Assembly: GCA_947490345.1 (NCBI GenBank)
Contig: CANLGL010000010.1
Coordinates: 49,835-113,834 of the forward strand
From: Deltaproteobacteria bacterium
GTDB lineage: Bacteria > Myxococcota_A > UBA796 > SXON01
Direction of reading: 5' to 3'
Length of the DNA stretch: 64,000 bases
Positions 1 to 64,000 of this stretch are shown here, piece by piece. The notes beneath the pieces were generated by a model. It was not told where the DNA came from. It did no database searches and was given only the letters and a program-made list of their open reading frames with translations. The position numbers and the translations under genes are program-made. Numbering within the stretch: position 1 is the stretch's first letter; every line of letters begins with the position of its first letter.

Positions 1-790
1 CGCGCACCAGGAGCCGCCGCAACCACGACTCGACGCCGTCCGGCACCGCAAGCACCGGTGCGAAGGCCGGAAGCGATGCGGAGACGTGCTGCTCCATCAC
101 CGCGTCGGGGCCACCGACGAAGGGCGGCGACCCGGTCAAGAGCGCCCAGGCAGTGCACCCGAGCGCGTACAGGTCGCTCCAAGGCCCCACCGGGCCAAAC
201 CCATCCGCCACCCGCTCGGGCGCCATGTAGCCAGGCGTGCCCCACCCTCCGTCCGCGCGCCCCGCGCGCTCCACATCCACCGTGCGCACCAGGCCGAAGT
301 CGCCGAGCTTCACCCCAGGGCGCGCACCGCCGACAAGCAGGTTGGCGGGCTTGACATCGCCGTGCACCAACCCACGGGCGTGCGCGTGCGCCAGTCCGGC
401 CAGCACGTCGGCGAGCGCCTCGCACACGGCCGGCCACGTCATCGTCCCGACCCGGTCGCGGAGCGTGCCGCCCTCGGCGTACTCCATGGCGATCCAGGTG
501 GTGCCGGCCGCCAACCGGCCGCCGCTCCGCGCCGCGACGGCGGCGCCCACCTCGCCGGTGCCGTACACGTACACGATGTTGGGGTGATCGAGCCCGGCGG
601 CGGCACGAAGCTCCACCCGCAGCGCGCTGCGAGCAGCTGGGTCCCGCGCCGAGGCCTCGCTCAGGAGTTTCACGGCTGCCGACACGCGGGTGGCGCTGTG
701 CACGGCGCGCCACACCTCGCCGATGCCGCCGGTGGCGATGTGCTCCTGAAGCTCGAAGGCACCGAGCACGAGGGCGGGGGAAGCTTCCAC
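1..790 (-). CDS. Ser/Thr protein kinase, N-terminal part (cut by window edge)
   Basis: This is the N-terminal part of a Hanks-type Ser/Thr kinase; its C-terminus lies outside the window. Reading the minus strand, a glycine-rich loop (GGIGEVW) sits near residue 21, the catalytic loop HGDVKPANLL near residue 140, then DFGLVR, GYMAPERV and SDLYALG. The arginine of the usual HRD is glycine, so it is a non-RD kinase; the catalytic Asp and the downstream Lys and Asn are kept. I chose GTG at 790 because the glycine loop follows about 20 residues later, but the frame is open further upstream, so the start is uncertain. It diverges from the CoA-transferase gene with about 60 bp between. Substrate and signal are unknown. 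Confidence 0.85.
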   Translation of the reverse strand, partial: MEASPALVLGAFELQEHIATGGIGEVWRAVHSATRVSAAVKLLSEASARDPAARSALRVELRAAAGLDHPNIVYVYGTGEVGAAVAARSGGRLAAGTTWIAMEYAEGGTLRDRVGTMTWPAVCEALADVLAGLAHAHARGLVHGDVKPANLLVGGARPGVKLGDFGLVRTVDVERAGRADGGWGTPGYMAPERVADGFGPVGPWSDLYALGCTAWALLTGSPPFVGGPDAVMEQHVSASLPAFAPVLAVPDGVESWLRRLLVR

Positions 791-851
791 GCCGCCAACG
801 TCACCCGGCGCCCGCTTCCCGGCATTACCGCCGCCGGGGTAAACAGCGGCG

Positions 852-1943
852 ATGTCCTTCCGCGTCGCGGACTTCACCCGCGTGCTCGCCGGTCCCTGGG
901 CAACACAGACGCTTGGCGACCAGGGCTTCGACGTCGTCAAAGTGGAGGCGTTGACCGGCGACGAGACCCGCAGTTTCCACCCGCTGGTCCACGGCAACAG
1001 CGTCTATTTCGCCTGCACCAACCGGAATAAGCGGTCCATCGCCATCGACCTGCGGGCGAGCGCTGGGCAAGCCGTCGCGCGACGGCTGATTGAGAGCGCC
1101 GACGTCGTCATCGAGAACTTCCGCCCGGGCGTGATGGAGCGTTTCGGGCTGGGCGCGACCCTACGAGGGTCGCGACAGGTGTGGGTGAGCATCAGTGCGT
1201 TCGGACATGACAACAACGGAGCCGGCTACGACCTCGTCCTCCAGAGCGTCGGGGGGATCACCACGCTGACCGGCGATCCCCCCGCGAAAGCCGGGCCGAG
1301 CATTTCCGACCTCGCGACCGCGCAGGTGGCCGTCCAGGCCGTGCTCTTCGGTCTCCTGGAGCGGGAGCGGAGCGGCGTCGGTCGCTACGTGGACCTTTCC
1401 ATGCTCGACGTGCAGCACGCGCTGCTCGCCTATTACGCCAGCGCCTCGCTCAACGCGGGGGCGGCGCCGCCGCCGCCGAGCAATGCCCACCCGTCGATCG
1501 CGCCCTACAACCTCTACCGCTGTGCCGACGGCTGGCTGGCGATCTGCTGCGCCAACGATGGGCTGTGGCACAGACTTCGGGAGGCGTTGGGGCTGCCCGA
1601 TCCCGAGGAGTGGCACTCGTTGGCGGGGCGAGTCGCCGACCGCGAGCAGCTGGACGCGGCCATCAACGGTCGCCTTGGGGGCGACTCGGTAGCGCGGTGG
1701 GAGCGGCGGCTGACGGCGGCGGGCGTCCCCTGTGGTCCGGCGCTGAGCGTTGCTGCGTCCTTGGCGCATCCGTTTGCCAGGCAGATCGAAGTTGGTGGAT
1801 GGCGGCTACCGGCTCCGCCCCTGGGGCTACAAGCGAGTCGGCCGCCGCCGCGTCTTGGTGAGCACACGGACGAGGTCTTGGAGGAGCTGGGCTTCGGCGC
1901 AAAGGAGGTGGCGGAGCTACGGAGGGTGGGGGCGGTCGGGTAG
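852..1943 (+). CDS. CaiB/BaiF family (class III) CoA-transferase
   Basis: The 363-residue product matches family III CoA-transferases, which move CoA between a carboxylic acid and an acyl-CoA in the cytoplasm. Visible family features are the N-terminal DFTRVLAGPWATQTLGD segment, the KVE strand near residue 30, NRNKRSIAIDL near 58-67, ADVVIENFRPGVMERFGL near 83-100, and the catalytic aspartate as D153 in SISDLATA. Length is slightly below the usual 380-400, with a compact C-terminal domain. The gene stands alone, divergent from a kinase, so its acyl substrate cannot be guessed from context. It starts at ATG 852; no strong ribosome-binding site is visible. Confidence 0.92.
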   Translation: MSFRVADFTRVLAGPWATQTLGDQGFDVVKVEALTGDETRSFHPLVHGNSVYFACTNRNKRSIAIDLRASAGQAVARRLIESADVVIENFRPGVMERFGLGATLRGSRQVWVSISAFGHDNNGAGYDLVLQSVGGITTLTGDPPAKAGPSISDLATAQVAVQAVLFGLLERERSGVGRYVDLSMLDVQHALLAYYASASLNAGAAPPPPSNAHPSIAPYNLYRCADGWLAICCANDGLWHRLREALGLPDPEEWHSLAGRVADREQLDAAINGRLGGDSVARWERRLTAAGVPCGPALSVAASLAHPFARQIEVGGWRLPAPPLGLQASRPPPRLGEHTDEVLEELGFGAKEVAELRRVGAVG

Positions 1944-2301
1944 CGCCGGTCCCGACCACGCGATCCGCATCGCGGATTCGAGGCGCGCGGGGTTCCCCGC
2001 CGCCGCCGCAGTATCGCGACATGAATGCGTTGAATGCACGTAAAACATGCGAAACTGGTCACTCAGTTGAACGAACGGCAGGTTTCGCACGATTTGGCGG
2101 CGTTCAATGTATCAGTGTCGCGACACATACGACATTTTCCCGCGTCGAGGCACGATCGATGATCGGGCGACGCCTCTCGGCCGGACGCGAAGCGAGCAGG
2201 GTCCCGACGGCGTCGCGGCTGCCGGCGGCGTCGCGGAGGCGACGCGATTCGCTGCGGTTCGCGCCTGACCACGACGCCTGGAGCCTGGCGAATCGCCCAG
2301 A
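1944..2301. other. Gene-free stretch between convergent genes
   Basis: This 358 bp stretch lies between the 3' ends of the CoA-transferase and MFS genes. I see no convincing gene. It has lower GC near 2020-2150 than its surroundings and holds the long imperfect inverted repeat listed separately. The open frames across it are Arg-rich and look like shadows. Confidence 0.5.
2014..2123. repeat. Imperfect long inverted repeat (about 43 bp arms)
   Basis: The left arm (2014-2056) and the right arm (2081-2123) pair as an imperfect palindrome. Shared blocks in order are TCGCGACA, TTGAA, a GC-containing block and TGCGAAAC, with about 24 bp between the arms. A perfect 12 bp palindrome GTGTCGCGACAC lies at the right end. 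It could form a long hairpin at the 3' ends of two convergent genes. No transposase is adjacent. Confidence 0.6.
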
Positions 2302-3489
2302 CTACCTCGGTGATTGCGCGCGTACATCCGCCGGCAGCGCCACGGCGCAGCCAATCGTGATCGCCACAATCGTGCCGAGGAGCACCCAAGGCGCCATCCC
2401 CTGCCAGTCGTCGAGCACCGCCATGGCCACAATCACCACGACGCCGCCGCCGTTCCCGGCGAGCATCACCAGCGCCGTCGCCGCCCCATTGTCCCGGGGC
2501 GCGACCGCCTCGCCCGTCATGGTCAGTAGGAGAGCAAAGGCGGGCATGAACGTCATGCCGAGGAGCGCGCCGGTGATGAACAGGCCCTGCGAGCCCGATG
2601 CCAGCGCCATTGCGGCGTAGGCCGCGCCGGCGCCGACGGCGCACAGAAGCAGCGGGAGCTTGCGCATCCGGAGCTTGTCGGCGATCGGCGGCACCACGAT
2701 CGCTCCCACGATTCCCCCCACGATGATGGCGGCGCCCAAGAGCCCCGCCGCCGCCGCGTCCAGGCCCCGCGGCGCGACCAACTGCTCCAACCAGGTGGTG
2801 AGTCCGTTGAAGAAGCCGAGCCCACCCGCCGCAAGCGCCGTCAGGAGCATGAGCGTGCGGTTCCGGAGCAAGGTCCGCAGTGGAGAAGGATTTTCAGCAG
2901 CGGCCGCGCCCGTCTCGGCCGCGAACACGAGCCACGCCCCCGCCGCTGCAAACGCAACGGCGCTGTTCACGGCCATTGCGCCGCGCCAACCGAGCTCGGT
3001 GTACAGAGGAGGCGTCGTGGCCATCCCCACCGCCATGCCCAGGAACATGCCCACGGTGCCGAGCCCGGTGGCCATGGCCCCCTCGTCCGGCTCGAACCAA
3101 TCCGCCACCAGCTTGGAGATGCCGTTGACGACATAGGGCTGCGCGCACGCGATCACGATCTGCCCGGCGAGCAGCGAGCCAAAATGGGCGGTGTCCAAAC
3201 GAATGAGCGAACCGAACGCGCCGACGAGCGCGCCGATGCCCACGACCCGCTTGTACCCGAGCCGGTCGATGAGCCGGCCGCTATGGGTCGAGAGCAGGCA
3301 GTACAACAGCGGGAAGACCAGGATGAGCAACGAAGCCGTCGTCTCGTCCACCTGGTAGTCGCGTTGCACCTCGATGAGCAGCGGCGCGAAGTTCAGCCAC
3401 AGGAGCTGGCTGACGAGCGCCACGAATACGAATGCTGCGAGCACCCGCCAGCGTCCGGGGCGGGGCGTCGGGGGAAGCGGGGAGGTCAT
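2302..3489 (-). CDS. Major facilitator superfamily transporter
   Basis: The 395-residue product is a predicted 12-helix inner-membrane MFS permease. The first helix starts at about residue 14, and the loop 2-3 signature appears as GRLIDRLGYKR near residue 71. A second half begins near residue 215 after a hydrophilic central loop. The N-terminal part (WLNFAPLLIEVQRDYQVDE) resembles the NNP/OFA-like anion or small-molecule permeases, but the substrate is not readable. Its ATG overlaps the stop of the upstream VapC-like toxin gene by 4 bp (ATGA), so it is probably translated from the same message as the toxin-antitoxin pair. Confidence 0.88.
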   Translation of the reverse strand: MTSPLPPTPRPGRWRVLAAFVFVALVSQLLWLNFAPLLIEVQRDYQVDETTASLLILVFPLLYCLLSTHSGRLIDRLGYKRVVGIGALVGAFGSLIRLDTAHFGSLLAGQIVIACAQPYVVNGISKLVADWFEPDEGAMATGLGTVGMFLGMAVGMATTPPLYTELGWRGAMAVNSAVAFAAAGAWLVFAAETGAAAAENPSPLRTLLRNRTLMLLTALAAGGLGFFNGLTTWLEQLVAPRGLDAAAAGLLGAAIIVGGIVGAIVVPPIADKLRMRKLPLLLCAVGAGAAYAAMALASGSQGLFITGALLGMTFMPAFALLLTMTGEAVAPRDNGAATALVMLAGNGGGVVVIVAMAVLDDWQGMAPWVLLGTIVAITIGCAVALPADVRAQSPR

Positions 3490-3920
3490 CGGGGCTGGTT
3501 AAGCCGTCGAGCATCGGCGAGTACCCTTTCCAGGGTCAGGCCGGGCACTCGAGCATGGTGCCGCACGTTTCCGGTCACCAGGGCCAAGCCATGGCGAATC
3601 GCGGTTGCCGCGATTTGAACATCGGCGTCTCCGGGAGAGATCCCCCGCGATTCGAGTTGCGCTTGAATCTCGCCGAACACCCGAGCCGTTCCGACGTCGA
3701 ACGGCAGCACCGTGACCGCGGGAAGCACCCAATCATCGATGCGCGCCAGCAGAGCGTCCCGCCGCTCCGAGCGGTAGGCGCCTTGGAACAGCTCCCCGAT
3801 GCTCACGGCGCTGGCGTATTGCTGTTGACGAGGGACCGTGGCCAGCCAGGCCCGGTAGATGGGGTTCGGCGCCCGACGCATCGCCTCAGAGAGGGCGTCG
3901 GTGTCGAAGAGGTAGGCCAC
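3486..3920 (-). CDS. vapC: VapC-type PIN-domain toxin
   Basis: This is a 144-residue PIN-domain ribonuclease of the VapC toxin type. The acidic metal-binding residues are visible: D6 in LFDTDALSE, E43 in IGELFQGA, and D98/D100 in GDADVQIAA, followed by LVTGNVRHH near 114-122. The frame is open further upstream, but GTG at 3920 is the likely start: it lies 4 bp after the antitoxin stop and gives the standard PIN N-terminus. Members of this family cleave specific RNAs, often tRNA, and are neutralised by the cognate antitoxin. The stop overlaps the start of the MFS gene by 4 bp, an unusual extension of a toxin-antitoxin operon. Confidence 0.88.
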   Translation of the reverse strand: MAYLFDTDALSEAMRRAPNPIYRAWLATVPRQQQYASAVSIGELFQGAYRSERRDALLARIDDWVLPAVTVLPFDVGTARVFGEIQAQLESRGISPGDADVQIAATAIRHGLALVTGNVRHHARVPGLTLERVLADARRLNQPR

Positions 3921-3924
3921 CCGG

Positions 3925-4209
3925 TCACTCCGCCAGGTCGGGAGGTGACGAGGGGCGCCGGTCACGCGCGATCGCCTCCACCACATCCACGAAGTCCTGC
4001 GCGTCGTCAAACTGCCCCGCCAGCGAGGCCAGTCCGCTCGCCGGTCCTGCGGAACGAAGGCGTTCAAGCGTGTCCAGATCCGTGGCGGCAACGATCGCGA
4101 CGACGGCCTTGCCGTGTCGGGTCACGAGGACGGGAGCGCCATCCTCGGCATCGCGCACACACTGGGAGAAGTGGGCTTTGGCCTCAGCTAGCGAGACGGA
4201 GCGGGTCAT
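3925..4209 (-). CDS. Phd/YefM family antitoxin
   Basis: This 94-residue antitoxin shows the Phd/YefM N-terminal DNA-binding domain: SVSLAEAKAHFSQCV, then PVLVTRHGKAVVAIV near residues 27-41. The C-terminal acidic tail would wrap the adjacent PIN toxin. I prefer ATG 4209, with GAGGTG just upstream, over ATG 4236, because the latter lies inside the predicted -10 element. The gene is first in the operon antitoxin-toxin-MFS. Autorepression is likely through the inverted repeat over the promoter. Confidence 0.85.
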   Translation of the reverse strand: MTRSVSLAEAKAHFSQCVRDAEDGAPVLVTRHGKAVVAIVAATDLDTLERLRSAGPASGLASLAGQFDDAQDFVDVVEAIARDRRPSSPPDLAE

Positions 4210-4220
4210 CGGCACCTCGT

Positions 4221-4253
4221 TGTCCATTATAGTCAAAATGGACAGATTGTCCA
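4221..4253 (-). promoter_or_regulatory. Promoter and operator of the toxin-antitoxin-MFS operon
   Basis: On the minus strand, TGGACA (4253-4248) and TATAAT (4231-4226) are separated by 16 bp and form a sigma-70-like promoter. A perfect inverted repeat TGTCCATT (4221-4228) / AATGGACA (4237-4244) overlaps the -10, and a third half-site TGTCCA (4248-4253) coincides with the -35. This is a typical autoregulatory operator for a Phd-type antitoxin. Confidence 0.75.
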
Positions 4254-4266
4254 GAACGGCCCGCCC

Positions 4267-4575
4267 CTACGGCCCCTCCTCGTCACCTGGAACCGCCGGC
4301 GTCGCCGCGTGCCAGTCGCGGAATGCGTCCGTCCACCCGGCGGGGTCCGCCTCAAAGGCGGCACGCTGCTTCTGGGAGCGCTGGAGGAGGCGGTCGTACC
4401 GAAGCCGCGCCACCAGCAGGCCGAGGACCCGGAGCCCGTCGGGGTCCAGCGCGCGCACCGCCTCTGCAAGCTCGATGGGAAGGCCCTCGCCGAGCAGCGC
4501 GGCGCGCGCGGCGGCCGGGTCCCTGGCGCGCAAGAGGGGGCCGAGGTGCACCTCCCAAGGGTCGGGGGCGCTCAC
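4267..4575 (-). CDS. Small protein coupled to DUF692; possible partner subunit
   Basis: This 102-residue soluble protein is last in a four-gene operon; its ATG overlaps the stop of the DUF692 gene by 4 bp. It contains helix-forming stretches (LGLLVARLRYDRLLQRSQKQ) and ends FRDWHAATPAVPGDEEGP. DUF692 proteins are commonly encoded beside a small partner (MbnC/TglI/BufC type) that presents the substrate, and position and size suggest that role here. I cannot confirm homology by eye, so the partner assignment is inference. Confidence 0.5.
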   Translation of the reverse strand: MSAPDPWEVHLGPLLRARDPAAARAALLGEGLPIELAEAVRALDPDGLRVLGLLVARLRYDRLLQRSQKQRAAFEADPAGWTDAFRDWHAATPAVPGDEEGP

Positions 4576-5402
4576 GCGATGCTCTCGCGGATGCGACGCA
4601 GGGTGTCGGCGAGCACCGGAACGTCGCCAGGCTCGACGGTGCCTTCCTGCCGCTCAAGCGTCACGCAGCGGAGCCCTGTCAGCGCGGGCCGGACGGCATC
4701 GTAGAGCCGCCAGACCTCCTCGGGAACGTCGTGATCGTGACTGTCCAGACGGATGCGCCGCCCCCCGGTCCACGATGCGGGAGCCTCATCCCCACCCGAG
4801 AGGTGCACTTCGAGGACCCGGTCGAGCGGCACCCGCGCCAGCCAGGCCTCCGGCTCGAAACCGAGGTTCACCGAGCTGGTGTAGAGGTTGTGAAGGTCGA
4901 GAAGCAGGTGGTGGTCGCCGAGCGCATCGCCGAGCCAGCCCGGCTCGTCGAGCGGGTGGCCGGGATGCACGATCCAGGCGGAGTTCTCGACACCGACGGT
5001 CCCAAAGACCGCGGCGAGGCGGTCGAGGCTTCGGCGAACACGATCGGCGGTCGCGACGGTATGGGGGACCGGCAGCGGGATCTGGAGGTCGTCGCCCGCC
5101 GCCACCGTCAGCCCGAGATGTTCGGTGTACCACTCAAACGGCAGCGCCGCGTGATCCCGGGCCAGCGCCGCGAGCCAGCGCTCTTGCCGGGCTGAGTCGT
5201 CCCGACTGGCGAGGGAGAAGCCGACTCCATGACCGACGCGGCGCCCTCCCCGCCCGTGCGCGATCGCCGCGAAGCCCCGCGCGAAACCGTTCGGCGCCAG
5301 ACCCACCCCACGCCACGTCGTCTCCGGCGTCACCGAAACGACGTCGACCAGCGGAAACAGCGACGCACACCGGCCGAGCCAGACCTCGTCCGGTGCCAGC
5401 AT
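4572..5402 (-). CDS. DUF692 family protein (MbnB/TglH-like, putative multinuclear iron enzyme)
   Basis: The product (276 residues from ATG 5402) is a DUF692 TIM-barrel protein. Family marks are VGFSLAS, a long segment ending IPLPVPHT, VENSAW, LDLHNLYTS with metal ligands, VLEVHLSGG, DSHDHDVP and a closing TLERQ. Characterised relatives (MbnB, TglH, ChrH) use two or three iron ions to modify cysteines in peptides. GTG at 5435 is an alternative start that would overlap the upstream gene and add a likely beta strand. The operon order is lipoprotein, Tat-exported protein, DUF692, small partner, all overlapping or within 14 bp, which ties the enzyme to the two exported proteins. The substrate is unknown. 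Confidence 0.82.
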   Translation of the reverse strand: MLAPDEVWLGRCASLFPLVDVVSVTPETTWRGVGLAPNGFARGFAAIAHGRGGRRVGHGVGFSLASRDDSARQERWLAALARDHAALPFEWYTEHLGLTVAAGDDLQIPLPVPHTVATADRVRRSLDRLAAVFGTVGVENSAWIVHPGHPLDEPGWLGDALGDHHLLLDLHNLYTSSVNLGFEPEAWLARVPLDRVLEVHLSGGDEAPASWTGGRRIRLDSHDHDVPEEVWRLYDAVRPALTGLRCVTLERQEGTVEPGDVPVLADTLRRIRESIA

Positions 5403-5416
5403 CAGTCCGGTCGCGA

Positions 5417-6202
5417 TTAGAGCTCCGGCGCCCACGAAACCAGGAACTGCAAGAAGCGCTCGCTGTGCTGGGGAACGTAGCCCATGCCGCAGGCGAAGCC
5501 GTAGCCCATGTCGTTGTCGGGCACGTCCGGGTGGGAGCCGCAGCCGGTGGAGGAGGTCCACGATGCCCCCGGCAGCCGGCCGTGTAGGAGCCGGTCCCCC
5601 GACCGGGCCAGCCGCGCCCGCTGGACCGCGTCGAGGCGGCTGAGCGGCACCAAAAGCGCCGCGGCGGCGGCCTCGAAGTCCTCGACGAAGGGCCGGACGC
5701 GGGCATCGGAGGCGGCGATCTCCTCCTTCGCGCGGCGTTGGACCCTCGCCTCCCAGTCCTCACCGTCGTCGTGGTCCCACCCGCGCTCGACCGTCGCGGG
5801 GCCCCACACCCCGTCGAATCGGGCGAAACGGGGCGGAACGCTCGACGGATCGATGAGCCACGCCCAGGCTTCGTCGCCGGTGGCGGTCGCGGGCAAAAGC
5901 GCCGCGACCGACGCCGGACGCGCGCAGACCACGTCGACCTGGCCCAGCAGCACATGCATCCGCTCGCCACCGTAGGTCAGCGCTTCGCCCCAGGCGTCAC
6001 CGCGCCAGTACCGCTCCGCGTCATCCTCCGGCACCACCAACACCAGGAGCACCCGCCCCGCCGCGCGGGCAGCCTTCCACCCGGCGGTGAGCAGCCGGAG
6101 ATCGCTGACCGTCGCGACCTCGCCGCCGAAGGCCTGGTGCACCGAGAGGCCAAGGCCGGCACTGGCGACCGCAGCACCTTGCAGGAAGTCGCGCCGGTTC
6201 AC
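5417..6202 (-). CDS. Tat-exported protein of unknown function in the DUF692 operon
   Basis: This 261-residue protein begins MNRRDFLQGAAVASAGLGLS, a twin-arginine signal with a cleavage region near AFGG. An early segment (AGRVLLVLVVPEDDAERYWRGD) looks like a thioredoxin-fold strand-helix, but no CxxC is present. The C-terminal 50 residues hold TGCGSHPDVPDNDMGYGF followed by ACGMGYVPQ, a conserved-looking region with two cysteines and a histidine that could be a metal or modification site. Its ATG overlaps the upstream lipoprotein stop by 4 bp. I do not recognise a family. Because it lies directly upstream of the DUF692 gene, it is a candidate substrate or periplasmic partner (inference). Confidence 0.7.
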   Translation of the reverse strand: MNRRDFLQGAAVASAGLGLSVHQAFGGEVATVSDLRLLTAGWKAARAAGRVLLVLVVPEDDAERYWRGDAWGEALTYGGERMHVLLGQVDVVCARPASVAALLPATATGDEAWAWLIDPSSVPPRFARFDGVWGPATVERGWDHDDGEDWEARVQRRAKEEIAASDARVRPFVEDFEAAAAALLVPLSRLDAVQRARLARSGDRLLHGRLPGASWTSSTGCGSHPDVPDNDMGYGFACGMGYVPQHSERFLQFLVSWAPEL

Positions 6203-7050
6203 CGTGCACCGCCAAAGCCAATGATGCCCGCCGCGATGTCCAAATAGCCATCCTCGGCGGGAAGCACGACGGTGTTCCGCTCACCCTCAAGGACCAGTCC
6301 ACCCTCGATCCACCACCTGCCGGAGAGAGCGCCCTCGTCGAGCCCGGCGCGCCACGTGCCGTCCGCAGCGAGGATGAGCTGGAGCTCGCCCTGTTCGTGG
6401 AGCCCGACGTAGGCCGCGGCCTCGCCGCTTCGAAGCGCCATCTCAGCCGGATCGACCTCCGTCGTGATACCTTCCGTGTCCGACACCTCCGTAGACACGC
6501 TGCCATCGGCATTACGGGCGTGGGGTGTGCTGCTGGTGTGCCTCCCGATCCCCGGCGCTCGGCCGCTGACACCCGTCGCGCCGCCCGCAAGCGCGACCAC
6601 CGGCCCGTCGGGCTCCTCCACCCACACGGGCACGATCTGCTCTACGCCTGGCAAGCTGTGGGTGGCCAGCAGCAGCAGTAGCTCCGGCGCCTCCACCCGC
6701 CACGCGCCGTCCACGGGCGTGTTGGCGATCGACGCGCCGAAGGAGTCGGGCAGCTCGGGGCGGACGCCGGCCACGGTGTAGAGATCGGCGCGCTCCGGAT
6801 CGAGCTCCTCACCGAGGGTCCAGCCCTCGAAGTCGAGCTCGCCGTCCTCGGCGGTGATCCAGACCAGCTCACCGGCCTCGGCGTCGAGCGTCTCGGGGAT
6901 CGCGTCGATGACGACGCTGTCATCGGTGGTACGCAGCACGGCGGCGGGTTCCAGGAAGCGGACCCCCTCGTCGGCGGCTGAGGGATCAAGCAAGACCAGA
7001 CCGGGCCACGTCGCCTCGGGGGCAACACAGGCCAAGAGGAGGAGAACCAT
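6199..7050 (-). CDS. Lipoprotein, first gene of the DUF692 operon
   Basis: From ATG 7050 the product has 283 residues with a short signal and lipobox LLLAC (Cys8). It continues with acidic beta-rich sequence. The C-terminal 80 residues (LILAADGTWRAGLDEGALSGR, then VVLPAEDGY) read like a small lipocalin-like or META-type barrel segment. The upstream frame extension to 7164 lacks signal features and was not used. It overlaps the next gene by ATGA. No known family was recognised. It diverges from the MopE-repeat lipoprotein with 65 bp between. Confidence 0.75.
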   Translation of the reverse strand: MVLLLLACVAPEATWPGLVLLDPSAADEGVRFLEPAAVLRTTDDSVVIDAIPETLDAEAGELVWITAEDGELDFEGWTLGEELDPERADLYTVAGVRPELPDSFGASIANTPVDGAWRVEAPELLLLLATHSLPGVEQIVPVWVEEPDGPVVALAGGATGVSGRAPGIGRHTSSTPHARNADGSVSTEVSDTEGITTEVDPAEMALRSGEAAAYVGLHEQGELQLILAADGTWRAGLDEGALSGRWWIEGGLVLEGERNTVVLPAEDGYLDIAAGIIGFGGAR

Positions 7051-7115
7051 CTGACTCCGGGGGTGACCCCGGTGCGGACATCGGCGAGAGCCGCCGGTTC
7101 CGCTATGCTCGCAAG

Positions 7116-9002
7116 ATGTCCACCACCCCTGTGCTCCTCCTCGCCCTTCTCGCCGCCTGCTCACAGGAGGTCTCGCTGACCAAGCAGATCATCGATGACG
7201 ACGGCGACGGCTTCACCGATCAGGTGGACTGCGACGACACGCACGCGGTCGTGAACCCGGACGCCGCAGAGGTCTGCGACGGCATCGACAACAACTGCGA
7301 CGGCATCATCGACGAGGACGCCGTCGATCCCAGCGACTGGTACGCGGACGCCGACGCGGACGGCTACGGCGCCGGCGACCCGACCACAGCCTGCGACCCG
7401 CCCGCGGGCTTCATCGAGGAGGCAGGCGACTGCGACGACGCCGACGCCACCTTCAACCCCGAAGCGTCGGAAGCCGACTGTACAGATCCAAATGACTACA
7501 ATTGTGATGGTTCGGTGGGGTTCGCCGACCTGGACGCCGACGGCTGGGCCGCCTGCGAGGAGTGCGACGACACCGACGCCAGCGTCAACCCGGTCGCCGC
7601 CGAGGTCTGCAACACCCGCGACGACGATTGCGACGGCACCATCGACGAAGCTTCTGCTTTGGACGCCGCCACGTGGGGTGCCGACACCGATGCGGACGGC
7701 TTCGGCGATGCCTCCAACACCACCCTCGCTTGCGACGCGCCGAGCGGCTTCCTCGCCGACGACACCGACTGCGACGACACCGACGCCGATGTGAACCCCA
7801 GCGCCACCGAGCTGTGCAACACCATCGACGACAATTGCGACGGCACCGTCGACGAAGATTCTGCCTTGGACGCCGCCACCTGGTACGCCGACACCGATGC
7901 GGACGGCTTCGGCGATGCCTCCAACACCACCCTCGCTTGCGACGAACCTGCGGGGTACCTTGCCGACGACACCGACTGCGACGACACCGACGCCGATGTG
8001 AACTCCAGCGCCACCGAGCTGTGCAACACCCTCGACGACAATTGCGACGGCACCGTCGACGAAGATTCTGCCTTGGACGCCACTACTTGGTATGCCGACA
8101 CCGACGTAGACGGCTTCGGCGATCTGTCGTCCACCACCCTCGCTTGCGACGAACCTGCCGGGTACCTTGCCGACGACACCGACTGCGACGACACCGACAC
8201 TGATGTGAACCCCGGCGCAACCGAGGTCTGCGACGACGGCGTCGACAACGACTGCACCGACGGCGATGCCATCTGCGCCACGACCAGTCTGGTGTACGCG
8301 TACACCGGCGCCGACCAGACGTTCACCGTCCCGGCCGGCGTGCTCATGGTGACGGTCAAGGCCTGGGGCGCGGGTGGCAGCGCCTACGGCGCGGTCGGCG
8401 CCACTGGCGGCTTCGCGATGGGGGAGCTCGCGGTGACGCCCGGGGAGGCGCTGACGGTGGTGGTGGGCGGGCCCGGCGGCAACAGCACGAGTTACGGCGG
8501 CGGCGCCGCCTCATGGCCCTACCTCGGCGGCGGCGGCATGTCGGCGATGGGCCGGGCGGGCGTGCTGCTGCTGGTAGCGGGCGGCGGCGGCGGCGGCGGG
8601 TACGGTGGAACTTCGGCCGGCGGGCCGGGCGGCGGCTTGGACGGCCTCCCAGGCACCGACGCCGGCGCTTGCACGGGCGGGGGGGGCGGCACGGCGACGG
8701 GCGGCGGCACGGGCGGAAGTTCCGGCGGAACATCGGGTTCGGCGGGCGCCGGCGGTGCAGGCGCCTCGCTCGCGGGGAGCGGCGGCGGCGGCTACTTCGG
8801 CGGCGGGGGCGGCGGCAACGGCTGCGGCTACGGCGGCGGCGGCGGCGGCGGGTCGAGCCTGGTGCCCGCAGGCGGCGTGACCGAGGCCGGGTCGTCCACG
8901 GTGGGAGGCGCGACCGACGCCGACTACGACGGGATTGCCGGTGAGGCTGGGGGCTATGGGGCGGGAGATCCGGGACCGGGCCGAGTCGTTGTTGGCTGGT
9001 GA
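7116..9002 (+). CDS. Lipoprotein with MopE-type metal-binding repeats and glycine-rich C-terminus
   Basis: This 628-residue lipoprotein (lipobox LLAAC, Cys15) contains a string of repeats of the type DCDDTDADVNPSATELC then DNCDGTVDE, the putative copper/calcium-binding motif first described in MopE (PF11617-like). Repeats run from about residue 25 to 385. Three of them (from residue 177) are almost identical 69-residue units. From residue 390 comes a strand-rich segment (YTGADQTFTVPAG) leading into a glycine-rich domain (residues about 410-628) ending GRVVVGW. It is expected on the cell surface. Metal type and partner are not readable. The start ATG lies 8 bp after a TATGCT hexamer, so the message may be nearly leaderless. 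Confidence 0.9.
   Translation: MSTTPVLLLALLAACSQEVSLTKQIIDDDGDGFTDQVDCDDTHAVVNPDAAEVCDGIDNNCDGIIDEDAVDPSDWYADADADGYGAGDPTTACDPPAGFIEEAGDCDDADATFNPEASEADCTDPNDYNCDGSVGFADLDADGWAACEECDDTDASVNPVAAEVCNTRDDDCDGTIDEASALDAATWGADTDADGFGDASNTTLACDAPSGFLADDTDCDDTDADVNPSATELCNTIDDNCDGTVDEDSALDAATWYADTDADGFGDASNTTLACDEPAGYLADDTDCDDTDADVNSSATELCNTLDDNCDGTVDEDSALDATTWYADTDVDGFGDLSSTTLACDEPAGYLADDTDCDDTDTDVNPGATEVCDDGVDNDCTDGDAICATTSLVYAYTGADQTFTVPAGVLMVTVKAWGAGGSAYGAVGATGGFAMGELAVTPGEALTVVVGGPGGNSTSYGGGAASWPYLGGGGMSAMGRAGVLLLVAGGGGGGGYGGTSAGGPGGGLDGLPGTDAGACTGGGGGTATGGGTGGSSGGTSGSAGAGGAGASLAGSGGGGYFGGGGGGNGCGYGGGGGGGSSLVPAGGVTEAGSSTVGGATDADYDGIAGEAGGYGAGDPGPGRVVVGW
7644..8264 (+). repeat. Three tandem 207 bp coding repeats
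   Basis: Three in-frame units (7644-7850, 7851-8057, 8058-8264) encode near-identical 69-residue metal-binding modules. The second unit differs from its neighbours at only a few dozen bases. This suggests recent in-gene amplification or gene conversion, while the outer MopE modules are far more divergent. Confidence 0.85.
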
Positions 9003-9554
9003 GGCCCGTCAGTTGTACGGCGCAACCTCGTCCGCGGTGACGTACAGCGCCACGACGAACTGGTTGCCGCCTTTCTTGCCAAGATCCCCCGTTGACCGCA
9101 GCTCGTCGAGGCGACCGTCGTCGCCCAGATCCGCGATCGCCGCGGCCGGGGGTACGCGCTCTCCGCGTGGGCCGAGGGCGCCGAGCTCAGCGTTACGGTG
9201 GGCACCGACCCCGACTGGGCGGCAGAAGCCTTGCGACAGGTGCTCGCGGCCTTCGACGCGCCGAGTCCCGGCGAACTCCGTCGCGCCCAGCGGGCCGCCC
9301 TCGGCCGCCTCAACCCCGCTCGCGCCGCGCCAGACCAGTTGGCGCGCGCCCTGGCCTGGCAGGTCTACTCGATCGAGGACCTGCCGGGGTGGAACGCGGC
9401 CGTGCGCGCCGTCAGCCCCGAGAGCGCGGCCGCGGCGTTGAAATCATGTCGCGACAACGCAGCCTGGGCCGCCGCTGGGCCGCCAGGAACGATGTTTCCG
9501 GTCGGGGCCGAGGCGGTTTCGTTGGCAACGCTCCTGGAGCTGCGCCTACGGTAG
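9003..9554 (+). pseudogene. M16-type peptidase remnant
   Basis: No intact gene fits here. One frame (about 9003-9088) encodes NLVRGDVQRHDELVAAFLAK and ends in TGA. The same frame resumes directly after this stop and runs to 9554 with EATVVAQIRDRRGRGYALSAW, then TVGTDPDWAAEALRQVLAAF and YSIEDLPGW. The second part reads like the C-terminal M16 (pitrilysin/processing protease) domain, where R-RGRGYA-S precedes a TDP-AAEAL segment. The N-terminal zinc-binding HxxEH half is missing. The gene overlaps the convergent patatin-like remnant by 9 bp. I judge it a decayed M16 gene; a short expressed fragment from GTG 9198 cannot be excluded. Confidence 0.45.
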
Positions 9555-10474
9555 CCACTCCTCCCGCAGCCCCGGGAATTTCTCGATCCCCCTGACGCTG
9601 TGCTCACCGAGCCCGCGGTAGGCCTCGAATTGCTCCTCGCCGAAGAACTGGTCGGCGGTGCTCTCGTGCGGGAACGTTGGATTCGCCGCCGCATAGCTCT
9701 CGATCGACAAGCTCTCGTCACCGGTCAGGCGCGCCTTGATGTAGATGAGGAAGCCCTCCTCGGTGGGCGAGTACCGGATGCGCCCCACCGCGTGGTGACA
9801 GTCGCCGACCCGCGCCGACTTTCCCCGAAGCGCGTCCAGATCGATGTCGACGTCGATGCCGAGGTCGATGCGGGCGTAGCGGAGCGCGGTCGAGAGACTG
9901 CCCAGCGTCAGCCCGCCGTCCTCCTCGCCGTCGACCGAGATGATCAACGAGGCACGGCGCCGAAGCAGCTCGTAGACCCCCAGATTCTCGATGTGACCGC
10001 CGTCCGAGGCGTTCACGTAGCGGTGCCCCGCGTTGAGATCACCGACAGCAGCTCCGGGATCGGCAACAACTCCTGAAACGCCGCCCGCGCCTCTTCCCGT
10101 GAGGACCAGGCCTCGTCGCGGTCGACGACCGGGAAAAGCCGGCTGCGCAGCGCCCGGAGCGTTGCGGCGCGGACGATGCCCTGCTCCGGCCAGTCCTCGT
10201 CGTCGCTGGGGAGCGTCAGCCCGCCGAAGGGCAAGGCGACCGTGCCGAGCACGCCGTCGTGGCTGGGGGCGAGGATGCTGGCGGCCGACGGGACCTTGGT
10301 GTTCCACTCCTTGATCGCGCTGCGCGTCATCTCCAGGAACGCGAGCGTGTGTCGGTCGAGCCCCTGGACCTTCTCGTTGGCGCTCTCCGCGAGGCTTGAC
10401 TCGTCGTGCTCATCGTCGTCGGACGCCGACAAGCTCGGGAAAATCAGCTTGGTGAGGTCGACGAACATTCCCAC
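9546..10474 (-). pseudogene. Patatin-like phospholipase remnant, frameshifted
   Basis: Two overlapping minus-strand frames together look like the C-terminal half of a patatin-like (PNPLA) hydrolase. The upstream frame (10474 to about 10050) has ordinary composition (MGMFVDLTKLIFPSLSASDD). The downstream frame carries DGGHIENLGVYELLRRR, which holds the catalytic Asp of the D-G-G/A motif, then ISVDGEED and RYARIDLGIDVDID. The switch occurs at about 10030-10080. The nucleophile elbow GxSxG, expected upstream, is absent, and an in-frame TAG lies before 10474. It is therefore both truncated and frameshifted. A sequencing error could explain the frameshift but not the missing N-terminus. Confidence 0.55.
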
Positions 10475-10721
10475 GGGACTCCAGGTTTCGCGCGGAGGCT
10501 ACCACAAGGAACTGCGTGGAAGTACGGACGCGGACACCGGCCGGCCGGAGCCGCCGGCTGCCTCAGGAAAAACCCTCAGAAAAACCCTTCCCACGACTTG
10601 ACCATCACCCGTGATCAGGGCACAGTTCACCCGTCGTCAGGTGGTGGCTCCTCCGGGAAAGGCTTGACGACATAACCCCCCTCTCGTCGCCCCCACGAAA
10701 GGTCAACAAAAGGAAGTCACC

Positions 10722-11165
10722 GTGCCTACCGAAGAACTGTTTGGTAATTATCACTTCCTCCTGGAAATCCAGGGGATCATCAGCGACAACAAGATCATCG
10801 TCGGTGGATTCAAGTCCGTCTCGGGCATGGATAGCCAAACCGAAGTGGTCGAGTTCAAGCAAGGCAACGACAAGGCCGTTCGCAAGAAGCCGGGCCGCAC
10901 GACCTACAGCAACATCGTCCTCGAGCGCGGCTACACCGCGACCGACGACCTGTGGCAGTGGCGCAAGAACATCGAGGACGGCAAGATCGACCGCCGCTCG
11001 GGTTCCATCATCGTGCTGGACCAGGACGGTGCCACCGAAGTGGCCCGCTACAACTTCTTCGAAGGCTGGCCCTGCAAGTGGAACGTCCCGGACATGAACG
11101 CCGACTCCTCCGCGATGGCGATCGAGAAGATCGAAATCGCGATCGAGAAGGTCGAGCGCGGATAG
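10722..11165 (+). CDS. Contractile-tail tube protein (gp19/Afp1/Pvc1-like)
   Basis: This 147-residue protein resembles the T4 gp19-like tube proteins of phage tails and extracellular contractile injection systems. It starts with NYHFLLEIQG, has GGFKSVSGMDSQTEVVEFKQG, a K-P-G-R-T-Y block (residues 53-60), then WQWRKNIEDGKIDRRSGSII and ends MAIEKIEIAIEKVERG, all typical of the fold. The start is GTG 10722, with AAAGGAAG upstream, and a strong terminator follows, so it is a single-gene unit. No sheath, baseplate, spike or AAA+ gene of such a system is nearby in this window. It is either an orphan tube paralogue or serves a locus elsewhere. Confidence 0.88.
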   Translation: MPTEELFGNYHFLLEIQGIISDNKIIVGGFKSVSGMDSQTEVVEFKQGNDKAVRKKPGRTTYSNIVLERGYTATDDLWQWRKNIEDGKIDRRSGSIIVLDQDGATEVARYNFFEGWPCKWNVPDMNADSSAMAIEKIEIAIEKVERG

Positions 11166-11199
11166 TGCCGCACGCCGCCTTGCGGCGGCGCGTCCACCC

Positions 11200-11232
11200 A
11201 GCCCGGGGCTTTCCCCGGGCTGTGGTGTTTTT
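11200..11232 (+). terminator. Rho-independent terminator after the tube gene
   Basis: A perfect 9 bp inverted repeat (AGCCCGGGG/CCCCGGGCT, loop CTTT) is followed by a T-rich run ending at 11232. It lies 35 bp after the tube-protein stop. Confidence 0.8.
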
Positions 11233-11275
11233 GGGGCCGTAGGGCCTGCGCTCAGACCCATCACCTTCGGCGCGG

Positions 11276-12556
11276 CTACTCCCCCAACCCCACCCCCTGC
11301 AAAACCAAGGTCGGCGCGTCCACCTCGTCGCAGCGCTCCTGATCCGATGCCACCTCGCTGACAGCGCGCAATAGCCCCGCAACCGAGGTGTCCAGCCCCA
11401 TCGTGACGGTGCCGACGCGCTCGCCGGCGGCGATGACGCCGAGACGAACCCGCCCGACGACACGGCCAGTCACCAGGTCGATCGGCGGCAACGCATCGAC
11501 CAGAAGGTAGTTCCGCAGCTCGGTGAGGATGACGTTGCGGGTGCGGGAGCCTGGCCGGACGATCAGGTTGGATGCCCGGAGTTGGCCGCCGCGCACATGC
11601 CCCGTGGGGCGAAGGCCCGCCGCCCGCGCGCTCTCCGGATCGTGAAACAGGCTGTTGGGCACGCCTTCTTTGAGCAGCGGGACCGCGATCGGCGGCACGC
11701 CACGCTCGTCGAAGGGCCAGGTGTGCAGGCCGCTGGCGAGCCCCCCGTCGTCGGTCACATGCAGGACCGTGGCCGAGAGCGCCCGGCCCAGCGTGCCCGT
11801 CAGCAGGTTCCCCGCCACCACGGCCGGCGCCGCGAACGCCGGCGCGAGGCTCCGCAAGAACGCCGCGATGGCGCGGGGCTCAAGCACCAAGGGCAGCGGC
11901 CCTCCCGGCAAAGACGCTGGTCGCGACAGGTCCTCGATCCGTCGGCGCAGCTCCACGCCAAAGGGGAGGCTGGCCACATTCGAGAAGTGCCGACTGGCGA
12001 TGCGATGACCGAGCTCCAGCGAGCCAAGGGAGGCGTCGGCCTCCATCGTGTACGTCGTCGCCGCCGCCGACAGCTCGACATCGCGTGTCGACAGCCAACT
12101 CCGCCGCTCACGCACTTCTTCGTACCGCAAGCGCCGGAGCATGACCTGCCCCTGGTTGAGCGAGCGCTCGGCGAGACCCAGCATCTCGTTGCGATCCTCG
12201 TCCTCGACGCTGCCGTAGCGGCGATCATCGATGCCGAGCGGTCCGGTGATCGGCGCGAACCGGTCGGCGGGGCCCGCCCACTCCGAACGGGGGGCCTGGT
12301 GCGCCGCCGCCATCGCCTGGGAAACGAGCGGCTTTCGGAGAGGCCCGGTCGCGACGCCAACTCGTCCGCCGTCCAGCCACAAGCGCAAGGTCCACACTTC
12401 CTCTTCGACGCGGGCCGCGCGCACGCGCATCCCCGTGGTGAGGAATCGATCGAAGCGTTGATGCATCACCTCGGCGGCGCGCGCGCCTTCGGCACGGGAT
12501 GCGTCGAGGAGCGACAGGAGCTCCGATCGGTCGTCCATGGCCGGAGAGTATGTCAT
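11276..12556 (-). CDS. TldD/PmbA family metalloprotease-like protein
   Basis: The 426-residue product (or 420 residues from ATG 12538) matches the TldD/PmbA family, zinc proteases that help degrade or mature peptides such as microcins and antitoxins. Supporting segments are TGPLRKPLVSQAMAAAHQAP in the N-terminal half, ELSAAATTYTMEADAS in the core, and the C-terminal GHVRGGQLRASNLIVRPGS block typical of the family. The HExxxH zinc motif of TldD is not evident, as in PmbA-like partner subunits. It is a lone gene here rather than a tldD-pmbA pair. Confidence 0.75.
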   Translation of the reverse strand: MTYSPAMDDRSELLSLLDASRAEGARAAEVMHQRFDRFLTTGMRVRAARVEEEVWTLRLWLDGGRVGVATGPLRKPLVSQAMAAAHQAPRSEWAGPADRFAPITGPLGIDDRRYGSVEDEDRNEMLGLAERSLNQGQVMLRRLRYEEVRERRSWLSTRDVELSAAATTYTMEADASLGSLELGHRIASRHFSNVASLPFGVELRRRIEDLSRPASLPGGPLPLVLEPRAIAAFLRSLAPAFAAPAVVAGNLLTGTLGRALSATVLHVTDDGGLASGLHTWPFDERGVPPIAVPLLKEGVPNSLFHDPESARAAGLRPTGHVRGGQLRASNLIVRPGSRTRNVILTELRNYLLVDALPPIDLVTGRVVGRVRLGVIAAGERVGTVTMGLDTSVAGLLRAVSEVASDQERCDEVDAPTLVLQGVGLGE

Positions 12557-12560
12557 CCCG

Positions 12561-12992
12561 TCACGGAAGCGTCAGGGGGAAGTCACGGACGTCGGCGACG
12601 AGGCTGCCGTCGTCGATGGCCGCGTGCAGTTCGGTGTTCATGTCGTCCTCGACTTCCCGGCCGTCGGAATGCTGTGCGACAAGCTGGTAGTTGAGCACCG
12701 TTCCCCAACAGCCATCGAGCGCGGTCACTCCCAGCGCCGCAAAGGTCACCTCGCCGTTGGCGCCCGTGGTGCCGACCCCCAGGATCGCATTGGTCCAACC
12801 TCGGTCATCGAGCGCGACCTCGACGTCGGCGACCGCGCCGGCAGCATCCTCGACCCGCGCTCGGATCTCGATATCGTAGGTGACAGGCTCACCACATTGC
12901 ACACCGGCGGGATCGGAATCCTCCGCTTCGTCTACGGTCTCGTCCGCTGGCGCGCAGCCCGCCAAACACAGCACAAGGAACACACGCGACAT
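12561..12992 (-). CDS. Small lipoprotein with Ig-like domain
   Basis: This 143-residue protein has a signal MSRVFLVLCLAGC with lipobox LAGC (Cys13), then an acidic linker. A single beta-rich domain (residues about 32-143) follows, with a T-G-A-N-G-E-V-T-F turn near 76-84 typical of carboxypeptidase-regulatory or big-Ig folds. It lies 4 bp upstream of the TldD-like gene on the same strand, so the two are probably co-transcribed. Function is unknown. Confidence 0.75.
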   Translation of the reverse strand: MSRVFLVLCLAGCAPADETVDEAEDSDPAGVQCGEPVTYDIEIRARVEDAAGAVADVEVALDDRGWTNAILGVGTTGANGEVTFAALGVTALDGCWGTVLNYQLVAQHSDGREVEDDMNTELHAAIDDGSLVADVRDFPLTLP

Positions 12993-13073
12993 GGACGCCT
13001 CCCGGGATAGATTCCGCGGCCACAGAGGCTACGCCGGGCCAGCCGACGTCGCCACCCCAGCCAGGAGCCGCTC

Positions 13074-16000
13074 GTGCCGAATCACCCGTATCTGCAAGCC
13101 GCCGAAGCCGAAGGCCGCGTTCGCGTCCGCGTCCTCATCGAGGACGGGGATGTCGTGGTGCGCGTCTACCAGCCCACCGACCTCACCCTCAGCGAGCTTT
13201 TCCCGATCATCGACCACTTCGGGGTGGTCGTCAGCGACGAATGGGCCGAGTCGGGCGCCAGCGAAGGCGGCGCGGCGGTGGACAGCTTCCGTGTCGAGCG
13301 CGTGCCCGGCGTGTCCACTGCTGAGCTGATGGCGCGGCAGGACAAGCTCGTGGCCGGGCTCGAAGCGGTCTTCGAAAAGAAGATGGCCTCTGACCCGCTC
13401 AACAAACTGGTGCTCCGCAGCAACCTCACCTGGCAGGAGGTCGATCTCATCCGCGCGTACGTCGGCTACGCGAAGCAGATCAAGCTCGCCCACACCGTGC
13501 CGCGCGTCCAGGAGATCCTGGTCAACCAGTCCGCCGCCGTCGCCGCGTTGGTGACCCTGTTCCATGCACGGCTTGACCCCGAGTTGGGCGAAGCGCGTGC
13601 GGCGGCCATGGGCGCCGCCTCCGCCGCGGTCGAAGACGAGCTGCGCAAGATCCCGACCGTCGACGAGGACTTTGTCCTGCGCTTCTTGTTCAACCTCGTC
13701 GAAGCGTCGCTGCGCACCAATTTCTACCGCACCGATCGCGTCTTCCACTACATCAGCTTCAAGGTCGACCATGCCAAGATCCGTCACATCCCGCCGCCGC
13801 GGCTGATGGTCGAGGTCTACGTGCACCACTACGAGATGGAGGGCGTTCACCTCCGCGGCGGCCCGATCGCCCGCGGCGGGCTGCGCTACTCCGACCGGGC
13901 GGACTTCCGCACCGAGGTCCTCGGCCTGGTCACCACCCAGATGGTCAAAAACGTCGTCATCGTGCCCGAAGGCAGCAAGGGCGGCTTCTACGTCAAGTAC
14001 ACCATCGACGACGCGGGCGAGCGCAGGCGCGTGGGCGATCGGCTCTACCAGGTGCTGATCCGCGGCCTCCTCGACATCACCGACAACCTCGTGGCCGGCA
14101 AGGTCGTCCACCCGCCAAACGTTGTTGCTCACGATGGAGACGACCCCTACCTCGTGGTCGCCGCCGACAAGGGAACCGCCCACCTCTCCGACACCGCCAA
14201 CGCCCTGAGCAAGGCCTATGGGTACTGGTTGGGCGACGCCTTCGCGTCGGGCGGCAGCCAGGGCTACGACCACAAGGTCGTCGGCATCACGGCGCGCGGC
14301 GGCTGGGTGCTCGTCAAACGGCTTTTCCGCGAGCTGGGTATGGACGCCGACAAGCAGGAGTTCACCTGCTTCGGCATCGGCGACTGCGGCGGGGACGTCT
14401 TCGGCAACGGCGTGATCGAGACGCCGCAGATGAAGCTCATCGCGGCGTTCAACCACCAACATATCTTCTTCGATCCCACCCCCGACCCCGAGCGGAGCTT
14501 CGTCGAGCGCAAGCGCCTCTTCGACATCGTCGGCGGCTGGGAGCAGTACGACACCTCGCTCTTGAGCGCGGGTGGCGGAGTGTACTCGCGTCGGCAGAAG
14601 ACGATCCCGCTGAGCGCCGAAGTCAAAGCCATGCTCGGTACCGACGACGACGAGCTGAGCCCCAACCAGGTCCTCAACCTGATCCTCCGCCTTCAGGTGG
14701 ACCTGTTCTGGAACGGCGGCATCGGCACCTACGTGCGCGCCACCAGCGAGACCAATGCCGATGCCAACGATCCGTCCAATGACGACGTTCGGGTCTCGGC
14801 GACGGAACTGCGGTGCAAGATGGTCGGCGAGGGTGGCAATCTTGGCTTCACCCAGCTGGCGCGCATCGAGTTCGCCCAGCGCGGCGGTCGCCTCAACACC
14901 GACTTCGTGGACAACTCGGGCGGCGTCGACACCTCGGACCACGAGGTCAACCTCAAGATCCTGCTGAACCCGATGGTGTCTTCAGGGCGAATCACCGAAG
15001 AACAACGAAACGAGATCATTCGTTCGATGACGGACGAGGTCGCCGGAATGGTTTTGGAGAACAACAACCAGAACGGTCGACTCATTTCGCTCGACGAAGT
15101 GCGCTCGGCGCGGGACCCCCACCCCTACGGACGCGCCATCGACTGGGTGTGCCAGAAAGGCAGCGTCAGCCGCCGCTTCCTGTGCCTGCCCGAAGACGAT
15201 CAGATCCGTCGTCGCGCCGCAAACAACAAGGGGCTCGTCCGCCCCGAGCTCGCCGTGCTGCAGGCCCACGTCAAGATGCACGTCTTCAAGATGCTCATGC
15301 AGGAAGATGCCTCCACGATCCCGGCGTTCGACCGGCTCCTCAAGGGGTACTTCCCGGCCCGCATGCGGGCGGACTTCGCGGATGACCTTCCCAAGCACAT
15401 GCTGGCCAAGGCCATCGTGATGACCACCCTGTTGACCGAGGTCGCGACCGACGCCGGCTCGGCCTACTTCCCGATGATGTTGGAGCTCACCGGCGCCAGC
15501 GTCGGCCGCATCGCGTCGTCGTGGACCGAGGCCATGCGCCTCTCGGGCGGTCCGGTGGTGCGTAAGGGCCTCATCGCCGCGCACGCCCATCCCGAAGCGG
15601 CGTACGCCGCCTGGACGCGCTTCACGGACGGCATCCTCCAGTTGGTGCTGTCGTGGCTGTCCCCGGGCAGCAACGGGTACGCGGGAGAGGACCAGACGCT
15701 CTTCAACGACGCGCTGGACGCCATCGCCGCCACCCGCGCCGGAAATGATGCGACCTACAGCAAGAACACCATCGGCAAGATGGTGGGCGCCGGCATCCCC
15801 GAGGACACTGCCGCCCGCGTCGTGCGCGCCGGCAGCACCGCCCGCGCCAGCGAGATCTGCCTGATCAGCAAGCGCCGCGGCGAAAGCATCCGCGACACCG
15901 CACTGCTCTATCAGGCCGTGGGCGTCGCCTCGGGGCTCACCCCCACCCTCCGCAGCATCGCCAGCCGGCGCGGCGAAGGGCGGTGGGATCCGGTGGCTCT

Positions 16001-16220
16001 GGGCATCCAGCGCACCCGCTACCGCGCGCTCTTGCGCGATCTCGCCATTCAGAGCCCGGTGCAAGGCGCCAGCCTGCGTTTCGGCGTGGAGCGCGGAGTG
16101 GAGTTGGTCTCGACCGACAAGGTCAAAGCCGTGGCCGACGTCATCGTGCGCGTGGTCGGGCGTGAGCCGGACGTCGCGGCGCTCCTGGTGGGCGAGCATC
16201 GGATTCGCGCGGTGATGTGA
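13074..16220 (+). CDS. gdh: NAD-dependent glutamate dehydrogenase, large type
   Basis: The 1048-residue product belongs to the large NAD-glutamate dehydrogenases (Bac_GDH type), which convert glutamate to 2-oxoglutarate and ammonia in the cytoplasm. The catalytic region shows GGPIARGGLRYSDRADFRTE, then MVKNVVIVPEGSKGGF with the substrate-binding lysines, AADKGTAHLSDTAN, and the nucleotide-binding segment FGIGDCGGDVFGNG. It is much shorter than the about 1600-residue 180 kDa enzymes and keeps only a short N-terminal region with an ACT-like look. The start is GTG 13074, with AGGAG at about 8 bp upstream. It is monocistronic, followed by terminator-like repeats. Large GDHs are usually catabolic and allosterically controlled. 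Confidence 0.93.
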   Translation: MPNHPYLQAAEAEGRVRVRVLIEDGDVVVRVYQPTDLTLSELFPIIDHFGVVVSDEWAESGASEGGAAVDSFRVERVPGVSTAELMARQDKLVAGLEAVFEKKMASDPLNKLVLRSNLTWQEVDLIRAYVGYAKQIKLAHTVPRVQEILVNQSAAVAALVTLFHARLDPELGEARAAAMGAASAAVEDELRKIPTVDEDFVLRFLFNLVEASLRTNFYRTDRVFHYISFKVDHAKIRHIPPPRLMVEVYVHHYEMEGVHLRGGPIARGGLRYSDRADFRTEVLGLVTTQMVKNVVIVPEGSKGGFYVKYTIDDAGERRRVGDRLYQVLIRGLLDITDNLVAGKVVHPPNVVAHDGDDPYLVVAADKGTAHLSDTANALSKAYGYWLGDAFASGGSQGYDHKVVGITARGGWVLVKRLFRELGMDADKQEFTCFGIGDCGGDVFGNGVIETPQMKLIAAFNHQHIFFDPTPDPERSFVERKRLFDIVGGWEQYDTSLLSAGGGVYSRRQKTIPLSAEVKAMLGTDDDELSPNQVLNLILRLQVDLFWNGGIGTYVRATSETNADANDPSNDDVRVSATELRCKMVGEGGNLGFTQLARIEFAQRGGRLNTDFVDNSGGVDTSDHEVNLKILLNPMVSSGRITEEQRNEIIRSMTDEVAGMVLENNNQNGRLISLDEVRSARDPHPYGRAIDWVCQKGSVSRRFLCLPEDDQIRRRAANNKGLVRPELAVLQAHVKMHVFKMLMQEDASTIPAFDRLLKGYFPARMRADFADDLPKHMLAKAIVMTTLLTEVATDAGSAYFPMMLELTGASVGRIASSWTEAMRLSGGPVVRKGLIAAHAHPEAAYAAWTRFTDGILQLVLSWLSPGSNGYAGEDQTLFNDALDAIAATRAGNDATYSKNTIGKMVGAGIPEDTAARVVRAGSTARASEICLISKRRGESIRDTALLYQAVGVASGLTPTLRSIASRRGEGRWDPVALGIQRTRYRALLRDLAIQSPVQGASLRFGVERGVELVSTDKVKAVADVIVRVVGREPDVAALLVGEHRIRAVM

Positions 16221-16226
16221 GCTTGC

Positions 16227-16272
16227 GCCCGGTAGGGGAAGGGGCGAAGCCTCTTCCGCTGTTTTCGGTCAG
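16227..16272. repeat. 46 bp direct repeat, copy 1, with hairpin
   Basis: It is almost identical to 16429-16474 (one base differs inside the stem). It contains the hairpin GGAAGGGGC-GAA-GCCTCTTCC (16237-16257) followed by a short T run, so it probably acts as a terminator after the glutamate dehydrogenase gene. Confidence 0.8.
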
Positions 16273-16291
16273 TTCCCCAGGCCGCCGCGCG

Positions 16292-16474
16292 CGTCGGCTC
16301 CACGAGCCATGAGACGCCCAGCCGGCATGGGGGACCGCGGGGATGGGGAGAGGGCCACGTCCCGGCGCGTTACTGAACGCGCTGGGCGCCGCAGGCCAGA
16401 AAGCGTAGCTTGGAGGCCGAAGGGAATGGCCCGGTAGGGGAAGGGGCGAAGCCTCTTCCCCTGTTTTCGGTCAG
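16292..16474 (+). repeat. Dispersed repeat element, copy A
   Basis: About 180 bp that match, in inverted orientation, the sequence at 60366-60546. Shared blocks include GGCATGGGGGA, GGGGAGAGGGCCACGTCCCG (16345-16364), GCGCGTTA, GCTTGGAGGCCGA/GGAGGG and AATGGCCCGGTAGGGG. It ends in a GC hairpin (16437-16461) plus TGTTTT and overlaps the stop of the cNMP-binding gene. It sits between two convergent genes, a position suited to two-way termination. Confidence 0.8.
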
Positions 16475-17667
16475 CGAACTAGGTTCTTGTTCTTCCGGTT
16501 GCGCTGGAAGTCCTCGTCCATGACGAAGCTGACCTCTTCGAGCTCGGCTTCGCCGGCCGGAAGGCTCTCGAGGAATCCCGAGGCGCGGATCAACTCCTGG
16601 AAGTCGGCGCCGCCGCTCTGGGGTGTGGGCGTGGGCTTGGCCTTGCCGGCGCCCGCGCCGACGCGGGCCTCGGGCGTCGCGCGGGCCGGGGGGGCGGCGC
16701 CCGCGAGCGCTCGCTCCAGGGCGTTGTTGGCATAGCGAATCTGCGTCGCGAGCGTGGCAAGGATGCTCTCCCGCCAGGCCGTCCGCGCCTCACCGCGGAG
16801 CCCATCGAAGGACTCCCGATCCATTCGGTACAGCCAGCCGGCCGAGGCGGCGACGCAGGAGGCGGTGCGCGGCGCCGGGTCGACCAGGGTGTTGGCGCCG
16901 AGCTGCTGGCCGGGACCGAGCCGTACCAGGAGCTCCGCCTTGTCGCCGAGGACGTTGCGGAGCACGTCGATCTGGCCGTCCGCGACGAGGTACATCGCGC
17001 TGCCGGGCTCGCCTTCCAGCACGATGACCTGGCCCTCCTCGAAGCTCTCCGGCGAAAAACCCACCGACAGGAGCTCCTCCAACGCAGGCTCCATGTCGCG
17101 GAGCCCCGGCTGACCGCGCAGGAGCGGACCGACCGGTGGACAGGGTCCCGTCGGACCTCCCGGACGCAACACCCGCCACAAGCGGGCGAGCGAGCTGGGC
17201 TCCTTTCGGGCCGGTGCCGCCTGCCCACCGGTGGCGACCTTGGCCACCTTGGCGTTGGTGGCCGCGATGCGGCGACAGGCCGAACGCTGCGCTTGCTCGA
17301 GGATCGCGTCGTACACCCGACTCTTCGCGAAACGCAGCGCCCGGAGATCGGGGACGGCGAGGGTCAAGAGCTCGGTCGGGCGCGCCGCCTTGAGCGTCGC
17401 GGTACGGGTGCTGCCCGCTACGAACGCGCCCGCCTCGCCGACAATGTCGGGCGCCCGGACGCGGCCGACCTCTTGGAGCTGCGCATGCGCGACCAACTCG
17501 CCCACCAACACGATCGCCAGTTCGTCGACCACCGCGCCCTGGGACCACAACATCTCGTTCGACTCAAGCTGCACGCGCCGGAAATACCGGGCAGCCTTGT
17601 CGATGTCGTGCCGCGCGAGGCGGGAGAAAAACGGCAGCAGGGCAAGATCGTCAGCAACGGAGGCCAT
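16471..17667 (-). CDS. Protein with two cyclic-nucleotide-binding (Crp-like) domains
   Basis: The 398-residue product has two cNMP-binding beta-barrel domains and no HTH. The first (about residues 13-125) has VVDELAIVLVGELVAHA and ends at TELLTLAVPDLRAL; the second (about residues 200-320) is better conserved, with FSPESFEEGQVIVLEGEPGS, MYLVADGQIDVLR and a P-R-T-A-S phosphate-binding cassette region. The C-terminal 80 residues are low-complexity Ala/Pro followed by an acidic-basic tail. It probably senses a nucleotide and relays this to a partner. It is last of three minus-strand genes after the amidohydrolase and msrA. Confidence 0.82.
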   Translation of the reverse strand: MASVADDLALLPFFSRLARHDIDKAARYFRRVQLESNEMLWSQGAVVDELAIVLVGELVAHAQLQEVGRVRAPDIVGEAGAFVAGSTRTATLKAARPTELLTLAVPDLRALRFAKSRVYDAILEQAQRSACRRIAATNAKVAKVATGGQAAPARKEPSSLARLWRVLRPGGPTGPCPPVGPLLRGQPGLRDMEPALEELLSVGFSPESFEEGQVIVLEGEPGSAMYLVADGQIDVLRNVLGDKAELLVRLGPGQQLGANTLVDPAPRTASCVAASAGWLYRMDRESFDGLRGEARTAWRESILATLATQIRYANNALERALAGAAPPARATPEARVGAGAGKAKPTPTPQSGGADFQELIRASGFLESLPAGEAELEEVSFVMDEDFQRNRKNKNLVR

Positions 17668-17690
17668 GCATCATCCTATCAAGGTGACGA

Positions 17691-18320
17691 TCATTCGTTG
17701 CGCCAGACCTCACGCACGCGCAGATCGCGCCCGCAGCCCATCCGGTACGGCAGGTAGCGACCAGGGTTCTTCTCGTGGAAGTCCTGGTGGTACAGCTCGG
17801 CCGCGTAGAAGGTCGCGCCGGTCTTGACGGGCAGCTTCACCGGCCCCGGCAACACCTTCTTCGCCTCCACCGCGGCGATGGCGGCGTCGGCGACCGCCTT
17901 CTGCTCCGGAGTCTGCGCAAAGATCACCGCGCGGTAGCTGTCGCCCCGGTCGCAGAACTGCCCGCCGTCGTCGGTGGGATCGACGTGATGCAGGAAGTAG
18001 TCGACCACCTGCGCGTAGCTGAGCTTCGCGGTGTCGTACACCACGTGCACCACCTCCTGGTGCCCCGTCGTTTCGCTCACCACGTCCATGTACGTCGGGT
18101 TCAGCGTATGGCCCCCTGCAAAACCCGATGTGGTGTGGACGACGCCGTCCAGGTGGTCGAAGTCGGTCTCCAAACACCAGAAGCAGCCGCCCGCGAAGAC
18201 CGCGACCGCCTGACCGGCAGCGGCCACCGGGACCGGCGCGGGGCGGTTCTCGTCGCTGGGGCGCGCGGCTTCCGAGGGCGTGGCGCAGGACAGCATCAGG
18301 GCGGCGAAGAAAAAACGCAT
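17691..18320 (-). CDS. msrA: Peptide methionine sulfoxide reductase A, exported lipoprotein form
   Basis: MsrA reduces methionine-S-sulfoxide in proteins. The active site GGCFWC is near residue 44 after an N-terminal extension with a lipoprotein signal (ALMLSC, Cys12). Further family blocks are GFAGGHTLNPTYMDVVS, TGHQEVVHVVYD, HHVDPTDDGGQFCDRGDSYR and YHQDFHEKN. The lipobox suggests an envelope enzyme, rather than the usual cytoplasmic one, which fits repair of oxidised exported proteins. It lies 23 bp upstream of the cNMP-binding gene and 62 bp downstream of the amidohydrolase. Confidence 0.93.
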   Translation of the reverse strand: MRFFFAALMLSCATPSEAARPSDENRPAPVPVAAAGQAVAVFAGGCFWCLETDFDHLDGVVHTTSGFAGGHTLNPTYMDVVSETTGHQEVVHVVYDTAKLSYAQVVDYFLHHVDPTDDGGQFCDRGDSYRAVIFAQTPEQKAVADAAIAAVEAKKVLPGPVKLPVKTGATFYAAELYHQDFHEKNPGRYLPYRMGCGRDLRVREVWRNE

Positions 18321-18382
18321 GAGGACTCCGAGGTTCTACGGGGCAGATGCTGCGGGCCCAGTGGCGATTCACACGGATTGTC

Positions 18383-19450
18383 TCACCTGCGGCGGACGCC
18401 GGTCAGCCAGACCTGCTCGGGCTCGGCAAGGACGCCGGCATCGCCGAGCGGGTCGGCGGTCAGCACGAGGAGGCTGCCGGCCTTGCCAACGGCGATCGCG
18501 CCGAGGTCGTCGAGGCCCCAGAACGCAGCCGGTGCCGAGGTTCCGGAGGCGAGGATCTCGCCGGGGGTGAGGCCGGCGGCGGCCATCAGTTCCAGCTCGT
18601 GACCGTCGATGCCGGCGTCGCGCGTATTGCCGAAGTCGGTGCCGTAAAGCACGGTGGCACCGGCGTTGCGGAGGGTGATGAGGTTGCCGAGCGTGGCGCT
18701 ACTGCCCCCGAAGGCGCCGAGCGTCGTGACGACCGCGCGCCCCTTCCACGCGGCTGCGGTGGCCGCGCTCAACGTGCTCACCGGGGTGTGCGCCAACACA
18801 TCCACCCCCGCCACCGCCGCGGCCGCCGCCTCGCTGTCGGAGAGGGCATGGCTGACCACCGGAAGTCCAAGTTCGTGGGCGCGTGCGGCAGCCGCCTTGA
18901 GCGAGGCGGCATCAAGCTGGTCTCCACCGGTGATCGGCAACTTGATCACCTCCGCGCCCGCGGCGTGGAGGGTGTCCACCGCGGCGACCGCCCCCGCCGC
19001 GTCCACGCACTCCAGGCCGTAGCCGCCTGAGCCCCACGAGCGCGTCGGGTAGCCCGCGACCGCGGTCACCATCGGCCCGGCAGCGACGACGCGGAAGCTG
19101 CCATGCGGCGCGGCCAGGAACTCGATCGGCGCGGCCAGATCCACCGCCGCGGCGATGCCCCCGTCCGCCATCTCGCTCTCCGCCGGAAGGTAGGCCAGGT
19201 GCACGTGACTGTCGATGAACGACGGAACCAGGAAACGCCCGGTCACGTCCACGACCACGGCACCAACGCGGTCCAGGCCCGCGCCGACCTCGACGATCTT
19301 CCCGTCGCCGATGCGAACATCGGCCGCCCCGAGGCCCACGACGGTCCCCCCGACGAGGAGCACCGAACCGACCGCGGTCGGAACCGGCGCCGAGGTGTCG
19401 GTCGCCGAGGCCGGATGAGGGACACAGGCCAGGAGCAGGAGGAGCGTCAT
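18383..19450 (-). CDS. Amidohydrolase-family lipoprotein
   Basis: The 355-residue product is a metal-dependent amidohydrolase with a lipobox (LLLAC, Cys8), so it is exported and membrane-anchored. The barrel metal ligands can be followed: HVH in FIDSHVHLAYLP, the carboxylated-lysine candidate in EVIKLPITGG, the histidine in PVVSHALSD, and the late Asp in LYGTDFGNTRDAG. The end (GKAGSLLVLTADPL) is the small beta-sandwich domain. ATG 19450 was chosen over upstream starts because it gives the signal peptide. The substrate is unknown; imidazolone- or prolidase-like relatives act on small amides. Confidence 0.85.
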   Translation of the reverse strand: MTLLLLLACVPHPASATDTSAPVPTAVGSVLLVGGTVVGLGAADVRIGDGKIVEVGAGLDRVGAVVVDVTGRFLVPSFIDSHVHLAYLPAESEMADGGIAAAVDLAAPIEFLAAPHGSFRVVAAGPMVTAVAGYPTRSWGSGGYGLECVDAAGAVAAVDTLHAAGAEVIKLPITGGDQLDAASLKAAAARAHELGLPVVSHALSDSEAAAAAVAGVDVLAHTPVSTLSAATAAAWKGRAVVTTLGAFGGSSATLGNLITLRNAGATVLYGTDFGNTRDAGIDGHELELMAAAGLTPGEILASGTSAPAAFWGLDDLGAIAVGKAGSLLVLTADPLGDAGVLAEPEQVWLTGVRRR

Positions 19451-19499
19451 GGGACCTGTACGCGGCGCCACCCGGTGAGGATCGGCTACGTGACCGCTC

Positions 19500-20882
19500 G
19501 TGACGGTCCCCTGCCCCCGCTGCCACCGCCCCAACGCGCCCCACCGGGAAACCTGCCTCTACTGCAGCACCGCCATGCCTGCGCCCACCGCGAAGCCGCC
19601 GCCACCGCCGGAGCGCGTCCTCCCTGACAACCTCGACGCGCTCGTCCGCCGCGCCATGAGCGGCGGCGGGGTTGGGGCGCTGAAGCAGGCGCTGAGCGTG
19701 CCGGCGACCGGCGCAGTGCGGCTGGCCGCCGCGCCCGTTGGGAGCCTCCCCGCCGAGGCGGTGGAGCCGGGCCCCTCGGCAGGCGCAGCGCCGGAACCAA
19801 TCGAGCCCAGCGGAGAAGCCGTCGCCTTGGTTGCGTCCGGAGCGCCCGCGCCCGGGGCCGTCACCGCCGCCTCCCCGGTCGCTCCCCTCGACGCGCTGAT
19901 CGCTGCCGCCGGGGAGGCGCGCGCCGCCCCCGACGTCGCGACACGCAAGGCCGCTCTGGAGCGCGTCAGAGCGGCCTTGGAGGCAGCCGAGCGCACGGTC
20001 GAAGACAACGTTGACCACGAGGAAGCGGCCGCCACCACCGACCCCGAGCCGCCGGAGCCGCCCGACGAGGGCCCGCCCTTCCGCATCCCCCTGGCCCGGC
20101 ATCCCTACGCTCTGGTCATCGGGGCGGTCCCCTCGGGCGTGGAGACAGGTGCGCTCGCGTCGGCGCTGGAGGTCGACGTGGCAACGGCGCGCGTCGCGGT
20201 CCTCGCTGGTGGCACGCGGATCGTGCTTCGCGCGGCCGTCGCCACCGACCTGGAGCGGCGCCTGGGCGCGCTCGCCGCACTCGGGGTGATCGCGGCGGTC
20301 ATCTCGCGCGAGGAGCTCCTCGCCACCGCGGCCGCCCGCGGCTGTGTCGCAGCGGCGGCGGCAGACTCCTGGCGCGTGATCGACGCGCCGCGGTGGGGGG
20401 CCGAGCGCCCGGAGCCGGCGCGGCTGCCGATGGGCGACCTCCACATTCCTGGGGAGCCGCTCTTGTTCACCGTGGGAGAGGTCGAGGAGCGCCGCCTTCG
20501 CACCGAGGCGGAGCCCTCCCGCTGGCAGCGCACCCGCTACTCGGCAGGGGCCACCCCCAGCGCGGAAGGCCGCATCGCGGTGATCGACGTCCACACCGTG
20601 GACGGCATCTACCGCTTCGTCGAAGGAGCCGTCGACCTCCGGCACCTCCGCGGGGCCGACACCAACGCCCAGCGGCAGGCGATGAAGCTGCTTCAGGCCG
20701 CGCTCGTGGCGCGCTGGCCGGAGGTTCCCGTGGAGCCGAAGCGTATGTGTGTCGCGACTGCCCGCCCCGGCGCCAAGACGGCTGACGGGTGGCCAGCGTG
20801 GGAAGAGCACACGCGCGTGTGTCGGTTGCTTTGGTTGGGGACGCACGGGGCTGAGCGGGTGCGCAATGGCGGCGGTGCATGA
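19500..20882 (+). CDS. Zinc-ribbon protein of unknown function
   Basis: This 460-residue protein starts at GTG 19500 with a zinc ribbon CPRC...CLYC (residues 5-22). A long Ala/Pro-rich linker follows (about 25-200). From residue 205 comes a globular region: PYALVIGAVPSGVETGALAS, repeated Val/Ala strands, and a C-terminal part with RRLRTEAEPSRWQRTRYS and IAVIDVHTVDGIYRFVEG. The layout is typical of myxobacterial cytoplasmic regulators with a zinc-ribbon head, but I recognise no family for the tail. Its stop overlaps the CPBP protease start by 4 bp, so the two are co-translated. Confidence 0.7.
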   Translation: MTVPCPRCHRPNAPHRETCLYCSTAMPAPTAKPPPPPERVLPDNLDALVRRAMSGGGVGALKQALSVPATGAVRLAAAPVGSLPAEAVEPGPSAGAAPEPIEPSGEAVALVASGAPAPGAVTAASPVAPLDALIAAAGEARAAPDVATRKAALERVRAALEAAERTVEDNVDHEEAAATTDPEPPEPPDEGPPFRIPLARHPYALVIGAVPSGVETGALASALEVDVATARVAVLAGGTRIVLRAAVATDLERRLGALAALGVIAAVISREELLATAAARGCVAAAAADSWRVIDAPRWGAERPEPARLPMGDLHIPGEPLLFTVGEVEERRLRTEAEPSRWQRTRYSAGATPSAEGRIAVIDVHTVDGIYRFVEGAVDLRHLRGADTNAQRQAMKLLQAALVARWPEVPVEPKRMCVATARPGAKTADGWPAWEEHTRVCRLLWLGTHGAERVRNGGGA

Positions 20883-21781
20883 CGACGGCCGAGACGGAAG
20901 CGCCCCACCCTCGCCCACCTGAGCGCGTGTGGACGGTGTTCGCCGCCTACGGCGCGGTGTGGGCGTGTTCGTGTTGTGTCGGCGCGGGGTCGCTCGTCGT
21001 CATGCTCATCAGCTTCCTCTCGAAGACCGTTGGGCTCGACCCCGAGGACCGGGCGGCCCTGTTCGCCGACCCCGCCTCGATCGAAGCGATCATGGAGAAG
21101 GAAATGTTTGGGTCGGGATTCCTGGCCTCCAGCATGGCTGCCGCGACGACGTGTACGCTGGGTCTCGCCCTCGCAGCCGCGGCGCTCAGCAAGGTGCCCC
21201 TGCGCGAACGGCTGGCGCTCGGTCCCCCAGTCTGGAGGCCGGGCTACGCCGTGCCTGCCGCCCTGGCCGTGATGGTCGCCGCGCCCGCGCTCGCGACGAC
21301 AGAAGAACTTGTCGCCCACGCCGCCATGGGAGGACTCTCGGACATGCTCCAGCAACGCACCGACGCCATGGCCGTCGTCGAGCTTCCCTGGTACCCCCTG
21401 ACCTTCGTGTCCACCGCGCTTGTGGCGCCGGTCGGGGAAGAACTGCTCTTCCGCGGCTACATCCAGCCTCGACTGGTCGGGTGGCTGGGTCGGTGGGCCG
21501 GCATCATCGTCACCTCGGTGATGTTCGGCACGCTCCACCTGGACCCGATGCACGTTGTTTTCGCCTTCGTCGCGGGAGTGTTCCTCGGCTGGCTCCGCGA
21601 GCGAACCGGCAGTGTGCGCCCGTCGATCCTCGCCCACATCGCCAACAACACCATCTACCTCGCGATGGTGGGCTTCGGGATCGAGCTTGGCTCATCCTGG
21701 TGGCCGCTGGCCGGCGCCGGCGCCCTGACCCTTGCGAGCATCTACGCGCTGACGAGGATGATGGTGCCGCCTACCCCGTAG
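20879..21781 (+). CDS. CPBP family intramembrane metalloprotease
   Basis: The 300-residue membrane protein carries the CPBP (Abi/Rce1-like) motifs: EELLFRGYIQPRL near residue 184, the second-motif histidine in FGTLHLDPMHV, and NNTIY near the end. About 7-8 hydrophobic helices are visible. Such proteins cut prenylated or membrane substrates, or serve in bacteriocin self-immunity and sigma/anti-sigma control. It is paired by an ATGA overlap with the zinc-ribbon gene, so the two probably act together. Confidence 0.87.
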   Translation: MTTAETEAPHPRPPERVWTVFAAYGAVWACSCCVGAGSLVVMLISFLSKTVGLDPEDRAALFADPASIEAIMEKEMFGSGFLASSMAAATTCTLGLALAAAALSKVPLRERLALGPPVWRPGYAVPAALAVMVAAPALATTEELVAHAAMGGLSDMLQQRTDAMAVVELPWYPLTFVSTALVAPVGEELLFRGYIQPRLVGWLGRWAGIIVTSVMFGTLHLDPMHVVFAFVAGVFLGWLRERTGSVRPSILAHIANNTIYLAMVGFGIELGSSWWPLAGAGALTLASIYALTRMMVPPTP

Positions 21782-21803
21782 GCAACTGCTGCGCGAGCGC
21801 GGT
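21772..21803. repeat. 32 bp flanking direct repeat, left copy
   Basis: It matches 22947-22978 with two differences. The right copy is the 3' end of the LuxR gene (encoding TALAQQLLTG and stop on the minus strand). This left copy, at the end of the CPBP gene, encodes the same terminus (STALAQQLPTG), and weaker similarity continues for about 80 bp. Confidence 0.75.
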
Positions 21804-21869
21804 GGACGCTACGTCCCTGAGTAGCTCTCCGTGCGCCCGGCGCGCCTCCAGGGCCATGAAATGCACGGT

Positions 21870-21898
21870 TTGACGACCCGTCGCCTGAGGCGTACGCT
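21870..21898 (+). promoter_or_regulatory. Candidate sigma-70 promoter
   Basis: TTGACG (21870-21875) and TACGCT (21893-21898) are separated by 17 bp and lie 18 bp upstream of the ATG of the FG-GAP lipoprotein pseudogene. Confidence 0.45.
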
Positions 21899-21916
21899 GA
21901 CAGTGAGGGCACCAAC

Positions 21917-22921
21917 ATGCTTCTCTTCCTCCTCTCCGCTTGTGGCACCGACGATTCGGCCGGTGTGGCTTGCGGGCCAGGGACACACCTCGCTGCGGGA
22001 GTGTGCGTAGTCGACGTCGAAGCCGACGCAGACACCGACGCAGACAGCGACGCAGACAGCGACGCAGACAGCGACGCAGACGCCGATGCGGACACCGACA
22101 CCGATTCCGGCGCGGACGACGATGGCGATGGCTACTCGCCGGCCACCGGCGACTGCGATGATGGGACGCCGACGTCCATCCCACCGCCGAGGAGCGCTGC
22201 GACAATGGAATCGACGACAACTGTGACGGCAGCGCCGGAGCCTGCGGTTGGTCGGGCGAGACGCGGATGCCCGATGGGTTCGCGCTCACTGGCCGGCGCA
22301 CCGGGGACTCAGCCGGCTCCAGGGCACGTGCGGGCGACGTGACCTGCGACGGGCAGGCCGACCTGCTCGTCTCTGCCAGCCATTTCGATGCCGACGGATC
22401 GGACAACGGCGTGGTCCACGTCGCGGCGGGGCCGATCGTGAGCGACGCGAGCCTCGATCCTGGGCAGGCGCGCCTTCTCGGGAATGCGTCGTCGTACTCC
22501 ATGGGGACGCAGATCGAGTTGCTCCCGGATGTCGACGGGGATGGCTGCGCCGAGGTGGTCGTGGGCATGCTGGGCACGCAGACGGGCAGCGGCGGGGCGC
22601 AGGCCAGCGCTGTATATATCCTGCATGGACCGCTCAGCGGCGACATGGTCCTGCCCGAGCTCGGCGTGTCCTGGACCGCAGCGGACGTCGACGACAATAC
22701 GGGGGTGACGCTGGCGGCGATGCCCGACGCGACGGGGGACGGCCTTGCCGACCTTCTGCTGGGTCGGGGATGGCATGAACTGGGGCGTCGGCAACGCGAT
22801 GGTCGGCGGGTACGACCTCACTGGGGATGGGGTCGACGACATCGGGATCGGCGCGCCCGGGACCGACGGGGATCAAACCCAGGCCGGGGGGTACTATGTG
22901 CTGCCGGGCGGAGGGTTCTGA
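21917..22921 (+). pseudogene. FG-GAP/MopE lipoprotein, broken by two frameshifts
   Basis: The gene starts with a lipoprotein signal (LLFLLSAC), an Asp-rich linker (12 bp DNA repeats) and a MopE motif that changes frame at about 22165. In the new frame the motif continues correctly (ADVHPTAEERC, DDNCDGSAG). FG-GAP/integrin-like repeats follow (DVTCDGQADLLVSAS, DVDGDGCAEVVVGM, GDGLADLLLG). At about 22765 the frame shifts again, and the third frame gives GGYDLTGDGVDDIGIGAP and ends YYVLPGGGF. All three frames together make one sensible protein, so this is a recently inactivated surface lipoprotein or a site of sequencing errors. Confidence 0.75.
22025..22098 (+). repeat. 12 bp tandem repeat encoding Asp-rich linker
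   Basis: Five or so units of GACGCAGACAGC-type sequence encode a DADTDADSD stalk after the lipidated cysteine. Confidence 0.85.
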
Positions 22922-22945
22922 GGCACACAGCCCGTCCGAGTTTGA

Positions 22946-23482
22946 CTACCCCGTGAGCAACTGCTGCGCGAGCGCGGTCGTCACCAGGCCTGCGCTTCGT
23001 CGAACACCCAGCTTCTTCAATAGGTTACGGCGGTGGACCTCGACGGTACGCTCGCTGCATCCCAGGGCGAGGCCGATCTCACGCGAAGTTGCTCCAGTCG
23101 CGACACATGCAAGTACCGTGCGCTCGCGGGGCGTGATCGCCGCGATGGGCACCGGCGCTTCGGCCGACCCGCGCGGGGCCAGTTCGTCGAGCACCCGGCG
23201 CAGTTCTACCGCCGCGACATCCAGCCTGACCACCGCGTCGACCCCGAGCTCCTCAGAGGTGGGCAGGCGGTCGCCGCCCCCCCAGATGACGACGGTCTTC
23301 GCCGGCTGGGCGAGGACCGCCCGCCGTGCCATGAATCGGATGCAGATGTCGGCCTCAGGCGCGCCCTCGACGACCCCGTGGCCGAGCACCATCGCACGGA
23401 TGCCTGCGGCCAAAAGCGGCGGCATGGATTCGACACGGATCGTGAACATGATCCTTGTATCGGCTGGCCCGAAGCGGAACAT
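22946..23482 (-). CDS. LuxR-family transcriptional regulator with degenerate receiver
   Basis: The product (178 residues, or 167 from ATG 23449) ends in a clear LuxR HTH: ITPRERTVLACVATGATSRE, then LGCSERTVEVHRRNLLKKLG. The N-terminal 110 residues have the strand-helix rhythm of a response-regulator receiver (IRVESMPPLLAAGIRAM, like the ADDHPLFREGL segment), but the acidic pocket and phosphoacceptor Asp are not evident. It may thus be controlled other than by phosphorylation. It lies 26 bp downstream of the acyl-CoA synthetase gene, in the same operon. Its 3' end is the source of the duplicated 32 bp sequence. Confidence 0.85.
   Translation of the reverse strand: MFRFGPADTRIMFTIRVESMPPLLAAGIRAMVLGHGVVEGAPEADICIRFMARRAVLAQPAKTVVIWGGGDRLPTSEELGVDAVVRLDVAAVELRRVLDELAPRGSAEAPVPIAAITPRERTVLACVATGATSREIGLALGCSERTVEVHRRNLLKKLGVRRSAGLVTTALAQQLLTG
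22947..22978. repeat. 32 bp flanking direct repeat, right copy
   Basis: This is the authentic 3' end of the LuxR gene, duplicated at 21772-21803. The two copies bracket the broken FG-GAP lipoprotein. Confidence 0.75.
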
Positions 23483-23508
23483 GAACGGACTTGGCCGCCG
23501 CGCTCCTC

Positions 23509-24900
23509 CTACCTGACGAAGCCAACCTCCGCCGCGATCCTCCCCCGCTGCAACTTCCCCAGCGCGTTGTGCGGCAACTCCGCCACAAAGGCGTACCGAC
23601 GCGGACGCTTCAGGCCGCTGAGCTGCCCCGCCGCGTGCTCCAAGCGAGCCTGGAGCACGCCCTCCGACACACTTCCATCACTCACGACGGCGGCCACCAC
23701 CACCTCGTTGAGATCGGCATCGTAGAGCCCGCAGCAACCTACGTCCGCCACCCCGGGGACCGCCGCCAGGACGCGTTCCACCTCAGCAGGGGAAATGTTG
23801 ACCCCACCCACGATGATCAGGTCCTTCTTGCGACCGACGATGCGGAGGTACCCATCCCCGTCGAGCTCGCCGGCGTCGCCGGTGCGGAAATACCCGTCCT
23901 CGGTGAACGCGCCTTCGTCCGCCCGCGGCCAATAGCCGCCGAAGACGCCGGGTCCCCTCACCTGCACCTCGCCGTCGGCGGTTCGGATGCGGGTACCCGG
24001 AAGCGCCGTGCCCACCGAGCCCGCACGACGCTCCCCCGAGCCGGGATTGCTGGCGATCATCACGGTCTCGGTCATGCCGTAGCGCTCGAGGATCCGGTGC
24101 CCGGTGGCCGCGAAGATCGCGTCGGAGACCTCGGCGGGAAGGCCGTCACTGCCGCTGACCAGGAGCCGGAACCCTGTGAACAGCTCCGGTCGCGCCTGCA
24201 TAAGCGGCAACCACCGCCGATAGTAGGTGGGGACGCCGTAGAAATGGCTGACGCCCGCCGGCGGCTCGATGGGATCGAAGCGATCGCGCAGAACCACCTT
24301 CGCGCCGCGCAACCACGCGCCGTGCAGCCCCACCACCAGGCCGTGGGTGTGGAACAGCGGCAAGGTCAGCCACAGGACATCGCGACCAGCCAGCTCCCAT
24401 CGAGCTTGCAGGGCATCGAGGTTCGATTCCCACATGGTCCACGTCTGGGGCGCGCCCTTGGGACGGCCGGTCGTGCCGGACGTGAACAGCAGCGCGGTGA
24501 CGTCGTCGAGTCCGGCCCACTCGGCAACCGGTGCGTCCAGCCCGGGACGGGCGACGGTCGGCACCCCCGCAAAGCAGGCTGGCGACGCGCTGATGGCGAG
24601 GGTCGGCGCGGCGTCCTCGACGATCGGGGCCAACTCGATCGCCTTGTAGTGGACGTTGAGCGGCACGCGGATGGCGCCGAGCGCCATGCACCCGAGGTGC
24701 GCGGCGAGCAGGTCGACCGAGGTGTCGAGGTGGATGCACACCCGATCGCCGGCGACCACCCCGTGCGCGCGGAGCCACCCCGCGGTCCCTTCGCCGAGCT
24801 GGCGGAGCTGGCCAAAGCTCAGGGACTGCTCGCCGTACTCGATCGCCATCCGCGCGGGATCGTGGGCAAGGAAACGACGGAGGAAGCTGGGTCGGGTCAT
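23509..24900 (-). CDS. AMP-dependent acyl-CoA synthetase (malonyl-CoA synthetase-like)
   Basis: The 463-residue product is an ANL-superfamily ligase that activates a carboxylate with ATP and CoA. It shows the P-loop LLFTSGTTGRPKGAPQTW, YGMTET near the middle, GYFRTGDAGELDGDGYLRI, the hinge GRKKDLIIVGG and the catalytic lysine region LPHNALGKLQR at the end. The short length and motif order resemble malonyl/methylmalonyl-CoA synthetases (MatB). ATG 24900 overlaps the stop of the mini-protein upstream by 4 bp; the longer frame upstream is Arg-rich shadow. The exact acid is unknown. Confidence 0.88.
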   Translation of the reverse strand: MTRPSFLRRFLAHDPARMAIEYGEQSLSFGQLRQLGEGTAGWLRAHGVVAGDRVCIHLDTSVDLLAAHLGCMALGAIRVPLNVHYKAIELAPIVEDAAPTLAISASPACFAGVPTVARPGLDAPVAEWAGLDDVTALLFTSGTTGRPKGAPQTWTMWESNLDALQARWELAGRDVLWLTLPLFHTHGLVVGLHGAWLRGAKVVLRDRFDPIEPPAGVSHFYGVPTYYRRWLPLMQARPELFTGFRLLVSGSDGLPAEVSDAIFAATGHRILERYGMTETVMIASNPGSGERRAGSVGTALPGTRIRTADGEVQVRGPGVFGGYWPRADEGAFTEDGYFRTGDAGELDGDGYLRIVGRKKDLIIVGGVNISPAEVERVLAAVPGVADVGCCGLYDADLNEVVVAAVVSDGSVSEGVLQARLEHAAGQLSGLKRPRRYAFVAELPHNALGKLQRGRIAAEVGFVR

Positions 24901-25040
24901 CGACCCGCGCGGCGCCGGCGGCCGAGGGCAAGGAACGCCACCGTGGCGCCCCAGAGCCCCCCTCGAACTGAACCCGACTCGCACCCGCAGCCCTCGTCGG
25001 CGACGGGCGCGGCAGAGGCGATGTGCACGAGGAGGAGCAT
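24897..25040 (-). CDS. MYXO-CTERM-like secreted mini-protein
   Basis: This 47-residue ORF starts with a short hydrophobic stretch (MLLLVHIASAAP). It carries GCGCESG, followed by a hydrophobic segment (LWGATVAFLALG) and a basic end (RRRRAGR). Cys-rich motif, transmembrane segment and arginine cluster are the three parts of the MYXO-CTERM sorting signal, normally found at the end of large surface proteins. Here almost nothing precedes it. The stop overlaps the acyl-CoA synthetase ATG by 4 bp. It could be a free-standing peptide or the tail of a lost gene; the overlap argues that it is translated. Confidence 0.6.
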   Translation of the reverse strand: MLLLVHIASAAPVADEGCGCESGSVRGGLWGATVAFLALGRRRRAGR

Positions 25041-25073
25041 CCACTGGGTGTATCCGATAGTCGCCCCGCACCG

Positions 25074-25952
25074 ATGCTGCTTTCGCTGCTCCTCGCGTGC
25101 GCGACCCTCGCCCTCGACGCACCGACGCCAGTCGACGGTGCCGCCGCGCCCGTCCCACCCCTGGCTCAGCCGGTGTGGACCGCCGACCAGACCGCGACCG
25201 CGATCGAGAGCGCCCTCGCCAGCGGCGTCCCGCTGCCCAGCCCCGCGCTCGACCTGTGGTTCGACCTGCTGAGCCACGGCACCGAGGACTGCCCCGGCGG
25301 CGCCTACCAGGAGGGCGTGCTCACCGCGCTCGCCGGCGGGGGCTGCACCGCGCCGACCGGGTATCGGTTCAGCGGCGCTGGCCTCGGTGCACGCGGCTGG
25401 AGCGACAGCGACAGCGACGGGGTGGACGACACCTGGACCGAGGAGCTCAAAGCCGACGGCCAGATCCGCGATCCGGAGGGCGCAGCCTTCTTCTTCGGCG
25501 GAGCGATGAGCTTGACGCTCTCGGGCACCCGCGAGGCCGGAGGCCCGTTCATCGGCGAGGTGCTCGGGACCTACCGGTACGAGCATGCCGAGAACACCTG
25601 GCTTCGCGCGGGGACGAGCACGGCAACGTACGTCAGCGGGAGCATCGCCGGCGACGGGAGCTTCAGGTTCCAAGGCGACGGCGGCTTCGCAGTTGGCCAG
25701 GCCGCGTTGGTGATGGTCGATTTGCAGCTCGGGGGCGTCTGCGGCGACAACCCAACTGGCGGCCTCGGCATCCGCGATCCGGACGGCCGCTGGGTCGACC
25801 TGACCTACGACGACGCCACGTGCGATGGCTGCGGGAAGGTAGTGTTTGACGGACGCATCGAGCTCGGCTCGGCGTGCACCGAGGTGCGGGAGCCCTTCGT
25901 GACCGCGATGGCTCACCTGGCGGCCCGCGCTGGCATCGGGGCGGGGCCGTGA
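25074..25952 (+). CDS. Lipoprotein upstream of the CxxCH/DUF1501 pair
   Basis: From ATG 25074 the 292-residue product has the signal MLLSLLLAC (Cys9). Its body is beta-rich with paired cysteines (DCPGGAY, GGGCTAP, GGVCGDN, ATCDGCGKV, GSACTEV), probably disulfide-bonded. A D-S-D-S-D-G-V-D-D stretch near residue 105 looks like a calcium loop. It is the first gene of a three-gene operon whose next gene begins at an overlapping GTGA. No family was recognised, but the operon setting ties it to the exported DUF1501 system. Confidence 0.75.
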   Translation: MLLSLLLACATLALDAPTPVDGAAAPVPPLAQPVWTADQTATAIESALASGVPLPSPALDLWFDLLSHGTEDCPGGAYQEGVLTALAGGGCTAPTGYRFSGAGLGARGWSDSDSDGVDDTWTEELKADGQIRDPEGAAFFFGGAMSLTLSGTREAGGPFIGEVLGTYRYEHAENTWLRAGTSTATYVSGSIAGDGSFRFQGDGGFAVGQAALVMVDLQLGGVCGDNPTGGLGIRDPDGRWVDLTYDDATCDGCGKVVFDGRIELGSACTEVREPFVTAMAHLAARAGIGAGP

Positions 25953-27526
25953 TCGCGCTTTGGTGGGGGCTGGCCTGTACGACCGCGACCGAACCCAACA
26001 CGCCGCCCGATGCCCTGGCCGACCTGACCCCGCTGCCCGCGCCACGCCTGCTGCGTCGCATCTCGTTGGACTTGCGTGGCGTGCTCCCGACCATCGCGGA
26101 GCTTGATGCCGTTGAGGCCGACCCCAGCACACTTCCAGAGCTCGTGGGCAGCTTCTTCGCGGCGCCGACCTTCGAGGATCGTTTCGTCTCGCTCTTGTCG
26201 GAGCGCTGGCACACCGTGCTGGACACCTACGAGGTCGGTCCGGGGGACTACGCGCTTCCACCCGGCGAAGGTGATCAGTTCGCACACTCCGTCGGCGAGG
26301 AGCCGCTGCGGTTGATCGCGCATGTGGTCGCAAACGACCGCCCCTGGAGCGAAGTCGTCACCGCAGACTACACGATGGCCAACGAGCTGCTCGCCAGCAT
26401 CTGGCCAATCGACTACCCAACCGACGGGAGTGGTTGGCAAGAGTCGACCTACCGCGATGGGCGACCGGCCGCCGGCGTGCTCTCCACCAACGGCTTCTAC
26501 TGGCGCTACGTCACCAATGTCTCGAACAAGAGCCGGGGTCGCGCGGCGGCGGTGAGCCGGCTGCTGCTCTGTAGCGATATGCTGTCGCGACCGATCGTCT
26601 TTCAACGCGGTCAGGCCCTCGATCCCGAGGAGGCCGTCAGGACAGAAGCGGGCTGTGTCGGATGTCATGCCACCCTTGACCCCCTCGCCGCATCGATGTT
26701 CGGCTTCTGGTGGACGATCCAGTACAACCCGTACGAGATGGAGAGTTACCATCGTGAGCGCGAGCGTTTGGGGCCTGAGCTCTTGGGCACCGAGCCCGGC
26801 TGGTATGGCACCCCCACGGACGGCCTGGTCGACCTGGGGTGGGCCATCAGCCACGATCCACGCTTCACCCGCTGCGCCGCGGAGTCCTTTGCCGAGGAGC
26901 TGTGGCACCGCCCCACCGACATCGATGACTACGGGACAATGGAGACCCTACGTGCGGATTTTGAAGCCGACGGACTTCGGCCACAAGCGCTGCTCCGCGC
27001 CATCGTCGCCACCCCCCAGTACGGCGCTGGCTTCGACGGAGCGGCCCCGGTCGAGCATCTGTTGAGCGCCAACCAGCAGCGCATGGCGCTCGAAGACCTT
27101 GCCGGCCTCAACTGGGTTGACCGCGGCTACACCGTGCTGGAGAACGACGCGCTTGGGCTCCGCGTGCTTGCCGGTGGCGTCGACGGATACAGCGTCACCC
27201 GCGTCCAGGAGCGCCCCGGCCTCACCTGGAGCCTGGTGAACCAGCGCGCCGCCCAGGCGGCCGCCAGCGAGCTGGTCGCCCGAGACCTCGATGCCGCCGC
27301 GCCGGAAGTGCTCGGGGTCAGCGGCGACGCGCGCCCTGGAGACGCGGTGTTCACCGCCCAACTCCAGGCGCTGCACTGGCGGCTGTACGCGACCCGTGCC
27401 CGCGAGGCCTGGCTGACTGAGATCGCCGCGTTGTGGACCGCGATCGAGCCCGACGAAGGACCGGAAGGAGCCTGGGAGGCCGCGATCGAAGCCATGCTCC
27501 GCGACCCGCTCTTCGTGAGCTACTGA
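25949..27526 (+). CDS. Exported DUF1549-like protein with CxxCH motif
   Basis: The 525-residue product starts at GTG 25949 (4 bp overlap), giving a lipoprotein signal (LWWGLAC). The block LLRRISLDLRGVLPTIAEL is characteristic of the DUF1549/PSCyt2-type proteins known from planctomycetes and myxobacteria. Midway lies CVGCHATLDPLA, a CxxCH like a c-type haem site, as in DUF1588/DUF1592 relatives. It is followed by a 1 bp-overlapping DUF1501 gene, the usual partner. The pair is thought to act at the cell surface; the function is unproven. Confidence 0.75.
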   Translation: MIALWWGLACTTATEPNTPPDALADLTPLPAPRLLRRISLDLRGVLPTIAELDAVEADPSTLPELVGSFFAAPTFEDRFVSLLSERWHTVLDTYEVGPGDYALPPGEGDQFAHSVGEEPLRLIAHVVANDRPWSEVVTADYTMANELLASIWPIDYPTDGSGWQESTYRDGRPAAGVLSTNGFYWRYVTNVSNKSRGRAAAVSRLLLCSDMLSRPIVFQRGQALDPEEAVRTEAGCVGCHATLDPLAASMFGFWWTIQYNPYEMESYHRERERLGPELLGTEPGWYGTPTDGLVDLGWAISHDPRFTRCAAESFAEELWHRPTDIDDYGTMETLRADFEADGLRPQALLRAIVATPQYGAGFDGAAPVEHLLSANQQRMALEDLAGLNWVDRGYTVLENDALGLRVLAGGVDGYSVTRVQERPGLTWSLVNQRAAQAAASELVARDLDAAAPEVLGVSGDARPGDAVFTAQLQALHWRLYATRAREAWLTEIAALWTAIEPDEGPEGAWEAAIEAMLRDPLFVSY

Positions 27527-28779
27527 TGGCGGCCCCGGTGACCAATCTGACACGACGGGGGGTGCTCACCCTGGGCGCCGCCGGGCTGCTGCTGCCGCGT
27601 TTCGGACTGGCCGACGCGGTGAACGGCAATCGCCGCCGCTTCTTGTTCATCCATTGTTCGGGCGGGTGGGACACCACGACCTGTTTTCAACCGAACTTCG
27701 GCTCGTCAGTGGTTGAGATGGAGGCCGACGCCACCGAAAGCGAGGTGGGTGGCATCACCTTCGTGGACCACGCCGGCCGGCCCAACGTACGCGCCTATTT
27801 CGAGCGCTACGCGCCGCAGACGTGTGTCATCAATGGCATCGAGGTGCAGAGCATCACCCATGAGCGCTGCCACCGCATCATGATGACCGGCAGCGCCGAG
27901 GGGGAGACGGACGATTGGGGCGCCATCCTCGCCGGGAAGAGCACCGAGCGCCACCTGCTCCCGTACCTGGTGCACAGCGGCACCGCGTTTTCCGCAGCGC
28001 ACTCCCAGGGGGTGGTCCGTGTGGGGAGCGCGGGCCAGCTTTCCCGGTTGCTCGACGGGAAGGTGCTCACCGAAGCGGAGGGGCAGTACCCGTTGCCGTC
28101 GCCGGCGCGGGCGGCGCAGGTCGATGCCTTCGTGCGCGCACGCATGGCGGCGGCCGCACCGAAGAGTCCCATCGCGTCGGCGGCCACGCTGGCGTTGTCG
28201 GACGCCGAATCACTCGCCCTGTACGCCGGGGAGCTCGAGATCACCAACACCGGCGGCGGGTGTTATCAACTGACGAAGAACATCTCGTCGGTGTGGGATG
28301 TGTTCGCCGAGGGCCTCGCGCGCACGGCGCTGGTCAAGTACGCCGGCTGGTGTTCGGAGGGTTGGGACACCCACACCCGGAACGAGCGCCAAGCCCTCCA
28401 CTTCGACGAGCTCTTCCAGGCGCTCGGCCTCGCCCTCGACGATCTCGCCACCCGCCCGGCAATCGGTGGGGGCAGCCTCGCCGATGAGACCGTCATCGTC
28501 GTGCTTTCAGAGATGGGACGTACGCCGCGACTCACGTCGATCGGTGGTCGCGACCATTGGACCTTCACCAGCGCGATGGTCGTCGGCGCGGGCGTACGGG
28601 GCGGCCAGGTCGTCGGCGGCTACGACAGCTCCGGCTTCGGCGCCGGCTGCGATTTCAACTCCGGGGAGGTGTCGGCGTCCGGGCCGGGCATCCTCGCGGC
28701 CAACTTCGGTGCCACCGTGCTGGCGCTGGGCGACGTCGACCCGGGGGAGGTTGCGCCGATTGGGGCGGTGGTGGGGTGA
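27526..28779 (+). CDS. DUF1501 family exported protein
   Basis: The 417-residue product begins with a Tat-like signal (LTRRGVLTLGAAGLLLPRFG). DUF1501 proteins are sulfatase/alkaline-phosphatase-fold relatives. Visible blocks are FLFIHCSGGWDTTTCF at the start, THERCHRIMMTGS, WCSEGWDTHTRNE and the late VIVVLSEMGRTPRLT with GGRDHWTFTSAMVVGAG. These carry the Asp/His residues expected for the metal site. It follows the CxxCH gene with a TGATG overlap, so it is translationally coupled. Its role is unknown. Confidence 0.9.
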   Translation: MAAPVTNLTRRGVLTLGAAGLLLPRFGLADAVNGNRRRFLFIHCSGGWDTTTCFQPNFGSSVVEMEADATESEVGGITFVDHAGRPNVRAYFERYAPQTCVINGIEVQSITHERCHRIMMTGSAEGETDDWGAILAGKSTERHLLPYLVHSGTAFSAAHSQGVVRVGSAGQLSRLLDGKVLTEAEGQYPLPSPARAAQVDAFVRARMAAAAPKSPIASAATLALSDAESLALYAGELEITNTGGGCYQLTKNISSVWDVFAEGLARTALVKYAGWCSEGWDTHTRNERQALHFDELFQALGLALDDLATRPAIGGGSLADETVIVVLSEMGRTPRLTSIGGRDHWTFTSAMVVGAGVRGGQVVGGYDSSGFGAGCDFNSGEVSASGPGILAANFGATVLALGDVDPGEVAPIGAVVG

Positions 28780-29166
28780 GGGTGCGCGGAGTCGGCGGTG
28801 GCGGGGGGACTTGACCCCGACGAGAGCCGGCCGGGATGAACGGGGATGTCGCGCTCGGCGCCCGGGCGGGCAAGCGGGTGCGCCGGATCATCATGCTTGG
28901 TGGCAAGGAGGTGCCGCTCGAGCTGCCGCCTGCGGCGCCGGGGACTCCGATGGCGATGGGAGCGAGCACCTTGCCGGCTCCTATTCCTCGACGCTGGTGG
29001 TGTTTTCGGGCGCCTCCGTCGTTGCGCGGAGACAGACCCGCCCGGGAGACCAGATGGCCGGGTGTGCCGACGCCGGGCAAGCCACGCCTGCAACGCCAGC
29101 AGGTCCCGCCATCCATGCCCGACCGTCGGTGGCCGTGCTACCGTACTCGCCACCCGCGAGGTCTCC
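28780..29166. other. Gene-poor stretch before the beta-helix lipoprotein
   Basis: No convincing gene. A short plus-strand frame from ATG 28836 (MNGDVALGARAGKRVRRIIM) has normal composition for about 40 codons and then turns Arg/Pro-rich, so it may be a gene remnant. The sequence GCTACCGTACTC near 29140 could be a promoter for the following lipoprotein. Confidence 0.35.
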
Positions 29167-30255
29167 CTGGTCACGCTCCTCCTGCTCAGCGGCTGCCCGA
29201 TCGACGGCACCGGCCTCGGCGACACGCCCGACACGTCCGGCGAAACCGGCGCCGACTCCGGCGACGACAACGGCTTCCACTGCGACGTCGCGGAAGACGG
29301 CTCGGCGACCTACGCCCAGATTCAGGATGCGGTGGACGCCTCCACCGACGGCGACACGATCCGGGTGTGCCCGGGCACCTACGGCGCGGTGGAGCTACGC
29401 GGCCGCGCCGTCACGCTCCTGGGCGCCGACCGGGCCACAACCTTCATTCGCGGCACGACCTCGGCGGCTGCCCTCTCGGTGCAGAGCGGCACGGTCAGCG
29501 TGGACGGCTTTACCCTCGCTGGCTCGTCGACCCTGACCGGCGGCGCCTTCGACATGACCGAAGGCGTCGCAACGCTGACGAATATGCGCGTCACGGCCAG
29601 CGGCGGACCGGTCGGCTTCTGGCAGCACGACGGCGACCTGAGCTGCGACCATGTGGACGTCGAGGACAACCTGGGCGACGGGACGAATTCCGTCCTCGCG
29701 ATCGGTCCAGACGCGCGCACAGAGTGGGCGCACAGCTGGTTCCGCGACAACAGCAACGCGAGCTTCCTCATGGGCGTACAAGGCGCGATCTCCCTTCACA
29801 ACAACATCTTCGCCCACAACAGCTTCGTCGCCGCGGGGGTGTCCATCAGCTCCTGGGAGAACGGCGGGCAGGTGACGCGCGCGGACAACAACGTGTTCTA
29901 CGACAATCGTTCGATGTTGGAAGATGGCAATCGCTGGGTGCTCTCGGTCTCCGGCAGCGGCGCGCTCGCCCAGGGCAACATCGTTCAGGGCAGCAACGTC
30001 GAGGCAATGTCCAGCGGGTCGAGCGGCGACGCCAGCTGGAACCTGGTCTTCGACGTCGAAGCAGGCGACGCCCCCAGTGGCACCGGGAACCTGTCGGTGG
30101 ACGCCCGCTTCACCAACCCCGACGCCGACGACTTCACGCTCGACTCGCTCTCCCCCGCGATCGACGCGGGGAACCCCGAGGACGCATACAACGACGCCGA
30201 CGACAGCCGCAACGACATCGGCGCCTGGGGAGGTCCCGGCGGCGCAGGCTGGTAA
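29167..30255 (+). CDS. Lipoprotein with right-handed beta-helix repeats
   Basis: The protein (about 362 residues) has the lipoprotein signal LVTLLLLSGC and a short acidic T-G-D/E linker. A parallel beta-helix fold follows: YAQIQDAVDASTDGDTIRV, CPGTYGAVELRGRAVTLLGA, then NMRVTASGGPVGFWQHDGD, LHNNIFAHNSF, RADNNVFYDNR and LSPAIDAGNPEDAYND at the end. It resembles pectate-lyase-like or choice-of-anchor surface proteins of myxobacteria. The start is unresolved: no ATG or good GTG lies in frame near the signal, so I placed it at CTG 29167. Confidence 0.7.
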   Translation: MVTLLLLSGCPIDGTGLGDTPDTSGETGADSGDDNGFHCDVAEDGSATYAQIQDAVDASTDGDTIRVCPGTYGAVELRGRAVTLLGADRATTFIRGTTSAAALSVQSGTVSVDGFTLAGSSTLTGGAFDMTEGVATLTNMRVTASGGPVGFWQHDGDLSCDHVDVEDNLGDGTNSVLAIGPDARTEWAHSWFRDNSNASFLMGVQGAISLHNNIFAHNSFVAAGVSISSWENGGQVTRADNNVFYDNRSMLEDGNRWVLSVSGSGALAQGNIVQGSNVEAMSSGSSGDASWNLVFDVEAGDAPSGTGNLSVDARFTNPDADDFTLDSLSPAIDAGNPEDAYNDADDSRNDIGAWGGPGGAGW

Positions 30256-30495
30256 TAGCGGCTCCCCCCTCACCCGCACGTGGCGACGCGGCAGTTCGCG
30301 CCCAGGGGACGGGGCGGCGCCTGGCCGCGAGCGCGGCAGGGGGAGAGTGGAGGGCGCTGCGCCCGTAGCGAGCACCCGGCGACCGGGCCTGGGCCGGGCG
30401 GCCGCCGGCCCCGCATCGTCGTGCCCCTTGCCGGCGTTGCCCGCCGGGGTGTACCCTCCAGCGGTGCGCCTCGCTCCAGCCGGGTCATCTCCATA

Positions 30496-33400
30496 GTGTC
30501 GCGAGGTCAGGACACCTGGTCGGGGGACGAACGTCCGCCGAGCCCGCGCCCAGCCGATCGCAGCTTGCCGGGCGTCGAGGGGTACCGGGTGCTCGGGCTC
30601 ATCGGCGAGGGGGGGATGGGCGAGGTGTGGAGCGTCCAGGACACCCGCCTGCACCGGGTGCTCGCCCTCAAGGTGATTCGGCCCGAGTTGGCCCATCAAT
30701 CCGCCGCGGTCGCCCGATTCGTCGCCGAGGCGAGGGCGACGGCAGCGCTGGAGCACGGGGGGGTGGCGCCGGTTCACGAGCTGGGCCAGCTTGACGACGG
30801 TCGGCCGTACTATACGATGAAGCTGCTTCACGGCCGTACGCTGGACGTCGAGGCGACGGCCGCGCGCGGCACACCTGACGCGCTGCCGTTGTTCGTCGAC
30901 CGGATGATCGCGGTCTGCGACTGCCTCGCCTACGCGCATTCTCGCGGGGTTGTACACCGTGACATCAAGCCGGCCAACGTGCTCGTCGGCGACTTCGGCG
31001 AGGTGACGGTCTTGGACTGGGGGCTCGTCAAGGTCGCGGCGGGTGAGGACCCACCCAGCGAGGCGCATGCCGTGGTCCGCGGAGGCGAGTTCGCCACCCG
31101 TGGAGGGACCTGCGTGGGAACCCCGGGCTTCATGTCGCCCGAGCAGCGTCTCGGGCTGGCCGTGGATGCGCGAGCCGACGTGTACGCGCTGGCCTGCACG
31201 CTCGTCGCCCTGCGCACCGGTGAACCGCCCGCCTTCCCGGCCACGCGCTCCGCGCGAGTGGTAGACCTGCCGCCCGCGCTGGCAGACCTGTGCCTGCGCG
31301 CCTTGGCCCGCAACGCCGCGGACCGACCCGCCGATGCGGGGAGCTTCGGGGCGGAGCTGCTGGGGTGGTTGCAAGGTGCCCGCCGTGAGGTGCGTCGCAA
31401 CGAGCAGGCGGTCGCGGCGGAGCGGCTGTGGTCAGGCTTCTCGGCTCCGCAGCAGTCCATGTGTCGGGAGCTGCTGCTGCGGCTACTGGACGACAACGCC
31501 GAGCCGCGCGCCGAAGAGCGCGCCCTGTTCCACGAGTTGGACGAGGGCGCGGGCGCGGTGGTGGAGGCGCTGCTCGGCGCGGGACTGGTGGCAGAGGCGG
31601 GCACACGCCTCCAGATCGCGGACGGTGAACTGCCCGTGATCTGGCCGCGCTTCGCGGCGTGGATCGCCGCCGAGCGCGCCGCCCTCGGGCTCCGCGGCCG
31701 AATCCGGGAGCTCTCGGCGCTGTGGACTCGCGCTGAGCGGGCGTCAGCTGCGCTCCCGGGCGAGGCCCAGCTCGTCGGCATCGAGGCGTGGGTTGCCACC
31801 AGCAACCCGATACTCACCACGCGAGAGCGCGCCTGCATCGAGGCGGGCCGCGCGTCGATCGTCAGGGCGAGGCGGCGGCGCGCGTTCGCCCTAGGCTTGG
31901 GATTCGCGGGAGCCGTAGGTGCAGCGGCAGCCTTCGCCCTGCTCTACCGTCAAGCCGACAGCGCCGAGGGTCGGGCCGTGCACGCGGGCGTAGCGGCCGA
32001 GGCGCGGGCGCTCCTGGCGCGTGGCCGTGAGCTGGCAGCACTGCACCGCCCGCACGAAGCGCTCGCGCTCTTCGCCGCGGCCGCGGAGCTTGGCGACAGC
32101 GCGTCACTGATGGACATCCAGGGCATCGCCTCGGAGGGTGTCTGGTCCAGGGTGATCCCAGCGCACGCCTCGGCGGCTTGGGAAGCCACGTGGTCGCCTT
32201 CGGGGCTGAGTCTCTACTCCGGCGGCGCGGACGGCTACGCCCGCGAGTTCGACACCGCCACGTGAGGCCAGATCGGCGCCTGGGGCCCGCATGGCCTCGA
32301 CGTGCTCCAGGTCGTGCCCTGGCGCGACGGGCTGGTCACGTGGGGGTTCTTCGAGGCCGTCCACGCCTGGTCCTTCGGGGCCGACGCCCCGGTCCACCTC
32401 GACACCGGGTACCGCGCTGGCGCGGGCCTCCGCGTCTTGCCGAGGGGGGAGCAGGTGCTCACCGGCGAGCGCGATGGTGTCCTTCGTCTCTGGAATCTCG
32501 CCGAGGCGAGGCCACTCGCGACCTGGCGCGCTCGCGACGCCGCGCGTCCGATTCGGATGGGGCTCGCGGTCGACGGTTCGCGGGCGCTCGTGTGCACCGT
32601 TTCCGGGGAGGTCGCGCTGCTCCGACTCCCATCGATGGAAGAGATAACCAGCTTTGACACCGGAACACCGTGCGCCGCCGTCGAGTTTCTGGGCGAGCAG
32701 GCGCTCGTGGTGCTCACCAACGGCGCGTGGATGCGACTGGACGCCCAGGGTGAGGTGCTGGAGCGGTCCCAGCTGGCTGGGGTGACGCAAACCCCGATGA
32801 CCACCGTGTCTCCACTCGGCGTCATCGCGGGTCACGACGGGCCCCGGGTCACCGTTTTCGACGCGATCACGCTCGAACCGCGCCTGCAGCTGGAGGGTCA
32901 CAGCGGCGTGGTGGAGCCGTCCAGCTACTCCCCCGACGGCGCCAGGATTGCCACCGCATCGAACGACGAAGCGATCGTCTGGGACGCGGACACCGGCGCG
33001 CTCCTCGCCCGGCTCTCAGGGAGCACCGGACCCATCAAGCGGGCCCGATGGTCGCCAGATGGTGATACCGTCGCGACCGCGTCCTTGGACGGGACCGTTC
33101 GACTTTGGCGGACGCTCTTCGCCGACGGCGACCCGCTGCGAACGCCCGACGGCGACCCTGTCGTTCAGGTCGCGACGGACTCGTCCGGGCTTACCCTCGG
33201 CCTCCGCGATGCCGCGGATCGGTGTCACTTCGCCGAAGGCGAGGCGCGGTGGGTGCTCGACGGCTGCGCGGACGTACTGGCCGTAGCGGGTCGCGTGGCG
33301 GCACACCTTCAACGGAGTCCTGCTCTCGGGCGTCTGGGCACTTCCCCAAGACGGCGACTTCACCCTTGGTGTCGCCTGGGCGACGGCAGAGGTGCCGGTC

Positions 33401-33751
33401 ACCGACGGAACGCTGACCTTCGGAGCGCTGCCCACCCTTCCGATGGCACCGTGGCAAGACGGCGCCATCGCCGGCCTGGCCTCGTCGGGTCAGTGGAGGT
33501 GGGCACGGCCGGCCGACGCAATCACCCGAGTCGCCACGATGGGCCGTCGGACCTGGACGACGAGCCAGGCGATCGCGTACGACGCCACCGGCTTGATCAG
33601 CGGCTTCCCCGAATTCTACTGCGAACGCCTGCCCGACGGACCTTCGGTAGGGTGCCGGTCGGCGGACGACGTCGTGAACCTGGCAGCCGGAGGCGGGGCT
33701 CTGTGGCAGGCCGTGGACGCGGCGGCGCCGTTGCGGCGAATCACGCCGTAG
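30496..33751 (+). pseudogene. Ser/Thr kinase-WD40 fusion, interrupted by a stop and a frameshift
   Basis: The product from GTG 30496 has the kinase loop GEGGMGEVWSV, ALKVIRPEL, HRDIKPANVLVGDFGEVTVL with DWG (not DFG), and GTPGFMSPEQRLG. One transmembrane helix (ALGLGFAGAVGAAAAFALLY) follows, and then a propeller. An in-frame TGA at 32263-32265 stops the first frame, but the same frame continues with WD40-type repeats (GVLRLWNLAEARPLATWRA, ARIATASNDEAIVWDADTG). At about 33297 it shifts to another frame that ends naturally at 33751. Taken together this is one receptor-type kinase with an extracytoplasmic WD40 domain, now probably inactive; the kinase part alone may still be made. Confidence 0.75.
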
Positions 33752-33768
33752 GGTATGCGCCGGCCCCG

Positions 33769-36123
33769 ATGGCCCGCCCCTCCTGGCCACGCCGCCTGCT
33801 CCGCATCGCCGGCTGGCTGGTCGCGCTCGGTGTGCTCGCGCTCGGCCTCGCGGCGGTCCCCGCCGGCCTGGTCGCACGCGGCTGGAAGGACGAGGGAGAG
33901 GCGCTGGCCGACGCGCACGCTCGCTACGAGCTCGCCCACCCCGGCTGGAGCTTCCCCGCCCGCGTGCGCACGCGCTCGACCCCGCTGACCGCGGCGCCCA
34001 AGCGGCTCGTCGCTGAGGCGAAGGCGCGCGGCTACGAAGAAGCCTGCCCCGACCCCGGCCCGGGCCAGTTCTGCGCCAAGACGCTCAACGTCGTTCCCCG
34101 CACCGGCACCACCGAGCTGGAGCCGGTCGAGCTGGGCTGGCTGCTCGGTCCCGACGCCGAGGTGCGCGTACACCTGCCGCTTGCGGAAGCTCCCGAAACC
34201 CTGATCCAGGCGATCATCGCCGCGGAAGATCGGGAGTACCGCACCCACCACGGGGTGAACCTCCGGTCGATGGCGCGCGCGGTGTGGGCCAACGCGCAGG
34301 ACGGCGGGTACTCCCAGGGCGGTAGCACGCTGACCATGCAGGTGGTGCGCAACCTGAACCAACGTCGTGAGAAGACGGTGCAGCGGAAGCTCCAGGAGAT
34401 GGTGATGGCCTGGGCTATCGACCGCCACCTGGGCAAGGACGGCGTGCTGCAGATGTACCTGGATGCGCCTTATCTGGGGCAACGTGGGACGCTTTCGGTC
34501 TGTGGTTTCGAAGCGGCATCCCAGCACTACTTCGGCCACGGGGCCGCTGGGCTGACGCTGGCCGAGGCCGCCACCCTCGCCGGCATCCTCCCCGCGCCCG
34601 GTCGCTTCGCGCCCGACCGTTACCCCGACCGCGCCAAGGAACGTCGCGACCGGGTGCTGGCTGCGATGCACGATCTCTACGGTACGGACGTGACCGAAGC
34701 GCTTGCCACGCCGATCGCCACCGTCGAACCGGCCCCCTTCCCCGATCGTTACCCCGCCTACCTCTCCGCCACCCGCGTCTGGCTCGAAGAGCATCTGTCC
34801 CCGTCGGTGCTCTACGGGGCCGGGCTCGACATCGAAGTGGGCCTGGACGTCGTCGCGCAGGAGGAGGCCGAGGTCCTGTTCCCGGCGAAGACCCGCTACT
34901 TTGAGGGCCTCGTGGGCAGGTGGCGCACCACCGACCCGATGCAGGTCGCGGGGGTCGCCCTTGAGGTGGACACCGGGCTCATCCTGGCGATCTACGGCGG
35001 AACCGACGTCACCGCGATCAGCTTCAACCGGGCCACGCAGGCCATGCGTCAGCCCGGCTCCAGCTTCAAGCCGCTGACCTATGCGATGGCCTTCGAGCTC
35101 AAGGACGGCGAGGGCAAGCCCCGCTTCACCGCAGCGTCGACCGAGCCCAATTCCCCGAGGGACTTTTTGACCCCCCAAGGCAAGTGGCGGCCGCGCAACG
35201 TAGGCGGCGAGTACACCACGACGGCGTCGCTCGCGCACGCGCTCACGTGGTCCCAGAACATCGCCACCGCCTCGCTCCTGGAGGAGGCGGGGGGTCCCAA
35301 AGCGCTCATCGCCTTCGCGACGCGCCTGGGTTTTGACACCAGCCGCTTCCCCGAGGAGATGGGGCTGTGTCTGGGGCAGGGCGAGGTCACGCCGCTGGCG
35401 ATGGCGCAGTTCGCGGGGATCATCAGCAACGGCGGGCGACTGCTGAGCGCTTCGCCCGTGGCCCGCGCCGTCAACGCCGCCGGGGTCGAGGTCCTCGGGC
35501 CGCCCGTCGCGGGAGAGAGCGTCATCGAGCCGGTCGCCGCCGCGCTCACCCGCGAGATGATGAAGTCGGTCATCGAGGTCGGCACCGGCGGCGCCAGCCG
35601 GGGCGCCGGCGGCGAGGGCGGCTACCAGGGTCCGGCGATGGGCAAGACCGGCACCACCGACGCCGAGAAGGACCTCTGGTTTGTCGGGGCCACCCCGAAA
35701 ATCGCGATGGCGGTGTGGATCGGCTACGACACTCCCACCCCGCTCGGCGTCGCCGCCAGCGACCTCGCCGCGCCGCTGTGGGGCTGGTGGATGAACCGCG
35801 CCACCCGCGCCGACTTGACCGAGAAAGATCCCGCCACGGGCGCCCCCGTCTACCCCAAGTGGTCCGACGAGCCGAAGCTCCAGAAGCGCTCCATCTGCAA
35901 GGTCAGCGGGAAGCAGATGAACGCCACCTGCCCCGGCATCCAAGCGCCCTTCGCCGAGGGTACCGCCCCGCGCGAGGGCTGCCCCATCGAGCACCCCCCG
36001 GTGGTCGAGGAGATCGAGCTCGACGCCGACGGCAACCCCAAGCCGAAGCACGAGTCCCTGTGGAAGCGGCTGGCGCGCGAGCAGGAAGAGGCAGCGGCGG
36101 GTGGGGCGGGGTTGGCGCCGTAG
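33769..36123 (+). CDS. Class A penicillin-binding protein (PBP1-type)
   Basis: This 784-residue bifunctional enzyme polymerises and cross-links peptidoglycan at the inner membrane. It has an N-terminal membrane anchor (ALGVLALGLAAVPAGLVA), a glycosyltransferase domain with EDREYRTHHGVNLRS and GGSTLTMQVVRNL, and a transpeptidase with the serine tetrad PGSSFKPL, SQN and KTGTTD. The tail after residue 680 is charged, with four cysteines in two pairs. ATG 33769 was chosen; the long frame upstream belongs to the interrupted kinase-WD40 gene. It begins 17 bp after that gene. Confidence 0.93.
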   Translation: MARPSWPRRLLRIAGWLVALGVLALGLAAVPAGLVARGWKDEGEALADAHARYELAHPGWSFPARVRTRSTPLTAAPKRLVAEAKARGYEEACPDPGPGQFCAKTLNVVPRTGTTELEPVELGWLLGPDAEVRVHLPLAEAPETLIQAIIAAEDREYRTHHGVNLRSMARAVWANAQDGGYSQGGSTLTMQVVRNLNQRREKTVQRKLQEMVMAWAIDRHLGKDGVLQMYLDAPYLGQRGTLSVCGFEAASQHYFGHGAAGLTLAEAATLAGILPAPGRFAPDRYPDRAKERRDRVLAAMHDLYGTDVTEALATPIATVEPAPFPDRYPAYLSATRVWLEEHLSPSVLYGAGLDIEVGLDVVAQEEAEVLFPAKTRYFEGLVGRWRTTDPMQVAGVALEVDTGLILAIYGGTDVTAISFNRATQAMRQPGSSFKPLTYAMAFELKDGEGKPRFTAASTEPNSPRDFLTPQGKWRPRNVGGEYTTTASLAHALTWSQNIATASLLEEAGGPKALIAFATRLGFDTSRFPEEMGLCLGQGEVTPLAMAQFAGIISNGGRLLSASPVARAVNAAGVEVLGPPVAGESVIEPVAAALTREMMKSVIEVGTGGASRGAGGEGGYQGPAMGKTGTTDAEKDLWFVGATPKIAMAVWIGYDTPTPLGVAASDLAAPLWGWWMNRATRADLTEKDPATGAPVYPKWSDEPKLQKRSICKVSGKQMNATCPGIQAPFAEGTAPREGCPIEHPPVVEEIELDADGNPKPKHESLWKRLAREQEEAAAGGAGLAP

Positions 36124-36191
36124 GGGCCCCCGCGACGCGCCCAGGCCCCGCCTACCAGAATGCCCAGCGCCGGCGCGTCGCCCCCAAAGCC

Positions 36192-36866
36192 TCACAAATT
36201 CCGCAGCCCCCACCACGCCCGCCACCGCCACAAGCGGTCCTTCCGCCGCTTGTAGGGCGGCGCGCCCGCCGTCGTGGACAGCGTCGCCTCCCACAAGCGC
36301 TTGGCCTCCACGCCGTCCCCCGTTGCCGCCGCGGCACGTCCCGCCTTGAACCAGGCCTCGGCATGGGAGCCGTGCACCGTCGTCGCGCGCAGGTAGGCGT
36401 CCCGGGCCTCGGCGTGCTTCCCGGCACCCGTGTAGGCGTCGCCCAGGAGCACGCCGGGCTCACCCCAGCGCAACTCGGCGCGAATCGCCAGCGCCCGGTC
36501 GATGCCGGCCTGCCCTTCGGCAAGCCGACCCGCCGCAAGGTGCGCGAGCCCCTGGAAATAGTGGGCATCCTCGTCGTCAGGGTAGCGGCGCAGCACCTCG
36601 GCCACGAGCTTCATCGCCTCGGCCGGATCGTCGCGGCAGACGAGCCCGGCCAACTCGGTGCGGACGGGGAGATCGTGCGGATTCGTGGTGAGGCGCTCGC
36701 GCAGGAAGCGGGCACGCTGCCACCGGCGGATCGGTCCGCGGAAGTCCGGCAAGCGCCCCACGAACCAACTGCCGCCTGCGCCCCAGAGCAGAAGCACGGC
36801 CAGCACTCCCAAGAGCGGACCGCCGGTGAGCCCGGTGATCAGCATCCACGGGAGAAAGGTCTTCAT
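36192..36866 (-). CDS. TPR-repeat membrane protein
   Basis: The 224-residue protein has an N-terminal membrane segment (about residues 10-30, LITGLTGGPLLGVLAVLLLW). Three or four tetratricopeptide repeats follow, for example AHYFQGLAHLAAGRLAEGQA and GVLLGDAYTGAGKHAEARDA, and it ends in a basic stretch (PPYKRRKDRLWRWRAWW). It is the last gene after fabF, 17 bp away, and probably co-transcribed with the lipid genes. It may be a scaffold in envelope biogenesis (inference). Confidence 0.8.
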   Translation of the reverse strand: MKTFLPWMLITGLTGGPLLGVLAVLLLWGAGGSWFVGRLPDFRGPIRRWQRARFLRERLTTNPHDLPVRTELAGLVCRDDPAEAMKLVAEVLRRYPDDEDAHYFQGLAHLAAGRLAEGQAGIDRALAIRAELRWGEPGVLLGDAYTGAGKHAEARDAYLRATTVHGSHAEAWFKAGRAAAATGDGVEAKRLWEATLSTTAGAPPYKRRKDRLWRWRAWWGLRNL

Positions 36867-36883
36867 GCGGAGCGCACGGCGCG

Positions 36884-38125
36884 CTACCCTTCGAAGGTCC
36901 GGAAGACCAGCGTCGCGTTGACCCCGCCGAATCCGAAGCTGTTGCTGATCGCAGTGCGCAGGCGCGCGTCACGAGCCACCAGCGGCACATAGTCGAGGTC
37001 GCACGCGGGATCGGGGGTGACGAGGTTGGCCGTGGGCGGAACCTTTTGCTCGTGGAGCGCCAGCACCGTCGCGACCGCTTCGACGCCGCCCGCCGCGCCC
37101 AGCATGTGCCCGGTGACGCCCTTGGTGCTTGAGACCATCAGCCTGCGCGCGTGGTCGCCGAACGCGGTCTTGAGCGCCGACGTCTCGCTGCTGTCGTTCT
37201 GCGGGGTGCTGGTGCCGTGGGCATTGATGTAGTCGACCGCGTCGGGCGCGATCTTGGCGCTGCGCAGGGCCGCCAGCATGCACCTGGCAGCACCCGCGCC
37301 ACCCGGCGACGGCGCCGTGTCGTGCCAGGCGTCGTTGTTGAGCCCGTAGCCGATCAGCTCTGCAAACACGGTGGCACCGCGCGCGCGGGCATGCTCCAAC
37401 TCTTCGAGCACGAGAATGCCGGCGCCCTCGCCCATGACAAAACCGTCGCGATGCAGGTCGAACGGACGGCTGGCAGTGGCCGGGTCGTCGTTGCGCTTGG
37501 ACAGCGCCCGCATCACCATGAAGCCGGCCAGCCCGACCGGGGTGACCGCCGCCTCGCAGCCGCCGGCCAGGATGACATCCGCGTCGTCAGCGACGATGGC
37601 GCGCCATGCCTCACCAATCGCGTGGTTGCCCGTGGCACAGGCGGTGGTCACGCACAGCGCGGGGCCCTGTGCTCCGTACCGAATGGCGATTTGCCCGGCG
37701 GCAAGGTTGGTCAGCGCGCGCGGGATGAAGAAGGGCGAGAGCCCCTTCCAGCCGTGCTGATCGAAGAGTCGCGACCCGTTGACGATTTCCTGCAAACCGC
37801 CGATGCCCGTGCCGACGTAGACGCCGAAGCGAGGGTCGCCGTCCTCCGTGGGCCGGATGCCCGCATGCTCCAACGCCTCGTCCGCCGCGTACATCGCGTA
37901 GCGGGCAAACAGGTCCAACCGACGCGACACCTTCTTGTCGATTCGCTTGTCGGCGTCAAAGTCCTTCACCTCGGCAGCGATGTGCACGGGCATCGACGAC
38001 GTGTCGAAGCGACTGACCGTGGCCGTGCCAGAACGGGCGGCCAACATGGCCTGCCAGGTCGTGGACACATCGTTTCCGCAAGGGGTCACCGCCCCGAGGC
38101 CGGTGACCACCACCCGTCGAGTCAC
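36884..38125 (-). CDS. fabF: 3-oxoacyl-ACP synthase II
   Basis: FabF extends acyl-ACP with malonyl-ACP in fatty acid synthesis. The 413-residue product has the full Cys-His-His triad: the cysteine in VTTACATGNHAIGEAW near residue 163, the histidine in INAHGTSTPQND near 303, and the second in GVTGHMLGAAGG near 340. The N-terminus VVVTGLGAVTPCG and the C-terminal NSFGFGGVNATLVF are standard. It starts 3 bp after the acpP stop, so the genes are co-translated. Confidence 0.97.
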   Translation of the reverse strand: MTRRVVVTGLGAVTPCGNDVSTTWQAMLAARSGTATVSRFDTSSMPVHIAAEVKDFDADKRIDKKVSRRLDLFARYAMYAADEALEHAGIRPTEDGDPRFGVYVGTGIGGLQEIVNGSRLFDQHGWKGLSPFFIPRALTNLAAGQIAIRYGAQGPALCVTTACATGNHAIGEAWRAIVADDADVILAGGCEAAVTPVGLAGFMVMRALSKRNDDPATASRPFDLHRDGFVMGEGAGILVLEELEHARARGATVFAELIGYGLNNDAWHDTAPSPGGAGAARCMLAALRSAKIAPDAVDYINAHGTSTPQNDSSETSALKTAFGDHARRLMVSSTKGVTGHMLGAAGGVEAVATVLALHEQKVPPTANLVTPDPACDLDYVPLVARDARLRTAISNSFGFGGVNATLVFRTFEG

Positions 38126-38128
38126 GAG

Positions 38129-38374
38129 CTACTTCGCCACCTTGTCGCTGATGTAGTTGATGGCATCCTTCACCGTGGAGATCTTCTCGGCGTCTTCGTC
38201 AGGGATCTCGATTCCGAACTCCTTCTCGATGGCCATCACCAGCTCGACAATGTCCAAGGAGTCGGCGCCCAGGTCGTCGATGAAGGATGCGTCAGGCGCG
38301 ACCTCGGCGGGGTTGACGCCGAGAGACTCTGCGATCAGGTCCTTTACGCGGCGGGTGGTGTCTTCGCTGGCCAT
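38129..38374 (-). CDS. acpP: Acyl carrier protein
   Basis: This is an 81-residue ACP. The phosphopantetheine serine is in [15 protein letters not shown]. The protein is acidic with helices matching the family ([38 protein letters not shown]). ATG 38374, with GAGG about 8 bp upstream, gives the standard length; an in-frame ATG at 38407 would only add a non-conserved extension. It lies between plsX and fabF. Confidence 0.96.
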
Positions 38375-38407
38375 GGGGGTGATCCTCGATTTCGGGCAGA
38401 CTATCAT

Positions 38408-38455
38408 GTGACGGGGGAAAGGGCCCCCCGCCGCGCCCTCCCGCCACGGCCTTAC
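38408..38455. repeat. Partial copy of the dispersed hairpin repeat
   Basis: Between plsX and acpP, the sequence CTATCATGTGACGGGGGAAAGGGCC (about 38401-38425, split here as CTATCATGTGA and CGGGGGAAAGGGCC) resembles the hairpin end of the element at 60361-60402. It may act as an intra-operon processing or attenuation site. Confidence 0.4.
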
Positions 38456-39451
38456 TTACGCGCGGGTCAAAAGCCGGGTGCTGTCCTTGCGGACGGCAGC
38501 CACCAGCCCGGCGTCAGCACAGGCGCGGGCATACCGCAGCGCGCTCGCGACGGCACGCGCATCGGCGCGGCCGTGACCGACCACCGCCACGCCGTCGACC
38601 CCGAGCAGGATCGCGCCACCAACGCTGTCGTAGGTGGTCCGCTGCCGAAAACGCCGGAACGCCCCCGCCAACAACCACCGCCCCATCAGCGCATCCGGCC
38701 GTCGCCGAAGCTCTTCTCGTAAAACATGACCTGCAACCTCGATCGTTCCCTCGACCGTCTTGAGCATCACATTGCCGACGAAGCCATCACAAACCAACAC
38801 GTCACACTCGCCGCGCAGCGCGCCCAGAGGCTCGATGTTGCCGACGAACGCAAGGTCCAACGCCTCGATCTCGCCGTAGGCCGCGCGCACTTGGGTGTTG
38901 CCCTTGCCGCGCTCTTCGCCGTTGGCGAGCAAGCCCACCCGCGGCTGTTGCAGCTTCAACACCGCCCGCGCATAGGCCTCGCCCAACACCGCGAACTGCG
39001 CGAGATGCTGAGGCTTGCAATCTACATTCGCCCCGAGATCGAGCAGCACCAGTTGCCCCCCGTCACGACGCGGCACCACCGTACACAGCGGCGCCCGATC
39101 CACCCCTGGAAGCATGCCGAGCACGTGCTGGGCCGACGCAAGCGCGGCGCCGGAGTGCCCGCAGGTGACCGCCGCTTGGACGGTGCCATCGCGCAGGAGC
39201 TCGAAGATCCGCCGAATCGAAGAGTTGGGCTTTTTTCGGAGCGGGCTGGTGGCCGGTTCGTCCATGGCCACGATCTCCGGGGCGTGCACGACCTCGGCGC
39301 CCTTGGGCACGCGCCCGCGGAGCCGGTCGGTGTCGCCCACGAGGAGCACCGGCACGCCCTGCGACAGCGCCAGCGCGGCGCCTTCGAGAATCGCTTCGGG
39401 CGCGTGGTCGCCCCCAAACGCGTCGAGCGCGACGGGGCGGAGGTCGGCCAC
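38456..39451 (-). CDS. plsX: Phosphate acyltransferase PlsX
   Basis: PlsX makes acyl-phosphate from acyl-ACP for glycerolipid synthesis. The 331-residue product has ALDAFGGDHAPEAILEGA at the start, MDEPATSPLRKKPNSS, CGHSGAALASAQHVLG, LLDLGANVDCKPQHL, GLLANGEERGKGNTQV and CDGFVGNVMLKTVEG, all family signatures. It lies 5 bp after rpmF, the common bacterial order rpmF-plsX. Confidence 0.97.
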   Translation of the reverse strand: MADLRPVALDAFGGDHAPEAILEGAALALSQGVPVLLVGDTDRLRGRVPKGAEVVHAPEIVAMDEPATSPLRKKPNSSIRRIFELLRDGTVQAAVTCGHSGAALASAQHVLGMLPGVDRAPLCTVVPRRDGGQLVLLDLGANVDCKPQHLAQFAVLGEAYARAVLKLQQPRVGLLANGEERGKGNTQVRAAYGEIEALDLAFVGNIEPLGALRGECDVLVCDGFVGNVMLKTVEGTIEVAGHVLREELRRRPDALMGRWLLAGAFRRFRQRTTYDSVGGAILLGVDGVAVVGHGRADARAVASALRYARACADAGLVAAVRKDSTRLLTRA

Positions 39452-39456
39452 GCCGC

Positions 39457-39654
39457 CTATTCGGGCGCGGCGGCGTCGTTATCGGCGAAGATCTTGCGAC
39501 CGCGGTAGCTACCGCACGCGGCGCACACGCGATGACGGAGCTTCGGCGCGCCGCAGTCCGGGCAGGACTCGACGGCGGCGGTGAGCTTGATCGCGTCGTG
39601 CGACCGGCGCATGCCGGTCTGGCTGCGGGACATGCGCTTCTTGGGTACGGGCAT
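39457..39654 (-). CDS. rpmF: Ribosomal protein L32
   Basis: The 65-residue protein begins MPVPKKRMSRSQTGMRRSHD and contains the zinc-binding cysteines CPDCG and CAACG. It lies between yceD and plsX with gaps of 4-5 bp, the conserved arrangement that links ribosome and lipid synthesis. Confidence 0.97.
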   Translation of the reverse strand: MPVPKKRMSRSQTGMRRSHDAIKLTAAVESCPDCGAPKLRHRVCAACGSYRGRKIFADNDAAAPE

Positions 39655-39658
39655 GGGA

Positions 39659-40210
39659 CTAGTCCTCGGAAGGGAGATTCAGGGAGAGAAGTGGGGCACG
39701 CCAACCGAAGCTGGTCGGAGTGTTCTGCGCGCCGGCGAGGGCGCGGAATCGGGCCTGACAGGCTTCGTCGTCCGCGTCGTCGGGTTGGCCGCACGTGAGT
39801 CGCGAGGGGCGTTCCACCATGGCCCATTCGCGCACGACGGCGACCAGGTCCAGCGTGACACCATCGAATTCGCCGACGTCGTCGACCGAGAAACCCACGT
39901 CCACCGGGGGCTGGGGCAGCCCATCCTCGTCGTCGGTGCTTTCGGGGAGGGCGGCCATCGGCGAGTAGACAATGCTGACGTCGCCACCGAGGCTGACCAC
40001 CAGTGGCTCCCCGCAGCGGTCGCAAGGAAGGTCGCCGACGAGGTGGAGTTCACCTCGGGCGGCGATGTGGACCCCGTGACGGGTGAGCGTGAGCGCACCG
40101 TCGAAGGCCTTGACCTCGCCGCCGAGACCCGCCGCGCACGCCGCCGCGGCCCAGGGGCCGAGCGCGATGTCGAGCCCCGGTGTGGGGATGTCGGTGAAGG
40201 CCACGTTCAC
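39659..40210 (-). CDS. yceD: YceD/DUF177 family protein
   Basis: The 183-residue protein has the DUF177 core: GELHLVGDLPCDRCGEPLVV near residues 53-72, then DLDLVAV-type region (GVTLDLVAVVREWAMVERPS) and a closing CQARFRAL. YceD proteins affect 23S rRNA accumulation and sit upstream of rpmF in most bacteria, as here. The cysteines in PCDRCGE and RLTCGQ could bind a metal. Confidence 0.88.
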   Translation of the reverse strand: MNVAFTDIPTPGLDIALGPWAAAACAAGLGGEVKAFDGALTLTRHGVHIAARGELHLVGDLPCDRCGEPLVVSLGGDVSIVYSPMAALPESTDDEDGLPQPPVDVGFSVDDVGEFDGVTLDLVAVVREWAMVERPSRLTCGQPDDADDEACQARFRALAGAQNTPTSFGWRAPLLSLNLPSED

Positions 40211-40270
40211 GAGAGACTCCGGTTGCCGGTAGACAGAAGCGCGGGCGTCTACCCCAGCGCGGCCACCCCG

Positions 40271-41152
40271 TCAAACCAGCTCGGGATGCCCACACGCACG
40301 ATCGCACCGACGGATCGCGTCGCGGTGCGCGGCAAGGTCGGCGCCGGAGTCCGCCAAGGGTCCCGACGCCCGGCCCGGCTTGAACGGGCACACCAGCGCC
40401 GAGCCATCGGGCAAGAGCGCCAGACGCAGCCCGCCGACCTCGCATTTGCCGCCATTCCGCGGCGCGCCGGGGCCGCCGGCGCTCATCGAGCCGAGCACCT
40501 CACGCGCCCCAGCGGACGTCTTCTGCAACGGCCAGCCCTCGGCCAACGCCGCGGTCACGCCCGTGCGGGCCAGAGCCGACAACGACACGCCCTGCCAGGG
40601 CGGACACAGCACCACGCCGTCAGCGCCGAGGCCGCGCGCCGCTTCGAAGTTCGCCCGCGCGCCCGCCGCGGACGCCTCCGAGATCGGCACGTGCACGTGC
40701 ACCGTGAGCGGCACCCCGCGGCTGTTCCGGGCGTGAACCAGCGCCCGGACGGCGTCCTCGCCTGGCCCCGCGAGCGAGGCGGCGACAAGCTCGCAGAGCT
40801 GCATGCCCCGGTCCAGGAGCTCTTCGGCCCGCGCCGCCGACAAGCCGTCGGGACCCGTGCGAACCGTCACCGGCATCTCCAACCGATGGCAAAAGCGGAC
40901 CAGATCAGGGAGGAGCGCATGACCTGCGTGCGCAGTGATCCGCACCGGCATCGGCCCGGCCCACTGCAGCAGCTCCACCACGCGCTCCTGCCACGCCTCC
41001 AGGGTCAGCCCCGGCACCTCCCCGGGGAGCGGCGCGTCCAAGCCGTCGAGGCGGATGTCGAGCCGGGCGGGACGCTGTCCGAGGCCGAGCCGGGCCTTTT
41101 CGCGGCGGAGGCGGGACGTCGCGCGGATGCGGAGGGTCTCGATGAGCTTCAC
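40271..41152 (-). CDS. Radical-SAM-like protein lacking the cluster cysteines
   Basis: The 293-residue protein reads like a radical SAM barrel: LDIRLDGLDAPLPGEVPGL, VRITAHAGHALLPDLV, VTVRTGPDGLSAARAEELLD, VHVHVPISEASAAGARANFE and a SPASM-like tail with KCEVGGLRLALLPDGSALVC and DRACGHPELV. The N-terminal CxxxCxxC loop that binds the 4Fe-4S cluster is absent. It is therefore either catalytically dead or a repurposed barrel. It starts the operon leading to yceD, 60 bp upstream. Function is unknown. Confidence 0.6.
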   Translation of the reverse strand: MKLIETLRIRATSRLRREKARLGLGQRPARLDIRLDGLDAPLPGEVPGLTLEAWQERVVELLQWAGPMPVRITAHAGHALLPDLVRFCHRLEMPVTVRTGPDGLSAARAEELLDRGMQLCELVAASLAGPGEDAVRALVHARNSRGVPLTVHVHVPISEASAAGARANFEAARGLGADGVVLCPPWQGVSLSALARTGVTAALAEGWPLQKTSAGAREVLGSMSAGGPGAPRNGGKCEVGGLRLALLPDGSALVCPFKPGRASGPLADSGADLAAHRDAIRRCDRACGHPELV

Positions 41153-41623
41153 GGGCGGGCAGATATCAAACTCGGGCGCGTTTCGTGTGTGACGGCTCGG
41201 CTCAACTTGATCCCCAGATACAGCGCCTGACTCCCGCCCCGACGGCGCGACTCAGCATACCGAAGTCCCGCGCCGGTTCTCCACGCCTGCATCTGCTCTG
41301 GGCGCCACGCGGAGGAGCCGCTGGCCACCGCGCGGCGAGCGTCCTCCCCACGAGTTTCTTGATAGTTACGCATGCCGTCGCGACGCCGGCTCATGGGGCC
41401 ATGAAACTGTTGCGGCACGGCGACCCCCAGGCGTAGGCGGCTCAGAAAGCACGCCGCCGACGCGAAACCACGCGATACGGATCGCGAAATACTAGCCCTT
41501 CCACCCCATAGAGACCATGATCGCCAAAGCGATGGCACGAATGCGAGCCACCACAAATCACCTTGGCTGGCCACCCCGCCCCTCGGACGGGCCGTGTCGA
41601 CTGCCTGTCGGACGACCCGACAA

Positions 41624-41682
41624 ACGTCGTAACCGCGGACATTATTCGATGGGTGACGCCTCACCCTAGCCGTTGTGTCCGC
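41624..41682. repeat. 59 bp nested palindromic repeat, copy 1
   Basis: It shares about 53 of 59 bases with 41813-41871. It has an outer inverted repeat GCGGACA/TGTCCGC and an inner stem GGGTGA/TCACCC. Confidence 0.85.
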
Positions 41683-41812
41683 GCGAAGCGGTTGCGACGA
41701 GCTCTGGCGCCGCAGTCCTGTCGGCAGCAGCGCGGCCGTGTGGCAGAAAATCAAGGTTCACCCATGGGGCGGTGATTGAGGCGCGGCGTCGAAGGCCCAA
41801 TGGAGCCGACCA

Positions 41813-41871
41813 ACGTCGTAACCGCGGACATTACTCGCAGGGTGAGGCCTCACCCTACCCGTTGTGTCCGC
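41813..41871. repeat. 59 bp nested palindromic repeat, copy 2
   Basis: Second copy, with a perfect 16 bp inner palindrome GGGTGAGGCCTCACCC and the same outer GCGGACA/TGTCCGC arms. The spacing to copy 1 is 130 bp. Confidence 0.85.
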
Positions 41872-42126
41872 CGCCGGAGGAGCCAGGCGATGGGGATCGC
41901 GAGAACCGCCCCGCTGTGCTGCTGACCGACGTAGAAACAACTGTTCCAGGCCCGTTCTCTTGAACTCCCCATCGATCTTGGTATTTTATCGACTTTGCCT
42001 GAGCAAAACCGCCCGATGCGGATCGCGTGGTCGGAGTCCCCTCGAAAAGCACAATTGGCGCGCCGTCGGGGGTTGGGCGACGAACCAACGCCGACAATTC
42101 GCGCTCACCATGGCGCGATCAGCCGC

Positions 42127-42173
42127 AAAACTGCTTTTCGAGCTGGCTACGCCTCGGAAAACTGCTTTTCGAG
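42127..42173. repeat. Two copies of a 16 bp sequence at 31 bp period
   Basis: AAAACTGCTTTTCGAG occurs at 42127-42142 and 42158-42173, in each case followed by a TACGC-containing stretch, so the unit is a partial tandem duplication. Confidence 0.8.
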
Positions 42174-42287
42174 GCGACTACGCTGCCTCCGCGGCGGCCA
42201 CACCCTCCGCGGCGAGCCGCCTCCGCGCAGGCTCAAAAAGCTCGGCTACGCCGTGGACCTTCCGGCGGCAGCGTAGCGGGTGCCCGA

Positions 42288-42331
42288 GCACAGGGCGGCG
42301 AGCCCTCTCCCCCCACTTTTCATGATAGCAA
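42288..42331. repeat. Hairpin remnant of the dispersed element
   Basis: AGGGCGGCGAGCCCTCTCCCC followed by TGATAG resembles the end of copy B at 60361-60402. It forms a short AGGGC/GCCCT hairpin just upstream of the next gene. Confidence 0.5.
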
Positions 42332-42337
42332 GCGCCA

Positions 42338-42847
42338 GTGAGACCCCTCGCCACCATCATCCTGTGCATCCTCTGGATCCTCGCCTGCACCGGCGGCGGC
42401 GAGCCCCATCCTGCGGCGGCGTACGTGGCCGCGCTCGAGCCGGCGATGGTGGACAACGCGGCGCTCGCGCAGCGCTTCCTCACCGAGGCCTCCCGGATCA
42501 AGAAGAAGGAGACGGACGGCGCCCAGCTCGCGGAGGTCATCGCGAAGGAGCTGGCGCCCAAGGCCGAAGAGCTCTCGCGCGCGGCCGGGGCGGTCTCGCC
42601 ACTGGACCCCCGCCTCACCGTGACCCATGCCGTCCTGGTCAAGGCCTGGGCCGACCGCGCCGCAGCCTACGGCGCGATGAGGGACGCGTGGGCCGCGGGC
42701 GATCTGATCGGGTGGGACGCGGCGGTGAAGAAGAACACCCAGTCCAAGCTCGACGAGGAGCGCTACTTCACCGACGTCAACGCGCTCTTGGCGCCCGAGG
42801 GTCTCGTGCTTCGGCAGTACCCACAGCCGGCGGCGGCGGCACCCTGA
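42338..42847 (+). CDS. Small helical lipoprotein
   Basis: This 169-residue protein has the signal IILCILWILAC (Cys17) and an all-helical body rich in Ala, Lys and Glu (AALAQRFLTEASRIKKKETD, VLVKAWADRAAAYGAMRDAW), ending in Pro/Ala. The start is GTG 42338. It lies 11 bp upstream of the DUF4932-like protease. I recognise no family. Confidence 0.75.
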   Translation: MRPLATIILCILWILACTGGGEPHPAAAYVAALEPAMVDNAALAQRFLTEASRIKKKETDGAQLAEVIAKELAPKAEELSRAAGAVSPLDPRLTVTHAVLVKAWADRAAAYGAMRDAWAAGDLIGWDAAVKKNTQSKLDEERYFTDVNALLAPEGLVLRQYPQPAAAAP

Positions 42848-42858
42848 CCCGACCCGGT

Positions 42859-44229
42859 ATGACGCGGCGCAGCCTGCTCCTCTCCGGCGCCGCGCTGGTC
42901 GCGACGCCCGCGCTGGCTGCCCCCGTCGACACCCAGCCCGACCCGATCATCGAGTGGCTGGTCGCGCTGGGGCGCGCCGCGGGCTTCGAGGAATACGCCA
43001 CCGGGCTGCCGGCGTGGGCCGCGCTCGTAGACCCCGGGCTCCACCAGATCCGCGCGCACCCGGTGCTGAGGCGGCTCCGCAGGGCACGCACCACCGCGGG
43101 CATCGGCTACGACGCGCTCCCCTCGCTCGCGCTCCACGTCACGGGCACGCCCGAGGCCCTCGTCCTGCGCGAGTCGTTGGAGCCGTGGCCGACGGCGCTC
43201 GACGCCCGATGGAAGGATGTCGACGTGACCGCGTTCTTGCGCGAGGCCTCGAGTGCCGCACGAAAGGCCCACTTCCTCGCGGTGTGGGCCAAGGCGGCGG
43301 ACCTCCGCCCGCGAGCGGCCGAGCCGGCTCGCCGCCAAGCGGACAAGCTCGACGTCGCCTGGCTTGAGGCGTGGTTCGGGTTCCCTGCCCCCGGGCACAT
43401 CCGCGTCGTCCCCTCCTTGGGCTCGGCGCCGGCGAACTACAGCGTCCGTCGCGCCGGTCGCGACCCCGAGCTGGTCGCGGTGCTCGGCGTCTATGAAGCC
43501 GATGACAGCTTGATCACCGGGGGAGAGGGCCTCCTCGTGCACGAGCTCGGCCACGGCTTCGTCAACCCGTTGGTGGACGAAAACCGCGCCGTTTTCGAAG
43601 CTCCGGGCCGCGCGCTGTACGCTGCAGTCGAAGAGCGCATGCAGGCGATGGCCTACGGCTCCTGGGAAACCGTCGTCAAAGAAAGTGTGCTCCGCGCCGT
43701 CGTCGTCCGCTACCTCCACGACCACGGCGGCGCGGGCGCGGCCCGAAGCGAAGTGGCGCGCCAGATCGACGACGGCTTTCCGTGGACGCTCGTGCTCGCG
43801 GATGCCCTCTTGGCGTACGAAGCGGATCGCGCGCGTTACCCGACCTTCGGCGACTTCAGCGTCACCTTGGCGGCCACGCTCTCGGTCGTCGCCGACGAGG
43901 AGCTCGCGCGGGCATCCCGGCGACCAAAGTTGGTCTCGATCGATCCCACCCCGGGCAGCGTCGTGTCAGCCACCCACGCGGCGTTGGTCGCGACCTTTGA
44001 TCGTCCGATGAAGGACCAGAACTGGTCCATCGTGGGTCGCCCGGAAGACCTGCCGACGTCGGGGGACCCTCGCTATGAGCAGGGTGGCACCCGCTTCGTG
44101 ATGCCGTGGACTCTTGCGGCGGGGCGCAGCTACCGCCTGGCCCTCAACAGCGCGCGCTTCCGCGGGTTTCGCTCGGTGGACGGGGTGCCCCTGGAGCCGG
44201 TGGAGTTGGCGTTTTCGGTGGCACGTTAG
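42859..44229 (+). CDS. Tat-exported DUF4932-like zinc metalloprotease with C-terminal Ig-like domain
   Basis: The 456-residue product has a Tat-type signal (MTRRSLLLSGAALVATPALA). A central zincin motif LLVHELGHGFVNPL is followed by a downstream glutamate region (AVEERMQAMAYGSWETVVKE). The preceding LLGVYEADDSLITG-type segment resembles DUF4932 proteins. The last 100 residues start SIDPTPGSVVSATHAALVAT and are a Big_5/SbsA-like Ig domain. It is expected in the periplasm; the substrate is unknown. The mqnD start follows 8 bp after its stop. Confidence 0.78.
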   Translation: MTRRSLLLSGAALVATPALAAPVDTQPDPIIEWLVALGRAAGFEEYATGLPAWAALVDPGLHQIRAHPVLRRLRRARTTAGIGYDALPSLALHVTGTPEALVLRESLEPWPTALDARWKDVDVTAFLREASSAARKAHFLAVWAKAADLRPRAAEPARRQADKLDVAWLEAWFGFPAPGHIRVVPSLGSAPANYSVRRAGRDPELVAVLGVYEADDSLITGGEGLLVHELGHGFVNPLVDENRAVFEAPGRALYAAVEERMQAMAYGSWETVVKESVLRAVVVRYLHDHGGAGAARSEVARQIDDGFPWTLVLADALLAYEADRARYPTFGDFSVTLAATLSVVADEELARASRRPKLVSIDPTPGSVVSATHAALVATFDRPMKDQNWSIVGRPEDLPTSGDPRYEQGGTRFVMPWTLAAGRSYRLALNSARFRGFRSVDGVPLEPVELAFSVAR

Positions 44230-44237
44230 CAGCCCCC

Positions 44238-45077
44238 ATGGTCCTCACCGCCGCGATCTCCCCGGACCCCGACGACCTGTTCATGTTCCGGGCGCTGATC
44301 GAGGGCCTCGTCGACGCCCGCGGCCTGCGCTTCGACGTCCGCACCGAGGACACCGACGCGCTCAACCGGATGGCCTCCGGAAATGGCGCCGACATCAACG
44401 CGATCAGCATCGCGCACTACCCCCGGGTGGCCGAGCACTACCGCCTGTTCCGCCACGGGGCCAGCGTCGGCCGAGGGTACGGGCCCATCGTGGTCGCCTT
44501 GGCCGACCGGGTGCCGGCGAGCCTCACCGGGCTCCGAGTCGCCGTTCCAGGGCTCACGACCACCGCCTACCTGGTCCTCCGCATGGCAGTTGGCGCGTTC
44601 GAGCCCGTGGTGACGCCGATCATCCCGTACGCGCGCACCTTCGATCGGCTGCGCGCCGGTGATGTCGACGCGGCGCTGCTCATCCACGAAGGCCGGCTCA
44701 CCTTCCCCGACGAAGGCTGTGTCGGCCTCCTCGACGTTGGCGTGGCCTGGAGCGAGTGGACCGGCGGCCTTCCCCTCCCCCTCGGCGGGAACGTCATCCG
44801 TCGCGACCTCGGCGATGAGGTGATCGCCCGCGCCGACGCCGCGATCCGCGACAGTATCGCCCATGCATTGATACATCGTGATGCGGCGATGGATTGGCTC
44901 GAAGCGCGCGGTGTCAGCCTCCGAACACGCCCGCTTCTCGACCGTTACCTGGGCATGTACGCCAACGCCGATACCCTCGACATGGGGGACGACGGGGTCG
45001 TCGCGGTGCGCCGATTGCTGGGGATGGGCGCCGAGAGGGGTTGGTTACCCGCGGTCGACGTCGACTTCGTCGGCTGA
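44238..45077 (+). CDS. mqnD: 1,4-dihydroxy-6-naphthoate synthase (futalosine menaquinone pathway)
   Basis: MqnD converts cyclic dehypoxanthinylfutalosine to 1,4-dihydroxy-6-naphthoate. The 279-residue product is a periplasmic-binding-protein fold with ISPDPDDLFMFRALIEG at the start, ANAISI-type HYPRVA segment, YGPIVVALAD, VPGLTTTAYLVLRMAVG and the end MYANADTLDMGDDG. It implies that this organism makes menaquinone by the futalosine route. Its 3' end overlaps the convergent methyltransferase gene by 33 bp. Confidence 0.9.
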   Translation: MVLTAAISPDPDDLFMFRALIEGLVDARGLRFDVRTEDTDALNRMASGNGADINAISIAHYPRVAEHYRLFRHGASVGRGYGPIVVALADRVPASLTGLRVAVPGLTTTAYLVLRMAVGAFEPVVTPIIPYARTFDRLRAGDVDAALLIHEGRLTFPDEGCVGLLDVGVAWSEWTGGLPLPLGGNVIRRDLGDEVIARADAAIRDSIAHALIHRDAAMDWLEARGVSLRTRPLLDRYLGMYANADTLDMGDDGVVAVRRLLGMGAERGWLPAVDVDFVG

Positions 45078-45836
45078 AGGCCGAGCCGGCCTGGCCACGT
45101 CGGTTCCCATCTGGCGCCGCATCTCGAAGTAGGCTTCCGTCCATTCGCCGTCCGGGCCGCGGATGCAGAAGGGCGCGCGGCGATCACAGGGTCCGGCCTC
45201 GTGTGTCGCGACAAAGATCGTGATGAGCGGCGCCTGCCGGCCGCGGAAGACCACATCCTGGCGCACACGAAGCGACAGCCCGGCGGCGGCAATCGCCGGC
45301 TCGCCGCGGGGGTCGGCAGCCGCGAAACAGACGACGAAGCTGCCGTCCTCGCGTACCGTCCTGGCGGCCGCCAACGCGTAGTCGGCGATGCTCCCCCGCA
45401 GCTCCATCCGGCACGCGGCGCGCTGCGGATGGGGAGAGACCACGCCCTTGCCGAGGGGGATGTAGGGCGGGCTTCCGGTCACCAGATCGAAGACACGACC
45501 CTCCGGAACACAGGCGGCATCGCGCAGATCACCAAGCCGGCACTCCACGCGCGCGCTGAGCTGATTGGTGTCGACGGTCCGGCGCATCAGGATGTGGCTG
45601 ACCTCCTGCGCTTCGAGCCCAACCAGCGTGGCGGTCGGCTGCATCCGCCACAGGGTCATCAAGCCGACGGAGCCGATGCCAGCGCCTAGATCGAGGAGCC
45701 GCTGCGCACGCGGGCAGGACTCAGCCGCGACCCACGCGGTAAACAAATCGTCGGCGGAAAAGCGATGGCCCCCCACCAGTTGGTGGATGCGCCAGTCGCC
45801 GGCCAACCGGTCGAGGCTCGTTGTCTCGGGCGTCAT
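45045..45836 (-). CDS. TrmN6-like SAM-dependent methyltransferase
   Basis: The 263-residue product resembles tRNA1(Val) adenine-N6 methyltransferases. Motif I is LLDLGAGIGSVGLM, and the catalytic NPPY is present as TGSPPYIPLGKGVVSPHPQR. The start HQLVGGHRFSADDLFTAWVA is typical. It is last of three minus-strand genes (purF, hsp70-PilZ, this gene), 16 bp after the Hsp70 stop. Confidence 0.82.
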   Translation of the reverse strand: MTPETTSLDRLAGDWRIHQLVGGHRFSADDLFTAWVAAESCPRAQRLLDLGAGIGSVGLMTLWRMQPTATLVGLEAQEVSHILMRRTVDTNQLSARVECRLGDLRDAACVPEGRVFDLVTGSPPYIPLGKGVVSPHPQRAACRMELRGSIADYALAAARTVREDGSFVVCFAAADPRGEPAIAAAGLSLRVRQDVVFRGRQAPLITIFVATHEAGPCDRRAPFCIRGPDGEWTEAYFEMRRQMGTDVARPARPSADEVDVDRG

Positions 45837-45852
45837 CGCTCTCCGCGCCGAA

Positions 45853-48711
<2,859 letters not shown>

Positions 48712-48771
48712 CCAGTTTCCTCAAGCGCGCGGACTATACCAGCACCGGCGCTCAAGGAACAGGGACCCGTT

Positions 48772-50190
48772 TCAACCCTCGGACGAGCCGCGGAACAGCG
48801 GCACCTGAACGTCGCGACGCCTTTGCTGTGGCTCGACTGGATAATCACCGGTGAAGCAGGCATCACAAAAGCGCGGACCCTCACCCCCCATGGCCTCCAG
48901 GACATCGTCCATGTCCAGGTAGGCCAGGCTGTCCGCATCGAGGAACTGCCGCATGCGCTGCAGGTCCATGCGGTGCGCAAGCAGGTCCGTCCGCTCCGGC
49001 GTGTCGATTCCGTAGTGGCAGGGTCCGGTCATCGGGGGGCTGGCAATCCGCAGGTGGACCTCGGTGGCGCCGGCCCCGCGGAGCATGCGCACCAGCTTCT
49101 GCGCGGTCGTCCCCCTCACAATGCTGTCATCCACCACCACCACGCGTTTTCCGGCCACCACCGAACGATTCGGCTGCAACTTCAACCTCACGCCGAAGTC
49201 GCGGATGCGCTGCGTGGGCTCGATGAAGGTGCGCCCGATGTAGTGGGAGCGCAAAAGCCCCATTCCCAGCGGCAGTCCGCTGCCCTGCGAAAAACCCAGC
49301 GCCGCCGGCGTCCCACTGTCGGGCACGGGCACCACGACGTCAGCGCGCGCGGGAAAACGCCGGGCGAGGCTCTGCCCCAGCCGCACCCGGGCCGCGTACA
49401 CGTCGGTACCGAACACGGTGCTGTCGGGGCGGGCGAAGTAGATCGCTTCGAAAACGCAGGCCTTCTTCGGCTTGCGCGGGAACGGGCGCAGCGACTGCGC
49501 GCCGTCTTCATCGAGGATCGCCATCTCTCCCGGCTCGATCTCGCGTACCACCGTGCCCTGGACGAACTCGATGGCACACGACTCACTCGCTACGATCCAG
49601 GCGCTCCCGCGCCGACCGAGGACCAGCGGCCGAAAACCGTGGGGATCGCGTGCCGCCACCAGCGTGTCCCCCGCGAGCACCAGGACGCACCAGGCCCCCT
49701 GCACGCGCGTGAGCGCTTCGATGAGCCGGTTGATCAGCGTCTTCTGGTCGCTCCCGGCCACCAGATGCAGGAGCACCTCGGTGTCGGAGGTGCGCGTGAA
49801 GATCGCGCCCCGCTCCTCCAGTTCATCCCGAAGCGGGCCGGCGTTGGTCAACGTCCCGTTGTGACAAATCGCCAACTGCCCGTGGCGCCAGCGTGCCAGG
49901 AAAGGCTGCACATTTTCCAAGCCAGGGCCGCCCAGCGTGCCGTAGCGAACGTGGCCTATCGCGGTGTCACCCGGCAGCCCCCGCAGCGCCGCGTCGTCGA
50001 AGACGTCGTGCACCAGGCCCTCGCCTCGGTGCTCAGCCAGCACGCCGGCGTTGCGCGCGACGATGCCCGCGCCGTCCTGACCTCGGTGCTGGAGCGCGTG
50101 AAGACCCAGGTATGTGAGCCGCGCCGCATCAGGGTCGCCGATGATTCCGAACACGCCGCACTCATGATGCAGCATCGCACTTTCGCTCAT
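48772..50190 (-). CDS. purF: Amidophosphoribosyltransferase
   Basis: PurF makes 5-phosphoribosylamine in purine synthesis. The 472-residue product has the N-terminal nucleophile cysteine in HHECGVFGIIGD (residue 11, likely exposed by propeptide removal), the glutaminase blocks YLGLHALQHRGQDGAGI and ICHNGTLTN, and the PRPP motif VVVVDDSIVRGTT. C-terminal cysteines (GPCHYGID, FCDACFTGDYP) fit the 4Fe-4S-containing Bacillus-type enzyme. ATG 50190 was chosen over the long upstream frame. Confidence 0.96.
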   Translation of the reverse strand: MSESAMLHHECGVFGIIGDPDAARLTYLGLHALQHRGQDGAGIVARNAGVLAEHRGEGLVHDVFDDAALRGLPGDTAIGHVRYGTLGGPGLENVQPFLARWRHGQLAICHNGTLTNAGPLRDELEERGAIFTRTSDTEVLLHLVAGSDQKTLINRLIEALTRVQGAWCVLVLAGDTLVAARDPHGFRPLVLGRRGSAWIVASESCAIEFVQGTVVREIEPGEMAILDEDGAQSLRPFPRKPKKACVFEAIYFARPDSTVFGTDVYAARVRLGQSLARRFPARADVVVPVPDSGTPAALGFSQGSGLPLGMGLLRSHYIGRTFIEPTQRIRDFGVRLKLQPNRSVVAGKRVVVVDDSIVRGTTAQKLVRMLRGAGATEVHLRIASPPMTGPCHYGIDTPERTDLLAHRMDLQRMRQFLDADSLAYLDMDDVLEAMGGEGPRFCDACFTGDYPVEPQQRRRDVQVPLFRGSSEG

Positions 50191-50375
50191 GAGGCCCGCC
50201 CCGGAGGGGAGTCCTATCAAGGCCGGGCGGGCTTGGGCGACGCGCCGGGCCTGCTTCGCCAGATCAGGCGTTCGCCGCGACGCGTCGCGTGGCGGCTGAC
50301 AAATTCTACCCAAGCGGCGATCCAAACGCCTCCGCTTGCCGTACCCTGCCGCCCACCCCTCAGACCGGAGCATCG

Positions 50376-51452
50376 ATGGCGCGAAATCTTCTTCATCTTT
50401 CACTGACGCCCCTGCTGGGCTTGTCATTGCTGGGCTGCCCCGGCGATGACACCGGCAAGGACGACACCGGTGATTCCGGCACGGACACCGACACCGGTGA
50501 TTCGGGCACGGACACCAGCGAAACCGGCGACACCGGCGAAACTGGCGACACCGGCGACACCGCGGACACCGCAGACACGGCGGACACCGCCGACACGGCG
50601 GACACCGGGGACACTGCGGCGACGCCGATGTTCGAAGTGCTCGTCGATGACGCCGACATCGCCGAGGTCACCGACGTGGCCGTCGCCGGCGTCGATGGCG
50701 TCTACGTGGTCGGCATCGACAGCGCCGGCGACGGTGGCATCTGGTGGGTCGAAGCCGACGGGAGCGGCGTTCTCGCCGTGGCCACCGACTTCAGCCTCAC
50801 CCAACCGACCGGAATCGCCCTGAGCGAAGACGGCAACACGCTTTACGTGAGTGACCTCGCTCCGGCCTCGCCGACGGGCGCCATGAATGGTGCCGTGTAC
50901 AGTCTTCCGTCAGGCGGGGGCACGCTGACCGAAGTCGGCACGGCCGACCAGATCGACCTCCCCGGCGACGTGGTGGTGATTCCGGGCGGCGGCGGGCTCT
51001 ACGTCTCCGGGTTCGACGCTGACGGTGAGCCGACGATCTTCATCGTCAACTCCGGCGTCACCGTCGGGGTTGCGGGCGGCTCGCTGACGGACCCGACCGC
51101 CCTCGCGGTCTCGCCTGATGGAACCTGGTTGTTCGTCCTTGACTCCCTCGCGGCGGACTGGGGAGCGTCGATCCTCGCGTTCGAGCTTCCCGACTACAAC
51201 GAGAGTGAGCTCGCCTCCGGGTTCGACGTCGCCTTCCCCGGCGGCGTGGGCACCGACGGCGCGTCAGTCTGGTACTCGAAGCTTGGCGACCCGGGCCTGT
51301 TGGAGGCCGCCGCCGACGGCTCGGGCTTCAGCGTGGTCGACACCACGGGCCTGATGGAACTGCCGGCCGGCGTCGCTGTGGGCGCCGACCAGGTCTACGT
51401 CACCGAGTCTGCGCACGATGTCGGCGCCGACCTCTACCTCTACTCCTTCTAA
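50376..51452 (+). CDS. Lipoprotein with Asp/Thr stalk and beta-propeller
   Basis: The 358-residue product has the lipobox LSLLGC (Cys22), a 60-residue stalk of TGD/TAD units, then a six-bladed-like propeller with NHL/SMP-30-style blades: GVYVVGIDSAGDGGIWWVEA, GIALSEDGNTLYVSDLAP, LAVSPDGTWLFVLDSLA. It is expected on the outer surface. ATG 50376 is preceded by GGAG. It stands 21 bp before a DUF4331 gene and is probably in one operon with it. Confidence 0.85.
   Translation: MARNLLHLSLTPLLGLSLLGCPGDDTGKDDTGDSGTDTDTGDSGTDTSETGDTGETGDTGDTADTADTADTADTADTGDTAATPMFEVLVDDADIAEVTDVAVAGVDGVYVVGIDSAGDGGIWWVEADGSGVLAVATDFSLTQPTGIALSEDGNTLYVSDLAPASPTGAMNGAVYSLPSGGGTLTEVGTADQIDLPGDVVVIPGGGGLYVSGFDADGEPTIFIVNSGVTVGVAGGSLTDPTALAVSPDGTWLFVLDSLAADWGASILAFELPDYNESELASGFDVAFPGGVGTDGASVWYSKLGDPGLLEAAADGSGFSVVDTTGLMELPAGVAVGADQVYVTESAHDVGADLYLYSF
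50446..50615 (+). repeat. Tandem 9/12 bp repeats encoding the TGD/TAD stalk
   Basis: Short units of GACACCGGN and GACACCGCN type encode the acidic stalk of the lipoprotein. Confidence 0.85.
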
Positions 51453-51473
51453 CCTACCATTTCGCGAGTCCTC

Positions 51474-52868
51474 ATGACCATTCTCCTCTCTCTCGCGCTC
51501 TCTCCCGCTCTGGCTTCGTCGCACCGGGAGGCGCCGGCAATCTCGCTGGATCCTTCCGCCGACATCGCCGACTTCTACATGTTCACCAGCCCGGAGAACA
51601 CCGACAACGTGGTGTTGATGATGAACGTCAACCCGCTGTCCCTCCCCGGCGGCGGGCCGAACTTCCACCGGTTCGACGACAACGTCATGTACCAGATGCA
51701 CGTCGACAACGAAGGGGATGGCGAAGAAGACATCGTCTTCCAGATCCGCTTCGAGACCACCTACAGCAACGATGCGTTCGGCTTCGAGACCTTCATCTAC
51801 AACATCGGCGACGTCGCCGTCCCCGCCAACGTCTACCAGCGTCAGACCTACACGGTCAGCCGCATCGACGATGGTGTCGCGACGACGATCCTCGCCACCG
51901 GCGATGTCGCACCGATCAACGTCGGCACCCAGAGTGGTTCGGCCGGGTACAGCCCGACAAGCACCACCCCGGGCGCGATCACGACGGCCAACATCGAGAG
52001 CTCGGGCGCCTACCGGTTCTTCGCCGGCCCCCGCCAGGACGGCTTCTACGTCGATCTCGAGCGCACCTTCGACCTGTTGAACCTCGCTGGTCTCGACGGC
52101 ACGGCCAACCAGAACACCCTGCTCGGCTACAACGTCCACACCATCGCGATCGAGATCCCCGCGATCTCATTGACTCGCGATGGAGCGGCCCCCGCGACCG
52201 CTGACCAGAACGAGATCATCTCGGCCTGGAGCACGACGTCCCGTCGTGCGGTCACCGTCCGCCGCCAGAACGGCTCCGACACCGCCTCGCGCGGTGGCTG
52301 GGTGCAGGTGGCGCGCCTGGGGAACCCGCTGGTGAACGAGGTCGTCCTGCCGGTCCTGCAGAAGGACATCTTCAACAGCAGCCACCCGCGCGACGACATC
52401 CAGTTCTTGTCTTACGTCCAGACCTCGCTGCTGGGCGCGTACATGAACGTCGTGCTCGGCACCACCTGCCCCACCACCTACGACGCCGGGCTGGGCATCG
52501 GCGGTCGTGAGGACCTGATTCTCGCCTTCCTCACCGGGCATCCTTTGCTGGGCCTCCTCCCCGGCGGCTTCTCGCTGGGCGGCGCCATCCCGGGTGAGGC
52601 GGGCAAGACCTTCGGCGCCTTCGAAGCGCTGCGCGTCAACCTCGCCGGCGAGGGCTTCGGGCAGTGGCCCGACGGTCGCAGCGTTGAAGACGACGTCACC
52701 GACGTTGCGCTCGGCGCCGTCTGCGGCGGCCTCGCCGACTCGGGCGAAGGCTTCGCGGTCGTTGACGGCGTCGACTCCACCGGGCTTTCTTACCTCGACA
52801 CGTTCCCCTTCCTGGGCGATCCCTGGGCGGGTGACGACCACCCGAACGGCTCGCACGACGAGCTGTAG
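51474..52868 (+). CDS. DUF4331 family exported protein
   Basis: This 464-residue protein has a signal peptide (MTILLSLALSPALA) and starts SSHREAPAISLDPSADIADF, the DUF4331 hallmark. Further family blocks are DFYMFTSPENTDNVVLMMNV, YQMHVDNEGDGEEDIVFQIR, RFFAGPRQDGFYVD and GRSVEDDVTDVALG. The histidine and arginine of the N-terminal SHREAP are conserved in the family; the role is unknown. It has a strong terminator. Confidence 0.92.
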   Translation: MTILLSLALSPALASSHREAPAISLDPSADIADFYMFTSPENTDNVVLMMNVNPLSLPGGGPNFHRFDDNVMYQMHVDNEGDGEEDIVFQIRFETTYSNDAFGFETFIYNIGDVAVPANVYQRQTYTVSRIDDGVATTILATGDVAPINVGTQSGSAGYSPTSTTPGAITTANIESSGAYRFFAGPRQDGFYVDLERTFDLLNLAGLDGTANQNTLLGYNVHTIAIEIPAISLTRDGAAPATADQNEIISAWSTTSRRAVTVRRQNGSDTASRGGWVQVARLGNPLVNEVVLPVLQKDIFNSSHPRDDIQFLSYVQTSLLGAYMNVVLGTTCPTTYDAGLGIGGREDLILAFLTGHPLLGLLPGGFSLGGAIPGEAGKTFGAFEALRVNLAGEGFGQWPDGRSVEDDVTDVALGAVCGGLADSGEGFAVVDGVDSTGLSYLDTFPFLGDPWAGDDHPNGSHDEL

Positions 52869-52897
52869 GGGGTAGGCGCCGCTAAGGCGCACTCAGG

Positions 52898-52927
52898 GGG
52901 CGGCTTCGGCCGCCCTTTTGAGTTTTT
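52898..52927 (+). terminator. Rho-independent terminator after the DUF4331 gene
   Basis: GGGCGGC-TTCG-GCCGCCC stem-loop (52898-52915) with a stable tetraloop, followed by TTTTGAGTTTTT. Confidence 0.85.
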
Positions 52928-52936
52928 AGGAGTCCC

Positions 52937-54052
52937 TCATCGTGCCGGCGTCGCCGCCCGCTCCGACGGCAAGAGCCCCGGCCCCATCGAGAGCGCCCGC
53001 TGCATCAGCGCGGGGTCCGCGAGGATCTGGCTCCCCATCCGCAGCACGCGCGGCTCGAGGATCCCCGTCGCGAGGGCAGTCCGCGCTTCGGCGGCGGTGT
53101 CGACGCTGGTGTCCTGCCCCAACCACGCCGCCCACGCCCGAGCCATGCGGGTCGTGGCGTCCTGACGGACGGCCCACTCGGCGTCGAGGAGCGCCCGGGC
53201 CGCGACCGGATCGGCGGGCGCGAGCCACATCGCGTACCCCCGCGTGTCCTGCTCACGCACCGCCGCCACCGACGCGGTGGGATCGAACTCCGAGAGCGCC
53301 CAGGCCGCCTCCACCGTGGCCCCGACCGCGCGGAGATCGGCCGCCGCGCCGACACCGTCCCCGGTGTGCAGCCGCACCCGACCTCGCGCGAACGCCGCCG
53401 GCGCGTAGCCGGGAAGGAGGACAAGCGCGGCGTCGAGCTCTGGGGCGGGCTCGCATGCCAGCGCGTGCAGCCACCCCAGGCGCGTCAACACCCAGGCATA
53501 GGGCTCGGGGTCCGCGGGAGTTCCGGTCGCGACCGCCAGCCTGGCCATCTCAACCGAACCTTCGAGGTCTCCCCACAACCACCGCAACCACCCCACTCGA
53601 TCGTAGACCTCCAGACCCGGACGAAGATCGGCCGCCGCCTGGTACGCCACCCCAGCCTGTTCGAGGCGCCCCTGCTCCATCTGCGCGTCGCCCAAAAGGG
53701 CGTGATCGAGCCAGGTGGCGCCGGGCATCGCCACGAGGCGGGTCGCTTCCACCTCGACAGCAGCGAAGTTGTGGAACTGCAGCTCGACGTGCGCGCGGAG
53801 CCTTCGGGCATCGCGGTCGGCCGCGTCGCGTTCCAGCGCGCAGTCCAGCGCGCCGGCCGCCAGGGTGTAGAAGCCCGGATCGGTCGTCTGCCGCGCCTCA
53901 CGGATGAACAGCCGGGCGAGCGCCAGCGCATCACCAGCCGCGGCAAGCCGGTCCGCAGCCAGGGGTCCAGCGGCCGGCGCGTCGAGCATCCGACATGAGC
54001 TGGGGCTAACGACCGGCGTCTCGGCACACGCAAGGAGGAGCGCGACGATCAC
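52937..54052 (-). CDS. TPR-repeat lipoprotein
   Basis: From GTG 54052, overlapping the upstream stop by 4 bp, the 371-residue product has the signal VIVALLLAC (Cys9). Tetratricopeptide-like helical repeats follow, for example HALLGDAQMEQGRLEQAGVA and YDRVGWLRWLWGDLEGSVEM. The upstream open frame is Arg-rich shadow. It is paired with the anchored protein upstream. Function is unknown. Confidence 0.8.
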   Translation of the reverse strand: MIVALLLACAETPVVSPSSCRMLDAPAAGPLAADRLAAAGDALALARLFIREARQTTDPGFYTLAAGALDCALERDAADRDARRLRAHVELQFHNFAAVEVEATRLVAMPGATWLDHALLGDAQMEQGRLEQAGVAYQAAADLRPGLEVYDRVGWLRWLWGDLEGSVEMARLAVATGTPADPEPYAWVLTRLGWLHALACEPAPELDAALVLLPGYAPAAFARGRVRLHTGDGVGAAADLRAVGATVEAAWALSEFDPTASVAAVREQDTRGYAMWLAPADPVAARALLDAEWAVRQDATTRMARAWAAWLGQDTSVDTAAEARTALATGILEPRVLRMGSQILADPALMQRALSMGPGLLPSERAATPAR

Positions 54053-54672
54053 GGAGACGCCGTGCGCTCCCGGAACTCCGCGAGCGCGCTCTGGAGCGCG
54101 TCGGGGCAGGCTGAAGCGTCCGTGCCAATGCTGGCCTCGCCGCGCACCGACGGCTTCTGCGCCTTGCCGGCGGCATCGGTCCAACCGTAGGCGATGCTGA
54201 CCTCGCAGGAGACGCCGGGCTGTCCCGCGTTGGTTGGGGTGGGTCGTGTCGCGAAGCGCACCCGCCCGGTGAGCGGCGTGGTGCCCGCACCCACACACGC
54301 GGTCGTCACCGCTGGGTCGGTCATCGCGTCCCCGCCCTCGGGATGCGACACAAGCCACGCGCCCGCCGCTTCCACGCAGCCCGCAGCCGCGCCCGGCTGG
54401 GCCGGCGCCACCAGGGTCTTGAACTCGGCCAGGGCACGGCCCGGCCCATCTTCACCAAGATCGACCTTGGGGACCGCCGGGCCCCCGTGCGAGCGCGCCA
54501 GCTCGCCCAACGCGTTGGGCGTACCCGGCGCCACCGCGATGTAGGGCTCGGCGTCGATGGTCCTTGTCGCTGGCAGCGGGGGCGGCCGCGTCGCCAGCCA
54601 CAGCGCGGCGGAGGTCGAGGTGAAGGCGACGGCGGCGAGGCCGCCGACAAGCAGTCGTTGCGCGGGGGTCAT
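54049..54672 (-). CDS. Membrane-anchored protein of unknown function
   Basis: The 207-residue product (from ATG 54672) has a single N-terminal membrane segment (LLVGGLAAVAFTSTSAALWL). An extracytoplasmic domain follows with four cysteines (GCVEAAG, TTACVG, VSCEVS, SACPDA) and a Pro/Gly-rich loop. Regularly spaced cysteines suggest two disulfides. I recognise no family. It is coupled to the TPR lipoprotein by a GTGA overlap. Confidence 0.7.
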   Translation of the reverse strand: MTPAQRLLVGGLAAVAFTSTSAALWLATRPPPLPATRTIDAEPYIAVAPGTPNALGELARSHGGPAVPKVDLGEDGPGRALAEFKTLVAPAQPGAAAGCVEAAGAWLVSHPEGGDAMTDPAVTTACVGAGTTPLTGRVRFATRPTPTNAGQPGVSCEVSIAYGWTDAAGKAQKPSVRGEASIGTDASACPDALQSALAEFRERTASP

Positions 54673-54720
54673 CCGGCGCCTGTATCCCGAGGTATGCTCG
54701 GGAGGTCCCCCGGAGTCTGC

Positions 54721-55380
<660 letters not shown>

Positions 55381-55478
55381 CTTGCAGCCGCCCCGCGACC
55401 GTGGCGGAGCCGGCCCAGTGCCTGCTGCTGCGACCAAACTCGCTTAGCCGGTGGCGGGGGGCCGCGGTAGTACCCGAC

Positions 55479-56192
55479 ATGCACGTTCCGTTTGCGATGG
55501 CCCTGTTGCTCGCCAGCGCCGACGGCTGGGCCACGGTCCCCGAAGTGCTGACACCGGCGCAGCCCCTCATCGTGCGCCCCGCCCCAGGGTGCGCCGCCCG
55601 GCTGGAGCGCTACCCCGCGATCGACACGAGCGTCGGCGCTTGCAGGATGGTCTGGCGCCTGAGCCATAGCTCAGCGGAACTCACCCGGGTTTCGTGCCGG
55701 GACGACGTCGCGACGGAAACGGCGAGGGAGGTCGCCCTACTTTGGTTCTGGAAAGCCGACCTCTCAGCGAACGCACAGCCCTGTGATCTAACGCTAGATT
55801 TCGAATCGGTGACCGGGAAATCCAATCCACGGGTCGCCGTGACAGCATGGCATGTCGACGCCGCAGCCGTTCTGCCCCCCGGGTTCAGCCGGTTCACGAG
55901 CGCCGTCCCAATCCTACGGAAGAGCCCGGAGGCGCCAGGTTGGCTGGCCGCGGAAGTCGGCGCCAACTATTCGTGCGTAATAACCGTAGCCATGAACCGA
56001 AAGGGCATACCAATCTCCGCCAGGCCCAAGACGTGCGACCCCAGATTGGTCGCCAGCGCCCGTCGGGCCGCCATGGCCTACCGATTTGACGCCGCTCACG
56101 TCGATGATCCGAAGGCGACGCGCCTGTTTGAAGTCAGGTTCTTATTCCGTAATGCCGCCCCGCCGCTCCCGAACAAGACGCCGTCCGACTGA
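55479..56192 (+). CDS. Exported protein with possible TonB-like C-terminal domain
   Basis: The 237-residue protein has a signal peptide (MHVPFAMALLLASADGWA). An N-terminal region with four cysteines follows. The C-terminal 90 residues (SCVITVAMNRKGIPISARPK, then LVASARRAAMAYRFDAAH) have the strand-turn-helix pattern of a TonB C-terminal domain. Base composition in the middle is lower in GC than the neighbours (around 55780-55830), which hints at transfer or weak constraint. ATG 55479 follows a GC-rich leader. Confidence 0.65.
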   Translation: MHVPFAMALLLASADGWATVPEVLTPAQPLIVRPAPGCAARLERYPAIDTSVGACRMVWRLSHSSAELTRVSCRDDVATETAREVALLWFWKADLSANAQPCDLTLDFESVTGKSNPRVAVTAWHVDAAAVLPPGFSRFTSAVPILRKSPEAPGWLAAEVGANYSCVITVAMNRKGIPISARPKTCDPRLVASARRAAMAYRFDAAHVDDPKATRLFEVRFLFRNAAPPLPNKTPSD

Positions 56193-56336
56193 GGGCCACG
56201 CGCCTTCCGCGGCGCCGCGACGCCGAGCTGCCCTCGTGAGCATCGCGCCCTGGCCTGCGGCGTCGCCCAGCACCGGCAAGCCCGACAGAACCCCCGCGAC
56301 AGAGTTAGCACGCGCCCGCCCACGCCCGGACATCCC

Positions 56337-58739
56337 ATGCGCTGCTCCTTCGCCCCGTTTCTCCTCCTCGCGGCCTGCACCACGGCCACCAACCCCGACC
56401 ACACCGACACCGCGGACACGGGTGACAACGACGACACCGACGACTCGGGCACCGACACCGGCGGCCAGGAAGGCGACACGATCGGGCCCACGCTACCCGC
56501 GTGCACTCCGAAGGCCGGGGACACCGATCGCATCGCGCTTTCGGGAGTGATCCTGCTCCCGGACGGACCGGTCGCAGGCCACGTCGTGTACGCCCCGAGC
56601 ACCGGGATGATCACCTGCGCGGGCGCCGCCTGTGACATCGCCGGGGCCACGCTCGTCTGCACCGAGGGCATCGTGTCGCCGGGGCTCGTCGACCCGCACA
56701 ATCACCTCCAATACAACAGCATGCCGCCCTGGCAGGTCGACCCCGAATTCATCGATCGTTACGACTGGCAAGGCGACGACCGCTACGACGACTTCAAGGA
56801 CGCCTACAACGCGATCGCGGGCGACTACGGCTGCGAGATCATGCAGTGGGCCGAAGCGCGGGAGATCGCGCACGGGACGACGTCTGCGGTGGGCAGCTCG
56901 GGCAGCGGTTGCATCAATCGCGGCGTGCGCAACCTGGACGAAGACTCCAGCGCCTCGCACCTCGACAGCTACACGCTCAGCTACAGCTCGAGCAACGTGG
57001 AGAGCAGCGTCAACGAAGGCGACGGCGCTTCGTGGCGCTCCAAAATCGACTCCGGCAGCACCGACGCAGTGATGAACCACGTCGCGGAAGGACGCGACGG
57101 CTCGGTGTCCAGCGAGGTCGACCACATGCTGGAGCTCGGCATGACCGGGCCCGGGCAGGTCTACGTGCACGCCACCGACGCGACCACGGAGCAGCTCGCG
57201 GTGATGGGAACCTCCGGCACCGGCATCGTCTGGTCGCCAAGGAGCAACCTGGCCCTCTACGCCACCACGACTCCGGTGGAGATCGCCACCAACCTCGGGG
57301 TTCCGTGGGCCATCGGCAGCGATTGGACGCCGAGCGGCAGCATCGGCCAGCCCCAGGAGTTGGCCTGCGCCGAAGCGTGGTTGATGGGCAAAGGAAGCCC
57401 GCTTTCCGACGTGGAGTTGTGGCGCAAGGCCACCGAGGACGCCGCGTGGCTGGTCGGTGCCGACGGCGTGCTGGGGGTGCTGGTGGCCGGAGCCGCCGCC
57501 GACATCGCGGTTTTCGACTACCAGAAGACGCCGTACCGCGCGATCATCGGCGCGGCCGAAGCGAAGGTCCGGCTGGTGATCGTCGACGGCGAGGCGGTCT
57601 ACGGCCACGCCGAGTACATCGACGCCCTGGCCGAAAACGCGGCGTGGTGCGACGAACTCGACGCGTGCGGAGAGGCCCGCAAGTACTGCCTCAAAGGCGC
57701 CGACATCGGCGAGCTGAGCGACACCCTCGCCGACGTCGAAGCCACGCTCGAAGCGGCGCTCGCGGGAGAATCGGTCCCCGCCGGCTACGAGTACGCGGCG
57801 GAGCTCTTCGGCCTCTACACCTGCGCCGACGATCGCGAAGCCTGCGATCTGCGCGAGCCGGCCGCCGGCGACGACGATGGGGACGGCATCGCCGACAGCG
57901 CCGACGCCTGTGTCGGCATCTACGATCCCAACCAGTGGGACACCGACGGCGACGGCCTGGGCGACAGCTGCGACCGCTGCCCGACCGTGCCCGGCGAAGA
58001 CTGCGACCTCACCGCCGACGACCGCGACGGCGACGGCATCGACAACGCCAGCGACAGTTGCCCCGACACCTACGACGACGGCACCGACACCGACAGCGAC
58101 GGCACCGCCGATGCCTGCGACGGGTGCCCTTCGGTCCCGAATCCGGCCGGCGAGGGCTGCCCCGCCACCATCAGCGGTCTCCGTCAAGGCGACTTCGTGG
58201 ACGGCACCACCGTGCAGATCGAAGGGGTCATCGTCACCGGAATTCGCACGGACAGTGGCTTCTTCGTGCAGCAGCCCGAGGCGACGGAGTACGGCGGGCT
58301 CTACGTGTTCGTGGGCGGCGCCGTGAGCGTCCAGCCCGGCGACGTCGTCAGCGTGACCGGCATCTACACCGAGTACTACGGCATGTCGGAGCTGACCTCG
58401 CCGGTGGTCGAGGTCACCGGGACCGCCGATGTGCCGACGCCCGACGTGCACCAGACCTGCACCCTCGCCGGTGATCCCGAGCCCTTCGAAGGGATGCTCG
58501 TGCGAGTGGAAGACATGGTCGTCACCGACGCCAACGCCGACGCCGACGACGGCAGCGACACCCCCGACTACGATGAGTACGTCGTCGACGGTTGCCTGCG
58601 CATCGACGACTTCCTGGACGAGACCCTGGATCAACTGGCGCTCGACACCGAGCTCGTTTCCATCGAAGGGGTGATGGTCTACAGCTTTGACAATCCGAAG
58701 CTCGCGCCGCGCTCCCCCGACGATATCCAGATGCCATGA
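56337..58739 (+). CDS. Multi-domain lipoprotein: amidohydrolase, thrombospondin type 3 repeats, OB-like domain
   Basis: The 800-residue product has the lipobox LLLAAC (Cys14) and an Asp/Thr stalk. An amidohydrolase domain follows (about 60-440) with the HxH of SPGLVDPHNHLQYNS, TEGIVSPG, DHMLELGMTGPGQVYVH and IGSDWTPSGSIGQP. Thrombospondin type 3/calcium-binding repeats come next (about 510-605: DDDGDGIADSADACVG, DTDGDGLGDSCDRC), and then an OB-like domain (about 610-800: GTTVQIEGVIVTGIRTDSGF, GDVVSVTGIYTEYYG). It is expected on the cell surface. It overlaps the following isomerase gene by ATGA. Confidence 0.88.
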   Translation: MRCSFAPFLLLAACTTATNPDHTDTADTGDNDDTDDSGTDTGGQEGDTIGPTLPACTPKAGDTDRIALSGVILLPDGPVAGHVVYAPSTGMITCAGAACDIAGATLVCTEGIVSPGLVDPHNHLQYNSMPPWQVDPEFIDRYDWQGDDRYDDFKDAYNAIAGDYGCEIMQWAEAREIAHGTTSAVGSSGSGCINRGVRNLDEDSSASHLDSYTLSYSSSNVESSVNEGDGASWRSKIDSGSTDAVMNHVAEGRDGSVSSEVDHMLELGMTGPGQVYVHATDATTEQLAVMGTSGTGIVWSPRSNLALYATTTPVEIATNLGVPWAIGSDWTPSGSIGQPQELACAEAWLMGKGSPLSDVELWRKATEDAAWLVGADGVLGVLVAGAAADIAVFDYQKTPYRAIIGAAEAKVRLVIVDGEAVYGHAEYIDALAENAAWCDELDACGEARKYCLKGADIGELSDTLADVEATLEAALAGESVPAGYEYAAELFGLYTCADDREACDLREPAAGDDDGDGIADSADACVGIYDPNQWDTDGDGLGDSCDRCPTVPGEDCDLTADDRDGDGIDNASDSCPDTYDDGTDTDSDGTADACDGCPSVPNPAGEGCPATISGLRQGDFVDGTTVQIEGVIVTGIRTDSGFFVQQPEATEYGGLYVFVGGAVSVQPGDVVSVTGIYTEYYGMSELTSPVVEVTGTADVPTPDVHQTCTLAGDPEPFEGMLVRVEDMVVTDANADADDGSDTPDYDEYVVDGCLRIDDFLDETLDQLALDTELVSIEGVMVYSFDNPKLAPRSPDDIQMP

Positions 58740-59524
58740 TCGCGCTCCTCCTCCTCGTCATCATCGGTTGCGACGAGGCTCCGCCAGCCCCGGCGCCGAC
58801 CACCGTCGCCGACGTTGCGCCGGCCGCCGCTAGTGCTGCCCCCACGCCCGTCGCGGGCCCCCGCGTCCCCGTCACCACCGAAAAGCGCTTCGCCGCCAGC
58901 CACATCCTCGTCGCCTTCGCCACCGCGATGCACGCCCCTCCGGCGGTCAGCCGCACCCGTGACGAGGCCCGCGCCCGTGCGGCGGACGCCCGCAAGCGGC
59001 TCACCGAAGGCGCGGACTTCACGGCGCTCGCCGCCGAGCTCAGCGACGACTCGACCGCCAAACGTGGCGGGAGTCTCGGTTCTTTTGAGACGGGCAAGAT
59101 GGTGCAGCCCTTCGAGGATGCGGTCAAGGCGCTCAAGCCGGGTGAGCTGAGTGAGCCCGTGGAGACGCCGTTCGGCTTCCACGTGATCCGTCGCGACGTC
59201 ATCCAGGAAGTACATTGCGCCCAGCTCATGATCGGGTGGGCAGGCGCGCAAAAGCCGCTCCCCGGAGTCACGCGCAGCAAAGAGGACGCCCAGAAGCGCA
59301 TCGAGGCGGCCAAGGCTGAGCTCGACGGCGGCGGGCAATGGGCGGAGGTCGTTCGAAAGTACACCGACGGGCCGCTGAAGAACGACGCGGGCGACCTGGG
59401 TTGGTTCGCGCCGCGCCAGTTGATGCCCGCACTCGACACCGTGGCCTTCGACCTCGAGATTGGCGCCACCAGCGCGGTCGTGGAGTCGCCGACGGCGTTC
59501 CACCTCGTCCGCCGCCTCGAGTAG
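58736..59524 (+). CDS. Parvulin-type peptidyl-prolyl isomerase lipoprotein
   Basis: The 262-residue product has the lipobox LLVIIGC (Cys12). A parvulin domain follows (about 50-155): FAASHILVAFATAM, ALAAELSDDSTAKRGGSLGS, FEDAVKALKPGELSEPVETP and FGFHVIRRD. A second, partial parvulin repeat (156-262) has VHCAQLMIGWAG, YTDGPLKNDAGDLGWFAP and a closing FHLVRRLE. It resembles PrsA/SurA-type foldases, anchored as a lipoprotein. It is coupled by ATGA overlap to the multi-domain lipoprotein, whose folding it may assist (inference). Confidence 0.9.
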   Translation: MIALLLLVIIGCDEAPPAPAPTTVADVAPAAASAAPTPVAGPRVPVTTEKRFAASHILVAFATAMHAPPAVSRTRDEARARAADARKRLTEGADFTALAAELSDDSTAKRGGSLGSFETGKMVQPFEDAVKALKPGELSEPVETPFGFHVIRRDVIQEVHCAQLMIGWAGAQKPLPGVTRSKEDAQKRIEAAKAELDGGGQWAEVVRKYTDGPLKNDAGDLGWFAPRQLMPALDTVAFDLEIGATSAVVESPTAFHLVRRLE

Positions 59525-60469
59525 ATGCGCCCCGGCCAAAGCAGTCGCACCGCCCGATGGGTGGCGTTCTTGCGCGGGCTCGCCCATCACGGGCGGCCGG
59601 CGCTGGTACACGATCCGCTCGCCGCCCCGCTCCTCGGGGGCACCGCGGGCGCGGTGTTGGCCATGGCGGACCGGGTCGGCCCCCTCACCCGTGTCCTCCT
59701 GGCCGTCCTGGCCAGCGCCTCGGGCGGCCGAAGCCGTTTCATGTCGATCCGCACGCGGGTGCTCGATGACGTCGTTGTGGGCGCCGTTGCGGAGGGGATC
59801 GACCAACTGGTCATCCTCGGGGCCGGCTTCGACGCGCGAGCGTGGCGGCTGGGCGAGCTCTCGTCCTGCACCGTCTTCGAGGTCGACCACCCCGACACGC
59901 AAGCCCACAAACGACAGCGACTGGGGGATCGAGCGCCCCTCGCGCGTGATGTGCGCTTCGTCGGCGTGGACTTCGAGGTCGATTCGTTGGCGACGCGGCT
60001 GACCGAGGCGGGCTTCGACACGAGCCGCCCGGCGGTGGTGCTCTGGGAGGGGGTGGTGATGTACCTCCCCGAGGCGGCGATCGACGCCACCCTCGCGACG
60101 CTGGCGTCGCTCTTGTCGGCGGGATCACAAGTCGCGATCAGCTACTCGCGAACCGGGGCCGGCGGGACGGCGCTCACCCGTCGCGCCCTCGGCGTGGTGG
60201 TGGGCGCCGCAGGCGAGGCGTTCCGGCATCACGAGGAGCCGCCGGCGATGGCCGCGCGCGTCGAGCGCGCCGGCTTTTCCGTGCGTTGGGACGAGGGCCA
60301 CCCCGATTGGGTGCCGCGCCTCCTGGGGCAGCGCCAGGGCTGGGACATCCAGCGCATCGTGCTATCAACAAACGGGGGAAAGGGCTCGCCGCCCTCTCCC
60401 CCTACCGGGCCATTCCCTCCGGCCTCCAAGCTTCGCTTTCCGGCTTCCGGCGCCCGCCGCGTTGGCTAA
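59525..60469 (+). CDS. Class I SAM-dependent methyltransferase (leucine carboxyl-methyltransferase-like)
   Basis: The 314-residue product belongs to the LCMT/TIGR00027-like methyltransferases: ARWVAFLRGL at the start, QLVILGAGFDARAWRL as motif I, VFEVDHPDTQAHKRQRL, and VVLWEGVVMYLPEAAIDATL. The last 30 residues from about 60375 come from the dispersed hairpin repeat (SPPSPPTGPFPP), so the original C-terminus has been replaced or extended. It starts one base after the isomerase stop. Confidence 0.85.
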   Translation: MRPGQSSRTARWVAFLRGLAHHGRPALVHDPLAAPLLGGTAGAVLAMADRVGPLTRVLLAVLASASGGRSRFMSIRTRVLDDVVVGAVAEGIDQLVILGAGFDARAWRLGELSSCTVFEVDHPDTQAHKRQRLGDRAPLARDVRFVGVDFEVDSLATRLTEAGFDTSRPAVVLWEGVVMYLPEAAIDATLATLASLLSAGSQVAISYSRTGAGGTALTRRALGVVVGAAGEAFRHHEEPPAMAARVERAGFSVRWDEGHPDWVPRLLGQRQGWDIQRIVLSTNGGKGSPPSPPTGPFPPASKLRFPASGARRVG

Positions 60470-60546
60470 CGCGCCGGGACGTGGCCCTCTCCCCCTCACT
60501 GCAATCCCCCATGCCGCACTAGGTTTGATGGCTCCGGGAGCCGACC
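60366..60546 (-). repeat. Dispersed repeat element, copy B
   Basis: It is the inverted counterpart of 16292-16474, including GGGGAGAGGGCCACGTCCCG and AATGGCCCGGTAGGGG. A 12 bp stem GGGGGAAAGGGC/GCCCTCTCCCCC (60374-60402) with loop TCGCC closes it. Stem bases differ from copy A on both strands, so pairing is kept. It supplies the last codons of the methyltransferase gene. Confidence 0.8.
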
Positions 60547-60565
60547 TGCCGGCGGCATGGGTGAC

Positions 60566-62185
60566 TCATCGAGTCTTCATCTCCCGCACCTTGAGACCGA
60601 GCTGGTTGAAGCGGAGCTGAATCTTCCGCGCGCCCGTATCGTCACCTGTCAGTACACGGGACATCGCTGAAAAGTCGCCGTCGAGCTCTTCCCAGAGCCG
60701 CGAGTAGAGCTGTCGCTCGACGTCCTGGGCCACGTGGTTCAGGGTCGGGTCGGGGTGGACCACCACCTGGCAGCGCCAGCCCTCCTCGGTCCCCGGCCGG
60801 TCGACGCGCACGGCGTGAAGCAGGTCCCGAACCAGCTTCGGGCGCACCTGGACCACATCCCCGCGCGCCCCCATCGGGAGCGCCGCCAGCTCCGCAAACG
60901 TGAAGGTGAGGGCGTTTTCGAGGACCATGCTGAATTCGCGCAGGTTTCCTGGCCAACGGTGCCGGCGAAGCAAGCGCTGCGTACGTTCGGGAACGAGCAG
61001 CACCAAACGTCCGGGCACCGCCGCGGGGATCTCGGCGCCGAGCTCCACGACCACTTCGCCCGCGGGCATCGCGGACGTCCCCGCGCCAAGGCCGTTCTTT
61101 TCCCGGTACTCCAAGACCAGACCCGACAACGCCGACGACTCCACCGCGCGCTGGGCCGTCCACGCCAAAAGCCGCGAGAAGTCGCCGCGGCGTTCGACAA
61201 GCGGCGGGAGAATGACCGTGCACGCCGGATTCAGACGCATGTACAGGTCGGCGCGGAACCGCCCCTCTCTCACCCGGGCGGGCAAGTCCTCGTGGGTCGC
61301 CACCACCAACTTGACGTCCACCCGCCGCTCCACCGTGTCGCCAATGCGGGTGAGCACGCCCTCCTGAAGCACCGTCAGCAACATCTTCTGGACGTCCTCG
61401 GGCATGTTCCCGATCTCGTCCAGAAACAGCGTACCGCCGTCAGCCTCCTCAAACGCCCCTTTGCGGTCCGCCACGCTCCCGGTGTATGCCCCGCGCAGGG
61501 CACCGAAAAGTTGAGCCGCCACCAGGTCGCGCGGCAAGGTGCTGAGGTCCACGCTGACGAACTTTCCGCGACGCCCCGACCGCGCATGGACGACATGGCG
61601 CGCGACCATCGACTTTCCCGTCCCGGTGGGTCCGCCCAGGATCACCGGCAGGCGGCCGCGCGCCAGGACATGCAATCGCGAGCGGATCCGCCGCATCTGT
61701 GGGCTGCGGCCCCAGTAGACCGCCCCCTCACTGTCGCGACCGCGGCGCGCGCTGAGCACATTCTCGAACTGAACGCGGAGCGAACGGGCGTCGACATAGT
61801 CGTCGTCCAAGAAATAGGTGTACTCCTCGGCGGCGAGGCGCTCCGCCGCCTGTTCCAGCGCCACCTCGGCGCGGCTGGTCATCAGCACCACGGGAAGGTC
61901 GGGGAGGCGCCGACGCAACCGGGCGAGGATCTCGAGCCCCTGCCGGCGCCGCACGCGGGCTACGACCTTGGCGTCCGCCCCCACCGGAAGCCCCACGAGT
62001 TCGGCCTCGGCGATGTCGAAGTGCACGTCGAGCAACACCAGATCGAGCTCGCGGCGATGCAGCCGCAACAGCTCCAGCGCCGCCGCCCACGACCGTGCGG
62101 GGCCGAGGTACTCGTGCTCCGGAATCGCCTTCCGGCACAACTGCAGGTACCGATCTTGATCGTCGATCACCAAAATCGTCGCCAC
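60566..62185 (-). CDS. Response regulator with sigma-54-type AAA+ domain
   Basis: The 539-residue product is an NtrC-like activator. The receiver has the phosphoacceptor D53 in [11 protein letters not shown] after VIDDQD. The AAA+ core has the Walker [15 protein letters not shown], the sigma-54 contact loop as RGAYTGS (the usual GAFTGA with a final Ser) and Walker [14 protein letters not shown], then [11 protein letters not shown]. An unusual insertion of about 50 residues interrupts the region before [12 protein letters not shown]. The C-terminal 120 residues show HTH-like [12 protein letters not shown]. It begins at GTG 62185, immediately after the stop of the small protein upstream (no gap). 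Confidence 0.85.
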
Positions 62186-62545
62186 CTAGGGCTCCGCCTG
62201 CTCGACAAGGCGTCGGCAGGCCTCGCCGAGCCGGTGGGTGACCGTGGCAAGCGCGCGCAGCTCCGCCAGCGGCATCGCATCGAGCCGGCTGAGCTGGGCG
62301 CCGATGTGCGCGACGAGGTCATCCACTTCGGTCGTGTCGAAGTCCGCCACGGCGGGGCGCAACCGCGCCCAGAGATCCACGCAGCTCTCGTCCCCGGAAG
62401 GCCCGCGCCGTGTCCTCCGCAAATCGGTGACCAACGCCTCACGAACATCGACCTCGGACGAGTCTTCTCCGAGCCATCTGGCTTCGAGATGGACGTACTT
62501 GCCCAGGTCGTGCCGGACCTGATTCGCTGCCTCGCGGGATCGCAT
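62186..62545 (-). CDS. Small helical protein upstream of the sigma-54 activator
   Basis: The 119-residue protein is helical and acidic (NQVRHDLGKYVHLEARWLGE, VDDLVAHIGAQLSRLDAMPL, ELRALATVTHRLGEACRRLV). Its start NQVRHDLGKYVHLEA is reminiscent of a histidine phosphotransfer (DHp/HPt-like) helix, with H12 and H19 candidates. It abuts the response regulator gene with no gap, so a partner role in its phosphorylation is possible (inference). No known family was recognised. Confidence 0.6.
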   Translation of the reverse strand: MRSREAANQVRHDLGKYVHLEARWLGEDSSEVDVREALVTDLRRTRRGPSGDESCVDLWARLRPAVADFDTTEVDDLVAHIGAQLSRLDAMPLAELRALATVTHRLGEACRRLVEQAEP

Positions 62546-62636
62546 CGCCGGCTGCTTATCCGCTTGGGCTTCGGTGTAAACTTTTGACTCCGCGGGCCGA
62601 CAAGCGTGCTACGATTTGCGCCACGCGGGGGTTCCC

Positions 62637-63347
62637 ATGATCTTGGCTCGGACTTTCTCCATCAGCCTGGCGATGGCGCTGGTCGGCTGCGCCGCGGAGG
62701 TCTCCGTCGATGTCGACGGCGATGCCGACGGTCTGCTTGGCAGCGAAGAAGCCGACCTCGGCACCGATCCTGACCTCGCAGACAGCGATGGTGACGGGTC
62801 CAACGACGGCGAAGAGCTCGCCGCGAACACCAACCCGCTGGATGGCGCCGAGTACCCCTACAAGGGGGGCTGGGCCATCGACAGCTGCAAGTCCGAAATC
62901 AAGGGCGAAGGCCTCGCCGAAGGCGACGTCTCCGAGGACTTCTCCTTGGGGGACCAGTTCGGCCAGAACGTGCACCTCTACAGCTTCTGCGACCGTGTGG
63001 TCTACCTGGTCTTCGCCGCCTTCTGGTGAGGCGCGTGCGTATCCGAGGCCGGTGGCCTCGAAGCAATCTACCAGGACAACAAGGACGACGGCTTCATCAT
63101 CGTCAACGCGATCACCGAGATCGACGACGGCAGCGCACCCGCTACCGAGGACCTCGCCACCTGGGCGGAGACTCATGGCCTCAGCATTCCGGTCGTCGCT
63201 GACCCTGAAAGTGCGTTGATGTGGAAGTACGCGGCCGACATGGAAGGCAGCGTGGGCCTCCCGTTCACGGTCGTCATCGACCGCGGGGTGGTGGTCGACA
63301 GCATCGCCAGCGGCACCCAGGTCGAAGCGGCCCTCGGCCTCCTGTGA
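62637..63347 (+). CDS. Redoxin-like lipoprotein, putative selenoprotein (Sec131, UGAC motif)
   Basis: From ATG 62637 the 236-residue protein has the lipobox ALVGC (Cys18) and thrombospondin type 3-like calcium-binding repeats (DPDLADSDGDGSNDGEELAA). A redoxin (AhpC/TSA/TlpA-like) domain starts DVSEDFSLGDQFGQNVHLYS and continues VVYLVFAAFW. A TGA (63027-63029) then stands in place of the first cysteine of the CxxC, followed by GACVSEAGGLEAIYQ, DLATWAETHGLSIPVVADPE and GLPFTVVIDRGVVVDSIA, ending at 63347. The sequence on both sides of the TGA is one coherent fold. A hairpin 14 bases after the TGA fits a bacterial SECIS. I read the TGA as selenocysteine; without recoding the product would lack its active site. 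Confidence 0.8.
63030..63062 (+). promoter_or_regulatory. Putative SECIS-like hairpin of the first Sec gene
   Basis: CGAGGCC-GGT-GGCCTCG (63044-63060) is a 7 bp stem with a GGT loop whose first base lies 22 nt after the TGA. This fits bacterial SECIS rules (loop G, 16-37 nt distance). It lies inside the coding sequence. Confidence 0.7.
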
Positions 63348-64000
63348 AACTGGTCGCCCTTCCGCTCGGCATCATGCTGCTGGGCTGCGCAGGCCTTTTT
63401 CCAGAGGAAGACACGGGGGATCCACCCGGCCGCCCCAACCGCGGCGGCGACGCGGACACCGACAGCGACTCCGATTCGGACAGCGACAGCGACTCCGATT
63501 CGGACACCGATAGCGACTCGGATAGCGACAGCGATTCCGACACCGACACCGACACCGACACCGACAGCGACACCGGCGCGGACACCGGCGGCGGAAACGA
63601 CGACGACGGTGATGGGCTCAGCAACGACGAAGAGAACGCGCTGGGCACCGACCCGAACGACGCCGACTCCGACGGCGATGGCGTTGGCGACAAGGAAGAG
63701 GTCGATCAGAACACCGACCCCCTCGACGCCAGTGACACGCCGTACCTCGGCGGCTGGGCCAAGGATGCCTGTCGCGACACGGTGCGCGGCGAAGGCTACT
63801 CCGAAGGCGACGTCAGCACCGGGTGGACGCTCGCGGACCAGTACGGACAGGACGTCTCGCTCCACGACTTCTGCGACCGCACGATCTACATGGTCTTCGC
63901 CGCCTTCTGGTGAGGCGCGTGCCAAAGCGAGGCCGGTGGCCTCGAAGACCTCTACCAGGAATACGAAGCGGACGGCCTCATGGTCCTCGAAGTCATGATC
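63344..64000 (+). CDS. Second redoxin-like lipoprotein, putative selenoprotein (Sec190), cut by window edge
   Basis: GTG 63344 overlaps the stop of the first Sec gene (GTGA), so the two are co-translated. The product has the lipobox MLLGC (Cys15) and a long (DSD)n/(DTD)n stalk. TSP3-like repeats (DPNDADSDGDGVGDKEEVDQ) come next, then the same redoxin start (GDVSTGWTLADQYGQDVSLH), FCDRTIYMVFAAFW and again TGA (63911-63913). GACQSEAGGLEDLYQEYEAD continues to the window end. The TGA is at the homologous position, with the identical downstream hairpin. Being a paralogue of the first gene, it supports programmed recoding over decay. Confidence 0.8.
63448..63590 (+). repeat. Tandem repeats encoding the DSD/DTD stalk
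   Basis: GACAGCGACTCCGATTCG-type units, about 140 bp, encode the extended acidic stalk of the second Sec lipoprotein. Confidence 0.9.
63914..63946 (+). promoter_or_regulatory. Putative SECIS-like hairpin of the second Sec gene
   Basis: CGAGGCC-GGT-GGCCTCG (63928-63944) is identical in sequence and distance to the one in the first gene, although the five bases before it differ (CAAAG against GTATC). Confidence 0.7.

Follow-up and report, generated by a model that had tools for sequence, protein, structure and literature searches.

The window analysed here, a stretch of 64,000 nucleotides, ends with two adjacent paralogous genes in which an in-frame TGA (63027-63029 in gene 1 and 63911-63913 in gene 2) stands at the position of the first active-site cysteine of a thioredoxin-type domain, preceded in both by FAAFW and followed by GAC, as the first-pass annotation had pointed out. 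Gene 1 starts at an ATG (62637), and its frame continues past the TGA as a redoxin, again in agreement with that annotation, to its own stop, also a TGA, at 63345-63347. This end overlaps the start of gene 2 by 4 bases, and the two products are 56% identical (gene 1 residues 25-157). The 3' end of gene 2 is out of view because position 64000 is the end of contig C10 of the host MAG (5.5 Mb, 129 contigs, 92% complete). The features discussed below are the following:

60566..62185, minus strand: divergent sigma-54 activator with a partial receiver domain (PF00158 179.8 bits, PF00072 31.8 bits)
62637..63347, plus strand: gene 1, predicted Sec-type TSP3-redoxin lipoprotein, 236 residues if TGA codon 131 is read through (frame and translation)
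62679..62690, plus strand: lipobox LVGC of gene 1 (sequence reading), predicted lipidation at Cys18
62781..62843, plus strand: TSP3 repeat of gene 1 (PF18884, residues 49-69)
63027..63029, plus strand: TGA, predicted Sec131 of gene 1, aligned with the first active-site Cys of ResA
63044..63060, plus strand: SECIS-like hairpin of gene 1, CGAGGCC-GGT-GGCCTCG, loop 21 nt after the TGA, -11.5 kcal/mol
63344..64000, plus strand: gene 2, partial paralogue of gene 1, GTG start at 63344
63377..63388, plus strand: lipobox LLGC of gene 2 (sequence reading), predicted lipidation at Cys15
63911..63913, plus strand: TGA, predicted Sec190 of gene 2 (translation)
63928..63944, plus strand: SECIS-like hairpin of gene 2, identical in sequence to that of gene 1, loop 21 nt after the TGA, -11.5 kcal/mol

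Both proteins have the same domain order, with a leader that carries a lipobox, TSP3 repeats (PF18884) and a redoxin domain (PF00578, PF08534) extending across the TGA. Gene 1 matches AhpC-TSA (PF00578) at 50.3 bits, Redoxin (PF08534) at 41.5 bits and TSP3_bac at 26.1 bits, all above their cut-offs, and gene 2 also passes the TSP3 cut-off of 25 bits (53.9 bits), which bears out the earlier proposal of calcium-binding-type stalks. The lipid anchor proposed at the same time is a prediction from the lipoboxes, which can be read by eye in both genes. A crude script recovered a lipobox in 38 of 67 relatives with TGA, 22 of 43 with Cys and 4 of 6 others, in a set where many members lack their N-terminal end. 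The stalk of gene 2 also contains a long Ser-Asp/Thr-Asp dipeptide repeat (window 63440-63590) that resembles the repeats of Sdr/Clf surface proteins, these matches being by composition.

The redoxin part of gene 1 has a thioredoxin fold of the ResA kind, with the catalytic pair (predicted selenocysteine, Sec, for the first Cys), the Glu and the Pro. ResA itself (PDB 4NMU, 1ST9), an extracytoplasmic thiol-disulfide oxidoreductase, is 23-24% identical to these proteins, here called TSP3-redoxins, which differ from it in having a predicted Sec for the first Cys, a TSP3 stalk, a lipobox and a second Cys pair. Judged by sequence, the TSP3-redoxins likely work like ResA, and a ResA-type reductase role outside the cytoplasm is the likely one, yet they are not filed as ResA, and the curated cut-off (NF002854, 170 bits) is reached neither by gene 1 (39.3 bits) nor by the cut gene 2 (28.6 bits). 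The two genes could instead encode selenoproteins acting mainly as peroxidases of the peroxiredoxin or thiol-peroxidase type and not as thiol-disulfide reductases. We regard this as unlikely; the peroxiredoxin motif PxxxTxxU/C, in the form given in the accessible part of PMC13188914, is absent from gene 1, which reads LVFAAFWU at this place.

No NCBIfam model matches at its cut-off. NF053656 TUGYCR (cut-off 100 bits) gives 15.2 bits for gene 1 and 19.7 for gene 2, and NF041054 WAxxUGC (cut-off 300 bits) gives 12.4 for gene 1; these are likewise thioredoxin-fold families named after a Sec motif. The pneumococcal proteins Etrx1 and Etrx2 are surface-exposed thioredoxin-fold lipoproteins as well, but have Cys and not Sec, carry no TSP3 stalk and belong to a Gram-positive host. 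Another close precedent is the review PMC13188914, which lists 119 families and whose Table 1 includes UxxC redoxin, Prx-like and thiol-disulfide-isomerase-like selenoproteins, with the domain class (PF08534, PF00578, cd02966) and the UxxC motif in common with the TSP3-redoxins. Given these entries in Table 1, the first-pass annotation went too far, as worded, in speaking of a new kind of exported redox system. Compared by table description, the TSP3-redoxins may overlap with one of the broad families of that review; in the accessible text of PMC13188914 and PMC9312934 the words lipoprotein, thrombospondin and myxococc do not occur. The likeliest filing, again by description, is a new subfamily. 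A literature search on Myxococcota selenoproteins and on exported or lipoprotein selenoproteins, which had most subscription journals outside its coverage, returned nothing relevant.

Decoding of the TGA as Sec had been tied at the outset to selA, selB, selC and selD in the host, and all four were found, although for selB this is limited to a 3' end where a contig breaks off. The tRNA-Sec scores 65.3 bits against a cut-off of 47, and ARAGORN also calls a tRNA-SeC with anticodon TCA. Since the control search for this tRNA gives hits in 14 of 14 genomes and passes the cut-off in 5, only matches over the cut-off were counted. SelA scores 390.5 bits in the host, its control giving hits in 2 of 14 genomes. 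SelD (L020, G000:C42; 387.3 bits) has an in-frame TGA within GGGUGCK, the usual Sec site of SelD, followed after 17 nt by a hairpin with a GG loop (-9.7 kcal/mol). The SelB profile search of the host genome returned nothing over cut-off; by length and place its rows resemble EF-Tu, IF-2, LepA, TypA, EF-G and RF3, and L019 is another tuf start, located where a contig ends. Host contig C37, however, closes with 4.6 kb that correspond by homology to the region around selB in the nearest genome; they reach the very end of the contig and encode the 121 C-terminal residues of SelB (79% identity). Among the 22 genomes of the same family, SelA was found in 19 and SelB over cut-off in 18, and because most genomes have the machinery its co-occurrence with the TGA form says little within the family. 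One genome (G011) has SelA and SelB and, among the matches listed, only redoxins without TGA; two others (G009, G012) have TGA redoxins and SelB with no SelA match.

Gene 1 finds matches in all 22 family genomes, the best match having exactly one internal TGA in 19 of them and none in 3. The searches of family and order genomes read through all stops; among the matches listed, TAA is absent and TAG is confined to two whose coverage is limited to the TSP3 part. The fetched loci yielded 116 members distinct over 18 codons around the site, comprising 67 with TGA and 43 with Cys, each followed by Cys at +3 without exception, and 6 with neither. These counts exclude matches above E 1e-6 and rows whose active-site column holds a gap, and they are not population frequencies because the loci were picked from the top of the family and order match lists; gene 2 of the window is represented by the gene of L045, since the two are identical over the 18 codons. 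In the order, 63 of 63 genomes match a profile at 1e-8 with 8 to 43 matches each (best 43 candidates per genome scored), some covering TSP3 repeats only, and TGA-bearing rows occur in at least 39 of the 63. With the best 9 candidates per genome scored, 61 of 282 genomes sampled from the phylum match at 1e-30 (48 belong to the order, 8 to the rest of the class and 5 lie elsewhere), and TGA-bearing rows are also present in class and phylum, for example in G154, G065 and G144. No relative is encoded on a viral contig.

These relatives bear directly on whether the TGA is simply a stop, in which case the genes would make short TSP3 lipoproteins ending in FAAFW with a remnant downstream. Such a reading agrees with the annotation of 12 of 23 database proteins, which end exactly at the W before the TGA, and with the fact that gene 1 does terminate at a TGA. 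However, 9 of the 21 database proteins examined go on with Cys at this place, so that homologues neither all end there nor lack the Cys counterpart that the selenoprotein proposal of the first-pass annotation had led one to look for, and the frame beyond the TGA is open and related in all 67 fetched TGA members. It is also under purifying selection: compared with the nearest relative, which is 89% identical, dN/dS is 0.168 ahead of the TGA and 0.111 past the hairpin. This near pair carries the selection argument because synonymous sites saturate in distant pairs and raise the ratio, which there has a median of 0.525 downstream (385 pairs, maximum 1.36) and 0.464 upstream (425 pairs). The stop-to-stop ORFs moreover have the form into which automatic gene calling would split a Sec gene, and with the Sec machinery of the host also against it, a plain stop is very improbable. 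A variant code with another amino acid such as Trp at TGA would suit a frame that is open whatever the residue, but is the least credible reading, as TGA terminates gene 1 itself, the host has tRNA-Sec and Sec enzymes, and the 49 fetched members without TGA have Cys (43) or Pro, Asp, Ser or Glu (6) and never Trp. The machinery and the homologues running past the TGA thus support the candidacy of both genes, whose selenoprotein status, judged by sequence, is close to certain.

Both genes also conform to the bSECIS model as given in the accessible part of PMC13188914 (G in the first two loop positions, 16-37 nt after the TGA, at or below -7.5 kcal/mol). A hairpin is poor evidence at a single site because the DNA is GC-rich: 168 of the 1228 TGA triplets in the window pass a loose hairpin test and 47 reach the -11.5 level. 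Plain folding z-scores for the two genes are -0.17 and -0.82, and comparison with synonymous codon draws gives p 0.09-0.14 for each. The argument is instead the contrast between TGA and Cys genes. At -7.5 kcal/mol or below, a hairpin was found in 33 of 37 TGA genes against 2 of 17 Cys genes in a first set restricted to members with Sec or Cys. In the larger set it was found in 53 of 67 TGA genes, 3 of 43 Cys genes and none of the 6 others, so that 14 of the 67 miss the threshold. The loop starts with GG in 45 of the 53 that pass, and its spacing varies from 16 to 29 nt; branches therefore place the same loop type differently. Among 36 aligned TGA genes (the 37 minus L033, excluded because it is too distant), C-G forms the outer pair in 24 and G-C in 10, and 2 leave it unpaired; Gln replaces Glu at the outer-pair codon in every one of the ten G-C rows. 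In a single row one further pair is A-U and no longer G-C. Covariation scores 0.161, compared with 0.072 for the shuffles, none of 500 being as high, and two other measures fall inside the shuffles (pairs changed on both sides, 50/500; pair types, 37/500). A covariance model scores the sites of gene 1 and gene 2, both in its training set, at 75.8 and 75.2 bits, the next site reaching 12.5.

If the TGA of W-TGA-G-A-C is decoded as Sec, as predicted, the two genes likely make lipid-anchored ResA-type reductases. The explanation we favour, and hold to be probable, is accordingly worded in full as Sec-containing thiol-disulfide reductases of the ResA type, lipid-anchored and extracytoplasmic, on TSP3 stalks. 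SelB and Sec-tRNA would read the TGA, aided by the GGT loop that the hairpin presents from 21 nt downstream, and the product would be exported and then lipidated at the cysteine of LVGC or LLGC. Sec131, which corresponds to the first active-site Cys of ResA, would be the residue attacking a disulfide or an oxidised sulfur, giving a selenenylsulfide that Cys134 could resolve, with Glu137 tuning the active site and electrons probably coming from DsbD. The second pair (Cys84 and Cys118) probably staples the linker onto the far side of the fold.

The six members with neither Sec nor the usual active-site Cys pair (L092:14542-15114 on the plus strand, L072, L073, L074, L086 and L156; for example ASQDGPT) all keep the Cys84/Cys118 pair and are likely dead paralogues. 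A quick-method tree of the 116 rows has at least 9 Sec/Cys changes, with just 3 independent pairs on supported branches, a number at which significance for a link between Sec/Cys state and hairpin on the tree is out of reach. A scaffold that one order keeps in Sec, Cys and inactive forms, and in which the hairpin tracks the TGA, offers a natural test bed for Sec gain and loss, and also bears on why an extracytoplasmic enzyme should use selenium. Since automatic annotation often shortens these genes, as the database proteins ending at the TGA illustrate, public data conceal a widespread group of selenoproteins.

In ten related loci there are one to three TGA copies per locus, and the nearest genome has three together with a fourth copy that lacks both Sec and Cys. 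In nine of the ten the redoxins adjoin a protein of about 930 residues that carries Ig domains of the invasin type, and the tenth ends there with its contig; this protein is seen at L092:15748-18573, with homologues in L093-L100 and Invasin_D3/Big_1 domains read in two, and is a possible partner of the redoxins. More speculatively, the order may hold an envelope selenium redox system of tandem-duplicated TSP3-stalked redoxin lipoproteins that swap Sec, Cys and dead versions, in which Sec copies would do the chemistry and dead copies would serve as binding or regulatory partners, along with the adjacent conserved Ig-domain envelope protein; we offer this tentatively. Homologues of the divergent sigma-54 activator lie beside the redoxins in 8 of the 10 loci (by clustering, with domains taken from one), and from its place this activator is a possible regulator of the pair; a sigma-70 scan found no promoter. 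An LCM-type methyltransferase (window 59525-60469, plus strand, PF04072) has look-alikes near the redoxin cluster in 4 of the 10 loci, as judged by clustering and appearance.

Two further redoxins of the host (G000) have a TGA at the first active-site position, at C34:36555-37079 (L025, GYFT-U-STC) with a weak hairpin of -4.0 kcal/mol, and at C1:5454-5753 (L033, FATW-U-PVC) with one that just passes at -7.6. Members of the TSP3-redoxin family are also carried by contig CAMBIK010000104.1 (L038), which is titled Klebsiella pneumoniae and is apparently a mislabelled MAG.
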